Of a DNA stretch of 55,987 nt, positions 1-55,987 are shown in pieces. The position numbers were made by a program, and so were the translations under genes. The DNA comes from Desulfomonilaceae bacterium. GTDB lineage: Bacteria; Desulfobacterota; Desulfomonilia; Desulfomonilales; Desulfomonilaceae. Position 1 is the first letter of the stretch, and every line of letters begins with the position of its first letter. The notes under the pieces are model-generated. The model ran no database searches and was not told the DNA's origin. It saw only the letters and a program-made list of their open reading frames with translations. The stretch spans positions 1 through 55,987 of the forward strand of contig JAVHLK010000027.1 in the NCBI GenBank assembly GCA_031082285.1. Direction: 5' to 3'.

Positions 1-2
1 AT

Positions 3-230
3 ATGGTTGTGGATACGCAGAATTGGTGGCCGGGCAAGAAGGTGCTGGTTGCGCCGCAGTGGATCGATCGGGTGAGCTGGAGCGATTCCAAAGTATACGT
101 AGACCTATCTCGGGAGACGATCAAGAATGGGCCCGAGTATCATCCGGACGCTCTCAACCGGGAGTACGAGGAGACGCTTTACGATCACTACAAACGGCCG
201 AAGTATTGGGGCCGTTCAGTTGACGACTGA
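3..230 (+). CDS. PRC-barrel domain protein, C-terminal part
   Basis: The 75 visible codons look like the end of a PRC-barrel protein: a beta-rich stretch with V-L-V-A-P-Q-W and W-S-D-S-K-V-Y-V-D, followed by the usual E-Y/Y-E-E-x-L-Y-D-H-Y tail. In this family such proteins often have two PRC barrels, and the window edge cuts off whatever lies upstream, so the ATG at position 3 is probably internal. PRC barrels are small beta-barrels found alone or fused to RNA-processing and photosynthetic proteins; stand-alone copies are often next to stress and general metabolism genes, as here. Exact role unknown. The following transketolase scrap and acetyl-CoA synthetase fragment suggest that it sits in an eroding island. 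Confidence 0.7.
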   Translation: MVVDTQNWWPGKKVLVAPQWIDRVSWSDSKVYVDLSRETIKNGPEYHPDALNREYEETLYDHYKRPKYWGRSVDD

Positions 231-241
231 CCTGGACCTAA

Positions 242-451
242 GTGCTTATCAGCAATCGTCGCTATGCGGAAGGAGGTTTGGGAGAGGCCGTTAAGAGTGC
301 ATTATCGGCTTTTCCAGTGCCCATCCATTCCTTGGCCGTCCGAAAAAAGCCAAAGAGTGGCAAACCAGAGGAACTTCTTGATTACGAGGAGATTTCAAAG
401 AAGGCGATCGTAGAGAAGGTGGGAGAGTTGATTAAAGACCGCAACCGATAA
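242..451 (+). pseudogene. Transketolase C-terminal domain remnant
   Basis: This 69-codon open frame matches only the end of transketolase: Y-A-E-G-G-L-G-E-A-V, then V-P-I-H-x-L-A-V-R-K, S-G-K-P-E-E-L-L-D-Y and a final K-A-I-V-E-K-V helix. A full transketolase has over 600 residues with an N-terminal thiamine diphosphate domain; none of that is present, and an in-frame TAA lies directly before the GTG at 242. It cannot be catalytic. It most likely marks a deletion that removed a pentose phosphate enzyme beside the phosphoketolase at 1432, which uses the same sugar phosphates. Confidence 0.8.
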
Positions 452-551
452 CACAAACATCCGAAGACAGGGCCATGGTAAGATGTCCTCTCCATCGTTA
501 ACGATCGAGGGTCAGGTCATGATGGACAATAGGGACTGAGGGTATATAAAG

Positions 552-1364
552 ATGGGTCACATACAAGTGATGTTTAATCCCAAAACAATAGCCCTGATCG
601 GCGCAACTGAGAAGGAAGGAGCCGTCGGACGGAGAATCCTGGAGAATCTGCTCCGGTCAAAAGAGAGAAGGATATTTCCGATAAATCCCCATACGAGCAA
701 GGTATCGGATGTGGAGAGCTATCCCACCATTGCAGGCGTTCCCGAGCATGTGGATCTGGCCGTTGTGGCAACTCCTGCCAGGTCAGTACCCGAAGTGGTT
801 GAGGAATGCGGCCAGGCAGGCGTAGAGGGGGTAGTAATAATCTCCGCCGGGTTCAAGGAGATTGGTGAAGAAGGCAAACGATTAGAGAGTGAAGTCGACC
901 GGATCAGGGAAAAATATGGGATGCGTATTATGGGACCAAACTGCCTCGGTTTTGTGTGACCCGTCCTGGGCTTAAATGCGACCTTTCTCCGGGGCACCCC
1001 TCCACCGGGAAATATCGCCTTCATCTCTCAGAGCGGTGCCCTCGGCAGTGCGATACTCGATTGGGCGGTCAGCGCCGGGATAGGCTTTAGCATGTTTGCA
1101 TCACTCGGCTCTATGATCGATGTCGACTTTGGCGATATGATCGACTTCCTGGGAGATGACCCGGCTACCAGGAGCATCCTGATCTATATGGAGGGCGTGG
1201 GCAACGCGAGAAAATTCATCAGTGCCGCCCGGGCGTTCGCCCGCCGCAAACCTATCATTATTTTGAAGCCGGGGCGATTTGCAGAGAGTGCAAGGGCAGC
1301 CCATTCCCACACCGGCGCTATGGCAGGTGACGACGCGGTATATCATGAAAACAAGAAAAATATC
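552..1364 (+). pseudogene. ADP-forming acetate-CoA ligase, broken (in-frame TGA and truncation)
   Basis: Codons from ATG 552 encode the CoA-binding start of ADP-forming acyl-CoA synthetase: M-F-N-P-K-T-I-A-L-I-G-A-T, then A-V-V-A-T-P-A-R and M-G-P-N-C-L-G. The frame hits TGA at 957-959 and continues with no shift: PVLGLNATF, the S-Q-S-G-A-L-G-S succinyl-CoA-ligase-like motif, and P-I-I-I-L-K-P-G-R with H-T-G-A-M-A-G near the phosphohistidine region. Homologs usually carry Arg or Lys where the TGA lies, so a CGA to TGA change is the simplest cause. After about 1340 the similarity stops and the frame ends in unrelated codons at the phosphoketolase start. The C-terminal and ATP-grasp parts are missing. 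A functional enzyme is very unlikely. Confidence 0.8.
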
Positions 1365-1431
1365 TGAAAAGAACATTGTTAGGGAGGTAAAGAAGGCGTT
1401 TGAGGAGAACATCGTCGTAAAAAAGGAAAAG

Positions 1432-3810
1432 ATGAATAAAATGGCCAAGCCATTGTTGCCCGGTCTGCTGCCAAAGATGAATGCCTATTGGCGAGCCGCC
1501 AACTACCTGTCGGTCGGCCAAATCTACCTCTATGACAATCCGATGCTGAAAAAACCGTTAAAGCTGGAACACGTGAAACCGCGACTGCTGGGCCATTTTG
1601 GCACGACGACCGGGCTGAACCTTATTTATGTCCATCTCAACCGGATCATTAAAGAGTATGACCTGAACATGATTTATATCACGGGCCCTGGACATGGCGG
1701 GCCGGGATTGGTGGCCAACACTTATCTGGAAGGCACATACAGCGAGTTGTACCCAAACATATCCCAGGACGAACAGGGCATGAAAAAGCTCTTCACCCAG
1801 TTTTCTTTTCCAGGCGGCATCCCCAGTCACGTGGCACCGGAAACACCCGGTTCCATTCATGAAGGCGGCGAACTCGGTTATTCTTTGTCGCATGCATACG
1901 GCGCCGCATTCGATAATCCCAACTTGATCGTTGCCTGCGTGGTGGGCGATGGCGAGGCGGAAACCGGCCCGCTGGCCACCAGTTGGCACTCAAATAAATT
2001 TTTAAATCCCGTCACCGACGGGGCCGTGCTGCCGATTCTGCATTTGAACGGCTACAAGATTGCTGGTCCCACCGTGCTGGGCCGCATCGATCACGAAGAA
2101 TTGGACCAGCTCTTCCGCGGTTACGGTTACAAGCCCTATTTCGTTGAGGGAGACGATCCCATGAAAGTCCATCAACTTCTGGCGGCGACACTCGATACGA
2201 TCGTTGCAGAGATTAAAGACATCCAGGTTTCAACCCGTACCAAAGGATTCAAGAAGCGTCCGCAGTGGCCTATGATAATACTACGTACACCCAAAGGCTG
2301 GACTTGCCCGAAGGTAGTTGATGGACTGCCCATCGAAGGCACGTTTCGCGCGCACCAGGTGCCGATTACAGATTTTGTGGCGAAACCCAAACATTTGAAA
2401 ATATTGGAACAATGGATGAAGAGTTATAGGGCTGAGGAGTTATTTGACAAAAACGGCAGGCTCATTCCTGAACTGGCTGAACTGTCCCCCAAAGGAGAGA
2501 GGCGTATGGGAGCGAACCCCCATGCGAATGGAGGCCTTCTCCTTAAAGAGTTGAAGTTGCCGGATTTCCGCGACTACGCGGTCAAGGTGCCGAAGCCCGG
2601 CGTCGTGGAAGCAGAAGCCACGCGCGTCCAGGGTCAGTTCATCCGCGACGTGTTCAAGCTCAACGCCGACGAACGCAACTTCCGCGTTTTCAGCCCGGAC
2701 GAAACCGTTTCGAACCGCTGGAGCGCCGTGCTCGAGGTGACGAACCGCAGCTCGACAGCGGAAATCATCCCCGGTGACGATCACATCGCGCCCAATGGCC
2801 GGGTGATGGAGATGTTGAGCGAGCATCAGTGCGAAGGTTGGCTCGAAGGTTACCTCCTTACCGGCCGACACGGTTTTTTCTCATGCTACGAAGCGTTTAT
2901 CCACATCATAGATTCGATGTTCAACCAGCACGCCAAGTGGCTGGATGTGACCCGCCAGATTCCGTGGCGGCGGCCCATTGCTTCCCTGAACTACCTGCTG
3001 TCTTCGCACGTGTGGCGTCAGGATCACAACGGCTTCACTCACCAGGACCCCGGCTTCATCGATTTGGTGGCGAACAAGAAGGCGGACATCATCCGCGTGT
3101 ATCTGCCGCCGGATGCCAATACCCTGCTGTCGGTCACAGACCATTGCCTGCGCAGCCGCAATTACGTCAATGTTATCGTCGCGGGCAAACAGCCGGAGCT
3201 CCAATGGCTGGAGATGGATGCAGCCATCAAGCACTGCACGGCCGGGCTTGGTATATGGGAATGGGCCAGCAACGACGAGGGCGGCGACCCCGATGTGGTG
3301 ATGGCCTGCTGCGGCGATGTACCCACCTTGGAGACAGTGGCCGCTGTCGAGATCCTGCGACAGCACTTCCCGGAACTGAAGATCCGTGTCATCAACGTGG
3401 TGGACTTGATGACGCTTCAGCCGCAGAGCGAGCATCCTCACGGGTTGAGCGACAAGGACTTCGATGTCCTCTTCACCAAGGACAAGCCCATCATCTTCGC
3501 CTTCCACGGCTATCCTTCGCTGATCCATCAACTGACGTATCGGCGAACCAACCATCACAACCTGCACGTTCGTGGGTACAAGGAAGAGGGAACCACCACC
3601 ACGCCCTTCGACATGGTGGTGTTGAACGATCTCGACCGATTTCACCTGGTGGGCGACGTGATCGACCGTGTGCCGGGTTTAGGTTCAAGGGCTGCGTACA
3701 CCAAACAGTTTCTTCGCGACAAGCTGCTGGACCACAAGGCATACATCGACAAGCACGGCCAAGACATGCCGGAGATTCGCAACTGGAAGTGGAGTTGGGG
3801 CGGAACGTAG
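1432..3810 (+). CDS. xfp: Phosphoketolase (D-xylulose 5-phosphate/D-fructose 6-phosphate)
   Basis: A thiamine diphosphate enzyme that splits xylulose 5-phosphate or fructose 6-phosphate with phosphate to give acetyl phosphate and an aldose phosphate; cytoplasmic. It shows the family start [15 protein letters not shown], the G-P-G-H-G-G-P and G-H-F-G-T-T-x-G-L-N blocks, [15 protein letters not shown], and the diphosphate-binding G-D-G-E-A-E-T-G. Length from ATG 1432 is 792 residues, normal for the family. That start has an AAGGA sequence five bases upstream. The frame is open back to 1279, where it crosses the remnant of the acetyl-CoA ligase, so the upstream codons (including ATG 1345) are probably not translated. 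Its neighbours (transketolase and acetate-CoA ligase scraps) once formed a sugar phosphate to acetyl pathway; only this member looks intact. Confidence 0.95.
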
Positions 3811-3855
3811 AAAGAGAAAGCGCCAGCGGGAAGAGACAAGGTGGGTCATTTTTGC

Positions 3856-3885
3856 TTGACAATCTGCAACGTGTGCGCCTAAATT
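3856..3885 (+). promoter_or_regulatory. Sigma-70-type promoter before the MscS gene
   Basis: TTGACA at 3856-3861, an 18-base spacer and TAAATT at 3880-3885, about 30 bases before the ATG at 3915. A perfect -35 with a moderate -10. It probably originally drove an alternative ATPase operon, since the codons directly after the ATG resemble the start of an ATPase beta subunit. Confidence 0.5.
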
Positions 3886-3914
3886 AGACTGAAGGTGGAT
3901 CGGCGAGAGCAAAT

Positions 3915-5639
3915 ATGAAGAACAAAACCAGTCCTCCGAACATCGGCCCGGTGGTCTCGGTGCGCGGCAGTTCCGTAGACATACGGTTAGATGCATACTT
4001 CCGACCCGTCTACTCGTTGCCGCGCGCCGTGGCCGGAAACCTCAAGATCGTCTGTGCGCGATTCGAGCTCGGCGGGCACATCGAGAAGTTGGCGGGCAAG
4101 TACCGACGGAACAAGTGCGAACTGCCGCTGCCAAAGGCGAGTGTTCCCGTTCAGCGATGTGAATACCGCTGCTATAAACCTTTTCTGCAGGCAGTCTTGC
4201 TCGGTGCTGTGTTCAGCGTGCTGACTTCGACGGTCATGGCACAGCAACCAGTCGGCAAAGCCGGCGAACCACAGAAACTGATCGCCCCCGCCCAAAAAGA
4301 GCCCTCTCCTGCTCCCGCGAAGGTAAATGTAAAAACCGTCGCGCGCGATGAAGAGATCCTCAAGCGACTCCAGACTGTCCTGGATGCCACCGACTGGTTC
4401 ACCGACCCACAAGTCCGGGTCAAGGAAGGAGTCGTCTTTCTCAACGCTCAGGTGGAGTCCGAAGAGCTCAAGAAATGGGCCGGTGATCTGGCGCGCAATA
4501 CCCAGGACGTCGTCGCCGTGGCCAACCGGATGGAAGTAATCGATCCGCCGGTATGGGATTTCCGTCCGGTGTCGCGCGGACTGTTGATATTATGGCGCGA
4601 CTTCATCCGATCGCTTCCCTTTATCATGTTTGGCCTGTTCATTTTGGCGCTGTCTGTGGGCGCCGGTATGCTGGTAACAGAAGGATCCCGGGTGTTCCTT
4701 CGCCGACGGATCCGGACGAAACTCCTCCAAAATGTGATCGCTCGTGGGGCGGGCGGGCTCGTCTTACTTTGCGGCGCCTATCTCATTCTGAGAGCCTCCG
4801 GCCTCACTCAACTGGCATTGACGTTGGTCGGCGGCACCGGCCTGATTGGTCTGGTCGTTGGTATCGCATTCCGGGAAATCACCGAGAACTTCCTGGCCAG
4901 CATCTTCCTTAGCATGCAGCGGCCGTTCGAGACCGGCGACTTGGTCGAGGTGTCCGGCGAGACCGGGTACGTGCAGCAGTTGAACATGCGCACGACGATC
5001 TTAATGACCCTCGATGGGAACCTCGTGCAGATCCCAAACGCCAAAGTTTACAAGTGCAACCTCCGCAACTTCACGACCACCTCCAACAGGCGGGAGGACT
5101 TCGTCGTAGGCATCGGCTACGACGATGCGATTGACGAGGCCCAGGAGATTGCACGGAAAGTGCTGGCGGACCACCCCGCAGTTCTGAACGACCCCGAGCC
5201 CTCGGTACTGGTGGACAGCCTGGGGAGGTCTACAGTTGACCTACGCGTCTACTTTTGGCTAAACGGCGTCGAACACAGTTGGTTGAAGGTGCGGTCTTCG
5301 GTGATCCGTCTGGTGAAGCACGCCTTTCAGAAACATGGCATCTCAATGCCCGACGAGGCCCGAGAGGTTGTGTTCCCTCAAGGCGTCCCCGTCACCGTGC
5401 TCGAGGGGAAACCGGCAGATGCGCACAGCGCCATGCCGAGAAAGCGGCTCCCGACTGAATCGCTGCACGAAGAAGTCGACACTGTGTCCACGAAAGCGGA
5501 AGCCGGCTTATACAGCGAAGCCGTCGTCATCGAGGAACAGGCACGGCAGGCACAACCATTGAAGGACGGGGAGAATCTCTTGCCGGTTGTTCCCGGCGCT
5601 CCTACCTTTGAGAAACAGACGAAAGAACAAAAACCATAA
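3915..5639 (+). CDS. Mechanosensitive channel (MscS family) with BON domain and ATPase-beta-like leader
   Basis: A small-conductance mechanosensitive channel that should open under membrane tension and release osmolytes. Order: residues 9-46 resemble the start of an alternative (N-type) F1-ATPase beta subunit (N-I-G-P-V-V-S-V-R-G-S, V-D-I-R, S-L-P-R-A); residues 47-88 match nothing I recognise; 90-109 is a signal-peptide-like hydrophobic run ending V-M-A; 144-210 is a BON domain (lipid binding); membrane helices lie near 234-255, 276-293 and 297-318; the MscS beta and alpha/beta domain follows with G-D-L-V-E-V-S-G-E-T-G. The natural channel start may be downstream, for example TTG at 4089, because a signal peptide 90 residues inside is odd. 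The ATG 3915 frame is kept because the promoter lies just upstream and no stop intervenes. Confidence 0.85.
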   Translation: MKNKTSPPNIGPVVSVRGSSVDIRLDAYFRPVYSLPRAVAGNLKIVCARFELGGHIEKLAGKYRRNKCELPLPKASVPVQRCEYRCYKPFLQAVLLGAVFSVLTSTVMAQQPVGKAGEPQKLIAPAQKEPSPAPAKVNVKTVARDEEILKRLQTVLDATDWFTDPQVRVKEGVVFLNAQVESEELKKWAGDLARNTQDVVAVANRMEVIDPPVWDFRPVSRGLLILWRDFIRSLPFIMFGLFILALSVGAGMLVTEGSRVFLRRRIRTKLLQNVIARGAGGLVLLCGAYLILRASGLTQLALTLVGGTGLIGLVVGIAFREITENFLASIFLSMQRPFETGDLVEVSGETGYVQQLNMRTTILMTLDGNLVQIPNAKVYKCNLRNFTTTSNRREDFVVGIGYDDAIDEAQEIARKVLADHPAVLNDPEPSVLVDSLGRSTVDLRVYFWLNGVEHSWLKVRSSVIRLVKHAFQKHGISMPDEAREVVFPQGVPVTVLEGKPADAHSAMPRKRLPTESLHEEVDTVSTKAEAGLYSEAVVIEEQARQAQPLKDGENLLPVVPGAPTFEKQTKEQKP

Positions 5640-5656
5640 CGGAGAAGTAACCAAGG

Positions 5657-7006
5657 ATGATCACGAAACTCCAACATTGGTGGCAAGAAACACGATCGAG
5701 CTTCTGGTTCATCCCCGCCGTGATGGTTCTGGACGCCGTGGTGCTCGCCACCGTCCTGATCACCGTGGACGCGACCGTCGATCTGGATGTTGTCGAGCGT
5801 TGGCCGCTGTTCTTCGGCGCCGGTGCGGCCGGCGCCCGCGGTCTGCTCACGGCCGTCGCCGGCTCTATGATCACGGTGGCCGGGGTGGTGTTCTCAATCA
5901 CCCTTGTCGCCCTCTCTCTGACGTCCAGTCAGTACACGTCGCGGGTCGTTCGCAATTTTATGCGTGACCGCATCAACCAGATGGTGCTCGGCATGTTCGT
6001 CGGCATCTTCGCGTACTGCCTGGTGGTGCTCCGGACTATCCGGGGAGGTGACGAAGGGGGGTTCGTCCCTTCGCTGGCGGTGCTGGCCGGGTTGATCCTC
6101 GCGTTCGTCGGGATCGCCTTTCTGATCTACTTCATTCATCACATCTCGATGTCCATCCAGGCATCGAGCATCATCGCCGGAGCCGCACAGGAGACCATCG
6201 CGGCCGTGGATCACCTGTTTCCCGAAGTGCTGGGTGAAGACGGTGACGAAGACGCGAACGGAAACCTCTCGACGTCTCTTGCGAATCAACCCTGGTCGGC
6301 CGTCCCGGCCCGGAAGACCGGTTACATCGAGTATATCGACGTGAACGCGCTTCTGGATGTGGCCCGGGAGAATGGCACAATCCTGCGGATGGAACGCGGC
6401 ATCGGGGAGTTTGTCGTCGAGGGCGCGCCGCTGCTCTCGGTGGTCGCCCCAGGTGGTCTGGACGACGAGACGGCGGCCGAACTGAACGCGGTCTACGTCA
6501 TCAGCCGTCAGCGCGTGGTAGATCAGGACGCCGCGTTCGGGATTCGGCAGATCGTGGACGTCGCCATGAAAGCACTGTCGCCCGGCATCAACGACACTAC
6601 GACTGCAGTGATCTGCGTGGATAATCTGGCGGCGATCCTGGTCCGGCTTGCGAACCGCCGGATTGCAACCTCCCACCGCCTGGATCAGGGGGAGTTGCGC
6701 TTGATTGCCCGAGGCCCGAGCTTCGAGAGCCTGTTAGCCGAAGCCTTCGACCAGATCCGGCAGAATGCCGCAGGCAACGTCGCCATCATGTTGCGGATGC
6801 TCGGCGCGCTTCAAACCATCGCCAGTCTGACAGCCAACCCAAGCCGGCGACGGGCGGTTTATGCAAAAGTGCAATGGATCGCCGACCTGGCCGAACGCAC
6901 CATCGAGTCCCCGTACGACCGGGCAAGGTTTGAGAGCCGGCTGACGAGTGTGCGCGAAGCACTCGAAGATGAAAATCGATTCAAATCGCCGTGCTGCCGG
7001 CGTTGA
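5657..7006 (+). CDS. DUF2254 membrane protein
   Basis: A 449-residue predicted inner-membrane protein of the DUF2254 family. Four hydrophobic segments occupy roughly the first 160 residues (near 17-38, 62-90, 108-127 and 138-160), with the family signature G-V-V-F-S-I-T-L-V-A-L-S-L-T-S-S-Q-Y-T-S-R followed by a soluble C-terminal half containing A-L-S-P-G-I-N-D-T-T-T-A. That last motif is typical of the family; biochemical function is not established. It starts 17 bases after the MscS stop and is likely cotranscribed with it, which fits a membrane-stress role. The last dozen residues (after about E-D-E-N-R-F) do not look like the family end and may have been altered by a deletion downstream. 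Confidence 0.85.
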   Translation: MITKLQHWWQETRSSFWFIPAVMVLDAVVLATVLITVDATVDLDVVERWPLFFGAGAAGARGLLTAVAGSMITVAGVVFSITLVALSLTSSQYTSRVVRNFMRDRINQMVLGMFVGIFAYCLVVLRTIRGGDEGGFVPSLAVLAGLILAFVGIAFLIYFIHHISMSIQASSIIAGAAQETIAAVDHLFPEVLGEDGDEDANGNLSTSLANQPWSAVPARKTGYIEYIDVNALLDVARENGTILRMERGIGEFVVEGAPLLSVVAPGGLDDETAAELNAVYVISRQRVVDQDAAFGIRQIVDVAMKALSPGINDTTTAVICVDNLAAILVRLANRRIATSHRLDQGELRLIARGPSFESLLAEAFDQIRQNAAGNVAIMLRMLGALQTIASLTANPSRRRAVYAKVQWIADLAERTIESPYDRARFESRLTSVREALEDENRFKSPCCRR

Positions 7007-7148
7007 CCGGGGAGTTCTTCGACCGCGTGCCCCTGACCAGGTAACGGAGGTCGAACAGATTTTACGCGAGGCGGCGCCGATCTTCTATTTGTGTTTGGAG
7101 ATCATTGAGCTTCTTACATAACTGAATCACAAAACAGGAGGAATGACA

Positions 7149-7421
7149 ATGACACAGAAGATGACTTTGCTCACCATCGAATCACTTGCCGAGTTGGCAT
7201 CGGTTCAGCCGCCGCCGTGTCTCTCACTTTACCAGCCGACCCATCGGCGCAGTCCCGAGAATCAGCAGAACCCGATCCGGTTTCGCAATCTTGTAAAGGA
7301 GTTGGAGACATCGCTTCGGCAGAAGTATCCGGCAGACGAGACCAGGCTCCTTCTGGAATCGTTCGAAGCCCTCGCCCACCATCAGAAGGAAAAAGAGAAA
7401 AGGGGACACGCTGTTTTTTAG
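7149..7421 (+). pseudogene. baeRF-family release-factor-like protein, N-terminal fragment
   Basis: Ninety codons match the start of bacterial archaeo-eukaryotic release factor family (baeRF) proteins: P-P-C-L-S-L-Y-Q-P-T-H-R, P-E-N-Q-Q-N-P-I-R-F-R-N-L-V-K-E-L-E. The similarity stops at A-L-A-H-H, and the frame then ends in K-E-K-R-G-H-A-V-F. Complete members have roughly 350-400 residues, so most of the protein is lost. ATG 7149 is preferred over ATG 7143 because the AGGAGG lies seven bases before it and only one before the other. The break coincides with a GGGGACA element listed separately, which suggests that an insertion or recombination there destroyed the gene. Confidence 0.7.
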
Positions 7422-7604
7422 GGTCCATTCTTGGCCGCAGCGAGGCCGGGGATGCATTCCTGATCAAAACTTCTTGGCCCGCATTGCCGCATTTCGACAC
7501 ATGGTTGCAGGTCTTATTGACGGAAGGTCGGGCGGTTCTCGGCACGGGCTCACGTGACCGCAGAGTGTGTCGGAACAGCAAGAAAGAGGAATGTCCCCAT
7601 TTTC
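7391..7604. repeat. Short element flanked by inverted GAAAAGGGGACA-like ends
   Basis: The sequence GAAAAGGGGACA (in 7391-7408) returns in inverted, slightly different form as TGTCCCCATTTTC (7592-7604). The roughly 190 bases between them carry no recognisable gene. The left end lies exactly where the baeRF-like frame loses similarity. Paired GGGGAC motifs of this type often surround REP-associated or remnant transposase units in Deltaproteobacteria; that link is from general knowledge and not shown here. Confidence 0.4.
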
Positions 7605-7841
7605 CATCGGGTTTCATGGATGGGGCACACCGACGTTGACTGACGGGAAAGGCTGTCGTAAGATTTGGGGCTCACGACGGACCCCGCCTTGACGCAATTA
7701 TCGGCGTTGCGACTTTTCGTGAACCCTGGATATTTGACGGTTGCAACGCATTGCAGTCCTCGCCGATAGGCAGGAAGCCTTCGATGAGAAATAGCCGCCC
7801 GTCCGACAATGACGGTGAATCCTCTGCATGAGCCTCGAACC
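7605..7841. other. Intergenic stretch without a gene
   Basis: No convincing coding frame, RNA gene or promoter was seen between the GGGGACA element and the potassium channel gene. Short open frames on both strands have no recognisable composition or ribosome binding site. Confidence 0.5.
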
Positions 7842-9530
7842 ATGAAGATTCTGTTCAACGAATTCCTGTTTCTCTTCAATAAGAGACAAGAGAGAAGTAT
7901 TCGCATTCTCAGGAAGTTTCTTTTGCTTCTCCTGGTCTTGGTCTGTCTCTACACGGTCTTGTTTCACTTCGTGATGCTCCACGAGGACCGGCAGTTCAGT
8001 TGGATCACCGGTTTGTACTGGACCCTCACGGTCATGTCCACCCTCGGGTTCGGCGACATCACATTTTCCACCGATCTGGGAAAAGTGTTTTCCATCGTCG
8101 TGCTCCTTTCCGGAATCATCTTCCTCCTGACAATGCTCCCGTTCGTTTTTATCCAGTTCATCTACCTGCCCTGGCTGGAATCCCAGAGAGCTTCCATTGC
8201 GCCGAGGGAGTTGCCGGCGACAACGGAAAGACACGTTATCCTCACCGGTTATGATCCCATCTGCGTCAATTTGATGGAACTGCTGAAGCAGTACCGGTAC
8301 GACCATGTCCTCATCGAACCGGACATTCGGAAAGCCGTGGAACTTCATGATCTGGGATACCCCGTCCTCGTGGGCGAACCGGACGATCCCGCGACGTACA
8401 GGAGCGGGAGAGTTGAAAAGGCGGCACTCGTGTTTGCCAATATAGACGACATGGTCAATACCAATATTGCGTTCACGGTTCGCGAGATCACTCGGGAGAT
8501 TCCCATCGTTGCAAGCGCGGATCTTGACGATTCGGTGAATATTCTTGAACTTGCCGGTAGTTCGCACGTGTTTCAGTTCAAGAAAATGCTCGGCCACTCC
8601 ATGGCGAGGCGGGTACTGGGAACGAGCACAAAGGCAAACGTAATCGGGAATATTGATTCCTTGCTCATTGCCGAAGCATCGGCCATGAAGACATCGCTCG
8701 AAGGCAAGAACCTCGAGCAAGCCGAGTTGCGACAACGGTTCGGCATCACCGTGGTCGGAGTATGGGAACGGGGGAGATTACACATGCCCAGAGCCGAAAC
8801 CGTCATCACCCCGTCTTCCTTGTTGCTGCTTGCAGGGTCGGCCGAACAGCTTCGGGACTACGATGAGCACTTCTCGCGCGACAGAGATCCCGTGACGCGG
8901 GTACTCATTCTGGGCGGCGGACGGGTGGGCTGCGCAGCGGCTCAAATACTGGACGAGCGCGGCATTGACTACCGAATCATCGAAAAAAAACCCGCGCTTG
9001 TCAAAGACGAGCATTATGTGCAGGGGAGCGCGGCGGACATCAACACCCTGAAAACAGCCGGCATAGGACTGGCCCAAGCGGTTCTCGTCACGACGCATGA
9101 CGATCCCACGAATATCTATCTCAGCATCTACTGCAGGAAACTCCGGCCGGACATACGGATCATCAGCCGGGCGAATCATGACAGGAACGTTGCGCAGTTG
9201 CATTCCGCGGGCGCCGATCTTGTGTTGTCATATGGCTCCATGGCGGCCAACATGATCGTCAATCTTCTTATGCCCGGCGAGCACCTGATGATAGCGGAGG
9301 GGCTGTACGTCTTTCGCGTGGACGTGCACTCTTCTCTGGTCGGGAAACGCCTGAATGAAAGCCTGATCAGAAGGGATACCGGATGCAATGTGATTGCCGT
9401 CAACAACAAAGGCGACATGATCGCTAACCCGGATCCCTCTTTTCGCTTTGCCAAGGGACATGAGCTCATACTCATCGGGACCCACGACGCGGAACGCCGT
9501 TTTTTCGCAAGCTACTCGGAAAAGAGCTGA
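7842..9530 (+). CDS. Potassium channel with two RCK (TrkA) domains
   Basis: An inner-membrane K+ channel of the two-helix type with duplicated cytoplasmic nucleotide-sensing domains. Order: helix near residues 22-43; pore helix and filter T-L-G-F-G-D (the usual T-V-G-Y-G-D with two conservative changes); second helix near 80-105; first TrkA_N domain beginning R-H-V-I-L-T-G-Y-D; TrkA_C; second TrkA_N with the classic Rossmann start V-L-I-L-G-G-G-R-V-G; second TrkA_C to the end. The first RCK lacks the standard G-x-G-x-x-G (it has G-Y-D-P-I-C), so nucleotide binding there is doubtful. The frame also opens at ATG 7809; ATG 7842 was chosen because it begins the conserved hydrophobic part, but no strong ribosome site decides. 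It probably belongs with the antiporter and Usp genes as an ion-homeostasis group. Confidence 0.9.
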   Translation: MKILFNEFLFLFNKRQERSIRILRKFLLLLLVLVCLYTVLFHFVMLHEDRQFSWITGLYWTLTVMSTLGFGDITFSTDLGKVFSIVVLLSGIIFLLTMLPFVFIQFIYLPWLESQRASIAPRELPATTERHVILTGYDPICVNLMELLKQYRYDHVLIEPDIRKAVELHDLGYPVLVGEPDDPATYRSGRVEKAALVFANIDDMVNTNIAFTVREITREIPIVASADLDDSVNILELAGSSHVFQFKKMLGHSMARRVLGTSTKANVIGNIDSLLIAEASAMKTSLEGKNLEQAELRQRFGITVVGVWERGRLHMPRAETVITPSSLLLLAGSAEQLRDYDEHFSRDRDPVTRVLILGGGRVGCAAAQILDERGIDYRIIEKKPALVKDEHYVQGSAADINTLKTAGIGLAQAVLVTTHDDPTNIYLSIYCRKLRPDIRIISRANHDRNVAQLHSAGADLVLSYGSMAANMIVNLLMPGEHLMIAEGLYVFRVDVHSSLVGKRLNESLIRRDTGCNVIAVNNKGDMIANPDPSFRFAKGHELILIGTHDAERRFFASYSEKS

Positions 9531-9686
9531 AACCAAGGGTACCTGTCGTCCGTAGGCACGCTACGTTCAGTCCGCGACCCGTTGCCGTGCCGGCGGAACG
9601 CTTCTCGACCTATTCATTCATGCCGTACGGGAGCTTGGTTACCGCCGGCTCTTGGCGAAGAGAAGCGTACGTACTCAGGGACCAAG

Positions 9687-11195
9687 ATGAATCTTTCATA
9701 CATCATTGACGCCGCGGCCACGTATTTTGCGGACAAACCCGCGTTGATTTCCGGATCCGGAGCCTACACGTACGGCGAGCTTCGGACACGCATCAACCGC
9801 GTCGCGTCATGTCTCTTGGCTGAAGGCTTACAGCGCGGGGATATGGTGGCCCTCCACCTTCCCAACAGCGCCGAGTGGGTCGTTTCCTACTATGGCGTCA
9901 TCCGGGCGGGCGGAGTGGTATTATGCCTGAACCCCGCGTACAAGAGATACGAAATCGAGCACTTGCTGAGAGACTCGCAGCCGCGGCTGCTGATTACCTG
10001 TGAGAAGCTTGCGGACCGTGTTCCGGAAACCGGAGCGCTTCCCGGTCTTGATTCGGTCATCGTGTTCGAGTCCCATCCGGTCTTGTCAACCGTCCTTGAG
10101 ACCACGGACGGCTGCGATACATCACCGGCCCTGGTCCACACGGATGCGGACGACCCCTGCGTGATCCTGTACACAGGGGGCACCACGGGCACGCCCAAAG
10201 GCGCCATGCTGACTCACAGGAACATACTGTTCACGGCACATAACGTCTGCTATCACGAGCGGACTCGGCCGGAAGACAGGTCGCTCTGTTTCATGCCGCT
10301 CAACCACGTGTTCGGCGGCAATCACATCATGAACGGCATCTTCTACGGCTGCGGGACCCTGGTCCTGCACGACGGTTTTGACCTGGACCGTATCCTGGAC
10401 TCGTTGGTCACCGATCGAGTCACTCGTTTCTACGCGGTTCCCACGGTGTTTGTCAGGCTGCTGGCCCAACCGAAGCTCAGGCGTCATTTCTCCACGGTAA
10501 ATTACTGCTTTTCCGCGGCCACGAGCATGGCATCGGAAATCGTTCGAAAATGGCTGGAGACGTACGGTCTGACCATTCACGAAGCATACGGAATGACCGA
10601 GACCTCCTCCCTCGTAACCTACAATCACATGTACCGCCACAAGATCGGTTCCGTGGGCACACCGGCCGGAATCGTGGAAGTCGGGATAACGGATCCCGAC
10701 GGCAAGCCGGTTCCGACAGACCAAACCGGTGAAATAAGGGTTCGCGGGCCGAATGTCATGAAGGGATATCTGGGCAGACCGGCAGAGACTTCGGCCATGG
10801 TGCGCGACGGGTGGCTCCACACGGGGGATGTGGGCCGGATCGACCGAGACGGGTACCTGTTCATTGTTGACCGGATAAAAGACGTCATAATAACGGGAGG
10901 CTACAATGTGTTTCCTTCCGAGGTCGAGGAAGTTCTGTATCAGCATCCCGACATAAGCGAGTGTGCCGTCGTGGGTTTGGAGGACCGGGATTACGGGGAA
11001 GCCGTCACGGCGTTCGTGGTCGCAAAACAAGGCCGGCAGGTTGCCGCCGCGGAATTGATTTCGTTCTGCAAGGAACGGCTTGCATCCTACAAGGTCCCCA
11101 AGACGTTCAAGGTGGTTGCCGATCTCCCGAAATCCAGTACGGGCAAGATCTTGAGGCGAAAGATCCGGGACCCGGGAGAGCCTGCGTGCGGATAA
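9687..11195 (+). CDS. Acyl-CoA ligase (AMP-forming, class I adenylate-forming enzyme)
   Basis: A cytoplasmic enzyme that activates a carboxylic acid with ATP and CoA. The AMP-binding P-loop Y-T-G-G-T-T-G-T-P-K-G lies near residue 155, the adenine motif Y-G-M-T-E near 295, the T-G-D motif in W-L-H-T-G-D-V-G, the hinge D-R-I-K-D-V-I-I-T-G-G and the C-terminal catalytic lysine region S-S-T-G-K-I-L-R-R-K. Length 502 is normal. ATG 9687 has AGGGA upstream and starts the usual N-terminus; the frame is open to 9582 but those codons are not family-like. It stands alone between the K+ channel and a convergent Usp gene; its substrate cannot be told from sequence. Confidence 0.9.
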   Translation: MNLSYIIDAAATYFADKPALISGSGAYTYGELRTRINRVASCLLAEGLQRGDMVALHLPNSAEWVVSYYGVIRAGGVVLCLNPAYKRYEIEHLLRDSQPRLLITCEKLADRVPETGALPGLDSVIVFESHPVLSTVLETTDGCDTSPALVHTDADDPCVILYTGGTTGTPKGAMLTHRNILFTAHNVCYHERTRPEDRSLCFMPLNHVFGGNHIMNGIFYGCGTLVLHDGFDLDRILDSLVTDRVTRFYAVPTVFVRLLAQPKLRRHFSTVNYCFSAATSMASEIVRKWLETYGLTIHEAYGMTETSSLVTYNHMYRHKIGSVGTPAGIVEVGITDPDGKPVPTDQTGEIRVRGPNVMKGYLGRPAETSAMVRDGWLHTGDVGRIDRDGYLFIVDRIKDVIITGGYNVFPSEVEEVLYQHPDISECAVVGLEDRDYGEAVTAFVVAKQGRQVAAAELISFCKERLASYKVPKTFKVVADLPKSSTGKILRRKIRDPGEPACG

Positions 11196-11249
11196 CCGAC
11201 CGGCATTTCTTGAGCAAGAAGCTTCGCGGCTCTTACAGACGCGGTTTCC

Positions 11250-12182
11250 TCAGTCGGCCGGCTTCACGGGCGTTGTGAACCCCGGGGGCTTGACGGCAAG
11301 TATGGAACATGTGAGCCGGCTGAGAATCGACTCCGCGGTATTGCCGATGATGAGCCCTGAAATGCCTGTCCGGGCAACGGTCCCCATGACGACGAGATCC
11401 GCGCGCAACTCTTCCGCCAATACAGGTATCAGTTTCCGTGCCGGTCCCCGCAGCAGGTGGAACCGGGGGCCAAGATAATCGTAGGCATCGGCGCCGAAGT
11501 GTTCGCGTAGGGTCTCTCCCAACCTGTATAACCCTTCCTGGTGGCGGATATGCTCTCTTTCAATATAGGAAGCCATGGTCTTCCCCGTCATGTCGCCCCT
11601 CCCCCGCATAATTCCTTCGGCATAGGGTTCCCATGCGTGGACCAGATGGAGGGACGCGAAGTCTGAAAGCGCAAGGGAACAGGCCAGTTCGATGATCTCC
11701 CGGTTCAGGGCTTGTTCCGTCGGTGAGGATTGCAACGGATCGAAATCCACGGCGGCAAGGATGCAGTTATAGTTGGTTTTTTCCGGGGGCTTCATCAGCC
11801 ATACCGGACACGGGCATCTCCGCAGCAAATGCATATCATCGCTGCCGAACATCATGTCCAGGGAATCGGGAGGTTCTTCCGCCTTGATCACAAGATCGTG
11901 ATCGTTGCGCAGCACCGCACGAATCACCTCGAGAAACGCGGTCCCCGCCAGCACATGCGTGGGGATCTCCAAACGATGTCGGTGGGGCTCGATCAAGGAT
12001 TCCAGGGCTTGCCTGCGGGAGGTCGTGAGATCGGCAGCGACGTCGTCCCCACCATGAGGGACAACGTCGACAACCGTCAGGTCCGCCTGGTTGTTTTCCG
12101 CCAGAGTGACCGCTCGCGCGACTGCCGAAGCCTGATCTACGGTTGCTTCGCTCACATAGAGAATATTCTTAAATCGTTTCAT
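11250..12182 (-). CDS. Universal stress protein with two Usp domains (UspE-like)
   Basis: A 310-residue tandem UspA protein. The first domain runs from about residue 3 to 135 and begins F-K-N-I-L-Y-V-S-E; the second, about 140-300, ends with the ATP-binding signature G-T-V-A-R-T-G-I-S-G-L-I-I-G-N-T-A-E (G-2x-G-9x-G-S/T type). The first domain has only a degenerate form (M-M-F-G-S-D-D-M-H-L-L-R-R-C), so nucleotide binding is expected in the second alone. Usp proteins support survival under starvation, oxidants or respiratory stress. It lies 103 bases behind the antiporter gene on the same strand, so the two are probably cotranscribed. Confidence 0.9.
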   Translation of the reverse strand: MKRFKNILYVSEATVDQASAVARAVTLAENNQADLTVVDVVPHGGDDVAADLTTSRRQALESLIEPHRHRLEIPTHVLAGTAFLEVIRAVLRNDHDLVIKAEEPPDSLDMMFGSDDMHLLRRCPCPVWLMKPPEKTNYNCILAAVDFDPLQSSPTEQALNREIIELACSLALSDFASLHLVHAWEPYAEGIMRGRGDMTGKTMASYIEREHIRHQEGLYRLGETLREHFGADAYDYLGPRFHLLRGPARKLIPVLAEELRADLVVMGTVARTGISGLIIGNTAESILSRLTCSILAVKPPGFTTPVKPAD

Positions 12183-12285
12183 CCGTCGCCTCGCCTCGTT
12201 TGGGACTGCCTTGTTCCCGCCGAGGCAATCGTGGTGGTTCGTACAACGTGTCGGATCAATTTCGTATTTCCCGTTGCACCGTAAC

Positions 12286-14442
12286 CTATAAGGGTTCCCG
12301 GTTCCTCAAATTCCCGATCACCTCGGTCCTTCCGATGACAATGAGACGGTCTCCCGCCAGTAAAGGCTCTTGCGGATCTATCATCGTGATCTGTTCGTCG
12401 CCTCGCCGAATTCCCACGACGGTTACCCCATACTCCTGACGGAACCGGAGATCGGCCGGGGTCTTTCCCGAAAGTTTCGAATCCGTGGCAATCCTGATTT
12501 CTGCGATTTCAAAGCGATCGCCATCTTCCGTATCTTTTCCTACTTCGAGTTGATTGAGTACCCGTTCCGCGTCCTTGATGCCGTCCGGCGGCCCCATGAT
12601 GAGCAGACGGTCTCCCGGAAAAATCCGGAAATCCGGCTCCGGGTCGTAATGAACCTGGCCGCCCCGGCTGACGGCCAGAATCGACACCCCGGTCGCGGGC
12701 CTCAACGGAATGGCTCTGATGGTCTGCCCGGCCACCGCAGCGTCGGATTTGACACGCACGTCGAGGAACGATATGGGCCAATCGATATTCTCCGGGAGAA
12801 AATCCATCGCGTAGGTCAACGCGTCGGCAGCCTGTTCCGCTGCGTCGGTAAACGGTCGAAACACCAGGTGGGCGCCCGCGCGCTTGAACTCATGGGCCTC
12901 TTCCTCGTTTGCAGCGGTCAAAGCGACTTTACAGTCGTACCCTTCCTTCTTCACCTTGTGAACAAGAGCCAGGTTCATCTCTCTTGATCTGACGGTACTG
13001 ATCACCCATCGCGCGTGATTCAAGGGCACGTGTTCATGAATCTCCGGGTCGGCCATGTCTCCATATAACACCGATAATCCTCGTTCACGCCATTTGTCCA
13101 GTACCCCCGGGTCAAAATCAATACCCAGCATGGATTTGTTTCGCCCGAGCAGGTATGCTGCAATGGCGCTCCCATAGTTGCCCAACCCCACCAAAATCAC
13201 GTCTACCGATGCGGTTTCCTTAAGGGTATCTATTGCGGCTTCCCGATAGGGATCACGCCTTTCGAACACCTTCAGAGGCCCGGACAAGAATTGGTACAGC
13301 CACCCTGAATGAAGGATCATGTACGTGGAAATGAAGATGGTCACGACTCCCACGAGAGTAATCAGACCCACGGTTTCATTGGTGATGTGACCGATGCTCA
13401 ACCCCAAGGCCGCCACAATGAGAGAAAACTCACTGATCTGGGCAACCGTAAGCCCGGCAAGGAACCCCGTACGGCGTCGGTACCCCATCAACCCCATGAT
13501 CACCAATACAATCAGTGGGTTGCCGATGAGCACAAAGACGGAGAATATGAGCGATGTACCCACCTGCGCACCCACCGTGGACCAGTCCAAACGGGCTCCG
13601 AGGTCGATGAAGAAAAACAGGAGAAGGAAATCCCTGAGACTTGTAAGGCGAGCTCCGATGGAGTCCCGGTAGTCGGTCGAGGCGAGCGAAATCCCGGCGA
13701 GAAACGCTCCGACCTCTTTGCTGAACCCCAGCACGTCACTGCCCGCGCCCAGGAAAACCGCCCACGCGACTGCAAAAAGCGTCAACAATTCCAACGAGTG
13801 CGCGAGGCGTCTGGTCAGCTGCGGGAGCACGTATTTCATCATCAGGGCCACAAAACCCAGCAAGCCGATACCCTTGGCAACGATCGTCACCGTGGAGACA
13901 TAAGCCGAGCCTTGGCCCTCTGCCGATGATCCCAAGGTGGTCAGGCCGACCAAAGCCAGAATCGCGGCGATATCCTGAACAATCAGAAACCCGATGGCGA
14001 TCCGGCCATAGAGAGAATCGATCTCTTTCTTATCGGACAGCAGCTTGACAATAATAATTGTGCTCGAAAAGGTGAGGGCCACGGAGACGTAGGCTGCGGT
14101 GAGGTAAGACATGTCCAGCGCAACGGCAATGACAAACCCGATTATGGACGTGAACACGATCTGCCCTAGGCCGGTGGCCAAAGCGACCGGGCCGGTGGTG
14201 CGGATGAGATGCAAATCGAGTTTGAGGCCGACGATGAACAACAACAGAGCAATGCCGATATGCGCCAGCAGTTCGATCTCCTGATGGCTTCGGATTATTC
14301 CCAAGCCTGAAGGACCTGCTAGAACGCCCGCTGCGAGAAACATGATGATCAAGGGTTGACGAAGCTTCTGCCCGATAATGCCGATCAGCGTCGCGAGACC
14401 CAGAATCCCGGCTATTTCCACAAATGTATTTCCATCAATCAT
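12286..14442 (-). CDS. KefB/CPA2-type monovalent cation:proton antiporter with RCK domain
   Basis: A CPA2 family K+(Na+)/H+ exchanger. Residues about 8-385 form a 12-13 helix Na_H_Exchanger domain, with typical G-L-x-L-D-L near helix 3 and L-I-V-Q-D in the conserved ion-path helix. A TrkA_N (RCK) nucleotide domain starts at V-D-V-I-L-V-G-L-G-N-Y-G-S near 415, followed by two TrkA_C domains near 555-625 and 640-715. Two TrkA_C copies is more than usual for KefB. ATG 14442 is taken as start since AGGA lies ten bases upstream; a TTG three codons before it is too close to that site. Followed by the Usp gene. Likely role: pH and K+ control under electrophile or acid stress. Confidence 0.9.
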   Translation of the reverse strand: MIDGNTFVEIAGILGLATLIGIIGQKLRQPLIIMFLAAGVLAGPSGLGIIRSHQEIELLAHIGIALLLFIVGLKLDLHLIRTTGPVALATGLGQIVFTSIIGFVIAVALDMSYLTAAYVSVALTFSSTIIIVKLLSDKKEIDSLYGRIAIGFLIVQDIAAILALVGLTTLGSSAEGQGSAYVSTVTIVAKGIGLLGFVALMMKYVLPQLTRRLAHSLELLTLFAVAWAVFLGAGSDVLGFSKEVGAFLAGISLASTDYRDSIGARLTSLRDFLLLFFFIDLGARLDWSTVGAQVGTSLIFSVFVLIGNPLIVLVIMGLMGYRRRTGFLAGLTVAQISEFSLIVAALGLSIGHITNETVGLITLVGVVTIFISTYMILHSGWLYQFLSGPLKVFERRDPYREAAIDTLKETASVDVILVGLGNYGSAIAAYLLGRNKSMLGIDFDPGVLDKWRERGLSVLYGDMADPEIHEHVPLNHARWVISTVRSREMNLALVHKVKKEGYDCKVALTAANEEEAHEFKRAGAHLVFRPFTDAAEQAADALTYAMDFLPENIDWPISFLDVRVKSDAAVAGQTIRAIPLRPATGVSILAVSRGGQVHYDPEPDFRIFPGDRLLIMGPPDGIKDAERVLNQLEVGKDTEDGDRFEIAEIRIATDSKLSGKTPADLRFRQEYGVTVVGIRRGDEQITMIDPQEPLLAGDRLIVIGRTEVIGNLRNREPL

Positions 14443-15293
14443 GCCATACAATTCCTAAGACCAAGGCCCGTTCCCGTTACCGGAGCTGAGGCCTTGAGTG
14501 CCCATTCCCCGCGTCCGTCCGGCCGACGGACCGAGATTACTCCGTGAATGAAATCAATGATACCGCAACTGTGGGGAATTCGTATACCAAATGTGTGATG
14601 GCGCTTAGCAGAAGGTACCTTCAGGTCGCTCTCGTAGGCGAAGAATTCTCGAAATTCAGCGGACATGTCACTGTTTTCGTCTTCAGGCGAACCACTCTCT
14701 GACTGCAAGTCCGTACGGATCGTCGTTCGCGGATCGCAGTCCCCGGACATTCGTACGATGTCAAGCAGCGTAGAGTTCGCTCGAGGGACGTGATTTATTC
14801 TGAGAGGGATCGCCTACGTGATGCCCCGGTAACGGATCAAACGCTCCCGAGATGTGTCGGAGATTGGGAGGGATTCTCGGGATATGCGGAAGACGGTCCT
14901 CCGGGGAAGTTTCGACAAGCAACACGGACGGAGGGACCTGAGGGCCGTGGAGCCTTGCTCGCACGGCCGGCATGCCGGGACCTGAGTTTGGAACTACTGG
15001 GGAAGCCTCTGAAGCGACTATTGTGTCATAAGCGGTGGTATGTCGCCGAATTCCCGAATTGTGGACAAAGGGTTCCTGTCCATCACGGAACTCGACGAGT
15101 CCGAAAGGGTGTCTGAACCGAGAGTCACTAACAGATCGGATCGGAGGGTTCCCATACCGGACGGGGAAGAGCTTGTGGGGGAACGTAGAACCGGGGCTTA
15201 TAGAAAAAACTGTATGAAATCTTTTGACTACGAGTTCCGATTCCGCATAAGTTGTCGCGTGCGGCAAGTGAATCCGATGAGACCGAGCCCGCC
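14443..15293. other. Long intergenic region before hsdM
   Basis: About 850 bases without a convincing gene. Several long open frames exist, including 185 codons on the minus strand (14761-15318), but none has family-like composition or a ribosome site. A near-perfect palindrome (GTCCGTCCGGCCGACGGAC) lies near 14511-14529. This region separates the antiporter gene from the restriction-modification island and may contain its integration boundary; no direct repeats or tRNA were found to prove it. Confidence 0.4.
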
Positions 15294-16465
15294 ATGAACA
15301 AAGACATCGTAACTGCAAACGGACTCCAATCTCACCTATGGGAAGCGGCCAATATACTGCGCGGACCGGTGGACGCGGCTGACTTCAAGACCTACGTGTT
15401 TCCCCTGCTTTTCTTTAAGCGCCTCTCCGACGTGCATGACGAACAATATCAGGCTGCTCTGGCCGAGTCGGGCGAGTTCTACACCCCGCGTTCGGTCGTG
15501 CGGCTTATGGTGAACATCCTCGACCCTCAGGAGGGCGAGTCCATTTATGACCCTGCTTGCGGCACGGGCGGCATGCTCTTGGAAGCAATCCACCACGTGA
15601 AGGGGAATCACGGTGATGACCGCACGCTCTGGGGAAAGCTCTTCGGACAGGAGAAGAACCTGACCACCAGTGCCATTGCCCGGATGAACTGCTTTCTCCA
15701 CGGTATCGAAGACTTTCGCATCGAGCGTGGCGACCCCCTGAGTGAACCCAAATTGGTGCAGGGTGACCTGCTCATGCGCTTCGATGTGGTACTGGCCAAT
15801 CCGCCTTATTCCATCAAGCAGTGGGACCGCGAAGCCTTTTCCTCTGACCCGTGGGGCCGAAACATCTTTGGTACCCCGCCGCAAGGACGGGCCGATTACG
15901 CCTTCTGGCAGCATATCATCCAGAGCATTGCGCCCAAAACAGGCCGCTGTGCAATACTGTTTCCCCACGGCGTGCTGTTCCGCCAGGAAGAGGCCGAGAT
16001 GCGGCGCAAGGTCATCGAGGCCGACGTGATCGAGTGCGTCCTGGGCTTGGCCCCAACCTCTTTTACAACTCACCGATGGAAGCGTGTGTCGTCATTTGCC
16101 GCGCTGCCAAGCCCAAGGCCTGCCGTAGCAAAATCCTCTTTATCAACGCCGTCAACGAGGTCACTCGCGAACGAGCCCAAAGCTTTCTCACCGATGACCA
16201 TATTGCTCATATCGTCCATGCCTATGAGCAGTTCAAAGACGAACCCGGCTTTGCCCGGGTCGCCGGGCTGGAAGAAATCCGATCCAAAGACTGCAATCTG
16301 AGTCTTCCCCTCTATGTAAGGCCTGAAAACGGCAACGGCCGAACGAAGGCCCAAACGGGAAATCACGGCGATCTCGGTCAGGCCATCGCAGCTTGGCAGG
16401 AAAGCTCACGTGAGTTGCGGGTGTCCATGGAGCGTCTCTTCCAGGTAATCGAAACAGAAAAATGA
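15294..16465 (+). pseudogene. hsdM: Type I restriction-modification methyltransferase subunit HsdM (deleted and frameshifted)
   Basis: The start matches HsdM (N-terminal helical domain, F-K-T-Y-V-F-P-L-L-F-F-K-R-L-S-D). It then jumps from A-L-A-E-S straight to G-E-F-Y-T-P-R-S-V, leaving out about a hundred residues usually found between these blocks. The SAM-binding motif Y-D-P-A-C-G-T-G-G-M and catalytic N-P-P-Y are kept. Near 16050 the frame shifts: downstream codons in the next frame continue G-P-N-L-F-Y-N-S-P-M-E and A-C-V-V-I-C to the normal end at 16465. One missing G in a TTGGCCCC context explains the shift. If the shift is real, and not an assembly error, the subunit is truncated; the internal deletion damages it anyway. 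Confidence 0.85.
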
Positions 16466-16506
16466 TTAACCCAATGGGTGCACAAAACTCTTGACAAGGC
16501 AGGTCC

Positions 16507-16854
16507 GTGGACATATCCTTTAAGAATAAGAAGGTGGCGAAATCCTTCAACGAGGGAGCGCAGCTTGAGAGAATTCACGGAGCTTTGCGGGCCAAGAAGA
16601 TCCGGAACCGCATGAAAGCTTTGAGGGCCGCCAAGACTCTGAAGGATTTCTGGCCTCCTAAGACTGGACCGGAAAGGTGCCACGAACTCACCGAGGGTCA
16701 GAGATCCGGCCAATTGTCCATGGACCTGGACCATCCCTATCGCCTCATTTTCATTCCGGACCATGACCCGCTCCCAACGCTGAAAGACGGCGGGCTGGAC
16801 TGGTCCCAGGTTACCGCGGTCATAATTCTGGGGGTGGAGGACACTCATGGCTGA
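16507..16854 (+). CDS. higB: HigB-like toxin (RelE/ParE superfamily)
   Basis: A 115-residue protein like HigB 'killer' toxins: N-terminal F-K-N-K-K-V-A-K-S-F-N, a central helix pair, and L-S-M-D-L-D-H-P-Y-R-L-I-F and V-T-A-V-I-I-L-G-V-E-D-T-H strands. HigB toxins usually cleave mRNA on the ribosome. The start is GTG 16507. The end overlaps the antitoxin gene by eight bases (ATG 16847), the toxin-first order typical of higBA. Slightly longer than the usual roughly 92-residue HigB because of an insert around residues 45-70 (W-P-P-K-T-G-P-E-R). Confidence 0.75.
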   Translation: MDISFKNKKVAKSFNEGAQLERIHGALRAKKIRNRMKALRAAKTLKDFWPPKTGPERCHELTEGQRSGQLSMDLDHPYRLIFIPDHDPLPTLKDGGLDWSQVTAVIILGVEDTHG

Positions 16855-17941
16855 GACTGTGCAACATCAATATGCTCCGGATTACCTAGTTGCCCCCGGA
16901 GAAGTGCTGGAAGAATACCTTGAGACCTACGGGATGACCCAGGCCGAACTGGCAATCAGGACCGGTCTGACCAAGAAGACCATTAACGAGATCATCAAGG
17001 GAAAATCCCCGATTACTCCGGAGACCTCGCTGAAACTGGAACGCTCCCTTGGCCGCCCGGCGCACTTCTGGAACAACTTGGAACGGCAATTCCAGGAAGA
17101 CCGCACCCGTCTTGCCGAGAAGGACCGCCTTCAATCGCGCCTCGATTGGCTGAAGAAGGTTCCGGTGAACGCTATGGCAAAGCTGGGGTGGATTGCCAAG
17201 GAACCGGACAAGGTTTCTCAGCTTGAAGAGGTGCTCCGTTTCTTCGGCGTCGCGTCCCCCGAGCAATGGGAAACCGTTTGGCGGGAGTATCAGATCGCGT
17301 ATCGCCAGACTCAGAGATTCGAGACGTGCGCCGAGTCCGTTTCCGCGTGGCTTCGCAAAGGTGAGATTGAAGCCCGGAAGATCCAATGCGCAGCGTTCGA
17401 CAAGAAACGTTTTCAAAATGTTCTTGAAAACATTCGCGGGCTTACGCGGGAAACACCTCGGGTTTTCCGTCCTCGATTAGTGGAGTTGTGCGCCGCGGCA
17501 GGGGTGGCTGTGGTCTTCGTTCCCGAGCTTCCCAAGTCGGGAGTTTACGGGGCTACCCGGTGGCTGGGCGAGAAGGCGGTCATACAGTTGAGCTTAAGGT
17601 ACAAGAGCAACGACCATCTGTGGTTCACCTTCTTCCATGAAGCGGGCCACATCATCAAGCATGGTCGCAAGGAGGTATTTGTCGAAGGAAACGGACTGGA
17701 GGGAGAGAAGGAAGAGGAGGCCAATGCCTTCGCACGCGACAGACTGATTTCTCCGGTCGCTCTGCGTCGTTTTCTCGCGAAATGGAATCGTTCCAATTCT
17801 CAGATTGAAGCATTTGCCCGCGAGATCGGTATCGCTCCGGGAATCGTCGTGGGGCGGTTGCAGCACGACGGCGTGTTGCCCAAATCTCACGGGAACGGTC
17901 TCAAGGTGTTCTACCGCTGGTCAAAGGAGGACGCGGCGTGA
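16847..17941 (+). CDS. higA: HigA-type antitoxin fused to ImmA/IrrE metallopeptidase domain
   Basis: Residues about 15-80 form an HTH_XRE DNA-binding domain of the HigA kind (M-T-Q-A-E-L-A-I-R-T-G-L-T-K-K-T-I-N-E-I-I-K-G). The C-terminal half (about 215-310) carries the zinc peptidase motif H-E-A-G-H with preceding F-T-F-F, an ImmA/IrrE domain. Such fusions are expected to bind the operator, neutralise the toxin and possibly cleave a regulator. Length 364. It overlaps the toxin upstream and the hsdS gene downstream (GTGA, four bases), so all three are translationally coupled. Placing a toxin-antitoxin unit inside an hsd operon may help to hold the island in the genome. Confidence 0.85.
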   Translation: MAETVQHQYAPDYLVAPGEVLEEYLETYGMTQAELAIRTGLTKKTINEIIKGKSPITPETSLKLERSLGRPAHFWNNLERQFQEDRTRLAEKDRLQSRLDWLKKVPVNAMAKLGWIAKEPDKVSQLEEVLRFFGVASPEQWETVWREYQIAYRQTQRFETCAESVSAWLRKGEIEARKIQCAAFDKKRFQNVLENIRGLTRETPRVFRPRLVELCAAAGVAVVFVPELPKSGVYGATRWLGEKAVIQLSLRYKSNDHLWFTFFHEAGHIIKHGRKEVFVEGNGLEGEKEEEANAFARDRLISPVALRRFLAKWNRSNSQIEAFAREIGIAPGIVVGRLQHDGVLPKSHGNGLKVFYRWSKEDAA

Positions 17942-19209
17942 ACGCACCGAATCTCAATCCTGACTGGGCCAAGCTCCCGATCTTTGATCGATCCGGGTGG
18001 CGGCGCTTGAGCTTTGGTGAGGTGGTAGAAAACGTCAATGAGACAGAGCGAAATCCGGACGCGGCTGGAATTGAACGCTTCATCGGGTTAGAGCATCTGG
18101 AGCCGGAGTCGCTTCACGTCCGGGCATGGGGTAATGTCGCAGATGGAACGACATTCACGCGACGCTGTCGGCCTGGACAGGTGCTTTTCGGCAAGCGCCG
18201 CGCCTATCAGCGCAAGGTGGCCTTGGCAGAGTTCGACGCCGTGGTTTCCGGCGACATCTACGTGTTCACACCGAAGAACGACCAGCTATTGCCCGAACTT
18301 CTACCGTTCCTCTGTTTATCCGAGCGATTCTTTCAGTTCGCGGTTGAGACTTCCTCCGGCTCACTGTCGCCCCGCACCAACTGGAGTCACCTTGCCAAGT
18401 TCGAGTTCCCTCTCCCGCCACTCGAACACCAGCGCCGCATCGCGGAAATCCTATGGGCAGTGGATAGAGTTCAGCAGCATTACAATGCTGAGATGATAGC
18501 GCTCGGGCATGCAAGACGCGCATTGGTCGAGCAACACTTTGCTGAAACTAAATCAAAGCGGGAGAAGCAGGATCTTGGGTCGCTCGCTGACATTATCTAC
18601 GGAATTACTCTTGGTGGCCGTCGAGCCAAGTTCCTTAATCATTCCCCTTATCTTCGAGTCGCGAATGTGCTTCGGGAACGGCTTGACCTCACCGAGATTA
18701 AGACCATTGGCTGCACGGCGGATGAAGAAACCAAATTCGCTTTAAGGCATGGCGACATATTGATCGTGGAAGGGCATGCCGGCGTTCATGAAATTGGTCG
18801 ATCTGCTGTTTGGCATGAAGAACTTGCCGGAATTCTCCACCAAAACCATCTGATCAGAGTGCGGTGCTCGAACGCCCTCCTGCCGGATTATCTAAACCTT
18901 TACATCAACAGCGCGGGTGGGCGGGCCTATTTCCGGCGCCATGCAAAGAGTTCAAGCGGACTCAACACAATCAATTCGACCGTGGTGAAGAAGCTTCCCG
19001 TCCCTCTTACGAGCCTTGGTGACCAGACGCATCTTACTGCTATCGTTTGCGCGATAGATTCCACGCTGATGTTAATCCAGAGAGCGCAAACAGATCTGGC
19101 TGATTTCTTGCGTAGGGTGATGAGGCTCTTCCATGAGCTTCTCGGGATTGTAAGAAATCGAACAGATGCTTTCACCGTGTTCCATCCAAGAGAGAAGGAA
19201 CTGACTTGA
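17938..19209 (+). CDS. hsdS: Type I restriction-modification specificity subunit HsdS
   Basis: A 423-residue HsdS with two target recognition domains. TRD1 (about 20-165) ends in the conserved F-P-L-P-P-L-E-H-Q-R-R-I-A-E-I-L; a coiled-coil spacer follows (about 165-210). TRD2 (about 215-375) ends L-P-V-P-L-T-S-L-G-D-Q-T-H-L. HsdS selects the DNA target for both methylation and cleavage. GTG start overlaps higA. The gene appears complete although hsdM and hsdR are both damaged. Partner of the 15294 and 20775 genes. Confidence 0.9.
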   Translation: MNAPNLNPDWAKLPIFDRSGWRRLSFGEVVENVNETERNPDAAGIERFIGLEHLEPESLHVRAWGNVADGTTFTRRCRPGQVLFGKRRAYQRKVALAEFDAVVSGDIYVFTPKNDQLLPELLPFLCLSERFFQFAVETSSGSLSPRTNWSHLAKFEFPLPPLEHQRRIAEILWAVDRVQQHYNAEMIALGHARRALVEQHFAETKSKREKQDLGSLADIIYGITLGGRRAKFLNHSPYLRVANVLRERLDLTEIKTIGCTADEETKFALRHGDILIVEGHAGVHEIGRSAVWHEELAGILHQNHLIRVRCSNALLPDYLNLYINSAGGRAYFRRHAKSSSGLNTINSTVVKKLPVPLTSLGDQTHLTAIVCAIDSTLMLIQRAQTDLADFLRRVMRLFHELLGIVRNRTDAFTVFHPREKELT

Positions 19210-19304
19210 TGGACAGAAGACTTGCGCCCGCCTTTATTGAGCTGACCTACGATGCGTTGTTAAAGGCATTCTGGTTCAAATCTACCCTGCGTCTCTCGGA
19301 GTGA
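19209..19304 (+). pseudogene. Truncated N-terminal remnant after hsdS
   Basis: ATG at 19209 overlaps the hsdS stop by one base (TGATG) and reads 31 codons, beginning M-D-R-R-L-A-P-A-F-I-E-L-T-Y-D-A-L-L-K-A, to a TGA at 19302. The stretch looks like a genuine amphipathic protein start and is well placed for coupling. It stops exactly where the next remnant (DUF6932-like) begins in a different frame, so a deletion joined the head of one gene to the tail of another. Family not identified. Confidence 0.5.
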
Positions 19305-19704
19305 GCTGCACAAGGCAGGAATTATAAATGGTTTTCAGTGGTTGGACGGGAGTTTTGCGGAGCAAACGGAGTTGCTGGAATCCCGCGAACCCAACGACAT
19401 AGATGTGGTAACGTTTTTCTGTCTACCTCCGGGGATGGACCAAAGGACCCTGGCCCAAAATCACGCAGACCTGTTCAGACCCGATCGGACAAAGTCGATT
19501 TTTCGTGTGGATGCTTATCCATGCGTCCTTGGACAACCTACTCAAAGTCGGCACGTAAAACAGATCGCATACTGGTATAGCATGTGGTCACACCGTCGGA
19601 ACGGCGTCTGGAAGGGGTTTGTTCAGGTAGATCTTGCCCTCGGGGAGGATGACGAGGCGGCAAACGCGTTGGACTCCATTCGCCGGGAAGGAGGTCGCCC
19701 ATGA
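19297..19704 (+). pseudogene. DUF6932-like protein, 5'-truncated
   Basis: The open frame, traceable from about 19297, gives L-H-K-A-G-I, then G-F-Q-W-L-D-G-S-F-A-E and E-P-N-D-I-D-V-V-T-F-F. The G-S-F and D-I-D-V pattern resembles nucleotidyltransferase-like DUF6932 proteins. The first part of the domain is missing and no normal start codon precedes the motif; a TTG at 19342 would begin inside it. The stop overlaps the next start (ATGA at 19701), so the pair was an operon. A minimal nucleotidyltransferase role is inference from the motif only. Confidence 0.5.
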
Positions 19705-20651
19705 ATCACGATGAGTTTCTGTCCATGTCTTCCGAGATAAAGGAACTGGAATCGCTGCTGGCAGACATTCCGGAGGAAAATGTCATTGAGCGCATGGGTC
19801 TTGAAGCTCGGCTGGAATCAGCGCGACGGGCCATTGCTAATGTGAGAGAGGATCAGTTGGGCTATAAAGCCCGCCTTACTTTCCGTGGGAAACCGGTCTT
19901 CGGCAGCCACGGTATTGCCGCCGACTTCGCGTCTAAGGCGGCCGGGGCTTTTAGTGATGCAGTGGCTGTGGTGGCTGCCGGACTTGCGGAGAACCTGCGA
20001 TACATGGGGCCGATTCCCGATAGACAAAAGAATCAGCTACTGATTACCGGCACGGCAGTAGGATCGTTCGGCTTCGAGTTTGAGCTTCCCCAACCAGAGA
20101 CAAGCATGTTGTTCCCTGAGCCTAGTAAGGCCGAAAACGCCCTTCAAAAAATGCTTGAGCTCTTCCAGTTAATTGCTGCCGGCTCCGATGACGATGTGGC
20201 CGAACTGATCGACGAGATTCATCCACGGGCAGTAAAGAAGGCGGCTGATTTCTTGGACTATCTAGCACAGCAGGATGCGTGGTGTGGGCTCGAATTCAAG
20301 GAGCGGTTTTTTCGGTTTCGTGACGTGGATCACCTCCGAGCCTCGACAGAACGTCTGCGGGAAGACAACATCCGAGAGGCGGTCGAAGAGCACGACGGAG
20401 AACTCCAGGGGGTATTACCCACGGGGCGAACATTTGAGTTCAAGACTGCTGATCACCAAGAGATTCTAAGGGGAAAGATCGGCTTGGATATCGAGGACGC
20501 GGACATCCTGAATCGGGATTTCCTGCACAAACCGGCCCGCGTGAGGCTGCATGTTATCCGGGTGGGACAAGGTCGCCCCCGTTATTCACTGCGGTCCATT
20601 GAGGATATAACCGCGACCGATGCGACGGCGAGCACTGAACCCTCGGCATGA
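19701..20651 (+). CDS. Conserved protein partner of the DUF6932-like gene, function unknown
   Basis: 316 residues, soluble, no signal peptide or membrane segment. The N-terminus is a coiled-coil-like helical part (E-I-K-E-L-E-S-L-L-A-D-I-P-E), followed by a strand-rich segment (A-R-L-T-F-R-G-K-P-V-F-G-S-H-G-I) and G-S-F-G-F-E-F-E-L. I do not recognise a named domain. The four-base overlap with the gene before it, and the position between hsdS and hsdR, suggest a defence-island accessory. It appears intact. Confidence 0.65.
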   Translation: MNHDEFLSMSSEIKELESLLADIPEENVIERMGLEARLESARRAIANVREDQLGYKARLTFRGKPVFGSHGIAADFASKAAGAFSDAVAVVAAGLAENLRYMGPIPDRQKNQLLITGTAVGSFGFEFELPQPETSMLFPEPSKAENALQKMLELFQLIAAGSDDDVAELIDEIHPRAVKKAADFLDYLAQQDAWCGLEFKERFFRFRDVDHLRASTERLREDNIREAVEEHDGELQGVLPTGRTFEFKTADHQEILRGKIGLDIEDADILNRDFLHKPARVRLHVIRVGQGRPRYSLRSIEDITATDATASTEPSA

Positions 20652-20774
20652 GCCGTGAGTTGTCATTTGTTGCCGCGGGCAACGGAGTGTCACGGAGTGT
20701 AGGCCGGCACATGGTTGATAATCGGCAAACCTTGCAGATTCTCCGAACAAAGGCTGCCATTGGAAGGGTGTCGC

Positions 20775-23704
20775 ATGAACTTCACAGAAGGCAACACCGT
20801 CGAGCAGATGATCCTCGACACGTTCGCGGAACGCAAGGGCGAGGTACCACCTGCCCATTGGGATTACGTGCCCGCTACCAATCTCCCTCGTCAGCCCGAA
20901 GATGTGACGGTGGAATCGTGGGTTCGAGAGGCGCTGATCCGTCTCAACCCCGAAATCGCGGCTCAGCCCGACCGTGCGGATGAGGTCATCTATAATTTAC
21001 GCGCGTGCATTCTGTCCGTACAGGCGGACGGCTTGGTGCGGGCCAACGAAAACTTCATGTCTTGGCTGCGAGGCGAAAAGACTATGCCTTTTGGGCCGAA
21101 CGGCGAGCACGTGCCCGTACGACTGGTGGATTTCGAAGCGCCGGACGAAAACCGCCTCACCGTGACGAACCAATGGACGTACCAAGTCGGAGCAGTTGAG
21201 AAACGCTTTGATGTGGTTTTCTTGGTGAACGGCATTCCGCTGGTCATCGGGGGGAGGCAAAGACACCTACCCGCAGCGCGGTGACCTGGTTCGACGGCGC
21301 TTTTCAGATCAATCAGATTTACGAGAAAGAAGTGCCGGCCATGTTCGTGCCGAACGTCTTCTCCTTTGCCACAGAGGGTAAACTGTTCCGATACGGGTCG
21401 ATCCGTATGCCCATCGAGATGTGGGGGCCGTGGCGGGACAACGACAATCAAGATGAAGGCCGTTTGGAGCACGTCAAAGCCACAGTAAAGAGCATGCTGC
21501 GGCCGGAAGTCGTGCTGGATATTGCACAGAATTTCACGCTCTTTGCGACCGACAAGAAGCATCGTCGCATCAAAATCATCTGCCGCTACCAGCAACATGA
21601 GACCACGAACCAAATTCTCGCCCGCGTTGTGAAGGGATATCCGAAGAAAGGGTTGATATGGCATTTCCAGGGCAGCGGCAAGTCTCTGTTGATGGTCTTT
21701 GCCGCACAGAAGCTCAGGCTCCATCCCCAACTACGCAACCCCACGGTGATTATCGTGGTGGACCGCATCGACCTCGACACACAAATCACCGCCACGTTCA
21801 ATGCCGCCGATGTGCCGAATATGGTCGGCTGTGCCACCCGGCAGGAGTTGCAGACTCTTCTCGCTCAAGACGTGCGCAAGGTGCTCATCACTACCATTCA
21901 TAAGTTCGCCGAGGCGGAAGGCAGGCTCAACGAGCGTTCGAACATAATCGTCATGGTGGACGAGGCGCACCGCACGCAGGAAGGAGACCTCGGCCGGAAG
22001 ATGCGTGAGGCGCTCCCCAATGCTTTCCTGTTTGGCCTTACCGGAACCCCGATCAATCGCGCAGACCGAAACACTTTCTGGGCCTTCGGCGCGGACGAGG
22101 ATGAACAAGGCTATATGAGCCGCTACTCGTTCCAGGATTCCATCCGGGACAAGGCGACGCTACCGCTGCACTTCGAGGCGCCGGAGGTCAAACTGAAGAT
22201 CGACAAAGCAGCGATTGATGAGGCTTACCAGCAGATCACCGGCAACCTGAGCGAGCAGGATCGTGACGACCTTGCAAAGCGTGCGGCCAAGATGGCCGTG
22301 CTGGTCAAGAACCCGGAGCGCATACGGGCCGTGGTCCAGCACATGGTGACACACTTTCAACAGAAGATGGAGCCCAACGGTCTTAAGGCTCAGGTGGTGG
22401 TCTTTGACCGCGAGTGCCGTGTGCTCTACAAGGCCGCGATGGATGAACTGATCGACCCGGAGGCCGGCGCCATCGTCATGACCGCGGCGCAGGGTGACCC
22501 GCCTGAATGGAAGCGGCACGTCCGCGATAAAGATGCCGAGGAGAAGCTTCTCGACCGCTTCCGCGACCCGGCTGATCCTCTGCAGTTCGTGATCGTCACC
22601 AGCAAGCTGCTGACCGGGTTCGATGCTCCCATCTTGCAGGTGATGTATCTTGACAAACCGATGAAGGACCACAACCTCCTGCAAGCCATCTGCCGCACCA
22701 ATCGCACTTTCGGTCAGACCAAGACACACGGTTTGATCGTGGACTATATCGGCATTTTCGACGACGTTGCCCGTGCTCTGGATTTTGATGAGAAAGCCGT
22801 ACAAAGGGTCGTTTCCAACATCGATGAGTTGCGGAAGGCCTTACCCCTGCAAGTGCAAAAGTGCCTGGCATTCTTTTCCGGCGTGGACCGGACCATCGGT
22901 GGTTACGAGGGGCTCGTGGCGGCGCAGCAATGCCTGCCCAACAACGAGAAGAGGGACAAGTTCGCTGCCGAGTACAACGTACTTGGTACGATCTGGGAGG
23001 CGCTTTCCCCCGACCCGGTGCTAAGCCCATACGAACAGGATTACCGATGGTTGACACTGGTCTACGAGTCGGTTAAGCCGCCGAGCGGTAACGGCAAATT
23101 GCTATGGCACGCCCTGGGCGCCAAGACGGTAGAGCTCATTAACCGGAACGTCCATGTGGATGCAGCGCGCGACGACGTAGAGACACTCGTCATGGATACG
23201 CAGGTGCTGGAGGAAATCCTCAAGGACGCCGAGCCGGGAAAAAGGGCACGGGAAATCGAGATCAAGTTGGTCGCGCGGCTCCTCAAGCATAAGGACAACC
23301 CCATGTTCATTGCTTTGGGCGAGCGCCTGGAGAAGGTCAAAGAGCGGCACGAGCAAGGATTCCTCACCAGTCTGGAATTCTTGAAGGCCATCCTTGAAAT
23401 CGCCAAGGAAGTCGTTGAAGCGGAGAAGGAAACCGATCCGGCAGAGGAAAGAGATCGGGCCAAAGAAGCTCTTACGGAGCTTTTCTCCGAAGCCAAGAAC
23501 CAGAATACGCATATCATTGTTGAACGCATCGTGGCGGACATCGACGAGATCGTGAAGAAGGTCCGGTTCCCCGACCGGCAGCAGACCAGCCAGGGCGAAC
23601 GCCTTGTCCAGAAGGAGCTCCGGAAGACGCTGCTCAAATACGAGCTTCACACCGACCAGGACCTTTTCGACAGATCCTACGCTTACATACGGCAGTACTA
23701 CTGA
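20775..23704 (+). pseudogene. hsdR: Type I restriction subunit HsdR, split by a G6-tract frameshift
   Basis: HsdR makes the ATP-dependent translocation and cleavage subunit. ATG 20775 has GGAAGGG upstream. The first frame encodes the N-terminal nuclease fold up to V-F-L-V-N-G-I-P-L-V-I-G, then reads out of phase at 21249-21254, a run of six G, and stops at 21284. The second frame (from GTG 21281, open to just after the G run) continues with T-W-F-D-G-A-F and has the helicase P-loop G-S-G-K-S, V-D-E-A-H, G-L-T-G-T-P and L-T-G-F-D-A-P motifs to 23704. Removing two G would restore I-G-E-A-K-T, the expected catalytic E-x-K. As written, the nuclease active site is lost. Either inactivation, phase variation, or a homopolymer sequencing error. 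Confidence 0.85.
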
Positions 23705-23988
23705 CCCAAATGAGAGGACCGACTTCGGTATTGCACGAATCACATATGTGAAACAATGCGGCCACGCGAAATGGCTTAAGGTTTCAATCTCCGGTCCAAC
23801 TGCGTGTACCGCTCTTGAGTCTGGTCGTTTTTCACCGCTGTGGCCAAAGCCTTCCAGCTCCCCACGACCAGCCGCTTACCTCGCGTTATGGCCGTAAAAA
23901 GTGAAATTCCTCCGTAGTAATATATGGTGTTGGGTAAGCAGGGGAACTATGACGGACGGATACTCAGAGCCTTAACCGCCGAAGTTGG

Positions 23989-24059
23989 GGTAGCGCCGGC
24001 CTTCCCGCGTTCCCCGGGATTTCTGCTCCGAGAGCGCCCGGCATCCCGACTTCCGCGGG
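23989..24059 (-). repeat. Dispersed repeat, copy B
   Basis: On the minus strand this stretch matches 33063-33135 over about 70 bases, including identical runs CGGGATGCCGGGCGC (15), CTCGGAGCAGAAAT (14) and GGAACGCGGGAAG (13). CCCGCG at one end and CGCGGG near the other could pair as a stem. Both copies lie in non-coding sequence downstream of genes. Likely a REP- or MITE-like family of the genome. Confidence 0.75.
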
Positions 24060-24099
24060 ACCCTGGTCGATTGTCGCTGTTTACCGGCCCCAGCACTTG

Positions 24100-24112
24100 T
24101 CACGAATCGTGA
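24100..24112. promoter_or_regulatory. Perfect 13-base palindrome
   Basis: TCACGAATCGTGA reads the same on both strands around its centre. Possible protein-binding site or small hairpin; no protein can be assigned. Confidence 0.3.
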
Positions 24113-24184
24113 TCGGTGTTGGTCGGGGATACGGCACAGAATTCGTGTCCGTATTTCCGAAACCCTGTACTTAGCCGGCCGGCG

Positions 24185-25471
24185 TCACGACCAACTGAGG
24201 ATGTTCGGATCGGTCCGGTTTTCTGAGACCACCGCGACCGCCCTCAGGCCGTCGGTGAAGTAGGGGTCGCCCGTGAGATTTCTTCTCGGAGCATTTCGGT
24301 CCGCGGCTTCCACTCCTCCCACGTAGGTCACATGCGAGACCCGGCCGGCTTCCATAAGGTCCCCGAGAACGTAATCCCTCGCGTCGTCGACGTCGGGATC
24401 GATCTTGTGTGTGGTAAGATTCCAGGTCTTCGGAGTGAATCGTACGCCGATGTCTCGGCTTATCTGACCTACCCAGACCGGTTTTCCCATGAACACCAAG
24501 GGCGTAATCCAAAGGCGCAAATGAAGTCGTTCGTTGATCTGCCGACGCGTCCTCTGAAGTGCAAAATCCTGGCTGCGACCTTGAAAGTGAAGGGAACTCA
24601 CCGGGCAATATCGGTACCTCGTACCAATCAAAAACGATTTGATGGTAAGCCAACATGACCTGAGGCCGATCTTTTCCGTGTCATCCCATCTGGCGCCAAA
24701 CGCGGTGCGTATCGTGTCGAAGTCTCCGATCACGACCAAATTGAGAGGGTCCCCCTCGACGGTCCCACGCGTGTTCGTCGTACTCCGCGGAAGCGCCTCG
24801 AGTTGCTTGCGCAGCATGGATTCGTCACATACGAGCGTCTCATCCGAGCGATAATACTCGTCGAATCGTCGGTGGCCGTGGTCCACTTTGAGACCGGGAA
24901 CCGGTATCGAGAAGAAGAATTGCTTCGCTCTGCCGGAGCCCAAGAGTTTGACGGGGAATTCCTTCGTTCCGCGGTCCAGAGACGTGAACACAAACCCGGA
25001 CACCTCGGTGCCGGGTCGTATAAGCCCCCATCCGATACCGTGTTCCTGGAAGTACGCGTTCATTCTCCGGTTGGCGGCTCGAGCTCCGAGGTACTTCAAC
25101 GGCATGAAAATGAGCAACGGAAAGAAGAACCACGCCAGGAGACCAAATCCCGCAAGCCGCTTCCCTGTCGCGAAACGGCTCACATAGGCCGCCTCCAAAG
25201 GTGAATAATAATTGGGGTCAAGACTGCCGAGATGCAGCCTGTAGGATTCTTTCCCATTGTTCCTTACTTGCAGCCATATGGGTTGAATTCCTCGGTGTGC
25301 CAACGGAATCCCGAAAAACAGTTCACTTTCCCGGTCATCCAGAACGGATGCACTGACCGTGACCTCTTCGTCGTTCCTGTGCCGAGCCCTGTCGACGAAC
25401 GAACGAGTTTCGGGTTGAGGCTTGTACTGAACGCCCAGCCAGCGAGACTCGGAAAGGATCTTCATCGGCAT
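24185..25471 (-). CDS. LssY C-terminal-domain protein
   Basis: A 428-residue protein. Its C-terminal third carries the LssY_C signature: K-P-V-W-V-G-Q-I-S-R-D-I-G-V-R-F, then T-H-K-I-D-P-D-V-D-D-A-R-D-Y and N-L-T-G-D-P-Y-F-T-D-G-L-R. A hydrophobic segment near residues 106-125 (G-F-G-L-L-A-W-F-F-F-P-L-L-I-F-M) suggests membrane attachment. LssY proteins were named from a Legionella secretion cluster, but molecular function is not settled. GGGAG lies seven bases before the ATG. It trails the Fe-S gene by 68 bases on the same strand, so it may share the transcript, although a link to sulfur metabolism is not apparent. Confidence 0.8.
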   Translation of the reverse strand: MPMKILSESRWLGVQYKPQPETRSFVDRARHRNDEEVTVSASVLDDRESELFFGIPLAHRGIQPIWLQVRNNGKESYRLHLGSLDPNYYSPLEAAYVSRFATGKRLAGFGLLAWFFFPLLIFMPLKYLGARAANRRMNAYFQEHGIGWGLIRPGTEVSGFVFTSLDRGTKEFPVKLLGSGRAKQFFFSIPVPGLKVDHGHRRFDEYYRSDETLVCDESMLRKQLEALPRSTTNTRGTVEGDPLNLVVIGDFDTIRTAFGARWDDTEKIGLRSCWLTIKSFLIGTRYRYCPVSSLHFQGRSQDFALQRTRRQINERLHLRLWITPLVFMGKPVWVGQISRDIGVRFTPKTWNLTTHKIDPDVDDARDYVLGDLMEAGRVSHVTYVGGVEAADRNAPRRNLTGDPYFTDGLRAVAVVSENRTDPNILSWS

Positions 25472-25539
25472 GTTGACGCTCCCCTTGACGGTTCCCGCCT
25501 GTGAGGCCTACAGGAACCTACAGGGAATTCAGGCTGCCG

Positions 25540-26787
25540 TCAACGCACCAGCGCGTTTGCCGCCATGCTCGAAACGAATTCTACGCTCATACCGAGTTGG
25601 TAGTGCTCGTTCACGTCGCTCAGCTGGGAATGACAGTTCTCACAGCCGGTGGCGAGGACTTTCGCGCCGGTGGCCCTGACCTGATCCGCTTTCACCTTTG
25701 CGGACATCATGCGGAAGTCCTTGTCCCCGACCACCACCAATCCGCCGCCTCCTCCACAGCACCAGTTGGCCGACTTGGTGGGGTTGGTGTCCACATAGTC
25801 GTCTGTGAGCCGGCTCAGGATGTACCGTGGAGCTTCATAGACTCCGCCGTTCCGCGCGATCTGACAGGGATCGTGATAGGTCGTCCGACCGTTGTTCACG
25901 GCCTTGTTGACCTTGATGCGACCGTCACGCAGGTACCGCTCGATGAGCTGGAGGAACGTGATCACCTTAAAATCATGCGTCCCGGTCATGTGGCGCATGA
26001 CCCGATACGCGGTGCCGCATTCGCAGATGGCCACCTCTCTGACGCCGAGCCGGTTGGCCTCATCAATGATACGCTGAGCGATATTCTTGGTGACAACGGG
26101 ATTTCCCACAAACGCGCCGAAATTCACCGCTTCAAAATAGCTCAGGGACCAGTTCTCACCCGCGGCATTCATGATCGCGGCGGCCGGGATGATCGAATGC
26201 TTGCCGGCCAGCGCGACGTACAATACGTGCGCACCCTTCACATCAAGGGGAATCGTCTCTTTGCCGGCCTCCTGCTGCCATTTCTGGATGACCTCGGCCT
26301 CGAGTTGACGGCATGCTTCGGCAAAGTTGGCCTTGGTGGCTTCGATGTTCTCGCCCTTGGCCACGGACACGTCCGCCAACATAGAGAGCACCTTGGGTTC
26401 CATGTCCGCTGCAATAAGCATGGCCTTGGCCATTGCCTGAAACTGCTGCGTGTCAATGCCGAAAGGGCAGTAGGTCATGCACCGGCGACAGCCGGTACAG
26501 GTGAACGCGGTCTCGTACACCTTCTTCATCCAGTTGTCGTCAAGCTCCACGGCCTCTCCGAGCCATGGGGCGATCTTGCCGGAGTACTTGTGATACTTCT
26601 CGAACAGGCGCCGCAGATTCTGCGCTCGGCCGACTGCCGTGTACCGTGTTTCCGGAGAAGAAGCATAGACGTGGCACGCTTCAATGCATGCTCCGCAACG
26701 GGCACAGTTGTCCATGTACATGCGGACGGACTGATTCAGTTTGGAGGCGAAGACGTCGAGCAACTCTTGTTTCATTTTCCCGTCCAT
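25540..26787 (-). CDS. HdrD/DsrK-like iron-sulfur protein
   Basis: A heterodisulfide-reductase-like electron-transfer subunit. Two [4Fe-4S] ferredoxin motifs lie near residues 28-38 (C-A-R-C-G-A-C-I-E-A-C) and 97-107 (C-T-G-C-R-R-C-M-T-Y-C), followed by two cysteine-rich CCG domains: C-E-C-G-T-A with D-P-C later, and W-C-C-G-G-G-G-G-L with C-E-N-C-H. CCG domains bind a noncubane cluster that reduces disulfides in HdrB/HdrD. ATG 26787 is preferred because the AGGAGG is eight bases away; ATG 26793 is only two. The upstream membrane subunit stop overlaps the site. Together with the NarI-like protein this resembles DsrMK/TmcBC modules that link menaquinone to a thiol-disulfide couple. Confidence 0.9.
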   Translation of the reverse strand: MDGKMKQELLDVFASKLNQSVRMYMDNCARCGACIEACHVYASSPETRYTAVGRAQNLRRLFEKYHKYSGKIAPWLGEAVELDDNWMKKVYETAFTCTGCRRCMTYCPFGIDTQQFQAMAKAMLIAADMEPKVLSMLADVSVAKGENIEATKANFAEACRQLEAEVIQKWQQEAGKETIPLDVKGAHVLYVALAGKHSIIPAAAIMNAAGENWSLSYFEAVNFGAFVGNPVVTKNIAQRIIDEANRLGVREVAICECGTAYRVMRHMTGTHDFKVITFLQLIERYLRDGRIKVNKAVNNGRTTYHDPCQIARNGGVYEAPRYILSRLTDDYVDTNPTKSANWCCGGGGGLVVVGDKDFRMMSAKVKADQVRATGAKVLATGCENCHSQLSDVNEHYQLGMSVEFVSSMAANALVR

Positions 26788-26789
26788 TG

Positions 26790-27524
26790 TCATCCCCTCC
26801 TGAGTGCGTTCATGGGAACCGCGAAGAACACGTGCATGATCTTGCTGAAGGGAAGTACGAGAAGGAAGAGGTTGGCAAGAAAGACATGGCTCACCACGAT
26901 CGCGTAGTGAGGATGGTCGAGGACCTGCCTCGGATCGGAAAGGTCGAAGGCAAACAAATTCCGGAGATAGAGGCCGAAGTCCTGTTTGGCCAGGCCAAAT
27001 CCGCTCTCACTCCAGGAATTGCCCCAGCTGATGAGGTCGCCGGAGAGGAAGAGAAGAAAGATCAGGAAGAGAAGCAAGTAATCAGCTGGAATCGAAAGCT
27101 CTCTGAGAGGACTCCGGAACCGGCGAAAGAGAAAGTAAAGAATCGACGCGGTGAGAAGTGCTCCGACGGCGCCATTGCCGATCATGTCGGCCGATTCTGC
27201 GGACATGATGTTCACCTGCGGCAACAGATCCAGATGCGCGAGGAACAGTACGGCCAGGCTGACGTGAAAGACCACGAGAAAGACCCACAGCAGCGGGTTG
27301 TACTTCAAGACCGAGGGCATGGTGAACGTGTCCCACAGTGCTGCGGGCAAACCGCCCGTGTTCCGGTCTTCCGGACCCTTGTCATCGGGAAATATCCTGA
27401 GCGTCGGAGGTGTCGTCGGCGCCCTCAAGATTTTGACGATCTTGACGACGATCCAGAAGACACACCACGCAACGGCCACGTACACCATTGGGACCATGAT
27501 GAAGTAGAAGAGCTTGTCCAACAT
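26790..27524 (-). CDS. NarI/DsrM-like membrane cytochrome b subunit
   Basis: A multi-pass membrane protein with helices near residues 5-28, 78-98, 116-140, 158-180 and 208-232, similar to nitrate reductase gamma and DsrM/HdrE/TmcC subunits that hold two b hemes and oxidise quinol. Candidate heme-ligand histidines lie in F-H-V-S-L-A, A-H-L-D and S-H-V-F-L-A. ATG 27524 follows an AGGT site; GTG 27539 is an upstream alternative. It overlaps the Fe-S subunit region and is 18 bases after tusA, so it is part of the same operon and probably anchors the HdrD-like protein to the membrane. Confidence 0.85.
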   Translation of the reverse strand: MLDKLFYFIMVPMVYVAVAWCVFWIVVKIVKILRAPTTPPTLRIFPDDKGPEDRNTGGLPAALWDTFTMPSVLKYNPLLWVFLVVFHVSLAVLFLAHLDLLPQVNIMSAESADMIGNGAVGALLTASILYFLFRRFRSPLRELSIPADYLLLFLIFLLFLSGDLISWGNSWSESGFGLAKQDFGLYLRNLFAFDLSDPRQVLDHPHYAIVVSHVFLANLFLLVLPFSKIMHVFFAVPMNALRRG

Positions 27525-27542
27525 GACTACCTGCCTCACATG

Positions 27543-27782
27543 CTACTTTAGGCGCTTGACAAAAATCCGGATTACGCCGTTGCCTTGATCGGTTTCCAGA
27601 ACCTCGTTGCCGGTGGTCTTGGCCCATGCCGGAAAGTCCGACAAAGATCCGGGATCGGTGGTGTGCACTTCGATGACTTCACCGACTTTCACCGAACCGA
27701 TTTCCTGACTTATTTTCACTACGGGCATGGGGCAGGGAAGCCCTTTGAGATCCAAAACTCTCGCGACTGCATGATCGGACAT
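27543..27782 (-). CDS. tusA: TusA-family sulfur carrier
   Basis: A 79-residue small protein with the conserved L-K-G-L-P-C-P-M-P-V-V-K motif, whose cysteine carries persulfide sulfur, and the typical V-G-E-V-I-E-V-x-T-T-D-P-G-S turn. TusA proteins pass sulfur between rhodanese, DsrE and acceptor enzymes. The start at ATG 27782 has an AAGGAG seven bases before it. It sits between the DsrE-like gene and the membrane electron-transfer genes, which fits sulfur delivery to an Hdr-like redox partner. Confidence 0.9.
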   Translation of the reverse strand: MSDHAVARVLDLKGLPCPMPVVKISQEIGSVKVGEVIEVHTTDPGSLSDFPAWAKTTGNEVLETDQGNGVIRIFVKRLK

Positions 27783-27810
27783 TTTGATACTCCTTGTCAT
27801 TTCACCGGGG

Positions 27811-28398
27811 TTACAGAAACAGTTGATTCTTGGATTCGCCGGCGTGAGCGAGAAACGTCGCCACTCCGACATACTCCATATTGGGGTAGTCAATGATCTC
27901 CTCTCGTTTGAAGCCCATGAGATCCATGGACATCTCGCACACCTTGATTTCCACACCAAGCTGAGCAGCCATGTCAAAGAGCTGGTCCAGGCTGGGCGCG
28001 TTCTTCTTCTTCATCAAGCCTTTCAGCATGGCGGTGCCCATTCCACCCATATTCATCTTGGACAGTTTGACCTTGTTGCGGCCCTTGGGAAGCATCCAAC
28101 CAAACATCTTGGCCATGAGATCCTTGCCGCCGACATTCGCGTCGGGCTTGCGGAGGGCTGCCGTACCCCAGAAAGTAAAGAAAAGCACGACCTTCATCCC
28201 CATGGCCGCGGCGCCGGTGGCAATGATCATGGACGCGAGCAGTTTGTCCAGCTCGCCGGAGAACACGATCATTGACAGCTTGTTCTGTTGTCCCGGCTCC
28301 AACGCCTCTACTCTTTGCTTGAGTTCCGCCAACTCAGCCTGGACGGACTCCATGGTGTTCAACCCCTGATCCGGCTGCGTCTGCACTGCTGTGGTCAT
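27811..28398 (-). CDS. dsrE2: DsrE/DsrF/DrsH-like family protein (DsrE2 type)
   Basis: 195 residues. A helical start (about 12-38) leads into the DsrE fold: M-I-V-F-S-G-E-L-D-K, then a hydrophobic M-K-V-V-L-F-F-T-F-W-G segment and an insert rich in Met and Lys, and finally E-I-K-V-C-E-M-S-M-D-L-M-G with the conserved cysteine. DsrE2 proteins are sulfurtransferases, often membrane-associated, that work with TusA. ATG 28398 has GGGAGG nine bases upstream and was chosen over upstream starts. It is first in the operon behind a good promoter. Confidence 0.9.
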   Translation of the reverse strand: MTTAVQTQPDQGLNTMESVQAELAELKQRVEALEPGQQNKLSMIVFSGELDKLLASMIIATGAAAMGMKVVLFFTFWGTAALRKPDANVGGKDLMAKMFGWMLPKGRNKVKLSKMNMGGMGTAMLKGLMKKKNAPSLDQLFDMAAQLGVEIKVCEMSMDLMGFKREEIIDYPNMEYVGVATFLAHAGESKNQLFL

Positions 28399-28465
28399 TG
28401 TTGTTCCTCCCTTTGTTCTCACGTTCGCTCCAGCGAATTCCTTTCTATGCAGATATCTGGATATA

Positions 28466-28494
28466 AGAATACCTCGATCGGTTTGCCTTGTCAA
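28466..28494 (-). promoter_or_regulatory. Sigma-70-type promoter of the dsrE2-tusA operon
   Basis: On the minus strand, TTGACA (28489-28494), a 17-base spacer, and TATTCT (28466-28471). Predicted start near 28459, leaving about 60 bases of leader to the dsrE2 ATG. A second TTGACA lies 13 bases further upstream (28502-28507). Confidence 0.6.
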
Positions 28495-28507
28495 TCTTGT
28501 TTGTCAA

Positions 28508-28893
28508 GAAATTGGAATTTCCCTGCAAGGTTTCCCGAGAAAGACACTATTACTTCGAAATAGCAGTGAGATAGACCAGATCCGGCCCTGAGGAATCTCC
28601 TCGGGTTTGTCCGATTCCGTATCAAGGACCCATGGAAGCCCCCATCATCCAGAACTTCATCGCTGTCTCCGGTGAGTATTGTTTAGCGCAATAGTAGGAA
28701 GAAGAAACGCCTCGAACAACGCGGGTCCCTTCGCTCACAATATTCTTCCAGCATGCGTCACCGAACTTACGCAGTACGGTGGTGTGCCGACCAGAATTGC
28801 CTTGTAAGCTCCGCGGACTTCTTGTTAGAATCGTTGTCGAGAAGATATTCATGCGATGTGCCGGCGCGCATCACCCGGACAAAGGGGAAGGTA
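28508..28893. other. Divergent intergenic region
   Basis: Lies between the sulfur operon promoter (minus strand) and the DUF4384 gene (plus strand). No convincing gene. Short frames overlapping the start of the DUF4384 gene are read-through of the same frame upstream of its ribosome site. Confidence 0.4.
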
Positions 28894-29622
28894 ATGACAA
28901 AGATACTCGTGAGCCTAGTCACGGCACTCGTGGTGTCGGTCGGACTCAACCCCACGGCGGTCACGCCCGCGTGCGGTTCGGCGATCGAAACCACCGCGGA
29001 TGCCTCTCCCTTACTGTCGATCGGTCGGATCGGCGCCGATGCGATAAAGCTGACGGCCCGCACCAATATTCCCAAGGATCGGCCGGCCCGGATCGGCGAA
29101 CGGATCGTCGTTCATTTCAGTGCGGATCGGGACTGCTCCGTGGTCGTCGCCAACGTGTCGGCCGACGGTTCGGTTACCATCGTCTTCCCAAACAAGGAAC
29201 GGCCCGACAACCGTATCGAGGCCGGAAAAGACTACAAGTTGTTCGGCAGGGACTCCACGCTCTCGCTCGTACTGGGGAAAGGCGCACCGAGGGCCGCTTT
29301 GGTCTTTTACGCGAGTCCCCAACCGATCGACCTTGCACCATTACGGATTTCGGGCGACAACCCGGCAATCGTCATACCTGCATCGTCTAAGGAAGAGCTC
29401 GAGATCTTGAAGGACAAGATTGAGCAGGTCTCCAAAGTGAAGGGGTTTAGCCGAAAGGTACTGTGGATCAAGCGCGACGCGGAGGGCAAGGCGGGCCGTC
29501 GACTCATGGGATCGCCCGCTCCCAAGGGTGTTCGACCGGAAAGAGCGAGCGAGGAACTGGGCGACGTGACGGGCACGCGTGGTCGAGCCGAAGATCTGAA
29601 AGAGCCGGAAAAGGACCGGTGA
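28894..29622 (+). CDS. Secreted DUF4384 protein
   Basis: 242 residues with an N-terminal signal peptide (hydrophobic I-L-V-S-L-V-T-A-L-V-V-S-V-G-L). The DUF4384 domain spans about 60-140: P-A-R-I-G-E-R-I-V-V-H-F-S-A-D-R-D-C, followed by V-T-I-V-F-P-N and I-E-A-G-K-D-Y. DUF4384 domains occur on bacterial surface or periplasmic proteins, often beside kinases or cyclases, and may act as ligand-binding sandwiches. GGGGAAGG precedes ATG 28894. It overlaps the cyclase gene by four bases (GTGA), so the two are coupled and may form one sensory system. Confidence 0.8.
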   Translation: MTKILVSLVTALVVSVGLNPTAVTPACGSAIETTADASPLLSIGRIGADAIKLTARTNIPKDRPARIGERIVVHFSADRDCSVVVANVSADGSVTIVFPNKERPDNRIEAGKDYKLFGRDSTLSLVLGKGAPRAALVFYASPQPIDLAPLRISGDNPAIVIPASSKEELEILKDKIEQVSKVKGFSRKVLWIKRDAEGKAGRRLMGSPAPKGVRPERASEELGDVTGTRGRAEDLKEPEKDR

Positions 29623-31568
29623 AGGGCACGGGGTGGACACGGCTTCCCGCGGGCCTTAGCCTCTGCGCGGCGCTGAGCTTGGTCGTGTTCCCCGCGACCG
29701 TCTACTTCCTTCCAGGACCGTTCGACGCGATCGACGCGAAAATCTATGACGCAAAACTTGACGTTCGAGGTCCCATCGCCGTGGATCCACGCATCGTCCA
29801 TCTCGACGTGGACGACCGGTCGGTGATGAAATACGGAATGTGGCCGTGGGACCGAGAGATCGGTGCCCGAATTGTGGACCGACTGACCCTGCTGGGAGCA
29901 AGGGCTGCGGTCTTTGACATATTCTTCCCTTCAGCGGGCAAGAGCCCGTCCGGCGATGAGACATTCTTCACGTCCATGAAGACATCCGGAAGGGTGCTGT
30001 CCGCGACGGGACTGGTTATTACTCGCACCGGCGATCGAAACGAAAAAATCCGCACGGAGGCCGAGGACAAGAGTCGCGCGTTGTACCGCAAGGCATGGCC
30101 GGTCCTTGTGCCGGAGCCGTTCGCGTTGTGGCGGACCGTCGACCTTCCGGATTCCAAGGTTCCCCTCGTCCCCGTCATCAAGAATTCCCAGTACGTGGGA
30201 CACATCGTTTCCACTCCCGACCGTGACGGCGTTCACCGAAGAATCCCCCTTCTCGTCACGTTCAAAGACCGATGCCTGCCCGCATTGAGCCTGGCCGCTC
30301 TGGTGTCGTGCCTGGGCACGGACCCGAAGAACGTCCTGCTTACGGATGCCGGCCGCGTCTCCGTTGAGCACCGGTCGGGCGTCCTTACCATCCCGGTGGA
30401 TTCCGACGGGAGCATGGCGATCAACTGGCCGGAGAAGAGGGAGAGTTTCCGAAGTTACTCCGTCGCGGATCTGTTGGCGGACGAGAGCGAACCGGCGCTG
30501 AAAGATTCGTTCAAGGACAAGATCGTCATTATTGCCTATTCCGCCACGGGGACGACGGATATCGGCGTGAGTCCTCTGTACAGCCAATTCCTGCTGAGCA
30601 GGATCCATTCCAGCGCGTTGAATACGATGCTGACGGGACAATTCCTGACGAGAATCGACGAATTTCCTCTCGTCGTGCCCATGGCAAGCCTTACCTCGAT
30701 CCTGTTCGCCCTTGTTTGCGTGCGCATTCGTCATCGGTACGGGATTCTGTTGGTGTTCGCGATCTGCGGATTGTACGGCGTCTTGGTTATGGTCGCGTTT
30801 CTCCGGTGGTCATGTGATATTCCCACGGCTGCTCCCCTGATGCTTTTCGCGGTGTCGACCACGACGTTCCTGGTGGCCCGCGCGGTGTCCATGGAGTCAA
30901 GGACCGATCGAATCTCCCACGCGTTGGAACGGTACCTGTCGCCTCACATGTTGCACTCCATCGTCGCCCGCGACCGTGATATCGACCTTTCCACCCGGAG
31001 GAAAGAACTCACCATTCTCTTCGTGGACATCAAAGGCTTCTCCACCATTTCCGAAACTCTCGACGTGGAGTACCTCGAGAGCTTTCTCAACGAGTTCCTC
31101 GACGCGATGACCCGTTCCGTGTTCGACAATCACGGGACTGTGGACAAGTTCCTGGGCGACGGCCTCTTGGCCTTCTTCGGCGATCCGGTGGAGTTGGACA
31201 ATCATGCTCTGGCCGCGGTACGCTCGGCCGTGCAAATGCAACGGGAACTGGAGAATCTGAACCGGAAATGGTCGGCCGCGGGAATCGATGAATTGGCCCA
31301 CGGAATCCGGATCAGGATAGGAATCAATACGGGGATCGTGGTGGTCGGTAACGTGGGATCTCAGAGACGAATGGAGTATACCGTCATCGGATCCGCGGTA
31401 AACGTTGCCGGCAGACTTCAAGAAATCGCGCCGCCGGGCGGAGTGCTCCTTTCCGCGAGGACCCGTGCGCTGGCCAAGAATAATCTCCGGTGCAAGGAAC
31501 CCCAGACCATCAAGGTCAAGGGTGTGGAAAGACCCATCACCGTGTATGAACTCGAATCAGTGGTATGA
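29619..31568 (+). CDS. CHASE2-domain adenylate/guanylate cyclase
   Basis: A 649-residue membrane sensor. An N-terminal helix (about 10-30) is followed by an extracytoplasmic CHASE2 domain (about 40-330) with D-x-R-I-V-H-L-D-V-D-D and W-P-W-D-R; three helices lie near 345-430; the class III cyclase domain runs from about 470 to the end. Both metal aspartates are present (L-F-V-D-I-K-G-F and F-L-G-D-G), as is the R-I-G-I-N-T-G-x-V-V-V-G-N-V-G loop. It should make a cyclic nucleotide in response to an external signal. GTG 29619 overlaps the DUF4384 stop; the frame is open upstream but that part overlaps DUF4384 and is not expected to be translated. Confidence 0.9.
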   Translation: MKGTGWTRLPAGLSLCAALSLVVFPATVYFLPGPFDAIDAKIYDAKLDVRGPIAVDPRIVHLDVDDRSVMKYGMWPWDREIGARIVDRLTLLGARAAVFDIFFPSAGKSPSGDETFFTSMKTSGRVLSATGLVITRTGDRNEKIRTEAEDKSRALYRKAWPVLVPEPFALWRTVDLPDSKVPLVPVIKNSQYVGHIVSTPDRDGVHRRIPLLVTFKDRCLPALSLAALVSCLGTDPKNVLLTDAGRVSVEHRSGVLTIPVDSDGSMAINWPEKRESFRSYSVADLLADESEPALKDSFKDKIVIIAYSATGTTDIGVSPLYSQFLLSRIHSSALNTMLTGQFLTRIDEFPLVVPMASLTSILFALVCVRIRHRYGILLVFAICGLYGVLVMVAFLRWSCDIPTAAPLMLFAVSTTTFLVARAVSMESRTDRISHALERYLSPHMLHSIVARDRDIDLSTRRKELTILFVDIKGFSTISETLDVEYLESFLNEFLDAMTRSVFDNHGTVDKFLGDGLLAFFGDPVELDNHALAAVRSAVQMQRELENLNRKWSAAGIDELAHGIRIRIGINTGIVVVGNVGSQRRMEYTVIGSAVNVAGRLQEIAPPGGVLLSARTRALAKNNLRCKEPQTIKVKGVERPITVYELESVV

Positions 31569-31734
31569 TGCCCGTCTGCCTGCGGACCGCGGGACCGGGT
31601 GGCCGGACGATGGTACACGGGTCGCGGCATGAAGGAAACCCTCGTGCATCCAAGGCGACACAAGATCGTGGATTGAAAGCCGCGACCGGTGTAGGATCGC
31701 AACACGTTCAACATAAGATGCGACAGGAAACGAC

Positions 31735-32898
31735 ATGAATCTCATACCGGAAATCACGGCGTTGCATCGGGAGATGATCCAATGGCGCCACGATCTTCAC
31801 ATGCACCCGGAATTGTACAACCAAGAGATACGAACGGCAGCCAAAGTCGCGGAACTGCTCGAATCCTTCGGCGTTGACGAGGTCGTACGAAACGTCGGTA
31901 CCACCGGAGTGCTCGGGGTGCTGAGAAACGGCGACGGCCCGGTCGTCGGCCTCCGCGCGGATATGGACGCTCTTGCGGTTGCCGACGCGGGTGAACACGA
32001 TCACCAGTCGCTCCATGAAGGAGTGACCCACGCGTGCGGGCATGACGGTCATATGGCCATGCTCTTGGGAGCCGCCAAGTACTTGGCGCAGAGTCGGAAT
32101 TTCCGTGGAACGGTGGTGTTTGTGTTTCAGCCTGCCGAGGAGATGGCAAGCGGAGCATCGTGCATGCTTGCAGACGGTTTCCTGAGACGATACGGAATCG
32201 AATCCGTGTATGCATTGCACGCGTACCCGGGGTTACCGATCGGCTCCATAAGCATAACGCCCGGCACGGCCCTGGCATCGGTGAACAATTTCTCCATCGA
32301 AATCACGGGGCAAGGGGGCCACGCGGGGGTACCTCACCACGCACGCGATCCCATCTCCGCGGGCGCGGCGATCGTAATGGGACTCCAGTCCATCGTAACG
32401 CAGAGGGTAGACCCGCTGGACGGGGTGGTGATCTCGGTCACGAGTTTTCGGTCCGGTTCGGACACGTACAACGTCATACCGGAATCAGTGCGGTTGAGAG
32501 GCACGCTTCGGTACCTGAACCCGGAATACGAAAAGGACTTGCCGGCGATGGTCCAGGAACTGGTCGAGGGCCTGGCCGCCGGCCACGGCGTGACCGCGTC
32601 GTTCGAGTACGTCAAGGGATGTCCGCCTCTGGTGAATCCTGAGAACGAGTGCCGGTTTGCCATGCAAGTGGCAGAGGAACTGGTCGGGCCGGCAAATGTG
32701 ATCCAGGGATCGCCAATAATGGGCGGAGAGGATTTCGCGTTCTACCTGGCGGAGATACCGGGAGTCTTCGCGTTCATCGGCAATGGCGAGGATTCGTACC
32801 CGCTCCACCACGCGGCCTTTGATTTCAATGACGACGCATTGCCGGTGGGTGCGAGCTGCTTGAGCAGGATTGTGGAAAGGGCGCTCCAGAGAGGGTGA
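31735..32898 (+). CDS. M20-family amidohydrolase (N-acyl amino acid or hippurate hydrolase-like)
   Basis: 387 residues with the M20D pattern: R-H-D-L-H-M-H-P-E-L near the N-terminus, metal ligands in G-L-R-A-D-M-D-A-L and H-A-C-G-H-D-G-H, the catalytic E-E in F-Q-P-A-E-E, and a lid domain with G-G-H-A-G-V-P-H. It hydrolyses amide bonds of acylated amino acids or similar compounds in the cytoplasm; the specific substrate is unknown. AGGAAAC precedes the ATG. It stands alone, with no clear operon partner. Confidence 0.9.
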   Translation: MNLIPEITALHREMIQWRHDLHMHPELYNQEIRTAAKVAELLESFGVDEVVRNVGTTGVLGVLRNGDGPVVGLRADMDALAVADAGEHDHQSLHEGVTHACGHDGHMAMLLGAAKYLAQSRNFRGTVVFVFQPAEEMASGASCMLADGFLRRYGIESVYALHAYPGLPIGSISITPGTALASVNNFSIEITGQGGHAGVPHHARDPISAGAAIVMGLQSIVTQRVDPLDGVVISVTSFRSGSDTYNVIPESVRLRGTLRYLNPEYEKDLPAMVQELVEGLAAGHGVTASFEYVKGCPPLVNPENECRFAMQVAEELVGPANVIQGSPIMGGEDFAFYLAEIPGVFAFIGNGEDSYPLHHAAFDFNDDALPVGASCLSRIVERALQRG

Positions 32899-33336
32899 TT
32901 GAGTCCTCGAACCGTACCGCGTGTGCTTCGTCGCGGGCTCCTCGCTATGACGTCACCGAGGTTGTCAATGGGACGGCCAAGCCCCCGGCAATTTGGAAAG
33001 GTTATGTACGCTGCGGCATCAATACGGTCGCGCATCCGTGTAAACGTTCGGTCGCGTCCCGTCCCGCGTTCTGCGCGGGATGCCGGGCGCACTCGGAGCA
33101 GAAATGTTGCGGAACGCGGGAAGAGCGCCGCTACCAAAACAAGGAAGTTTGCCGAGAATTCGACACCGTGTTTGGGAAACGCGGCGCTTATGAATCGAGA
33201 GTCGCGCAGTCCGGTCCGGGTGAACCAGAGCATTTTAAGAAATGCCGTGTACCTGGAAACGCTGGGATCCCGCGACCGAATTGGATTGGCCGGCCCGATA
33301 CAGTGGGTCTCAATGATACCGTAGGGAGAGACAATT
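32899..33336. other. Intergenic region carrying repeat copy A
   Basis: About 440 bases with no believable gene although two frames stay open for over 140 codons. Contains repeat copy A (33063-33135). Confidence 0.4.
33063..33135 (+). repeat. Dispersed repeat, copy A
   Basis: Matches the minus strand of 23989-24059. The ends CCCGCGTTC (33063-33071) and GAACGCGGG are perfect complements, so the element can form a nine-base stem around a roughly 40-base core. See copy B. Confidence 0.75.
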
Positions 33337-35523
33337 ATGGAAAAGGAACAGACCCGCAAAAAATCCAGTGGCGTGTTTCGGACGGGATTGTTCGCCCTGT
33401 GCTCTATTCTCCTCGGGTTACTCATTTCACTTGCCGTTCTGGTCGCGGTGGAGGCCGCGTTTCGTTTGGCCGGTCGGTCCCCTGTCGACCACGGAGAGGA
33501 TCCGTACGTCGTTTTTTCCGGATGGACTCCACTCTATGAAGTCAGGACCGGGATCGCCTCCACTTCCGAATACAAGAAAGGGCTTTTCAACGAGGTTTCC
33601 TTTCCTGCGGCCAAGCCCGCGGGCACGATTCGGGTGTTTTGCTTTGGAGGTTCCACCACCCACGGCCGGCCCTACGATGCGAAAGCCTCTTTTACCCGGT
33701 GGTTGGAAGATATTCTCAAGGCGTCGTGTCCCGGGAGGAATTTTGAAGTAATCAACGCGGGAGGCGTGTCCTACGCCTCATATCGCATTGTACCCATCGT
33801 TCGAGAGACGCTTCAGTACGATCCCGATCTTGTGATCGTCTATTCCGGACACAACGAGTTTCTTGAAAGGAGGACGTATGCGAGGCATTTCACGGAAGGC
33901 CGTGTTCTGACCGCCATACGGGCGCTGTTGGAAAACCTTGACTCGTACAGGGCGCTCAAGGTTGCATTCGGCAAGGCAGGGCACGGGGGGCTGCCTCATA
34001 CGGTGACGGTGGATAGGGACAAAGCCGGGCAATCCGGCGCTGCAACCAAGGAACATGACGGCAAGTACATCCTGCCGGAAGAGGTCGAGACCATACTCGA
34101 TGACGGGGAAGGTCCCCAGGTATATTTTCGGGACGAAGAATGGTCCCGCGATGTCGTCAGACACTTTGCTCACAATCTGAACGTCATGGTACGGATGTGT
34201 GCCGAGGTGGGGGTACCGGTCATCCTAGTGGATCCGCCGTCCAATCTCAAGGATTTCTCACCCTTTAAGTCTCAGCACGGACCGGGCATCAGCCCTTCCG
34301 AGTGTCGCGAACTTGACCGGCAACTCGAACGGGGAATCAAGCTCGTTGGGCAAGAGCGATACGAACAGGCATTGCCGCTTCTGGAAGAGCTTGCCCGAAA
34401 AGACCCGCTGTATGCCGAAACCCATTATTGGGAAGCAAAAGCATTGCTCGGGCTCGGTCGGAACGATGAAGCGCTTGAGCACTTTGTGAAGGCGTGCGAT
34501 CTCGACGTATGCACGATCAGAGCCACATCGGCCATCCAGGATGAGGTGCGAAAGACGGCTTCCTCGATGGACAACGCTCGATTCATTCCGTTCAGGGAGC
34601 TTGTCATTCAGAGGGCACGCGATACGAGCGACAAGTCTGGAGTACCGGGCAACGAGATGTTCATGGATCATGTGCATATCTCCATATCCCTCCATCAAAT
34701 GCTGGCGGAACTCCTCGCGGAAGAAATGGAAACCATGGGATTGGTGAAACGACACAAGAAACTCACCGGAGACGAGTTGCACGCGATATATGCCCTGGGA
34801 GAAGCGGACTTTGATGCACACTATCTTGCCGTGCGAGACCTTAACCTGGCGTGCCTTCTCGAATGGGCGGGCAAAGATGGAGAGGCGCGTGTTATCCTGG
34901 AACGAGCCGTGCCGTACCTTGACGACAATACCTTCGTCCATGAAAGGATGGCGGAATATCTCTTAGACGACGGTGAACACGAGAAGGCGATTCAGCACTT
35001 GAAGAGAGCGGTCGAACTTTCCGAGAACGATCCCGAGGTCGAGTATTCTCTCGCGCTCGCGTATATCGAGGCGGGGATGACGGATGAAGCGTCGGCGCTT
35101 CTGGAAAAGCTCTCCCGCTTGGAAGAAGGCTTTCCATTGGCCGAGGCCGAATTGGTGGTATTACTCCTGGAACGTGAGGAGGTCACGAAAGCCGTGGAAG
35201 TGTCCCGAAGGGGACTCGACAGAAATCCGGACGCTCCGGCATTATTGTCAACACACGGTCTTGCCTTGTTCGCCCAGGGGAAACACGATGAAGGGATCGA
35301 GCTGATGAAGAGTGCCATTGCCGAGGACCCTGCCGATCCGGTCAATTATTACGATTTAGCCTGTATGTACACGGCAATGGGAAAAACACACGACGCGCTG
35401 GAAAGCCTGACGAACGCTATCGGGAACGGGTATGCAAATATGGCCGAACTGCGCAACGGAACGAAGCTGGCACCGCTCCGTACGGATCCCCGATTCAAAA
35501 GCATCATCGACCGTGCCTCGTGA
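33337..35523 (+). CDS. Membrane-anchored SGNH-hydrolase-like protein with TPR repeats
   Basis: 728 residues. An N-terminal membrane helix (about 17-40) is followed by an SGNH/GDSL-like domain: G-G-S-T-T near 104-108 (nucleophile block), V-I-Y-S-G-H-N-E-F near 167-175 (oxyanion Asn block), and a late D-H-V-H near 448 matching the catalytic D-x-x-H block. Between the second and last blocks lie TPR-like helices (about 330-400), so the hydrolase fold seems to be interrupted by an insertion. The rest (about 490-720) is a run of TPR repeats. Possible role: deacylation of surface glycans or scaffolding in the envelope. GGGAG lies before the ATG. It precedes the RiPP-like cluster, but 357 bases separate them, so a shared function is uncertain. 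Confidence 0.8.
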   Translation: MEKEQTRKKSSGVFRTGLFALCSILLGLLISLAVLVAVEAAFRLAGRSPVDHGEDPYVVFSGWTPLYEVRTGIASTSEYKKGLFNEVSFPAAKPAGTIRVFCFGGSTTHGRPYDAKASFTRWLEDILKASCPGRNFEVINAGGVSYASYRIVPIVRETLQYDPDLVIVYSGHNEFLERRTYARHFTEGRVLTAIRALLENLDSYRALKVAFGKAGHGGLPHTVTVDRDKAGQSGAATKEHDGKYILPEEVETILDDGEGPQVYFRDEEWSRDVVRHFAHNLNVMVRMCAEVGVPVILVDPPSNLKDFSPFKSQHGPGISPSECRELDRQLERGIKLVGQERYEQALPLLEELARKDPLYAETHYWEAKALLGLGRNDEALEHFVKACDLDVCTIRATSAIQDEVRKTASSMDNARFIPFRELVIQRARDTSDKSGVPGNEMFMDHVHISISLHQMLAELLAEEMETMGLVKRHKKLTGDELHAIYALGEADFDAHYLAVRDLNLACLLEWAGKDGEARVILERAVPYLDDNTFVHERMAEYLLDDGEHEKAIQHLKRAVELSENDPEVEYSLALAYIEAGMTDEASALLEKLSRLEEGFPLAEAELVVLLLEREEVTKAVEVSRRGLDRNPDAPALLSTHGLALFAQGKHDEGIELMKSAIAEDPADPVNYYDLACMYTAMGKTHDALESLTNAIGNGYANMAELRNGTKLAPLRTDPRFKSIIDRAS

Positions 35524-35880
35524 CGCTGCCGCGGATTCCGGTCTCCGGGCTTTGACCAAGCCCTCCCGTGCTTCCTTTGTATCAAACCTCGGCCGGGGGG
35601 ATTTATCTGGAAAGGACACGGACACTTGGTTTTCACGCAACACATCCGTAACCCACGATAATTCCAATCCATTTCTGGAGGCTAGGTGACTAATCGGTGG
35701 TTGCCGTTCCCGCCGACGGAACGGGTCTTCCGGCTCCATGGTTTAAGCTGGAACCGGCGTTTTAACTCCCTGGAATGACCAGCCATTTACCCTAATGTAT
35801 ACGAAAAGACTTGCCTGTCGGGGAACGTGCCTTTAAGATAGTGAATTAAGGAAATTACTGTAGAAGGGAGGGAGGTCGTG
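35524..35880. other. Intergenic region before the RiPP-like cluster
   Basis: No gene. Holds a CCGTTCC/GGAACGG inverted repeat near 35705-35725 and the promoter at 35811-35839. The region may contain the terminator of the TPR gene, but no U-tract hairpin stands out. Confidence 0.4.
35811..35839 (+). promoter_or_regulatory. Candidate promoter for the SnoaL-like gene and downstream cluster
   Basis: TTGCCT (35811-35816), a 17-base spacer, TAAGAT (35834-35839), about 40 bases before the GTG start. Each box matches consensus at four of six bases. Confidence 0.4.
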
Positions 35881-36462
35881 GTGAGAAGAATCATGGTTTT
35901 GTTGGCCGTGCCGGCCTTAATTTGCATGTTTTGTGTCGTGCCGGCGGCAGCTCAGAAAGATGACGTGAAAGCAACGGTACCGAAAGCGGCCGCGGGTGAG
36001 GATCCGGCTGCCGGTCCAATTAAGCAATTGTTGGTCGATCATGCAAGGGCGTTCGAAGCGAAGAATCTTGACGTGGTGACGGGGATGTACGCCGACGATG
36101 CGATACTCATAGGTACGACTCCGAATCAGCGCTGGATTGGAAAGGAAGCAATTCGAAAGGCCCACCAGGAGTTTTTCCAGACTTTCGATAAAGAGACCAT
36201 TGCCTATGTGTGGCAAACGATCCGTGTGGCCGGGGACATGGCTTGGATGGCCGCGGACTGTAACGTGACAAGTGTCCTCGAAGGGACAACGGACGAATTC
36301 CCCCTCAACTGGACGGCCGTATTGGCGAAGAAAGATGGGAAATGGCAGTTCGTGCTCAGCCATTTTTCGAGCCCGGCATTCGGAGAAGGACTCGTGGGGG
36401 AACCGGATGAGGATGAAGGAGAGGCAGACCAGGAAGCCGCGGACACTGAAAAAGAAGATTAA
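35881..36462 (+). CDS. Secreted SnoaL/NTF2-like protein
   Basis: About 193 residues. An N-terminal signal peptide (L-L-A-V-P-A-L-I-C-M-F-C-V-V-P-A-A-A-Q) precedes an NTF2-like cone fold with D-H-A-R-A-F-E-A-K-N, Y-A-D-D-A-I-L-I-G-T and W-T-A-V-L-A-K-K-D-G-K-W-Q-F. The fold acts as ketosteroid isomerase, polyketide cyclase or a binding pocket; no catalytic assignment is possible. The tail is strongly acidic (many E and D in the last 25 residues). Two GTG codons (35878 and 35881) follow a GGGAGGGAGG site; the second has better spacing. It is 198 bases upstream of the Arg-Arg-Cys precursor and may be an exported partner of that peptide; its acidic tail could contact the basic peptide (inference). 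Confidence 0.75.
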   Translation: MRRIMVLLAVPALICMFCVVPAAAQKDDVKATVPKAAAGEDPAAGPIKQLLVDHARAFEAKNLDVVTGMYADDAILIGTTPNQRWIGKEAIRKAHQEFFQTFDKETIAYVWQTIRVAGDMAWMAADCNVTSVLEGTTDEFPLNWTAVLAKKDGKWQFVLSHFSSPAFGEGLVGEPDEDEGEADQEAADTEKED

Positions 36463-36463
36463 G

Positions 36464-36492
36464 TTGACGGTGAGTTTGCCCGCCCATAGAAG
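36464..36492 (+). promoter_or_regulatory. Candidate promoter before the RRC precursor
   Basis: TTGACG (36464-36469), a 17-base spacer, TAGAAG (36487-36492), lying about 160 bases before the precursor ATG. It would allow the peptide gene to be made independently of the SnoaL-like gene. Confidence 0.35.
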
Positions 36493-36659
36493 AGTGGACC
36501 GCAGTGACCAAGCGGTTACGTCGTTGCGTCGGATCACTCAAGAAACGGACCCCGCACCACCGGATCCGAAAGTTTCTGTGTGAGGACTACGTGTCGTGCG
36601 TTTGAGAAGTCTTTCACTGACATGCTGCGATTCGCGGCCCAAACAAAGGAGTTTCGGTT

Positions 36660-36959
36660 ATGGACCAGGATCGAAGGAGTGGAATGGATGAGAGGCTGCC
36701 GGAGGAGGAGCCGATTCAAACCAATACTGAGGAGCTGAGTGAAGAGGACCAAAGTAGACGTGAATTTCTGGGCGGCCTCGGCAAATGGTCTGCAGCTTTT
36801 GTGGGAATTGCCGCACTCAGCCTGGCATCAGGCAACGATGAGGCGGACGCGCAAATTCGTCGTTGCCGTCGTTGCCGTCGCTGTCGCCGCTGTCGCCGCT
36901 GCCGTCGCTGTAGGCGTTGTCGCCGCTGTCGTCGCTGCAGGCGCTGTCGTCGCTGCTGA
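36660..36959 (+). CDS. RiPP-like precursor with Tat leader and eleven Arg-Arg-Cys repeats
   Basis: 99 residues. An acidic N-terminal part (about 10-31, many Glu) is followed by S-R-R-E-F-L-G (32-38), a Tat twin-arginine motif; a hydrophobic stretch (about 43-57); A-D-A (62-64) as a signal peptidase site; then Q-I and eleven exact R-R-C triplets (67-99) up to the stop. Cleavage after residue 64 would leave a 35-residue peptide with 22 Arg and 11 Cys. The triplets use mixed codons (CGT, CGC, AGG; TGC, TGT), which shows that the peptide, not the DNA, is repeated. AAAGGAG precedes ATG by eight bases. With two radical SAM genes downstream, it looks like a substrate for post-translational crosslinking, exported folded through Tat. 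I know of no described family of this pattern. Confidence 0.8.
   Translation: MDQDRRSGMDERLPEEEPIQTNTEELSEEDQSRREFLGGLGKWSAAFVGIAALSLASGNDEADAQIRRCRRCRRCRRCRRCRRCRRCRRCRRCRRCRRC
36858..36956 (+). repeat. Eleven tandem 9-base units coding Arg-Arg-Cys
   Basis: Eleven consecutive 9-base units directly before the TGA. Adjacent units differ at synonymous positions: CGT/CGC/AGG for Arg and TGC/TGT for Cys. The unit never drifts out of phase and no unit carries an amino acid change. Confidence 0.95.
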
Positions 36960-37000
36960 CGCCGGCCCTGGTGATAGGTGAAGCGTGCTCGGAGATAAGA

Positions 37001-37037
37001 GCCTTTCCCCGGTGAGCCGATCATCCCGGGGAAAGGC
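37001..37037 (+). terminator. Strong hairpin between precursor and maturase genes
   Basis: GCCTTTCCCCGG (37001-37012) pairs perfectly with CCGGGGAAAGGC (37026-37037) across a 13-base loop, 41 bases after the precursor stop. No clear T-run follows, so it is likely a partial terminator or RNA-stability element that raises precursor over maturase levels, a common arrangement in RiPP operons. Confidence 0.6.
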
Positions 37038-37331
37038 CTCTTCACCAACCTCTCAAGTGGATAATCGTTTGTTCTCCCCGGTCGATCGGTTTCTCGGGTT
37101 TCTTGAGAGCGTGCTCACTCGGTTCCCAAGCCGAAGTTCCGTCCGTAATGCCTTCGGTGCATGGACGACATCGCGCTGCCGTCGTTTCCTCATTCGGATT
37201 TGTGCGGCCCGACGAGGGCATGACAAGGCAACCTCTCCCCTGAAACAGGCTGAACGCCGGCGGTTGTTCAGTTCATTTCCCAAGCAAGATCTCGGCTCAA
37301 ACCATCTCGAACACGGAGAGGCATAAGACTG
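37038..37331. other. Leader region before the radical SAM gene
   Basis: About 290 bases without a convincing gene; frames on both strands are short and lack ribosome sites. It may hold a promoter or extended leader for the maturase genes. Confidence 0.4.
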
Positions 37332-38465
37332 ATGAAAATTGACGGTCTCGATCTATTGATAAAACCCACCTTGGAATGCAATGCTCGATGTATTTACTGC
37401 CACTCGATGAAGCCTGCCAAGAAGATGACGTTGGACGTATTGGATACGTTGTTCAAGAAGGCGGCCGACTATGGGAAGAGAAAAGGTCTTTCAACCATTT
37501 CAGTAAACTGGCATGGGGGAGAACCGATGCTCATGGGGGCTGGGTTCTACAGGGATGCGTTGGAGATCCAGGACAAGTACTTCACGCGAGATCAAGTCCT
37601 TCACGGGATGCAGTCGAATGCCTGTCTGTACAAAGGAGAGGTGAGAGAAGCGCTCAAGGAACTTATGAACGAGAAAACCATGGGCGCGAGCTTTGATCCT
37701 TTTCATCCGACGAGAGGACTCATCAAGGGCGGAGACTCGTTCCCGGACGCCCTGGAGGGTTCCCTGGCCATGATGCAAGACGGCTTCTCAGTGGACATGA
37801 TTTATGTTATCCATAAGAAATCACTGGACGTTGTTCGGGAGGTCTACCATTTCTTCAAGAATATGAGAGTACAAGGAGTGCTGTTCCATCCTCTGGAGGA
37901 ATACCCGGGGAAGGAATACCGGTTGGAACCCGATGACTTGGCCGTGTTCCTCAGACGTCTCTGGGAAGTCTGGGAGGAGGATGATTACGAACTTGATATT
38001 TCGCCGCTTTCCGAATGGCGGGCGTTTCTCAAAGACCGCGAGCCGATCGATTCCTGCGATTTTGGGTTACCCTCAGGAAGCTCGCTCCATGTCACCGTTT
38101 CACCCGAAGGAAATCTCTATCCGTGCCCGCGGTTCCAGGACCGTGATCAATGCTGCATAGGCAACATACGTGACATGACCTTTGATGAGATAGAAGCGCA
38201 CCCGTACGCAAGTCTGGTCGTTAACAAGAAGACGAATCTTAATCCCGAGTGCCGTGCGTGCAAGTTCGTTCACTTGTGCAGATCCGGTTGTATCGCCACC
38301 CACGACGAGACCGGAAAGACAAGATGGTGCCAAGGACTGAAAGATTTCTTCACGTTTTTGGTCGCCAAGGAGAATATCCGTGATGCCGATCTACAATATT
38401 CCCGTGAATCTGCTGAATGCGTATCGGGAAAAGGATGTGATTGTGAGAGCGGGCAATGTGGCTGA
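37332..38465 (+). CDS. Radical SAM/SPASM peptide maturase
   Basis: 377 residues. The radical SAM cluster motif C-N-A-R-C-I-Y-C uses C16, C20 and C23, in the CxxxCxxC order; H-G-G-E-P follows at 61-65, typical of peptide maturases. The SPASM region (about 242-333) has C242, C265, C274/C275, C307, C310, C316, C320 and C333, enough for two auxiliary [4Fe-4S] clusters. The tail (363-376) adds four more Cys (C-V-S-G-K-G-C-D-C-E-S-G-Q-C), unusual for the family. It should generate a 5'-deoxyadenosyl radical and install thioether or C-C links on the repeats of the upstream peptide; which bond is unknown. Its last 86 bases overlap the next gene. ATG 37332 has GGAGAGG upstream. Confidence 0.9.
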   Translation: MKIDGLDLLIKPTLECNARCIYCHSMKPAKKMTLDVLDTLFKKAADYGKRKGLSTISVNWHGGEPMLMGAGFYRDALEIQDKYFTRDQVLHGMQSNACLYKGEVREALKELMNEKTMGASFDPFHPTRGLIKGGDSFPDALEGSLAMMQDGFSVDMIYVIHKKSLDVVREVYHFFKNMRVQGVLFHPLEEYPGKEYRLEPDDLAVFLRRLWEVWEEDDYELDISPLSEWRAFLKDREPIDSCDFGLPSGSSLHVTVSPEGNLYPCPRFQDRDQCCIGNIRDMTFDEIEAHPYASLVVNKKTNLNPECRACKFVHLCRSGCIATHDETGKTRWCQGLKDFFTFLVAKENIRDADLQYSRESAECVSGKGCDCESGQCG

Positions 38466-39210
38466 CTTGATTGCCCTGGTCGGTCGCATTTCCCTCAAGA
38501 ATATGGAGGCGGTTGAGTTAATCGGCATTCCTGCCGACATCGAGTTGCTATCTCAGTTGGACGAACACGTGGAAGTCGATCTCGTGCTGCAGGACGGCGA
38601 ACGGGAACTCACTCGTTTGGAGGCCTTGCGTGAGTCCGGTGTGGCGGAAGACATTCAAATCGTTGTACCGGTTGCTCCGGGATTCGGCGAAGCAGCCAAG
38701 CTTGCTTGCCGTCTGGGATACCCCGTCAAGCTGAACATCGGGGCGCTCGACTTGCTGGACGTGGAAGAGAATCTGGATCTTGTGAACTTTTATCTCCACA
38801 CTCCCGACCTGGAGGAGCCGCTGGAGTTTTTTCATTCCTTTGCGCAGGCCCTGTTCAACGAGGAAGCTCTGACCATGTGGGACATAATGGACGAAAATCC
38901 TGCGGAAGTGAGATACATCACCGACCAAGGGAATGAAGTCCTGTCCCGGAGGCTGACCCACATGCCCGTCACGGGAGACATGAGCGATTTTCTCGATCGG
39001 CGTAAGTTACAATTGCTCCGAGAGCGAGGCGAATGCAGCCAATGCCGCTTCTTCGTCAATTGCAACGGGTACTTCAAGTTACCGAACCCGGAATTCAGTT
39101 GCGACGGAGTGAAGCGGATTTTCGGTACTCTCAAGGAAGCCGTGAAGAAACTCCAGGAAGATGTCGACAAGTTTTACGATGAATTTGAGGAAGGCCCGGA
39201 AAAAGGTTGA
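38380..39210 (+). CDS. SPASM/Twitch-like protein without radical SAM cysteines
   Basis: 276 residues beginning M-M-P-I-Y-N-I-P-V-N. It lacks a CxxxCxxC motif. The C-terminal region has C219, C222, C228 and C241 (C-S-Q-C-R-F-F-V-N-C-N-G-Y-F), like a SPASM or Twitch cluster site. The first two thirds contain TIM-barrel-like strands (V-E-L-I-G-I-P, I-V-V-P-V-A-P, V-K-L-N-I-G-A-L-D-L-L). This suggests a degenerate radical SAM partner that recognises the leader or escorts the peptide. GTG 38380 and ATG 38383 both follow an AAGGAG. It overlaps the maturase by 86 bases, so translation is coupled. Similar pseudo-radical-SAM partners are known in some peptide systems. Confidence 0.7.
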   Translation: MMPIYNIPVNLLNAYREKDVIVRAGNVADLIALVGRISLKNMEAVELIGIPADIELLSQLDEHVEVDLVLQDGERELTRLEALRESGVAEDIQIVVPVAPGFGEAAKLACRLGYPVKLNIGALDLLDVEENLDLVNFYLHTPDLEEPLEFFHSFAQALFNEEALTMWDIMDENPAEVRYITDQGNEVLSRRLTHMPVTGDMSDFLDRRKLQLLRERGECSQCRFFVNCNGYFKLPNPEFSCDGVKRIFGTLKEAVKKLQEDVDKFYDEFEEGPEKG

Positions 39211-39511
39211 TCCGGTATGACAGTTCGTTCCCACGAATTCCGTCGTACGGCGCTGAATGTGTGCGAAAAGAGCCGAGGAGCAATTGGCTGCGACGGCAGG
39301 GGGTCTCAATATGTTGGACTATGTTGCCGCGGCCCGTCGAGAAAGCAACGGAGCTTCGTTCGCACGTTCCGGGGGCCGGAGTTGTGGGGACAATGAATAG
39401 GCAGGACAAAGGTACGGCGGGCTCGTCACGAAACGCGGTTCCTTAAGCACCACCCCTCTCGGCATCTTGAATTTATTACCGATCAAGTCTCACATGAAGG
39501 AGAACATGCGC
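39211..39511. other. Gap between SPASM-like and B12-radical SAM genes
   Basis: No gene seen in 301 bases. The last part carries the ribosome site of the next gene. Confidence 0.4.
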
Positions 39512-41251
39512 ATGACTCGTACGGCACTGCTCTTGGGGATGCCGTTCTGGATCGTTGACTATCCCTTACATTCACTCGGTTACGTGGCCGGCATCTTCAC
39601 ACAGGCCGGCTGGCGGTGCCGAATCGAAGACTTCAACATCAAGGTGTTCAGATTCATGAAGACCGAGAAGGGTGACGACTGGTTTTCCCTCGACGGCATC
39701 CTGTGGGACGACGATGACCCCCTCGCATTTTACGACGAACATAGAGACGACATCGAGGACGCCTTGAGAGCGATCTTGGAAGAAGGCGACTTCGATCTCG
39801 TCGCCTTCTCGGTCAGCAGCTCCTCCGCGGACTTCGCACTGGAGGCATCGAGTTTCATAAAGTCCTTGGTCCCGCACGTGCCCGTTCTCTTCGGGGGGCC
39901 CGACTGTTTTCCGTCTGAACACGGAACACGCTATTTTGAGGAAGAGGGTGCACCGGACATCATCTGCCAGGGGGAAGCCGAGATCTGTTTACCGCAATTT
40001 CTCGGAGAATTCGAGACTACGGGCGATTACCGGACGTCGTGCAAGGGTTTCGTGTACCGAGCGGGTGAAGATCTCATAGACACGGGGGAGCCCGAAATTC
40101 CACGATTCGACCGCGGACTGGTTCATCCGGACTGGTCTCAAATCGACTTCTCCCTCTATAAGCAGCCCGGCGACTTTCCGACCTTTCTCAGTCGAGGGTG
40201 CGTGAACAGGTGCGCGTTTTGCAGTGAATCAAACAACTTCAAGCGTTTCAGAGTAAGAAAGCCCGCGGAGGTCATGGCGGAGATCAAGGAATCAGTGCGC
40301 CGTGTATCACGGTTCACCGATCGTCCCACCATCCATTTTTCAGATTCGCTCATCAACGGGAACATGAGGAGGTTGGAGGAATTCTGTGACCTTCTCTTGG
40401 AATCGGGCCTCACTCTCCAATGGACGGCTTCGGCCCGTTTAAGGCCGGAGATGACACATCCCGTACTCGAGAAAATGAAGAAATCCGGCTGTAAGGAACT
40501 CCACTGGGGTCTCGAATCGACGTGCCAAAAGGTACTCGATTTGATGAACAAGAACTGCCGATGGGACGTGGCGAAGCGGGTTCTCCTCGACGCTCACGCG
40601 GTCGGCATCAGAAATGCGATCACCCTGATTGTGGGATTTCCCGGTGAAACGGTTCAGGATTTTGTGGAATCGGCCCTTTCCGTCATGGAGATACGAGATT
40701 GCGCATTTTTCTACGAACCCAACATGCTTTCCGTCGAGCCGAATAGTCCCCTTCACGAAAACTACGAGAAATGGGGGTTGCAGGACAATTCCTGCGATGA
40801 CTGGATAACCGCGGATGAGAGAAATGATGAGGAAGTTCGAATCCTCAGGAGATTCGTGATGAGCAACGTGGTGTTCAATCCTACGTTGGCTCTCAAATCC
40901 CTTGACGATGGGGATGAACTTTCCGGTTTGGATCTCAATCAGTTTTCAGTGGCCTCGGAGCTTGCAGGCATGCTGTACGAGATGTGGATGCTCGCCGGCA
41001 AGCAGACCGGAGCGGCGAAATTCCTGAGCACCTGGAACGGGAGGCCCGTCGAAGACCTGGAGATCTCCCACGACGAGATCCTCTACTGGAGGCCGTCGAA
41101 TGTGCCCGGTACGATTGACCTGACCGGCTGGTTCTCGACCGATAAGACCTCCAGACAAGCCAAGCTGGTGATTGTGAAACACATTCTCGAAGGGTTTCGA
41201 CAGGCGTACGCTCATACTCACCGGAGCGAGGTCGAAAGCGTCTCACTGTAA
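39512..41251 (+). CDS. B12-binding-domain radical SAM protein
   Basis: 579 residues from ATG 39512, chosen because an AAGGAG nine bases upstream fits it better than the upstream starts 39467, 39494 and 39506. The N-terminal cobalamin-like domain (about 1-165) has F-D-L-V-A-F-S-V-S-S and L-F-G-G-P-D-C but no clear D-x-H-x-x-G, so B12 would bind base-off without a His ligand, if at all. The radical SAM motif is C-V-N-R-C-A-F-C (C230, C234, C237), followed by a barrel with L-H-W-G-L-E-S. Family members catalyse radical methylations or ring contractions. Following the RRC cluster it may methylate carbon atoms of the peptide, perhaps Arg; this is inference. Confidence 0.8.
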   Translation: MTRTALLLGMPFWIVDYPLHSLGYVAGIFTQAGWRCRIEDFNIKVFRFMKTEKGDDWFSLDGILWDDDDPLAFYDEHRDDIEDALRAILEEGDFDLVAFSVSSSSADFALEASSFIKSLVPHVPVLFGGPDCFPSEHGTRYFEEEGAPDIICQGEAEICLPQFLGEFETTGDYRTSCKGFVYRAGEDLIDTGEPEIPRFDRGLVHPDWSQIDFSLYKQPGDFPTFLSRGCVNRCAFCSESNNFKRFRVRKPAEVMAEIKESVRRVSRFTDRPTIHFSDSLINGNMRRLEEFCDLLLESGLTLQWTASARLRPEMTHPVLEKMKKSGCKELHWGLESTCQKVLDLMNKNCRWDVAKRVLLDAHAVGIRNAITLIVGFPGETVQDFVESALSVMEIRDCAFFYEPNMLSVEPNSPLHENYEKWGLQDNSCDDWITADERNDEEVRILRRFVMSNVVFNPTLALKSLDDGDELSGLDLNQFSVASELAGMLYEMWMLAGKQTGAAKFLSTWNGRPVEDLEISHDEILYWRPSNVPGTIDLTGWFSTDKTSRQAKLVIVKHILEGFRQAYAHTHRSEVESVSL

Positions 41252-41739
41252 GCCGTGAGAAGGATAAAGGATCCGTCTTGGCCCGAAGCGCAAATATACG
41301 TAACGCTCGAATTGTAGCACCGAATTCGTGAACGTCTCCGGGAAGGTAATCCTCGAAGTAGCGATCTTCCGGTGGACGTGCGAATGTCATTGGCTTGCCA
41401 AAACTCCGTCGATTGGACGCGCAGTGCTACTCGGTATGGACATAGTGAGTCGCTGTCGAGATCGCGAGGCCGTTGCTTCAGGAAGTCGGGAGCAGGCTGT
41501 CTTTTCCATAGGACCGGGGAACTCGGGTTGTCTCAGCCGGATTTTCCATGCGCGTCGGGCAAACCCGCCATGGTCTTATGAACAAACAGTCCCCGAAAAA
41601 TCTGATTGACCTGCAATAGATCTCTCCGAGAACCGTGTCCTTCAACGAGCCGTGTTCGATAGGAGGTATCCGAATAATGTTCAAGCCATTTTCGCATCGT
41701 GTCCGAAGAGCCGCAATCTGCACTCCAACCGGAAAGAGA
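41252..41739. other. Intergenic region, convergent ends
   Basis: About 490 bases with no convincing gene. It lies between the plus-strand B12-radical SAM gene and the minus-strand regulator gene, so terminators for both are expected, but no long stem with a U-tract was found. Confidence 0.4.
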
Positions 41740-42993
41740 TTAGCCTTTCATGGATATTTCGGAGACTCTTGCCGATGGTATAGTGAAACACCCCAAGTGA
41801 TACCGACCTGTGAGCATATGGTCGTCTCCAATCTCCAAGTTGTCCTTCTCGCCGCTCTTTGAAGTGACCTCGAAGGTGCATGCCGTCTCTCTGCCGAGGC
41901 GCACAAGCGAACAAATTTTGTCAAGTTCTACCCGAACTTGTGCCTCTCCCATTCTGGCCGGCAGTTCGGTGTTACCGTCGATTCTCAAATCTGTGACCGT
42001 CGTCTTCACCCCTTTGACGTCGATGACTTCCCAAGAGGAGGAGCTGGTGTGAGCCACCGATTGGTGAGCGCTGGCATGGAAAGCAAGGCCGTACGCAACA
42101 AAATCCGCCAAGATTTCAAGACATTCTTCAATCGTGTGCCTGGAATCAACTTGCAGCCATTGGCCAAGGCTTTCCGCGAGGGCCAAGAGAAAGTATGAGG
42201 CGAGCGCCGAGTCGATTTCGCGAATGGTGCCGGCCCTCTGTGCCTTCTCGACGTCACGCTGAAGGGGCCAGGCAAGTAGCTTCAGGGACTCTCTTGCTTT
42301 TTCGGCCAACTCGGGATCTTCCCCCCCGGATACAATCCTGGCCTGATTGATGATCCCGCTGTAACCGGAAAATGCCTCGACAAAGGCATGCACCCGCTTC
42401 TTCATCCTTCGGAAGAAGTCGGTCTCTCTAATTATTTCATCCCAAGACTCAGGTGGGACAACAACGAGCCTCAATTGCTCGATGCACTCCATGAAGAGAT
42501 CTTCCTTGTTCTTGAAGTACACGTAGAAAGTCGACTTTCCCATGTGAAGAGCATCGGCGATGTCGCTAATGCGGACCTCGCTATAAGGTCTCCGGGAAAA
42601 AAGGTCCGTCGCGGTTTTCAGGATTTGCTGTCTCTTTACCTCGATCGCCGGGTGGTCCATCTCCTCATCAAGCCGGTGGCTCATCAAGGAATCATCCTGC
42701 AAGAGAGCCCTGTCCTCGTGGTTTTCCAAAGACCAATTCCGAGCATCCAGGATTTCCTTGATCCGTGCGAGAGGCAGGTTCGCTGTCTCCCTCAACCTTC
42801 TGATCTCTTTGAGTCTGGCGAGGTGTAATTCGTCGTAGAGGCGCACGGCAAGACCGGCCTGTAAAGGTTTTGGCAACAACCCCAGATTCAAATAATGATG
42901 GATCAAGGACTTCTTGATTCCCGATTCCTGGGACAGCTGTCCAATCTTCAACAGCCTTGGTTTGCCTTGGCGCGGATTTCTCTCCTGTGGCAC
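41740..42993 (-). CDS. MerR-TetR fusion transcriptional regulator
   Basis: 417 residues with two DNA-binding heads. Residues 14-85 form a MerR HTH (L-L-K-I-G-Q-L-S-Q-E-S-G-I, H-H-Y-L-N-L-G-L-L). Residues about 120-165 form a TetR HTH (R-Q-Q-I-L-K-T-A-T-D-L-F, I-S-D-I-A-D-A-L-H-M-G-K-S-T-F-Y-V-Y-F). A TetR ligand-pocket domain follows to about 300, then a strand-rich extension (about 318-417, W-E-V-I-D-V-K-G-V-K-T-T-V-T-D-L-R) I cannot name. GTG start with GGGAG upstream. It is divergent from the acyl-CoA ligase operon and probably controls it and itself, with an acyl-CoA or related compound as effector. A MerR-TetR fusion is uncommon. Confidence 0.85.
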   Translation of the reverse strand: MPQERNPRQGKPRLLKIGQLSQESGIKKSLIHHYLNLGLLPKPLQAGLAVRLYDELHLARLKEIRRLRETANLPLARIKEILDARNWSLENHEDRALLQDDSLMSHRLDEEMDHPAIEVKRQQILKTATDLFSRRPYSEVRISDIADALHMGKSTFYVYFKNKEDLFMECIEQLRLVVVPPESWDEIIRETDFFRRMKKRVHAFVEAFSGYSGIINQARIVSGGEDPELAEKARESLKLLAWPLQRDVEKAQRAGTIREIDSALASYFLLALAESLGQWLQVDSRHTIEECLEILADFVAYGLAFHASAHQSVAHTSSSSWEVIDVKGVKTTVTDLRIDGNTELPARMGEAQVRVELDKICSLVRLGRETACTFEVTSKSGEKDNLEIGDDHMLTGRYHLGCFTIPSARVSEISMKG

Positions 42994-43074
42994 GTGTCTC
43001 TCCCTTTAGTCCAGCCCACAGCCGGCCAGTCTCTTAGCCTATACCCCAGGACCGGCTAGTCATACAGACGTTTT

Positions 43075-43103
43075 ATCGTACAGCAGACTGGTGAGCGCGT
43101 CAA
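43075..43103 (-). promoter_or_regulatory. Promoter of the MerR-TetR regulator gene
   Basis: On the minus strand, TTGACG (43098-43103), a 17-base spacer, TACGAT (43075-43080). Predicted start about 75 bases before the GTG at 42993; the direct repeats at 43021 and 43051 lie within this leader. Confidence 0.5.
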
Positions 43104-43202
43104 GACAAAACAACGCTGATGGCCAGGAAAACCAGTGAACCCGATGAGTTCTGCCGCAGCAAATGAGTACTTTTAAAAAATTGATTTCCCAGCCTTTTTT
43201 TC

Positions 43203-43232
43203 TTGACATGATTTCGGGGTTGCATCTATACT
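43203..43232 (+). promoter_or_regulatory. Promoter of the catabolic operon
   Basis: TTGACA (43203-43208), an 18-base spacer, TATACT (43227-43232). Both boxes are close to consensus. The start site should be near 43239, directly before the palindrome at 43241. Confidence 0.65.
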
Positions 43233-43240
43233 ACGATAAA

Positions 43241-43254
43241 ACCGACGGGTCGGT
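43241..43254. promoter_or_regulatory. Palindromic operator at the operon start site
   Basis: ACCGAC-GG-GTCGGT, two perfect six-base arms. It overlaps the expected transcription start region of the acyl-CoA ligase operon, a position that would block transcription when bound. ACCGAC/GTCGGT arms are typical of TetR-family operators; the divergent MerR-TetR fusion is the likely binder (inference). Confidence 0.6.
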
Positions 43255-43346
43255 CTCAAGATACTATTCAACTGGAGAATGCGCGTAATCGTGACGAGGC
43301 GGACGCGCCACCTCGGTGCAGGGCCGCATAAAACGGGAGAAAGCAG

Positions 43347-44897
43347 ATGTACACGCTTGGAGACGTACCGAGAAGAAATGCCACCATTTTCGAGGACAAA
43401 GTTGCTCTGGTCTTTGAAGGGGCTCGAGTCACGTACAGACAATTGGACGACCGGGTCAACCGGCTGGCCAATGCACTAATTGGCGTCGGCTGCACAAAGG
43501 GTGATCGTCTCACCATACTGTCCGAAAACACACACAAGTACATCGAAGTGTATTTCGCGGCGGCCAAAGCCGGTATGAGCGTCACCCCTCTTAATTTCAG
43601 ACTCTCGGACAAAGAGCTCGTTCATATAGTCAATGACAGCGAAGCGCGTGTCTTTATTGCCGGCGACGGCTACGAAGCGAGATCCCTCGGGCTGAAAAAC
43701 GAGCTCCAGAATATCAAAAGTTGGGTGACACTGGACAACCGATACGATGGGTATCTGTACTACGAGGACCTGCTCAAGGAAGCTCCGGCTCCTGATCCCC
43801 TCGTGCAGGTGGATGAAGACGAAATGGCGATCCTGATGTACACGGGAGGAACGACCGGTCTTCCCAAGGGCGTCATGCTTTCTCACCGGAACCTGTTGAC
43901 ATCAGCATATGGTTTTATCATTGCCTGCTCCTTCACGCGTCACGACACCGAATGCTTCGTCCTCCCTCTCTTCCACATATCGCTGTGGCCTGCTCTTTGC
44001 GTACTCATGGTGGGGGGAACCGTCGTGATCATACGCCGTCCGGAGCTGGAAGAGATTGTGCGCCTGATCCAGGATGAGAAATGTACGCACATCAATCTTG
44101 TTCCTACCATTTTGGGTTGGATGCTGAACCTTCCCAATCTGGATGAGTTTGATCTTTCTAGTCTCCGCCTTATTACGTATGCGGGGAGCCCCATAGCGCC
44201 TGAAGTCCTAAAAAATGCCATTGTGAAATTCGGGAACATCTTCGCTCAGGCGTATGGATTAACTGAGGCGGCGCCCTTTGTTTCGTATCTGAGGGAGGAA
44301 GAGCACGTGCTTGGAGGCCCTAAGGCTAAGCTTCTTACGAGCGCAGGAAAAGAAGGCCCTCACGGAGAAGCCCGCGTGTTTGATGCCAATGATGCCCCGG
44401 TCAAACCCGGAGAAATCGGTGAGATAGTCTCTCGGGGCAAGCACGTGATGATGGGCTACTGGAACAATCCTGAACTTACGAGAGAAACATTGAAGGGTGG
44501 ATGGCTCCACACTGGAGACGTTGGAACGGTCGATGAAAAAGGATACATCTACCTGCTGGACCGGAAGGCCGACATGATTGTCACAGGCGGAGAGAATGTT
44601 TATCCCAAGGAGACCGAAGATGTGCTCTACGAGCACCCATCAGTCCAGGAATGTGCCGTGGTATCAGCTCCCGATGACCGGTGGGGAGAGCGGGTTCAGG
44701 CCACGGTTGTCTTGAAAGCAGGGTACGTGGCCGATGAAGAGGAACTGATCGACCACTGCAAAAAGAAACTTGCAGGATATAAATGCCCCAAGGCGATCGA
44801 GTTCTGGGGGGAATTGCCGAAAACACCGGTCGGAAAGATTCTGAGAAGAGATGTGAAAAGGCATTATTGGAAGGACAAGGACAAGAGCATCGGCTGA
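43347..44897 (+). CDS. Acyl-CoA ligase (AMP-forming), catabolic operon
   Basis: 516 residues. P-loop Y-T-G-G-T-T-G-L-P-K-G near residue 170, Y-G-L-T-E-A near 305, W-L-H-T-G-D near 390, D-R-K-A-D-M-I-V-T-G-G-E-N-V-Y-P near 410, and the catalytic lysine in T-P-V-G-K-I-L-R-R-D near 500. It activates a free acid to its CoA thioester. GGGAG precedes the ATG. First gene of the operon under the operator at 43241; the genes that follow would oxidise its product. Substrate type (fatty, dicarboxylic or aromatic) cannot be told. Confidence 0.9.
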   Translation: MYTLGDVPRRNATIFEDKVALVFEGARVTYRQLDDRVNRLANALIGVGCTKGDRLTILSENTHKYIEVYFAAAKAGMSVTPLNFRLSDKELVHIVNDSEARVFIAGDGYEARSLGLKNELQNIKSWVTLDNRYDGYLYYEDLLKEAPAPDPLVQVDEDEMAILMYTGGTTGLPKGVMLSHRNLLTSAYGFIIACSFTRHDTECFVLPLFHISLWPALCVLMVGGTVVIIRRPELEEIVRLIQDEKCTHINLVPTILGWMLNLPNLDEFDLSSLRLITYAGSPIAPEVLKNAIVKFGNIFAQAYGLTEAAPFVSYLREEEHVLGGPKAKLLTSAGKEGPHGEARVFDANDAPVKPGEIGEIVSRGKHVMMGYWNNPELTRETLKGGWLHTGDVGTVDEKGYIYLLDRKADMIVTGGENVYPKETEDVLYEHPSVQECAVVSAPDDRWGERVQATVVLKAGYVADEEELIDHCKKKLAGYKCPKAIEFWGELPKTPVGKILRRDVKRHYWKDKDKSIG

Positions 44898-45112
44898 AAT
44901 CTTCTGCAAACCGTGATCGGGCACTCTCTCGGAACGTGAACCAAGGGAAGGAAGAACTCAGCGTGTCCTGCACCTGCTACGTCCGGTGATCGACACCGGT
45001 ACTCAACTATGACTCGCCGCCGCGGATCCGGGGATGCCCGTCACGCGGGAACGGCTCCGATGAAAATCGCTGCCGGAAGAAATTCCGTACCGCTCTCAAA
45101 GGAGAATACACT

Positions 45113-46126
45113 ATGCCCGACGAATTCAAGAAGGACGACTATTTCAAGATCGACCCTGAGCCCCATCTTCTCGGGGGTATGGAGCACATTAAGCATTTCC
45201 CCGGAGTGCAAATGTGGTGGAAAGCAGTTGACGGCTGCCTAAATGCCTTATTCGGCGGGATGCCTGAAAAGTACTACCAGGGTCTCGAAGACCATGAAAT
45301 GAGGAAGAACGAGGATCCTGAAGGACTTTTGGCCGCGATGGACAAGTATGGCGTTGACATCGCCTGCCTTCTGCCCGAATCCATGATGGACACCACGGGA
45401 TTTACCGACCGGTGGTGCTCTAACGGCCGTATGGGCAAGATTGTCGACAGCCACCCGGATCGCTTCATGTATCAACCCAATGTATCTCCAGTTCTCTTCA
45501 AAGGGGTAAGAAACACGATTTGGGAGCTGGAATACTGGGTTAAGGAAAAAGGCGCCAAAATATTCAAGTACTACCCTCCTGAGGACACCTTTATCAACAA
45601 TCCGGAGCTCTGGCCTTTTTACGAGAAGGCGCAGAAGCTCGGAATAGCATTGGACATTCACACGGGCTTTTCATGGGTACCACCCGGGAAGAGCAAACAC
45701 GCGCTTCCCATCCTGCTGGACGATGTGGCACGGGATTTTCCCGAGTTGAAGCTCATCGCCTTTCACATGGGATATCCCTATTGTGATGACCTCAACATGG
45801 TGGCAATGGGCCATCCCAACGTCTATCTATGCCTCAGTCTTTTGGTGCCGTGGTCGCTTTGCGCTCCTCGTAAGTTCGCCAAGATCATCGGAGAGGCCCT
45901 TCGCTGGGCAGGTCCTGATCGCATCATTTGGGGAACCGACTTCGCTGGCTTTGCAAGCCAGATAAAGTTTGCAGTGGAAGGCATGCGACAGTTTCAAATC
46001 CCTGAGGATATGCAGGAAGGCTACGGGTATTCCGCTATTACCGATGAGGACCGCCGGAAGATCTTTGGTGGAAATCTTGCCGGAATATTGGGGATTGATA
46101 CCACAAAGAGACGAGTGGCAGTTTAG
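45113..46126 (+). CDS. Amidohydrolase-family protein, decarboxylase-like (E-x-H type)
   Basis: 337 residues of the amidohydrolase_2 TIM barrel. The first strand carries E16-P-H18, not the HxH of hydrolases; further ligand candidates are H in L-D-I-H-T-G, H in A-F-H-M-G-Y-P and D in W-G-T-D-F. An E-x-H start is known from decarboxylases such as gamma-resorcylate and 5-carboxyvanillate decarboxylase. This suggests non-oxidative decarboxylation or a related hydrolysis of a carboxylated or aromatic intermediate. AAAGGAG lies eight bases before the ATG. It is second in the catabolic operon, 215 bases after the ligase. Confidence 0.8.
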   Translation: MPDEFKKDDYFKIDPEPHLLGGMEHIKHFPGVQMWWKAVDGCLNALFGGMPEKYYQGLEDHEMRKNEDPEGLLAAMDKYGVDIACLLPESMMDTTGFTDRWCSNGRMGKIVDSHPDRFMYQPNVSPVLFKGVRNTIWELEYWVKEKGAKIFKYYPPEDTFINNPELWPFYEKAQKLGIALDIHTGFSWVPPGKSKHALPILLDDVARDFPELKLIAFHMGYPYCDDLNMVAMGHPNVYLCLSLLVPWSLCAPRKFAKIIGEALRWAGPDRIIWGTDFAGFASQIKFAVEGMRQFQIPEDMQEGYGYSAITDEDRRKIFGGNLAGILGIDTTKRRVAV

Positions 46127-46364
46127 CTAACCTGAAAAACTTCCTGCAAATCATTGGTACCAAATGCTCTCGGGCGCAAATACGGTGACGCATTAACGTA
46201 CGCATGCTCTGGTTGGGCAGCGCCGGCGCCCGTGCAGGCTTCCTATCAGCGAGCACGCGGTAGAAGGAATCAGCCCAGATGGCCTTATCCAAAGTCACAT
46301 GCTCGAAGTCACAATGGTATGAGGAATGCGGCGGAGATTTGAGGAAGTAAGTGAAGGAGACATA
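46127..46364. other. Operon spacer
   Basis: 238 bases without a gene, between the amidohydrolase and thiolase-like genes. It carries a GCGCCGGCGCC palindrome near 46220 but no clear promoter. Confidence 0.3.
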
Positions 46365-47546
46365 ATGGGCAAAGGGAAGTTGGCGATTGTAGGAGTGGGC
46401 GAGGTGCCCACAGGACGTTATCCGGACCGGGCGCCTTGGGACATCATATATGAAACATGTATGCAGGCGGTAAGGGCCGCGGGCCTTGACAAGAATGACA
46501 TTGAGGGGGTGATTTCAGTCAACCCTATGGCTCAGGCAAGGCTCTCTTCAGAGATAGGTTTTGGAAAGATACCTGAGGAGCTGGGGCTGAAGGGATGCAA
46601 CGATGTATGTATTTGCAACGCTGGTGGAGCGTCGACCGCTAACTGCCTCAGATTGGCTGAACAGTGGATAGATAGTGGGATCGCAAAGACCGTGCTTATC
46701 CCGCACGTCACGGTACACTCGGTTTTGCCGCCCGATGATTTAATAGCGTTCTTTGCCACCGCAGGTATGGACCTCCAGTGGGAGTATCCCTTTGGGACTA
46801 CCTATAACGGAATAGTTGCCTTGATGAGCCAACGATATATGTACGAAACAGGAACAACCGCTGAAGAAATGGCTTCGGTGGTAGTTGCCCTGAGAAGGTG
46901 GGCAGCGTTGGATCCCAATTCAATGTTCTATAAGAAGCCGGTGACCATCGAGGAAGTCTTGTCCTCCAAAATGGTGAGCACACCGCTCCATGCAAGGGAA
47001 TGTAATGTCCTTGCGGATGGAGGGGCGGCAATGGTGGTTACTTCGTGGGATCTCGCGAAGGAAATAACGTCTACTCCTGTTTATAAGCTTGGGCAGGGGG
47101 CGACGTACATGAGTGCCAGCGCGGTACTGCGCGATGACTTTTTCACGCGAGAGGCATGGCGGAAAACCACGCAAACAGCACTTGATGAAGCCGGAATTAC
47201 GAGTAATGACGTTGATGTCTTCGAATTTTACGCGGCTTATCCTTTTTGTCAGTGCGTAATGCTTGAGGCCGCAGGGATATGTGACCCCGGTGAGGCCGGG
47301 AAGTTTATCATGGAGGGTCACACCTCCCCGGGCGGGAAGGTGCCGTGCGCGACCATAGGTGACGCTGTAGGCCGCGGTCACACAGGGTCCGGTGTCAGCA
47401 TAGCCAACTATGTTGAGACAGCTCGTCAATTGATGGGAAAGGCCGGTGAAAGACAGGTACCGGACTGTAACTACGCTCTTGCTACCTCGGCGGGTGGAGC
47501 CTACATGAACGCAGTAACGACCATATGGGGAAGGGAACCGCAATGA
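46365..47546 (+). CDS. Thiolase-like protein (SCP-x/BbsB type)
   Basis: 393 residues. Thiolase fold with A-I-V-G-V-G-E-V-P-T-G-R-Y at the start and H-T-S-P-G-G and G-D-A-V-G-R-G-H-T-G-S near the end, where the catalytic His and usual Cys would be. The normal nucleophile block (N-x-x-C) reads C-N-A-G-G-A-S, which replaces the active Cys by a small residue, so it may be a retro-aldolase or thiolase that depends on its partner. It overlaps the DUF35 gene by four bases (ATGA). Such pairs are known from benzylsuccinate (BbsAB) and steroid side-chain (Ltp2/ChsH) degradation. AAGGAG lies five bases before ATG 46365. Confidence 0.85.
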   Translation: MGKGKLAIVGVGEVPTGRYPDRAPWDIIYETCMQAVRAAGLDKNDIEGVISVNPMAQARLSSEIGFGKIPEELGLKGCNDVCICNAGGASTANCLRLAEQWIDSGIAKTVLIPHVTVHSVLPPDDLIAFFATAGMDLQWEYPFGTTYNGIVALMSQRYMYETGTTAEEMASVVVALRRWAALDPNSMFYKKPVTIEEVLSSKMVSTPLHARECNVLADGGAAMVVTSWDLAKEITSTPVYKLGQGATYMSASAVLRDDFFTREAWRKTTQTALDEAGITSNDVDVFEFYAAYPFCQCVMLEAAGICDPGEAGKFIMEGHTSPGGKVPCATIGDAVGRGHTGSGVSIANYVETARQLMGKAGERQVPDCNYALATSAGGAYMNAVTTIWGREPQ

Positions 47547-47956
47547 ACGATTACAGGAAACCGATACCTCAGATTCAACCCTGGAGTGCCCCCTTTTGGG
47601 AAGGGACCAAGAAGCACGAGCTGCTGATCCAAGAATGCGCAGAGTGTGGAGCAAGAATATTCTATCCCAGGAAATACTGTCCAGAATGCTGGTCGTCTAA
47701 TATGGGATGGTCTCGGGCCAGGGGCAGGGGACGGATTTACTCCCATACCACGACGATGACGGGAGTGGAGACAAAGTTCCTCGAAGACCTCCCTTTTGTG
47801 CTGGCGATCATCGACTTGGACGAAGGCGTACGGATGACTGGAAACGTGGTGGACTGCGATCCGGACGACGTCAGTATCGGTATGGAGGTGGAAGTCGTTT
47901 TCGATGACGTCACCTCGGAGATAACTCTGCCCAAGTGGAGACCTGTAAAGAAATAG
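47543..47956 (+). CDS. DUF35 zinc-ribbon/OB-fold protein
   Basis: 137 residues. A rubredoxin-like zinc ribbon has C-A-E-C-G and C-P-E-C (residues about 32-53), followed by an OB-fold (G-R-G-R-I-Y-S-H-T and M-E-V-E-V-V-F-D-D-V). These proteins bind acyl-CoA and are obligate partners of thiolase-like enzymes. Overlap with the gene before makes an equimolar complex likely. Typical length. Confidence 0.9.
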   Translation: MNDYRKPIPQIQPWSAPFWEGTKKHELLIQECAECGARIFYPRKYCPECWSSNMGWSRARGRGRIYSHTTTMTGVETKFLEDLPFVLAIIDLDEGVRMTGNVVDCDPDDVSIGMEVEVVFDDVTSEITLPKWRPVKK

Positions 47957-47968
47957 AGGAGAACAGCA

Positions 47969-48775
47969 ATGGCCAGGGAATACGAGATGCTCATTTGCAC
48001 GCGAAAGGGCCCCGACGATTCCACGATGTGGATCACCCTCAATAATGAGCGAATGATGAACTCGCTGACCGAGACCATGCAACTTGAGCTTCATGAGGTC
48101 CTCTCCGCGATCGCATTTGACAATACCATTCGGTGTGTGGTTCTCACTGGCGCAGGTACAAAGGCATTTTGTAGTGGCGGTGACATCAACCTCTTCCAGC
48201 GCCTCAACAATGTCACGATGTATGACTTCTTGTATCAGCGCGGCAATGACATTCAGCGTTTGATCACGTACATGGAGAAGCCTGTAATCGCAGCCGTAAA
48301 CGGCTTATGCTACGCGGGAGGGCTTGAACTGGCACTTGCATGCGATTTCATCTACGCGTCTCAGAACGCGGCCTTCGGTCTTCTGGAGATCAACCTGGGG
48401 CTCTTGGCAGGGTGGGGAGGCACTGTTAGGCTTCCTCGCACAATTCCCGTGGCTCGTGCCAAGGAGATGATCTACCGGGGTGAGAGAATGACCGCGGACG
48501 AGGCTCTACAGTGGCGTCTGGTCAATCGAGTCTTCCCTTCCCAAGAGAAAATGTATGAGGCCGTCAACGAGGTGGCCGATGAAATAGTCGGCAAGTCACC
48601 GTTGGCCCTCCGAGCGGCCAAGAACGTGATTAACAATTCTATCACGTGCGACAGTATTGAAGCGGCTCTAGCCATCGAGCGGGGCAGCATCATGTGGTTG
48701 GTGTCATCAGAGGACATGAAAGAGGGGGTCGCTGCCTTTGTCGAGAAGCGGGCTCCAAAATTCCAGGGCACGTGA
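47969..48775 (+). CDS. Enoyl-CoA hydratase/isomerase
   Basis: 268 residues of the crotonase family. The oxyanion-hole segments are A-F-C-S-G-G-D-I and V-N-G-L-C-Y-A-G-G; the region with the usual catalytic Glu reads F-G-L-L-E-I-N-L-G-L-L and is followed by G-G-T-V-R-L. It hydrates or isomerises an enoyl-CoA. Starts 13 bases after the DUF35 stop with GAGGAGAA upstream. Confidence 0.9.
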   Translation: MAREYEMLICTRKGPDDSTMWITLNNERMMNSLTETMQLELHEVLSAIAFDNTIRCVVLTGAGTKAFCSGGDINLFQRLNNVTMYDFLYQRGNDIQRLITYMEKPVIAAVNGLCYAGGLELALACDFIYASQNAAFGLLEINLGLLAGWGGTVRLPRTIPVARAKEMIYRGERMTADEALQWRLVNRVFPSQEKMYEAVNEVADEIVGKSPLALRAAKNVINNSITCDSIEAALAIERGSIMWLVSSEDMKEGVAAFVEKRAPKFQGT

Positions 48776-48787
48776 GGAAAGACCAAG

Positions 48788-49948
48788 ATGGACTTCCAAT
48801 TTACCGACGATCAGAAAATGCTACGCGAAACCTATCAGAAGTTCTGCAAAAAAGAACTGACTCCTGAATATGCGCGATGGCTTGACGAAAACTGTCGATT
48901 CGTTCCCGACGAGATGCTGGATAAGCTGGCGGACCTCGGAACTTTTGCCATAGGGATTCCCGAAGAATACGGTGGCTTGGGCCTTGGAATGGTGGACATC
49001 TGCATCATGATGGAAGAATTATGCTCAGCAGCCGTGGCAGTAGGATTTGCCGCGTTTCTTCCAATCGGTTTTGGGGCGCGACCGTTAAGTGAGATGGGGA
49101 ATGAGGAACAGAAACAAAGGCACCTACCCAAGATTGCTGCGGGAAGGGAAAAGTGGTCCCTGGCTTTGACTGAACCGGGAGGCGGCACTGATATCCTCGG
49201 GGCGCTGAGGACCAGTGCCGTGAAAAACGGAAACGAATACATCGTCAACGGCAGTAAGATGTTTATATCCGGTGCTCATGTGGCGGACTACATTTTGACG
49301 GTGGCCATTACAGCCAAAGCAGCTCAAAGGAAGCACGGGCTGTCACTGCTGATAATCGATGCCAAGACGCCCGGAATCACCATTAATCCGATTGACAAGA
49401 TAAGTATACGAGCAATCAGCGCGTGTGAAATTCACTTTGAAGATGTCCGGGTCCCGGCGGAAAATCTCCTGGGGCAAGAGAACCACGGGTGGTATCAACT
49501 CCTGGGCACCTTGAATCCGGAGCGGATCGGGACTTCAGTATTTTCCCTAGGGGTGGCCAAAGCCGCATTCAACTATGCTTTGGAGTATGCCAAAGTGAGA
49601 GAGGCATTTGGCAGGCCCATAGGGTCCTTTCAGATTCTGCAGCACTACCTTGCCGATATAGCCATTGAGATCGAAAATGCACGCAACCTTATCTACAAAT
49701 GTGCTTGGCTATGCGACACAGGCCGACGATACGATGTGGAGGCAACCATGGCCAAGATCGTGGCTTGCCGTGCTTCCGAGTTAGCCGCCCGCTACGGCAT
49801 GGAAATCTTGGGCGGGTATGGCAACACTACGGAATACGATATGCAGAGACATTTTCGTGATTATAAGCAGATGATGTTTTCTCCCATCTCTGATGAGATG
49901 TCGAAGAATTACATCGCGCAAAGCTTTGGTCTGCCCAGGAGTTACTGA
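48788..49948 (+). CDS. Acyl-CoA dehydrogenase
   Basis: 386 residues with N-terminal helical, central beta and C-terminal helical parts. F-A-I-G-I-P-E-E-Y-G-G-L-G-L-G, then L-T-E-P-G-G-G-T-D and F-G-R-P-I-G-S-F-Q bind FAD. The catalytic base is probably the Glu in S-D-E-M near the end, replacing the more common T-x-E-I. It oxidises a saturated acyl-CoA to the enoyl form and passes electrons to ETF. Close behind the hydratase gene. Confidence 0.9.
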   Translation: MDFQFTDDQKMLRETYQKFCKKELTPEYARWLDENCRFVPDEMLDKLADLGTFAIGIPEEYGGLGLGMVDICIMMEELCSAAVAVGFAAFLPIGFGARPLSEMGNEEQKQRHLPKIAAGREKWSLALTEPGGGTDILGALRTSAVKNGNEYIVNGSKMFISGAHVADYILTVAITAKAAQRKHGLSLLIIDAKTPGITINPIDKISIRAISACEIHFEDVRVPAENLLGQENHGWYQLLGTLNPERIGTSVFSLGVAKAAFNYALEYAKVREAFGRPIGSFQILQHYLADIAIEIENARNLIYKCAWLCDTGRRYDVEATMAKIVACRASELAARYGMEILGGYGNTTEYDMQRHFRDYKQMMFSPISDEMSKNYIAQSFGLPRSY

Positions 49949-50058
49949 GGGAACCATTGGAGCGCAATAGGTGCGATGCTGCACGAAGGATCCGTCACAG
50001 GACCAACCTCAAACAAGCCGACGACTCACTTGCTGCGCCGTGAAGAGCAGAGGAGATC

Positions 50059-50889
50059 ATGATGGAAACTTCTTCTGGAAAGGTGGCGCTGGTGACGGGG
50101 GCATCGGGCGGTTTAGGGAGTGCCATTGCCTCATTGCTTGAAGCGGCAGGAATAAACGTCGTGGTGACCGATCTCCTCGTGGAACGAAAAGATCAGGATC
50201 AAACTGCCTTGGGGAAATCCCCCTCGGCAGGGCACTCGATGGATCGAAACTGCGTCTCGACGGACCCGACAGTCAGTGAGGTCCGGACGACGGAGACCAA
50301 AAGTCTTACTCTGGAGATGGACGTTCGTAACCCCCAAAACATCAGCGAAGTATTCAGACGCGTGGAGCAAGACCTCGGAACGGTTGATATTCTCGTAAAT
50401 AATGCGGGCTTGATGGATAATTTCGGTCTCATGCAAGTGCAGAATCCCTTGCGTTGGGAAGAACATTTGCGCGTCAATCTTACAGGAGCGTTCCTGTGCT
50501 CAAAGGCCGCATGGACTGGGATGGTGAAGAGCAGCTGGGGACGAATTATCAACATCTCATCAATTGCAGGTTTGATGGGTGCGTTCGGGCAACCGAGTTA
50601 TGGGGCCTCTAAGGCCGGATTGATCGGCTTGACCCGGTCATTGGCCCTGGAGGGCGCCACGGCAGGCATCACTGTAAATGCAGTCTGCCCGGGACTGATC
50701 CACACAGATGCCATAAAGAGTCATAAACCGGAGTTTTTGGATCGCATGAAGAACCGTACAGCGATGAGACGGCTGGGAACCCCTGAAGAGGTTGCCGCTG
50801 TCGTGCTCTTCCTGGCATCGGCTGCGGCAAGCTACGTCACCGGCGCGGCGATTCCCGTCACCGGCGGCGCGGATCTATATACATTCTAA
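50059..50889 (+). CDS. Short-chain dehydrogenase/reductase
   Basis: 276 residues, NAD(P)-dependent SDR of the FabG kind: G-A-S-G-G-L-G at the cofactor site, N-N-A-G, and the S-Y-K triad in I-S-S-I-A-G and S-Y-G-A-S-K. It would oxidise a 3-hydroxyacyl-CoA. Odd feature: about 40 extra residues between the first beta-alpha units (E-R-K-D-Q-D-Q-T to T-T-E-T-K-S), polar and low in hydrophobics, near where the adenine ribose binds. Two ATG codons follow the AGGAGA; 50059 or 50062. Confidence 0.85.
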   Translation: MMETSSGKVALVTGASGGLGSAIASLLEAAGINVVVTDLLVERKDQDQTALGKSPSAGHSMDRNCVSTDPTVSEVRTTETKSLTLEMDVRNPQNISEVFRRVEQDLGTVDILVNNAGLMDNFGLMQVQNPLRWEEHLRVNLTGAFLCSKAAWTGMVKSSWGRIINISSIAGLMGAFGQPSYGASKAGLIGLTRSLALEGATAGITVNAVCPGLIHTDAIKSHKPEFLDRMKNRTAMRRLGTPEEVAAVVLFLASAAASYVTGAAIPVTGGADLYTF

Positions 50890-50977
50890 TGGCTGGATAA
50901 CTTTTCCATAGTGCACGTGCAGCGGTCGGCAACATTGCAGGACATTGCACCTCTCCAGTAACAAGGGAGGATGAGAG

Positions 50978-52048
50978 ATGAAGATGCGGACGCAAACTGT
51001 TTTGACGGCAATCGTGTTGACTCTATTATTGGCCGCGACGGCTTCAGCCCAATCCAAGACCTTCAAGCTGACCGTTGTAGCGGGCCATCCGCCTGCTTTC
51101 ACTTGGGTAAAAGTTGTAAACGAATTCTTTGTTCCGGAAGTGGATAAACGATTGGCAGCGGCCGGCGGCAAGTACAAGATCAAATGGAACGAGGCTTACG
51201 GAGGAACCATTGCCAAGCCCGGCGGATGCCTCGAGGCTATTCAGGAGGGGATTGCCGACATGGGAGTGGTCGGCACCATCTTCGAAGCATCAAAGATGCC
51301 GCTCCATAACGTTACCTATATGACGCCATTTGGCAGCGGCGACATCTCAAAGGTGCTGGATACCGTTGAGCAGATGAAGACACTCATACCGGCCGTCGGC
51401 AAAGAGTGGACCAAGCACAATCTGGTTCCTCTCGGCGGGTTCGCCTTGGACACATACGGCGTGCTCACCAACTTCCCGGTGAAGACGGTTGACGACCTCG
51501 CCGGACACAAAATTGCCGCCCCCGGTCCTTCCGCCAACTGGGTCAAGGGTACAGGGGCCGTTGCCGTTGCCGGAAACCTGACCACCTACTATAACGACAT
51601 CAAGACAGGCGTGTACGAGGGGGCTCTGACCTTCATAACTGCTGCGGCGGCGTCAAAGCTTCATGAAGCGGCGCCGTACATTTGCTATGCAAATATCGGC
51701 TCTCAGTATGCGGGAGCCCTTGTTATCAACAAGGATGTCTGGGATTCATTGCCTCCGGAAGTCCAAAAGATATTCGCTGAGGTGGGCATCGAGTACAGCA
51801 AGAAGATTGCCGAAGTTCAGACGGCGAGAGCTGAAAAGTCTTTGCAGGCCATGATCGAGGGTGGGGCAAAGGTCGTCAAACTTTCCTTTGACGAGCGCAA
51901 ACGATGGGCGGACAAGCTCCCCAATATACCCATGGAATGGGCTAACACTATGGATAAGGAGGGCCTGCCGGGTACCGAGGTGGTAAAGGGTTTCCTGAAT
52001 GGGCTCCGAGAGCGTGGAACGAAGCTCCCGAGGGATTGGGACAAGTAA
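50978..52048 (+). CDS. dctP: TRAP transporter substrate-binding protein (DctP family)
   Basis: 356 residues with a signal peptide (V-L-T-A-I-V-L-T-L-L-L-A-A-T-A-S-A). The mature part is a two-lobed DctP fold with A-P-G-P-S-A-N-W-V and G-A-L-T-F-I-T-A-A at the binding cleft. It captures an organic acid in the periplasm and hands it to the DctQM membrane parts encoded next. Last three genes of the operon. The ligand is not predictable; the Arg that usually salt-bridges the carboxylate cannot be placed without alignment. Confidence 0.9.
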   Translation: MKMRTQTVLTAIVLTLLLAATASAQSKTFKLTVVAGHPPAFTWVKVVNEFFVPEVDKRLAAAGGKYKIKWNEAYGGTIAKPGGCLEAIQEGIADMGVVGTIFEASKMPLHNVTYMTPFGSGDISKVLDTVEQMKTLIPAVGKEWTKHNLVPLGGFALDTYGVLTNFPVKTVDDLAGHKIAAPGPSANWVKGTGAVAVAGNLTTYYNDIKTGVYEGALTFITAAAASKLHEAAPYICYANIGSQYAGALVINKDVWDSLPPEVQKIFAEVGIEYSKKIAEVQTARAEKSLQAMIEGGAKVVKLSFDERKRWADKLPNIPMEWANTMDKEGLPGTEVVKGFLNGLRERGTKLPRDWDK

Positions 52049-52088
52049 AGCAGTCCGCGACGAGCGTCATCAAGAGAGAGAGGGCATT

Positions 52089-52643
52089 GTGACGGAGGGT
52101 AAGTCGCGCCGGAGATTCAAGTTCGAGTCAATCACGTCGGTGATGGGCTCTGTCGGAACTGCCTGGGTCTTTGTCCTGTTGATCATGGTCAACCTTGACA
52201 TCTTGGCTGGGGCACTATTCGACCGACCGATCCGGGGAGTGCCGGAAATCGTGGCAATGTCCATCGTGGCACTGGTTTTTCTCCAAATTGCCGACGCCCT
52301 CAAAGTCGGGCGGCTGACCAGGTCGGACGCATTACTGGGACGACTGATGGTCTCATACCCCAAATGGGGCCACTGCATTCAGGGCGTCTTCAACATTGTG
52401 GGAGCGATTTTCTTCTCTGTTCTTTTCTGGTTCAGCATCCCGTTACTCACGAAAGCGTGGCGGATAGGTGAGTACGTGGGAGCCCAGGGAGACTTCATGG
52501 CCCCCATCTGGCCTGTTAAATTGCTCATACTTATCGGGTCCCTGGCAGCGGCTATTCAATACCTGTTGTTAGCCTGGCAAGACTTCCTGTTTGTTGCGGG
52601 ACTGAAAACGCCGGGCAGTCAGGGATATGGAGGCGAACGGTGA
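52089..52643 (+). CDS. dctQ: TRAP transporter small membrane subunit (DctQ)
   Basis: 184 residues from GTG 52089 (GAGGG four bases upstream). Four membrane helices near 22-45, 60-80, 105-128 and 145-168 (W-V-F-V-L-L-I-M-V-N, M-S-I-V-A-L-V-F-L, I-F-F-S-V-L-F-W-F, L-L-I-L-I-G-S-L-A-A). The frame is open further up but overlaps dctP. The stop overlaps the dctM start (GTGA). Confidence 0.85.
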   Translation: MTEGKSRRRFKFESITSVMGSVGTAWVFVLLIMVNLDILAGALFDRPIRGVPEIVAMSIVALVFLQIADALKVGRLTRSDALLGRLMVSYPKWGHCIQGVFNIVGAIFFSVLFWFSIPLLTKAWRIGEYVGAQGDFMAPIWPVKLLILIGSLAAAIQYLLLAWQDFLFVAGLKTPGSQGYGGER

Positions 52644-53959
52644 CTGACCTCCAAATAGGGTTCCTCTCAATACTCGCAATCCTGGTATCGATATACGCGG
52701 GAATGCACGTGAGCGTCGCGTTGGCGGTTATCTCGTTTCTGGGTGTGTGGATACTCAGGGACAGTTTCATTATAGCCGGCAAGCTTATAGCCCTTGCCGC
52801 GAGCGACGCCATATCACAGTACATCTTCGGAGTCGTACCGTTGTTTGTGCTGATGGGCATGTTCATTTCCGTATCGGGGATGGGCCAGGATACATTTGAG
52901 GTAGCAAACCGTTTCTTCAGGCGGATGAAGGGAGGGCTCGGCATAGCGACGGTTATAGCCAACGCTATCTTTGCCGCGGTAACAGGCATCTCCATTGCTT
53001 CTGCAGCCATCTTTACCAAGGTGGCGGTGCCTGAAATGATGAGACTGGGTTACAATCCACGCTTTGCGGTCGGTGTGGTCACCGGATCCTCGGTCCTAGG
53101 CATGTTGATTCCCCCAAGCCTGCTCTTGATACTCTATGGAGTGCTTACCGAGACTTCGGTCGGCGATCTATTCACTGCAGCCATCCTGCCGGGGATTCTC
53201 CTGACGTTTGCCTTTGCCGCGGCCATTCTGGTAATGGCCCATCGCTTCCCCAAGTTCGTCGGAGAAAAGGCCTGGATCCTTGCCCAGAAAGAGCCTGAAG
53301 GCATCTCAGCTTTCACGGCAACTCTGAAGCTCTTTCCTATCGGTGTCCTGGTCTTGCTGGTGCTTGGAGGAATCTATACCGGCTGGTTCACCCCAACGGA
53401 GTCCGGCGCTGTGGGCGCCTTGGGCGCCCTCCTGGTGGCCATAGGAAAGCGGAAAATGACCTGGTCGAATCTGTGGCAGGTGCTCGTTGAAACGGGGCAC
53501 GTCACTGTAGCCATTCTCTTTCTGATCATTTGCGCCAATATGTACGGGCGGATGCTGGCCCTGTCCGGCATCACGGACTTCCTGGGCACATGGATCTCCC
53601 AGGCCGGCTGGGGAGTGTTCGTTGTAGTGACCATCTACTGCGTGATAGTCCTGCTCATGGGCACCGTTCTTGACTCCGCTTCGATAATGATGATCGTAGT
53701 ACCGCTCGTCCATCCGGTCATTCAGGAGATGCAGATCGATCTTGTCTGGTTCGGTCTGATAACGGTCATCGCCATCGAAATCGGGCTCTTGACTCCGCCG
53801 CTCGGCATTGCCGCCTATGTTGTGAAGGGCACGCTTGACGACCAGAGTATCGGGCTCCAGGACGTCTTTGCCGGCACCTTTCCTTTTGTATTGGTAATGC
53901 TGCTGGTGCTGGCCTTGCTGATCATATTTCCCCAGATCAGCCTGGTTTTGGTCGGCTGA
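52640..53959 (+). CDS. dctM: TRAP transporter large membrane subunit (DctM)
   Basis: 439 residues, about 11-12 membrane helices. The conserved N-terminal G-M-H-V-S-V-A-L-A, M-G-M-F-I-S and G-V-V-T-G-S-S-V-L-G-M-L-I-P-P-S are present, as is L-T-P-P-L-G-I near the C-terminus. It carries the organic acid with sodium. GTG start overlaps dctQ. Last gene of the operon. Confidence 0.9.
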   Translation: MTDLQIGFLSILAILVSIYAGMHVSVALAVISFLGVWILRDSFIIAGKLIALAASDAISQYIFGVVPLFVLMGMFISVSGMGQDTFEVANRFFRRMKGGLGIATVIANAIFAAVTGISIASAAIFTKVAVPEMMRLGYNPRFAVGVVTGSSVLGMLIPPSLLLILYGVLTETSVGDLFTAAILPGILLTFAFAAAILVMAHRFPKFVGEKAWILAQKEPEGISAFTATLKLFPIGVLVLLVLGGIYTGWFTPTESGAVGALGALLVAIGKRKMTWSNLWQVLVETGHVTVAILFLIICANMYGRMLALSGITDFLGTWISQAGWGVFVVVTIYCVIVLLMGTVLDSASIMMIVVPLVHPVIQEMQIDLVWFGLITVIAIEIGLLTPPLGIAAYVVKGTLDDQSIGLQDVFAGTFPFVLVMLLVLALLIIFPQISLVLVG

Positions 53960-54407
53960 ACCCCCGGTAGGATCTACCGGACGAGCACAGTTGCCGTGCT
54001 TGCGCCAAAAGAATCTGAGAAGTCAACAGACGACCAGGACTACCGTCAAGATCTCCCAGCGCCGAATCGAGGGTTCAGGCGTATTGGCCCCCAACAGTCC
54101 GAACACCCTCTTTCGGCGACTCGATGTTGAAGTGGCCTTCAGACGACTTAAGAGTTTTGAGGCCGCGCAATCAAACACAACCTAGGCGCTGACTACATTC
54201 AGGTAATGAGGAAGGATCATCCAACGGGAGGAGCTTTGAAAGGAGACAACGAGCCGGGTGCCGCGATTCCGTGTCAGAGATGATTCGAATGAAACGGGTA
54301 GATAGCAGAGAGAAAGTACCGGTTTCCGATCCTCGTATGGAGTGCGTGGCGTTTGGGAAACGATGTATCTGCAATGAGGACCGGAGTTTAACAGATCAAT
54401 AACCGAC
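53960..54407. other. Intergenic region downstream of the TRAP genes
   Basis: No gene in about 450 bases. It includes a hairpin directly after dctM (53964-53980). Frames here are short and unconvincing. Confidence 0.4.
53964..53980 (+). terminator. Small hairpin after dctM
   Basis: CCGGTAG (53964-53970), GAT, CTACCGG (53974-53980): seven perfect pairs and a three-base loop, five bases after the dctM stop. No U-tract follows, so any termination would be weak or Rho-aided. Confidence 0.4.
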
Positions 54408-55477
54408 ATGGCTGCGATGGTCAATGAGATTATTACCTTCGTGCGTGGAACCGCGCAAGAGATGGAGATCGGAGAATTAGAGCGGTATCTGCTTTCTCTG
54501 GTTATGGTGGTCGGGCGTGCGGTCCTTGAAGAGTTTGTAGGCGTGGAGGGATCCGGATATGCGGGCAAGGAGATTACTGACGGACAGTGTTACTGATGTC
54601 CGCTCGTTCGTCACATGTACCTATCGGTCGGTCTTCGGAGCGATTGGTATCCAGAGAGCCTATTATCACGCAGTCGGCTCACCGGGAGTGTTTTCTTTAG
54701 ATGCGGAGCTGAACCTGCCTGAGAGAGGCTGCTCCTACGTGGTTCAGGAGTTCTCTTCTCGGTTGCCGGTAGCAATGAGTTATGCGGATTCTCCAGGGTT
54801 TCTGAGTTCTTTCTTTCCCTTGAAAATGCCCATTCGGTCTTTAGAGCGCATTGTAGGAGACGTCTGCGAGGACGTGGACAAATTCTATGATGAAAAGACG
54901 CCGTCGAACATGAGCACGGAGGGAGTGGTGAGCGACGCCACGGTGCACAAAAAGAGAGTGGTTATCCGCAAGGCCGGTGAAAACGAAACGAGGCCTGCGA
55001 ATGTTTCCGATAATCCCGACAAGCCGGGAAAGAAGCGTATGGCGACGGTGATCTCGCCCTATGTGACCCCACGTCATGTCCGGACTACCGACGACATCGT
55101 GGGCGAAATATCTGGTGGGAAAGCTCTGATTCTAAGCCCAAGCCCCGGACCAAGATAACGTGGGGCAGCCTCACGTAAGGGCGGGGAGGCTTATCGGCGG
55201 AATCAAGTAGATGCTGACCACGCAAGATCTCTCCGAGACCAAGAGACGTTGCCTCGAACAGGTCATCGGGTATCTCGAACGAAACCGCAAACACATGCGC
55301 TATGAGATCTGCTTGGCAAAGGGCTATCCCATCGGCAGCGGAGTCATTGACGGTGCCATTCGGAATCTCATAAACGACAGACTGGAGCTTACGGGGATGA
55401 ACCGGACGATCCAAGGGGCGGAAAGCATGATGCATCTGAGGGCCGTTCATATGAACAAAGACTGGGACCCCTTCTGA
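54408..55477 (+). mobile_element. Broken ISKra4-family transposase
   Basis: Three frames carry pieces of one transposase. 54408-54596 holds the N-terminal helical part; after a frameshift, 54559-55158 holds Y-R-S-V-F-G-A-I-G-I, R-A-Y-Y-H-A, S-P-G-V-F-S-L-D-A-E-L-N-L-P-E-R and F-Y-D-E-K; 55211-55477 has the end block Y-L-A-K-G-Y-P-I-G-S-G-V-I-D-G-A (Leu-Ala-Lys-Gly) and E-G/Q-G-A-E-S-M. About 130 residues between the last two are missing. The element is inactive. No clear terminal inverted repeats were identified. Confidence 0.8.
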
Positions 55478-55745
55478 AATCACAGACGCCTATCGGAAAG
55501 GCGACGATTACACGTCATTGATGACACAGGCTCCGTGGAGATTCGCGATCAGGAGCTTCAATGTGCTGCATGAGTGGTCCCCAATGAGAATGATACGAGC
55601 CTTCGATCTAATCACGGACGCCTCAACCCATGCAGATTCGGATCGCCAAATGTGACTCAACCACACTTCCCATGCCGAGCTGACACCGAAAGTTACACAA
55701 CCTCTGGTCAAGCCGGCTCATCAAAAGTGAAGCGAGGGCTAAGCA

Positions 55746-55987
55746 ATGGATCCGCAAGAGATAATTCATGGAAAGAGGCTACTCATCGTAGATGACGAAG
55801 AAGATGTTCTTGAGACACTGATCGAGCACTTGTCCATGTGTAGGATTGATACGGCTACCACGTTTGAGGAAGGCAAGAAGCTGCTCGAGGGCCGAACATA
55901 CGATGTCGCCGTGCTCGACATCATGGGAGTCAGGGGGTTTGACTTACTAGACATCGCACGGGCACGCGGCATGCCAGCCCTCATGCT
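55746..55987 (+). CDS. Response regulator receiver domain, cut by the window end
   Basis: ATG 55746 starts an open frame that runs off the end (80 codons visible). L-L-I-V-D-D-E-E-D gives the acidic pocket (D16, D17), and V-A-V-L-D-I-M-G places the phosphoacceptor at D58. GAGGG precedes the ATG. The output domain and partner kinase are outside the window. Confidence 0.8.
   Translation, partial: MDPQEIIHGKRLLIVDDEEDVLETLIEHLSMCRIDTATTFEEGKKLLEGRTYDVAVLDIMGVRGFDLLDIARARGMPALM

Follow-up and report, generated by a model that had tools for sequence, protein, structure and literature searches.

Comparison with Known RiPP Systems

Strained cyclophane RiPPs are characterised by the motif aromatic-x-Asn (PMC9062424; PMC11002830). 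The triceptide systems (XncB, OscB/GrrM, ChlB) are comparable to a locus found in a stretch of 55,987 nucleotides from a Desulfomonilaceae bacterium (contig JAVHLK010000027.1), hereafter "the window", which encodes a predicted precursor ending in eleven Arg-Arg-Cys (RRC) repeats. The resemblance lies in a radical SAM/SPASM maturase and a three-residue repeat, and most relatives of the locus carry aromatic-x-Asn. In contrast with triceptide systems, the window has a Tat-type leader with a KWS motif, a pseudo-radical-SAM partner and a core devoid of aromatics: the aromatic residue at position 1, a criterion for triceptides, is absent from the window core and present in most relatives.

Sactipeptide and ranthipeptide systems also combine a radical SAM/SPASM enzyme with a Cys-rich core, and the modelled structure of the window maturase matches that of the thioether synthase 5why/5wgg. 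However, the window has its own leader, its own partner and a strict RRC repeat. Ryptides (Arg-Tyr, the "RRR" system) share an Arg-rich core and a radical SAM maturase; the window core contains no Tyr, and their exclusion in an initial annotation of this DNA stands. Fixed Cys spacing beside a radical SAM enzyme is likewise found in CXXX-repeat peptides (TIGR04117) and in the Cys-every-fifth system (CefA/CefB). In the window, Cys recurs every third residue together with Arg-Arg, while the interval in TIGR04117 is every fourth. Weak leader matches in two relatives had suggested TIGR04117, but membership was rejected: the window gave no match at E ≤ 0.1, and 0 of 198 genomes of the phylum scored over the cut-off.

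Bufferins are copper-binding RiPPs modified by MNIO enzymes, with a Sec signal and a separate partner that has been proposed to mask the signal (PMC12452194). A precursor with an N-terminal signal peptide, a Cys-containing core and a separate partner protein are features in common with the window, which differs in having a radical SAM enzyme instead of an MNIO enzyme, and a Tat-type signal instead of a Sec signal.

The Precursor Gene

The features of the locus are as follows:

35878–36462, plus strand: SnoaL/DUF4440-like protein with an N-terminal signal-like segment; a homologue is present in the loci of nine relatives, upstream of the precursor in eight of them
36660–36959, plus strand: predicted precursor gene, with acidic N-terminus, Tat-type signal containing the family motif SRREFLGGLGKWS, AxA cleavage site and core QI(RRC)11
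36858–36956, plus strand: repeat array of eleven in-frame 9-nt units, each encoding Arg-Arg-Cys, in seven distinct DNA versions, all synonymous
36998–37045, plus strand: strong RNA hairpin between the precursor and maturase genes, without a T-run
37332–38465, plus strand: type A radical SAM/SPASM maturase, with CNARCIYC, SPASM cysteines and a Cys-rich C-terminal tail ECVSGKGCDCESGQCG
38383–39210, plus strand: putative pseudo-radical-SAM/SPASM partner, with no CX3CX2C and four SPASM-like Cys (218, 221, 227, 240)

Translation of 36660–36959 yields 99 amino acids that close with exactly 11 RRC units, the last of them directly followed by the stop. A strong Shine-Dalgarno-like sequence, AAAGGAG, is found just 5′ of the start codon. 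Residues 1–31 include 12 acidic and 3 basic residues, and are followed by SRREFL, a hydrophobic run and ADA-QI. Cleavage after ADA would release QI(RRC)11, a product of 35 aa made of Q, I, R and C only, with no aromatic residue and no Tyr. The gene structure given in the initial annotation (99 codons, acidic leader, SRREFL, hydrophobic run, ADA and eleven RRC triplets) is thus confirmed, and the gene content of the neighborhood (a radical SAM/SPASM gene, a SPASM-like partner and a B12-radical SAM gene) is as described there. A single copy of the RRC precursor was found in the 5.6 Mb genome.

The 11 RRC units have 7 distinct 9-nt spellings, joined by at least 7 substitutions, 100% of which are synonymous. 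The random expectation is about 25% synonymous, and 0.25^7 is approximately 7e-5, a rough value as it considers distinct spellings only and takes the substitutions as independent. Because the units differ only synonymously, the repeat appears to have been selected as protein, an observation that speaks for selection at the peptide level and not for chance or simple slippage.

Several features typical of Tat substrates are present: an S/T-R-R-x-F-L-K-like motif, a hydrophobic run, an AxA site, and TatC in the genome. The motif and the presence of TatC lead us to describe the signal as Tat-type and to predict use of Tat by the precursor. Judged by its sequence, 36660–36959 is a RiPP precursor whose family had no named model in our searches and is made up of an RRxFLxxLxKWS leader, at least one radical SAM/SPASM enzyme and a pseudo-radical-SAM partner; the leader motif, the AxA site and the genomic TatC agree with the early proposal of a RiPP precursor with a Tat-type leader.

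The Maturase and Its Partner

Both the radical SAM (CX3CX2C) and the SPASM cysteines of the maturase are intact. No named equivalog or subfamily model of NCBIfam reached its cut-off; the nearest by score were anaerobic sulfatase maturase (anSME), DynA, TIGR04083, GrrM/OscB and PapB. The anSME model gave 138 bits (cut-off 349), the best of the cyclophane-enzyme models (GrrM/OscB, AmcB, YhhB, FxsB) gave 68.7 bits (cut-off 310), and the CefB model scored 47 (cut-off 600). When predicted structures were compared, the matches were anSME (Z 33.8, 3.0 Å, 334 residues), the cyclophane synthase ChlB (Z 32.9) and the thioether synthase 5why/5wgg (Z 27.5). In anSME, we take the general base (Asp277 of the C. 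perfringens protein) to be the residue that directly follows the SPASM Cys; at this position, the window maturase has Pro, that of a sister genus has His, and that of a more divergent relative, G017, has Val. With a score under the cut-off and a Pro where the Asp base would be expected, the maturase falls outside the anSME family. A PADLOC analysis gave weak generic radical SAM matches only. The sole weak match in a maturase scan of genome contigs (L006, Spirochaetes) was discarded on reading as an unrelated ORF.

Maturases of this family fall into two types. Type A enzymes have HGGEP and no Asp after the SPASM Cys, while type B enzymes have QGGE[VI] and QCD; the split has support of 1.0 in a tree built without an outgroup.

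The last 83 nt of the maturase gene are shared with the partner gene, whose product had no family match in model searches. The best match of the predicted structure (pLDDT 90) was the ChlB–leader complex (Z 14.5, 3.3 Å, 249 residues), detected by VIA-align, which revealed the radical SAM/SPASM fold; Foldseek alone returned no match below E 0.001. CX3CX2C is present in 0 of 14 partner homologues. On the basis of the model, the partner can be read as a catalytically dead radical SAM/SPASM protein, and it plausibly binds the leader. The gene was found in no plasmid record. The initial assignment of a radical SAM/SPASM maturase with a partner is thus upheld by intact Cys motifs, by adjacency to the precursor and by conservation of the leader in relatives.

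Relatives of the Locus and Their Cores

A search of the phylum for the partner identified 8 of 395 genomes, and a search of the order added six. The closest maturase homologue (51%) belongs to another genus of the family (G013, the sister genus mentioned above), where it adjoins two precursors (n = 2) that have the same leader and the cores SWRCARCRCRCRCKCIL and SWRCWRCWRCRCRCRCRCRCICL. The Arg/Cys core type of this genus can be written WRCWRCWRC(RC)n. The initial annotation had named as a sign of error that homologues of the maturase never stand beside such a peptide; the actual observation is the opposite. In the sister-genus locus (L007), the precursors with WRC/(RC)n cores, 8435–8710 and 9043–9333, are adjacent; the partner gene runs in the opposite direction and is separated from the maturase gene by a sensor-like gene. 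As an intermediate, this locus usefully links WxN cores with RRC cores.

A more distant maturase homologue (35%) is found in G017, and the core of this genome holds RRGC and two WGN. The G017 cluster, which thus joins both motifs in one core, contains type A and also a 689-aa protein (3926–5995 of L008) made of a type B radical SAM/SPASM half and a second radical SAM half.

The precursors of relatives keep RRxFxxxLxKWS, with R, R and F invariant in 13 relatives. Their cores are mostly composed of 6–11 Trp-x-Asn motifs among Gly-rich linkers; the core of G372 has Tyr-x-Asn, and those of G112 are Tyr-rich. The leader, the partner and the exported SnoaL-like neighbor are common to Trp-x-Asn precursors, and the first two also to the Tyr-rich ones. 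Because Aro-x-Asn is a motif of cyclophane RiPPs, we infer triceptide-like chemistry in the relatives that carry it. Hence, as far as shared sequence elements can tell, the window system belongs as a branch to a family whose cores are mostly aromatic, and is not the isolated new class initially envisaged. The early decision to set triceptides aside is sound for the window core, which lacks aromatics, but too strong for the family, given its triceptide motif and the W-R-C of the sister genus.

Individual relatives show peculiarities. In G372, the precursor (10136–10537 of L021) has Tyr-x-Asn-Tyr repeats, and an extra 326-aa gene with a radical SAM look (9043–10023) had no NCBIfam match at 1e-15. 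No precursor was found beside the partner in G112, and two Tyr-rich precursors with the KWS leader (1480–1776 and 2208–2534 of L050, contig C4) are located on another contig, away from the maturases; a lipobox-like AGC/TGC follows their hydrophobic run. In G413, the partner is broken, and neither a leader motif nor a precursor beside the partner was found; the region 4422–6354 of L040, where a partner with an in-frame stop accompanies a split type B maturase, is apparently a decaying copy. A leader search in the whole class of the window (42 genomes) detected no further Arg/Cys member.

Correlation between Leader, Partner, Core and Maturase Type

Among the 395 genomes of the phylum, a leader match was found in 8/8 partner-bearing genomes, and a strong one in 1 of the 387 partner-less genomes (G151, whose Trp-x-Asn precursor is cut by the contig end). 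Co-occurrence of leader and partner is supported by a Fisher value of 6.6e-16; seven of the eight genomes with the partner had, however, served to train the leader model, and p becomes 0.005 when these are left out. Weaker leader matches elsewhere (best 3e-5) corresponded, in those read, to ordinary Tat-signal proteins or unrelated ORFs.

Type B is present in 9/9 Trp-x-Asn-core genomes for which a maturase gene was available; G017 has both types. In the genomes of the window and of the sister genus, both with Arg/Cys cores, type B was found nowhere. The correlation between core and maturase type (Fisher p 0.018, eleven genomes, uncorrected for descent) is weak because Arg/Cys cores occur in just two genera. 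A Cys-rich tail (EC..GCxCE-like) ends both Arg/Cys-type maturases and was not seen in the others. From these sequences, the Arg/Cys branch seems to have swapped substrate and enzyme together.

Proposed Explanation and Alternatives

Our main interpretation, with a probability of roughly 0.6, is that the locus encodes a Tat-exported radical SAM RiPP that has its leader/partner chassis in common with Trp-x-Asn (triceptide-like) systems and carries an Arg/Cys-type core and maturase. The sequence basis is a common RRxFLxxLxKWS leader with an AxA site, a common partner, a (W/R)-R-C/(RC)n core, and type A without type B. Modification of Arg/Cys at each repeat is likely, and the branch may carry out new Arg/Cys chemistry. 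As the window core lacks aromatics, the known aromatic chemistry of the nearest motif family is not simply transferable.

Direct triceptide chemistry would place R1-R2-C3 in the W1-x2-N3 frame, with a C–C crosslink from i to i+2 and Arg/Cys in place of the aromatic. The repeat length of three is in its favor, as are the W-R-C of the sister genus, which fits the W1-x2-N3 frame, the rank of ChlB as second-best structural match of the maturase, and the W-x-N of related systems. However, the absence of aromatics from the window core and of the WxN-associated type B enzyme from both Arg/Cys genomes makes this chemistry less likely, and we consider it improbable; moreover, we know of no characterised triceptide enzyme that uses a non-aromatic residue 1. 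Little credence is also given to anSME-like chemistry on Cys only, in which removal of H from the Cys β-carbon would lead to formylglycine or a thioaldehyde-derived product. anSME acts on Cys and is the closest solved enzyme by sequence and structure, but the maturase scores far under the anSME cut-off, the RRC core has no P/A at +2 as in the anSME recognition motif, and the presumed Asp base is replaced by Pro, His or Val. The formylglycine route is less likely precisely because that base is absent.

It is conceivable, though again unlikely, that the core stays unmodified and is exported as a polycationic, Cys-rich peptide with disulfides or metal, and that the maturase serves a different target or modifies a different peptide. 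With its 11 thiols and 22 guanidinium groups, the core could indeed function as it is. This idea is at odds with the location of the precursor, 5′ of the maturase and co-directional with it, and with the close co-occurrence of leader and partner; besides, no other leader-bearing peptide was found in the genome of the window. Hardly credible is the notion of a degenerate leftover, in which repeats expanded within a WxN precursor that was decaying and had lost its function. Pure RRC is found in one genome only, and the core is wholly unlike that of most relatives; yet all differences between units are synonymous, the frame is open up to the stop, maturase and partner are intact, and two genes of the sister genus have retained Arg/Cys cores.

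An extension of the main interpretation, which we offer tentatively and at somewhat less than even odds, is that a phylum-wide chassis swaps enzymes with cores, and that the Arg/Cys branch makes eleven undescribed Arg–Cys or Cys β-carbon crosslinks before the product leaves through Tat. In the main interpretation, the partner would hold the leader and keep Tat away until modification. The type A enzyme would proceed repeat by repeat, with a 5′-deoxyadenosyl radical taking H from Cys or from a neighboring Arg, and a short bond would be closed in each unit. A Cys-to-Arg or Cys β-carbon bond is deemed most likely because the repeats contain just Arg and Cys. The modified precursor would then exit through Tat, and signal peptidase, acting at ADA, would release a highly cationic peptide of 35 residues. 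Its use is a guess: the peptide might bind metals or thiols, attach to surfaces or act on competitors, periplasmic metal/thiol chemistry being our first choice.

The Arg-Arg-Cys repeat is now tied to a conserved RiPP family, which offers a natural comparison: leader and partner are constant, and maturase and core differ. Three questions become testable: how radical SAM enzymes come to accept Trp-x-Asn or Arg/Cys as substrate, whether a radical SAM protein devoid of catalysis can act as leader-binding partner, and whether Tat exports a RiPP after crosslinking. No description of the family was found in a literature search that covered mostly open-access papers.

Other Parts of the Locus

The hairpin region between the precursor and maturase genes (36985–37055) has a folding energy of −32.9 kcal/mol (z −4.05). 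A terminator scan found none, in keeping with the lack of a T-run; the hairpin may restrict read-through or make the precursor mRNA more stable.

A B12-radical SAM gene lies 3′ of the partner (39467–41251). The initial annotation listed it with the system, but it is not conserved there: a homologue was found in 0 of 14 related loci and in 0 of 17 other genomes of the family at 1e-30, and the gene was rejected as a member. Two 43% paralogues are found elsewhere in the same genome, on contig C302. Near them are another B12/radical-SAM-like gene and an ORF whose N-terminal stretch resembles PqqD (L078); this region is perhaps another peptide-modifying cluster. Further downstream in the window, 41740–42993 on the minus strand encodes, by reading, a TetR-like regulator that carries a fused MerR-like N-terminus, with acyl-CoA metabolism genes adjoining.
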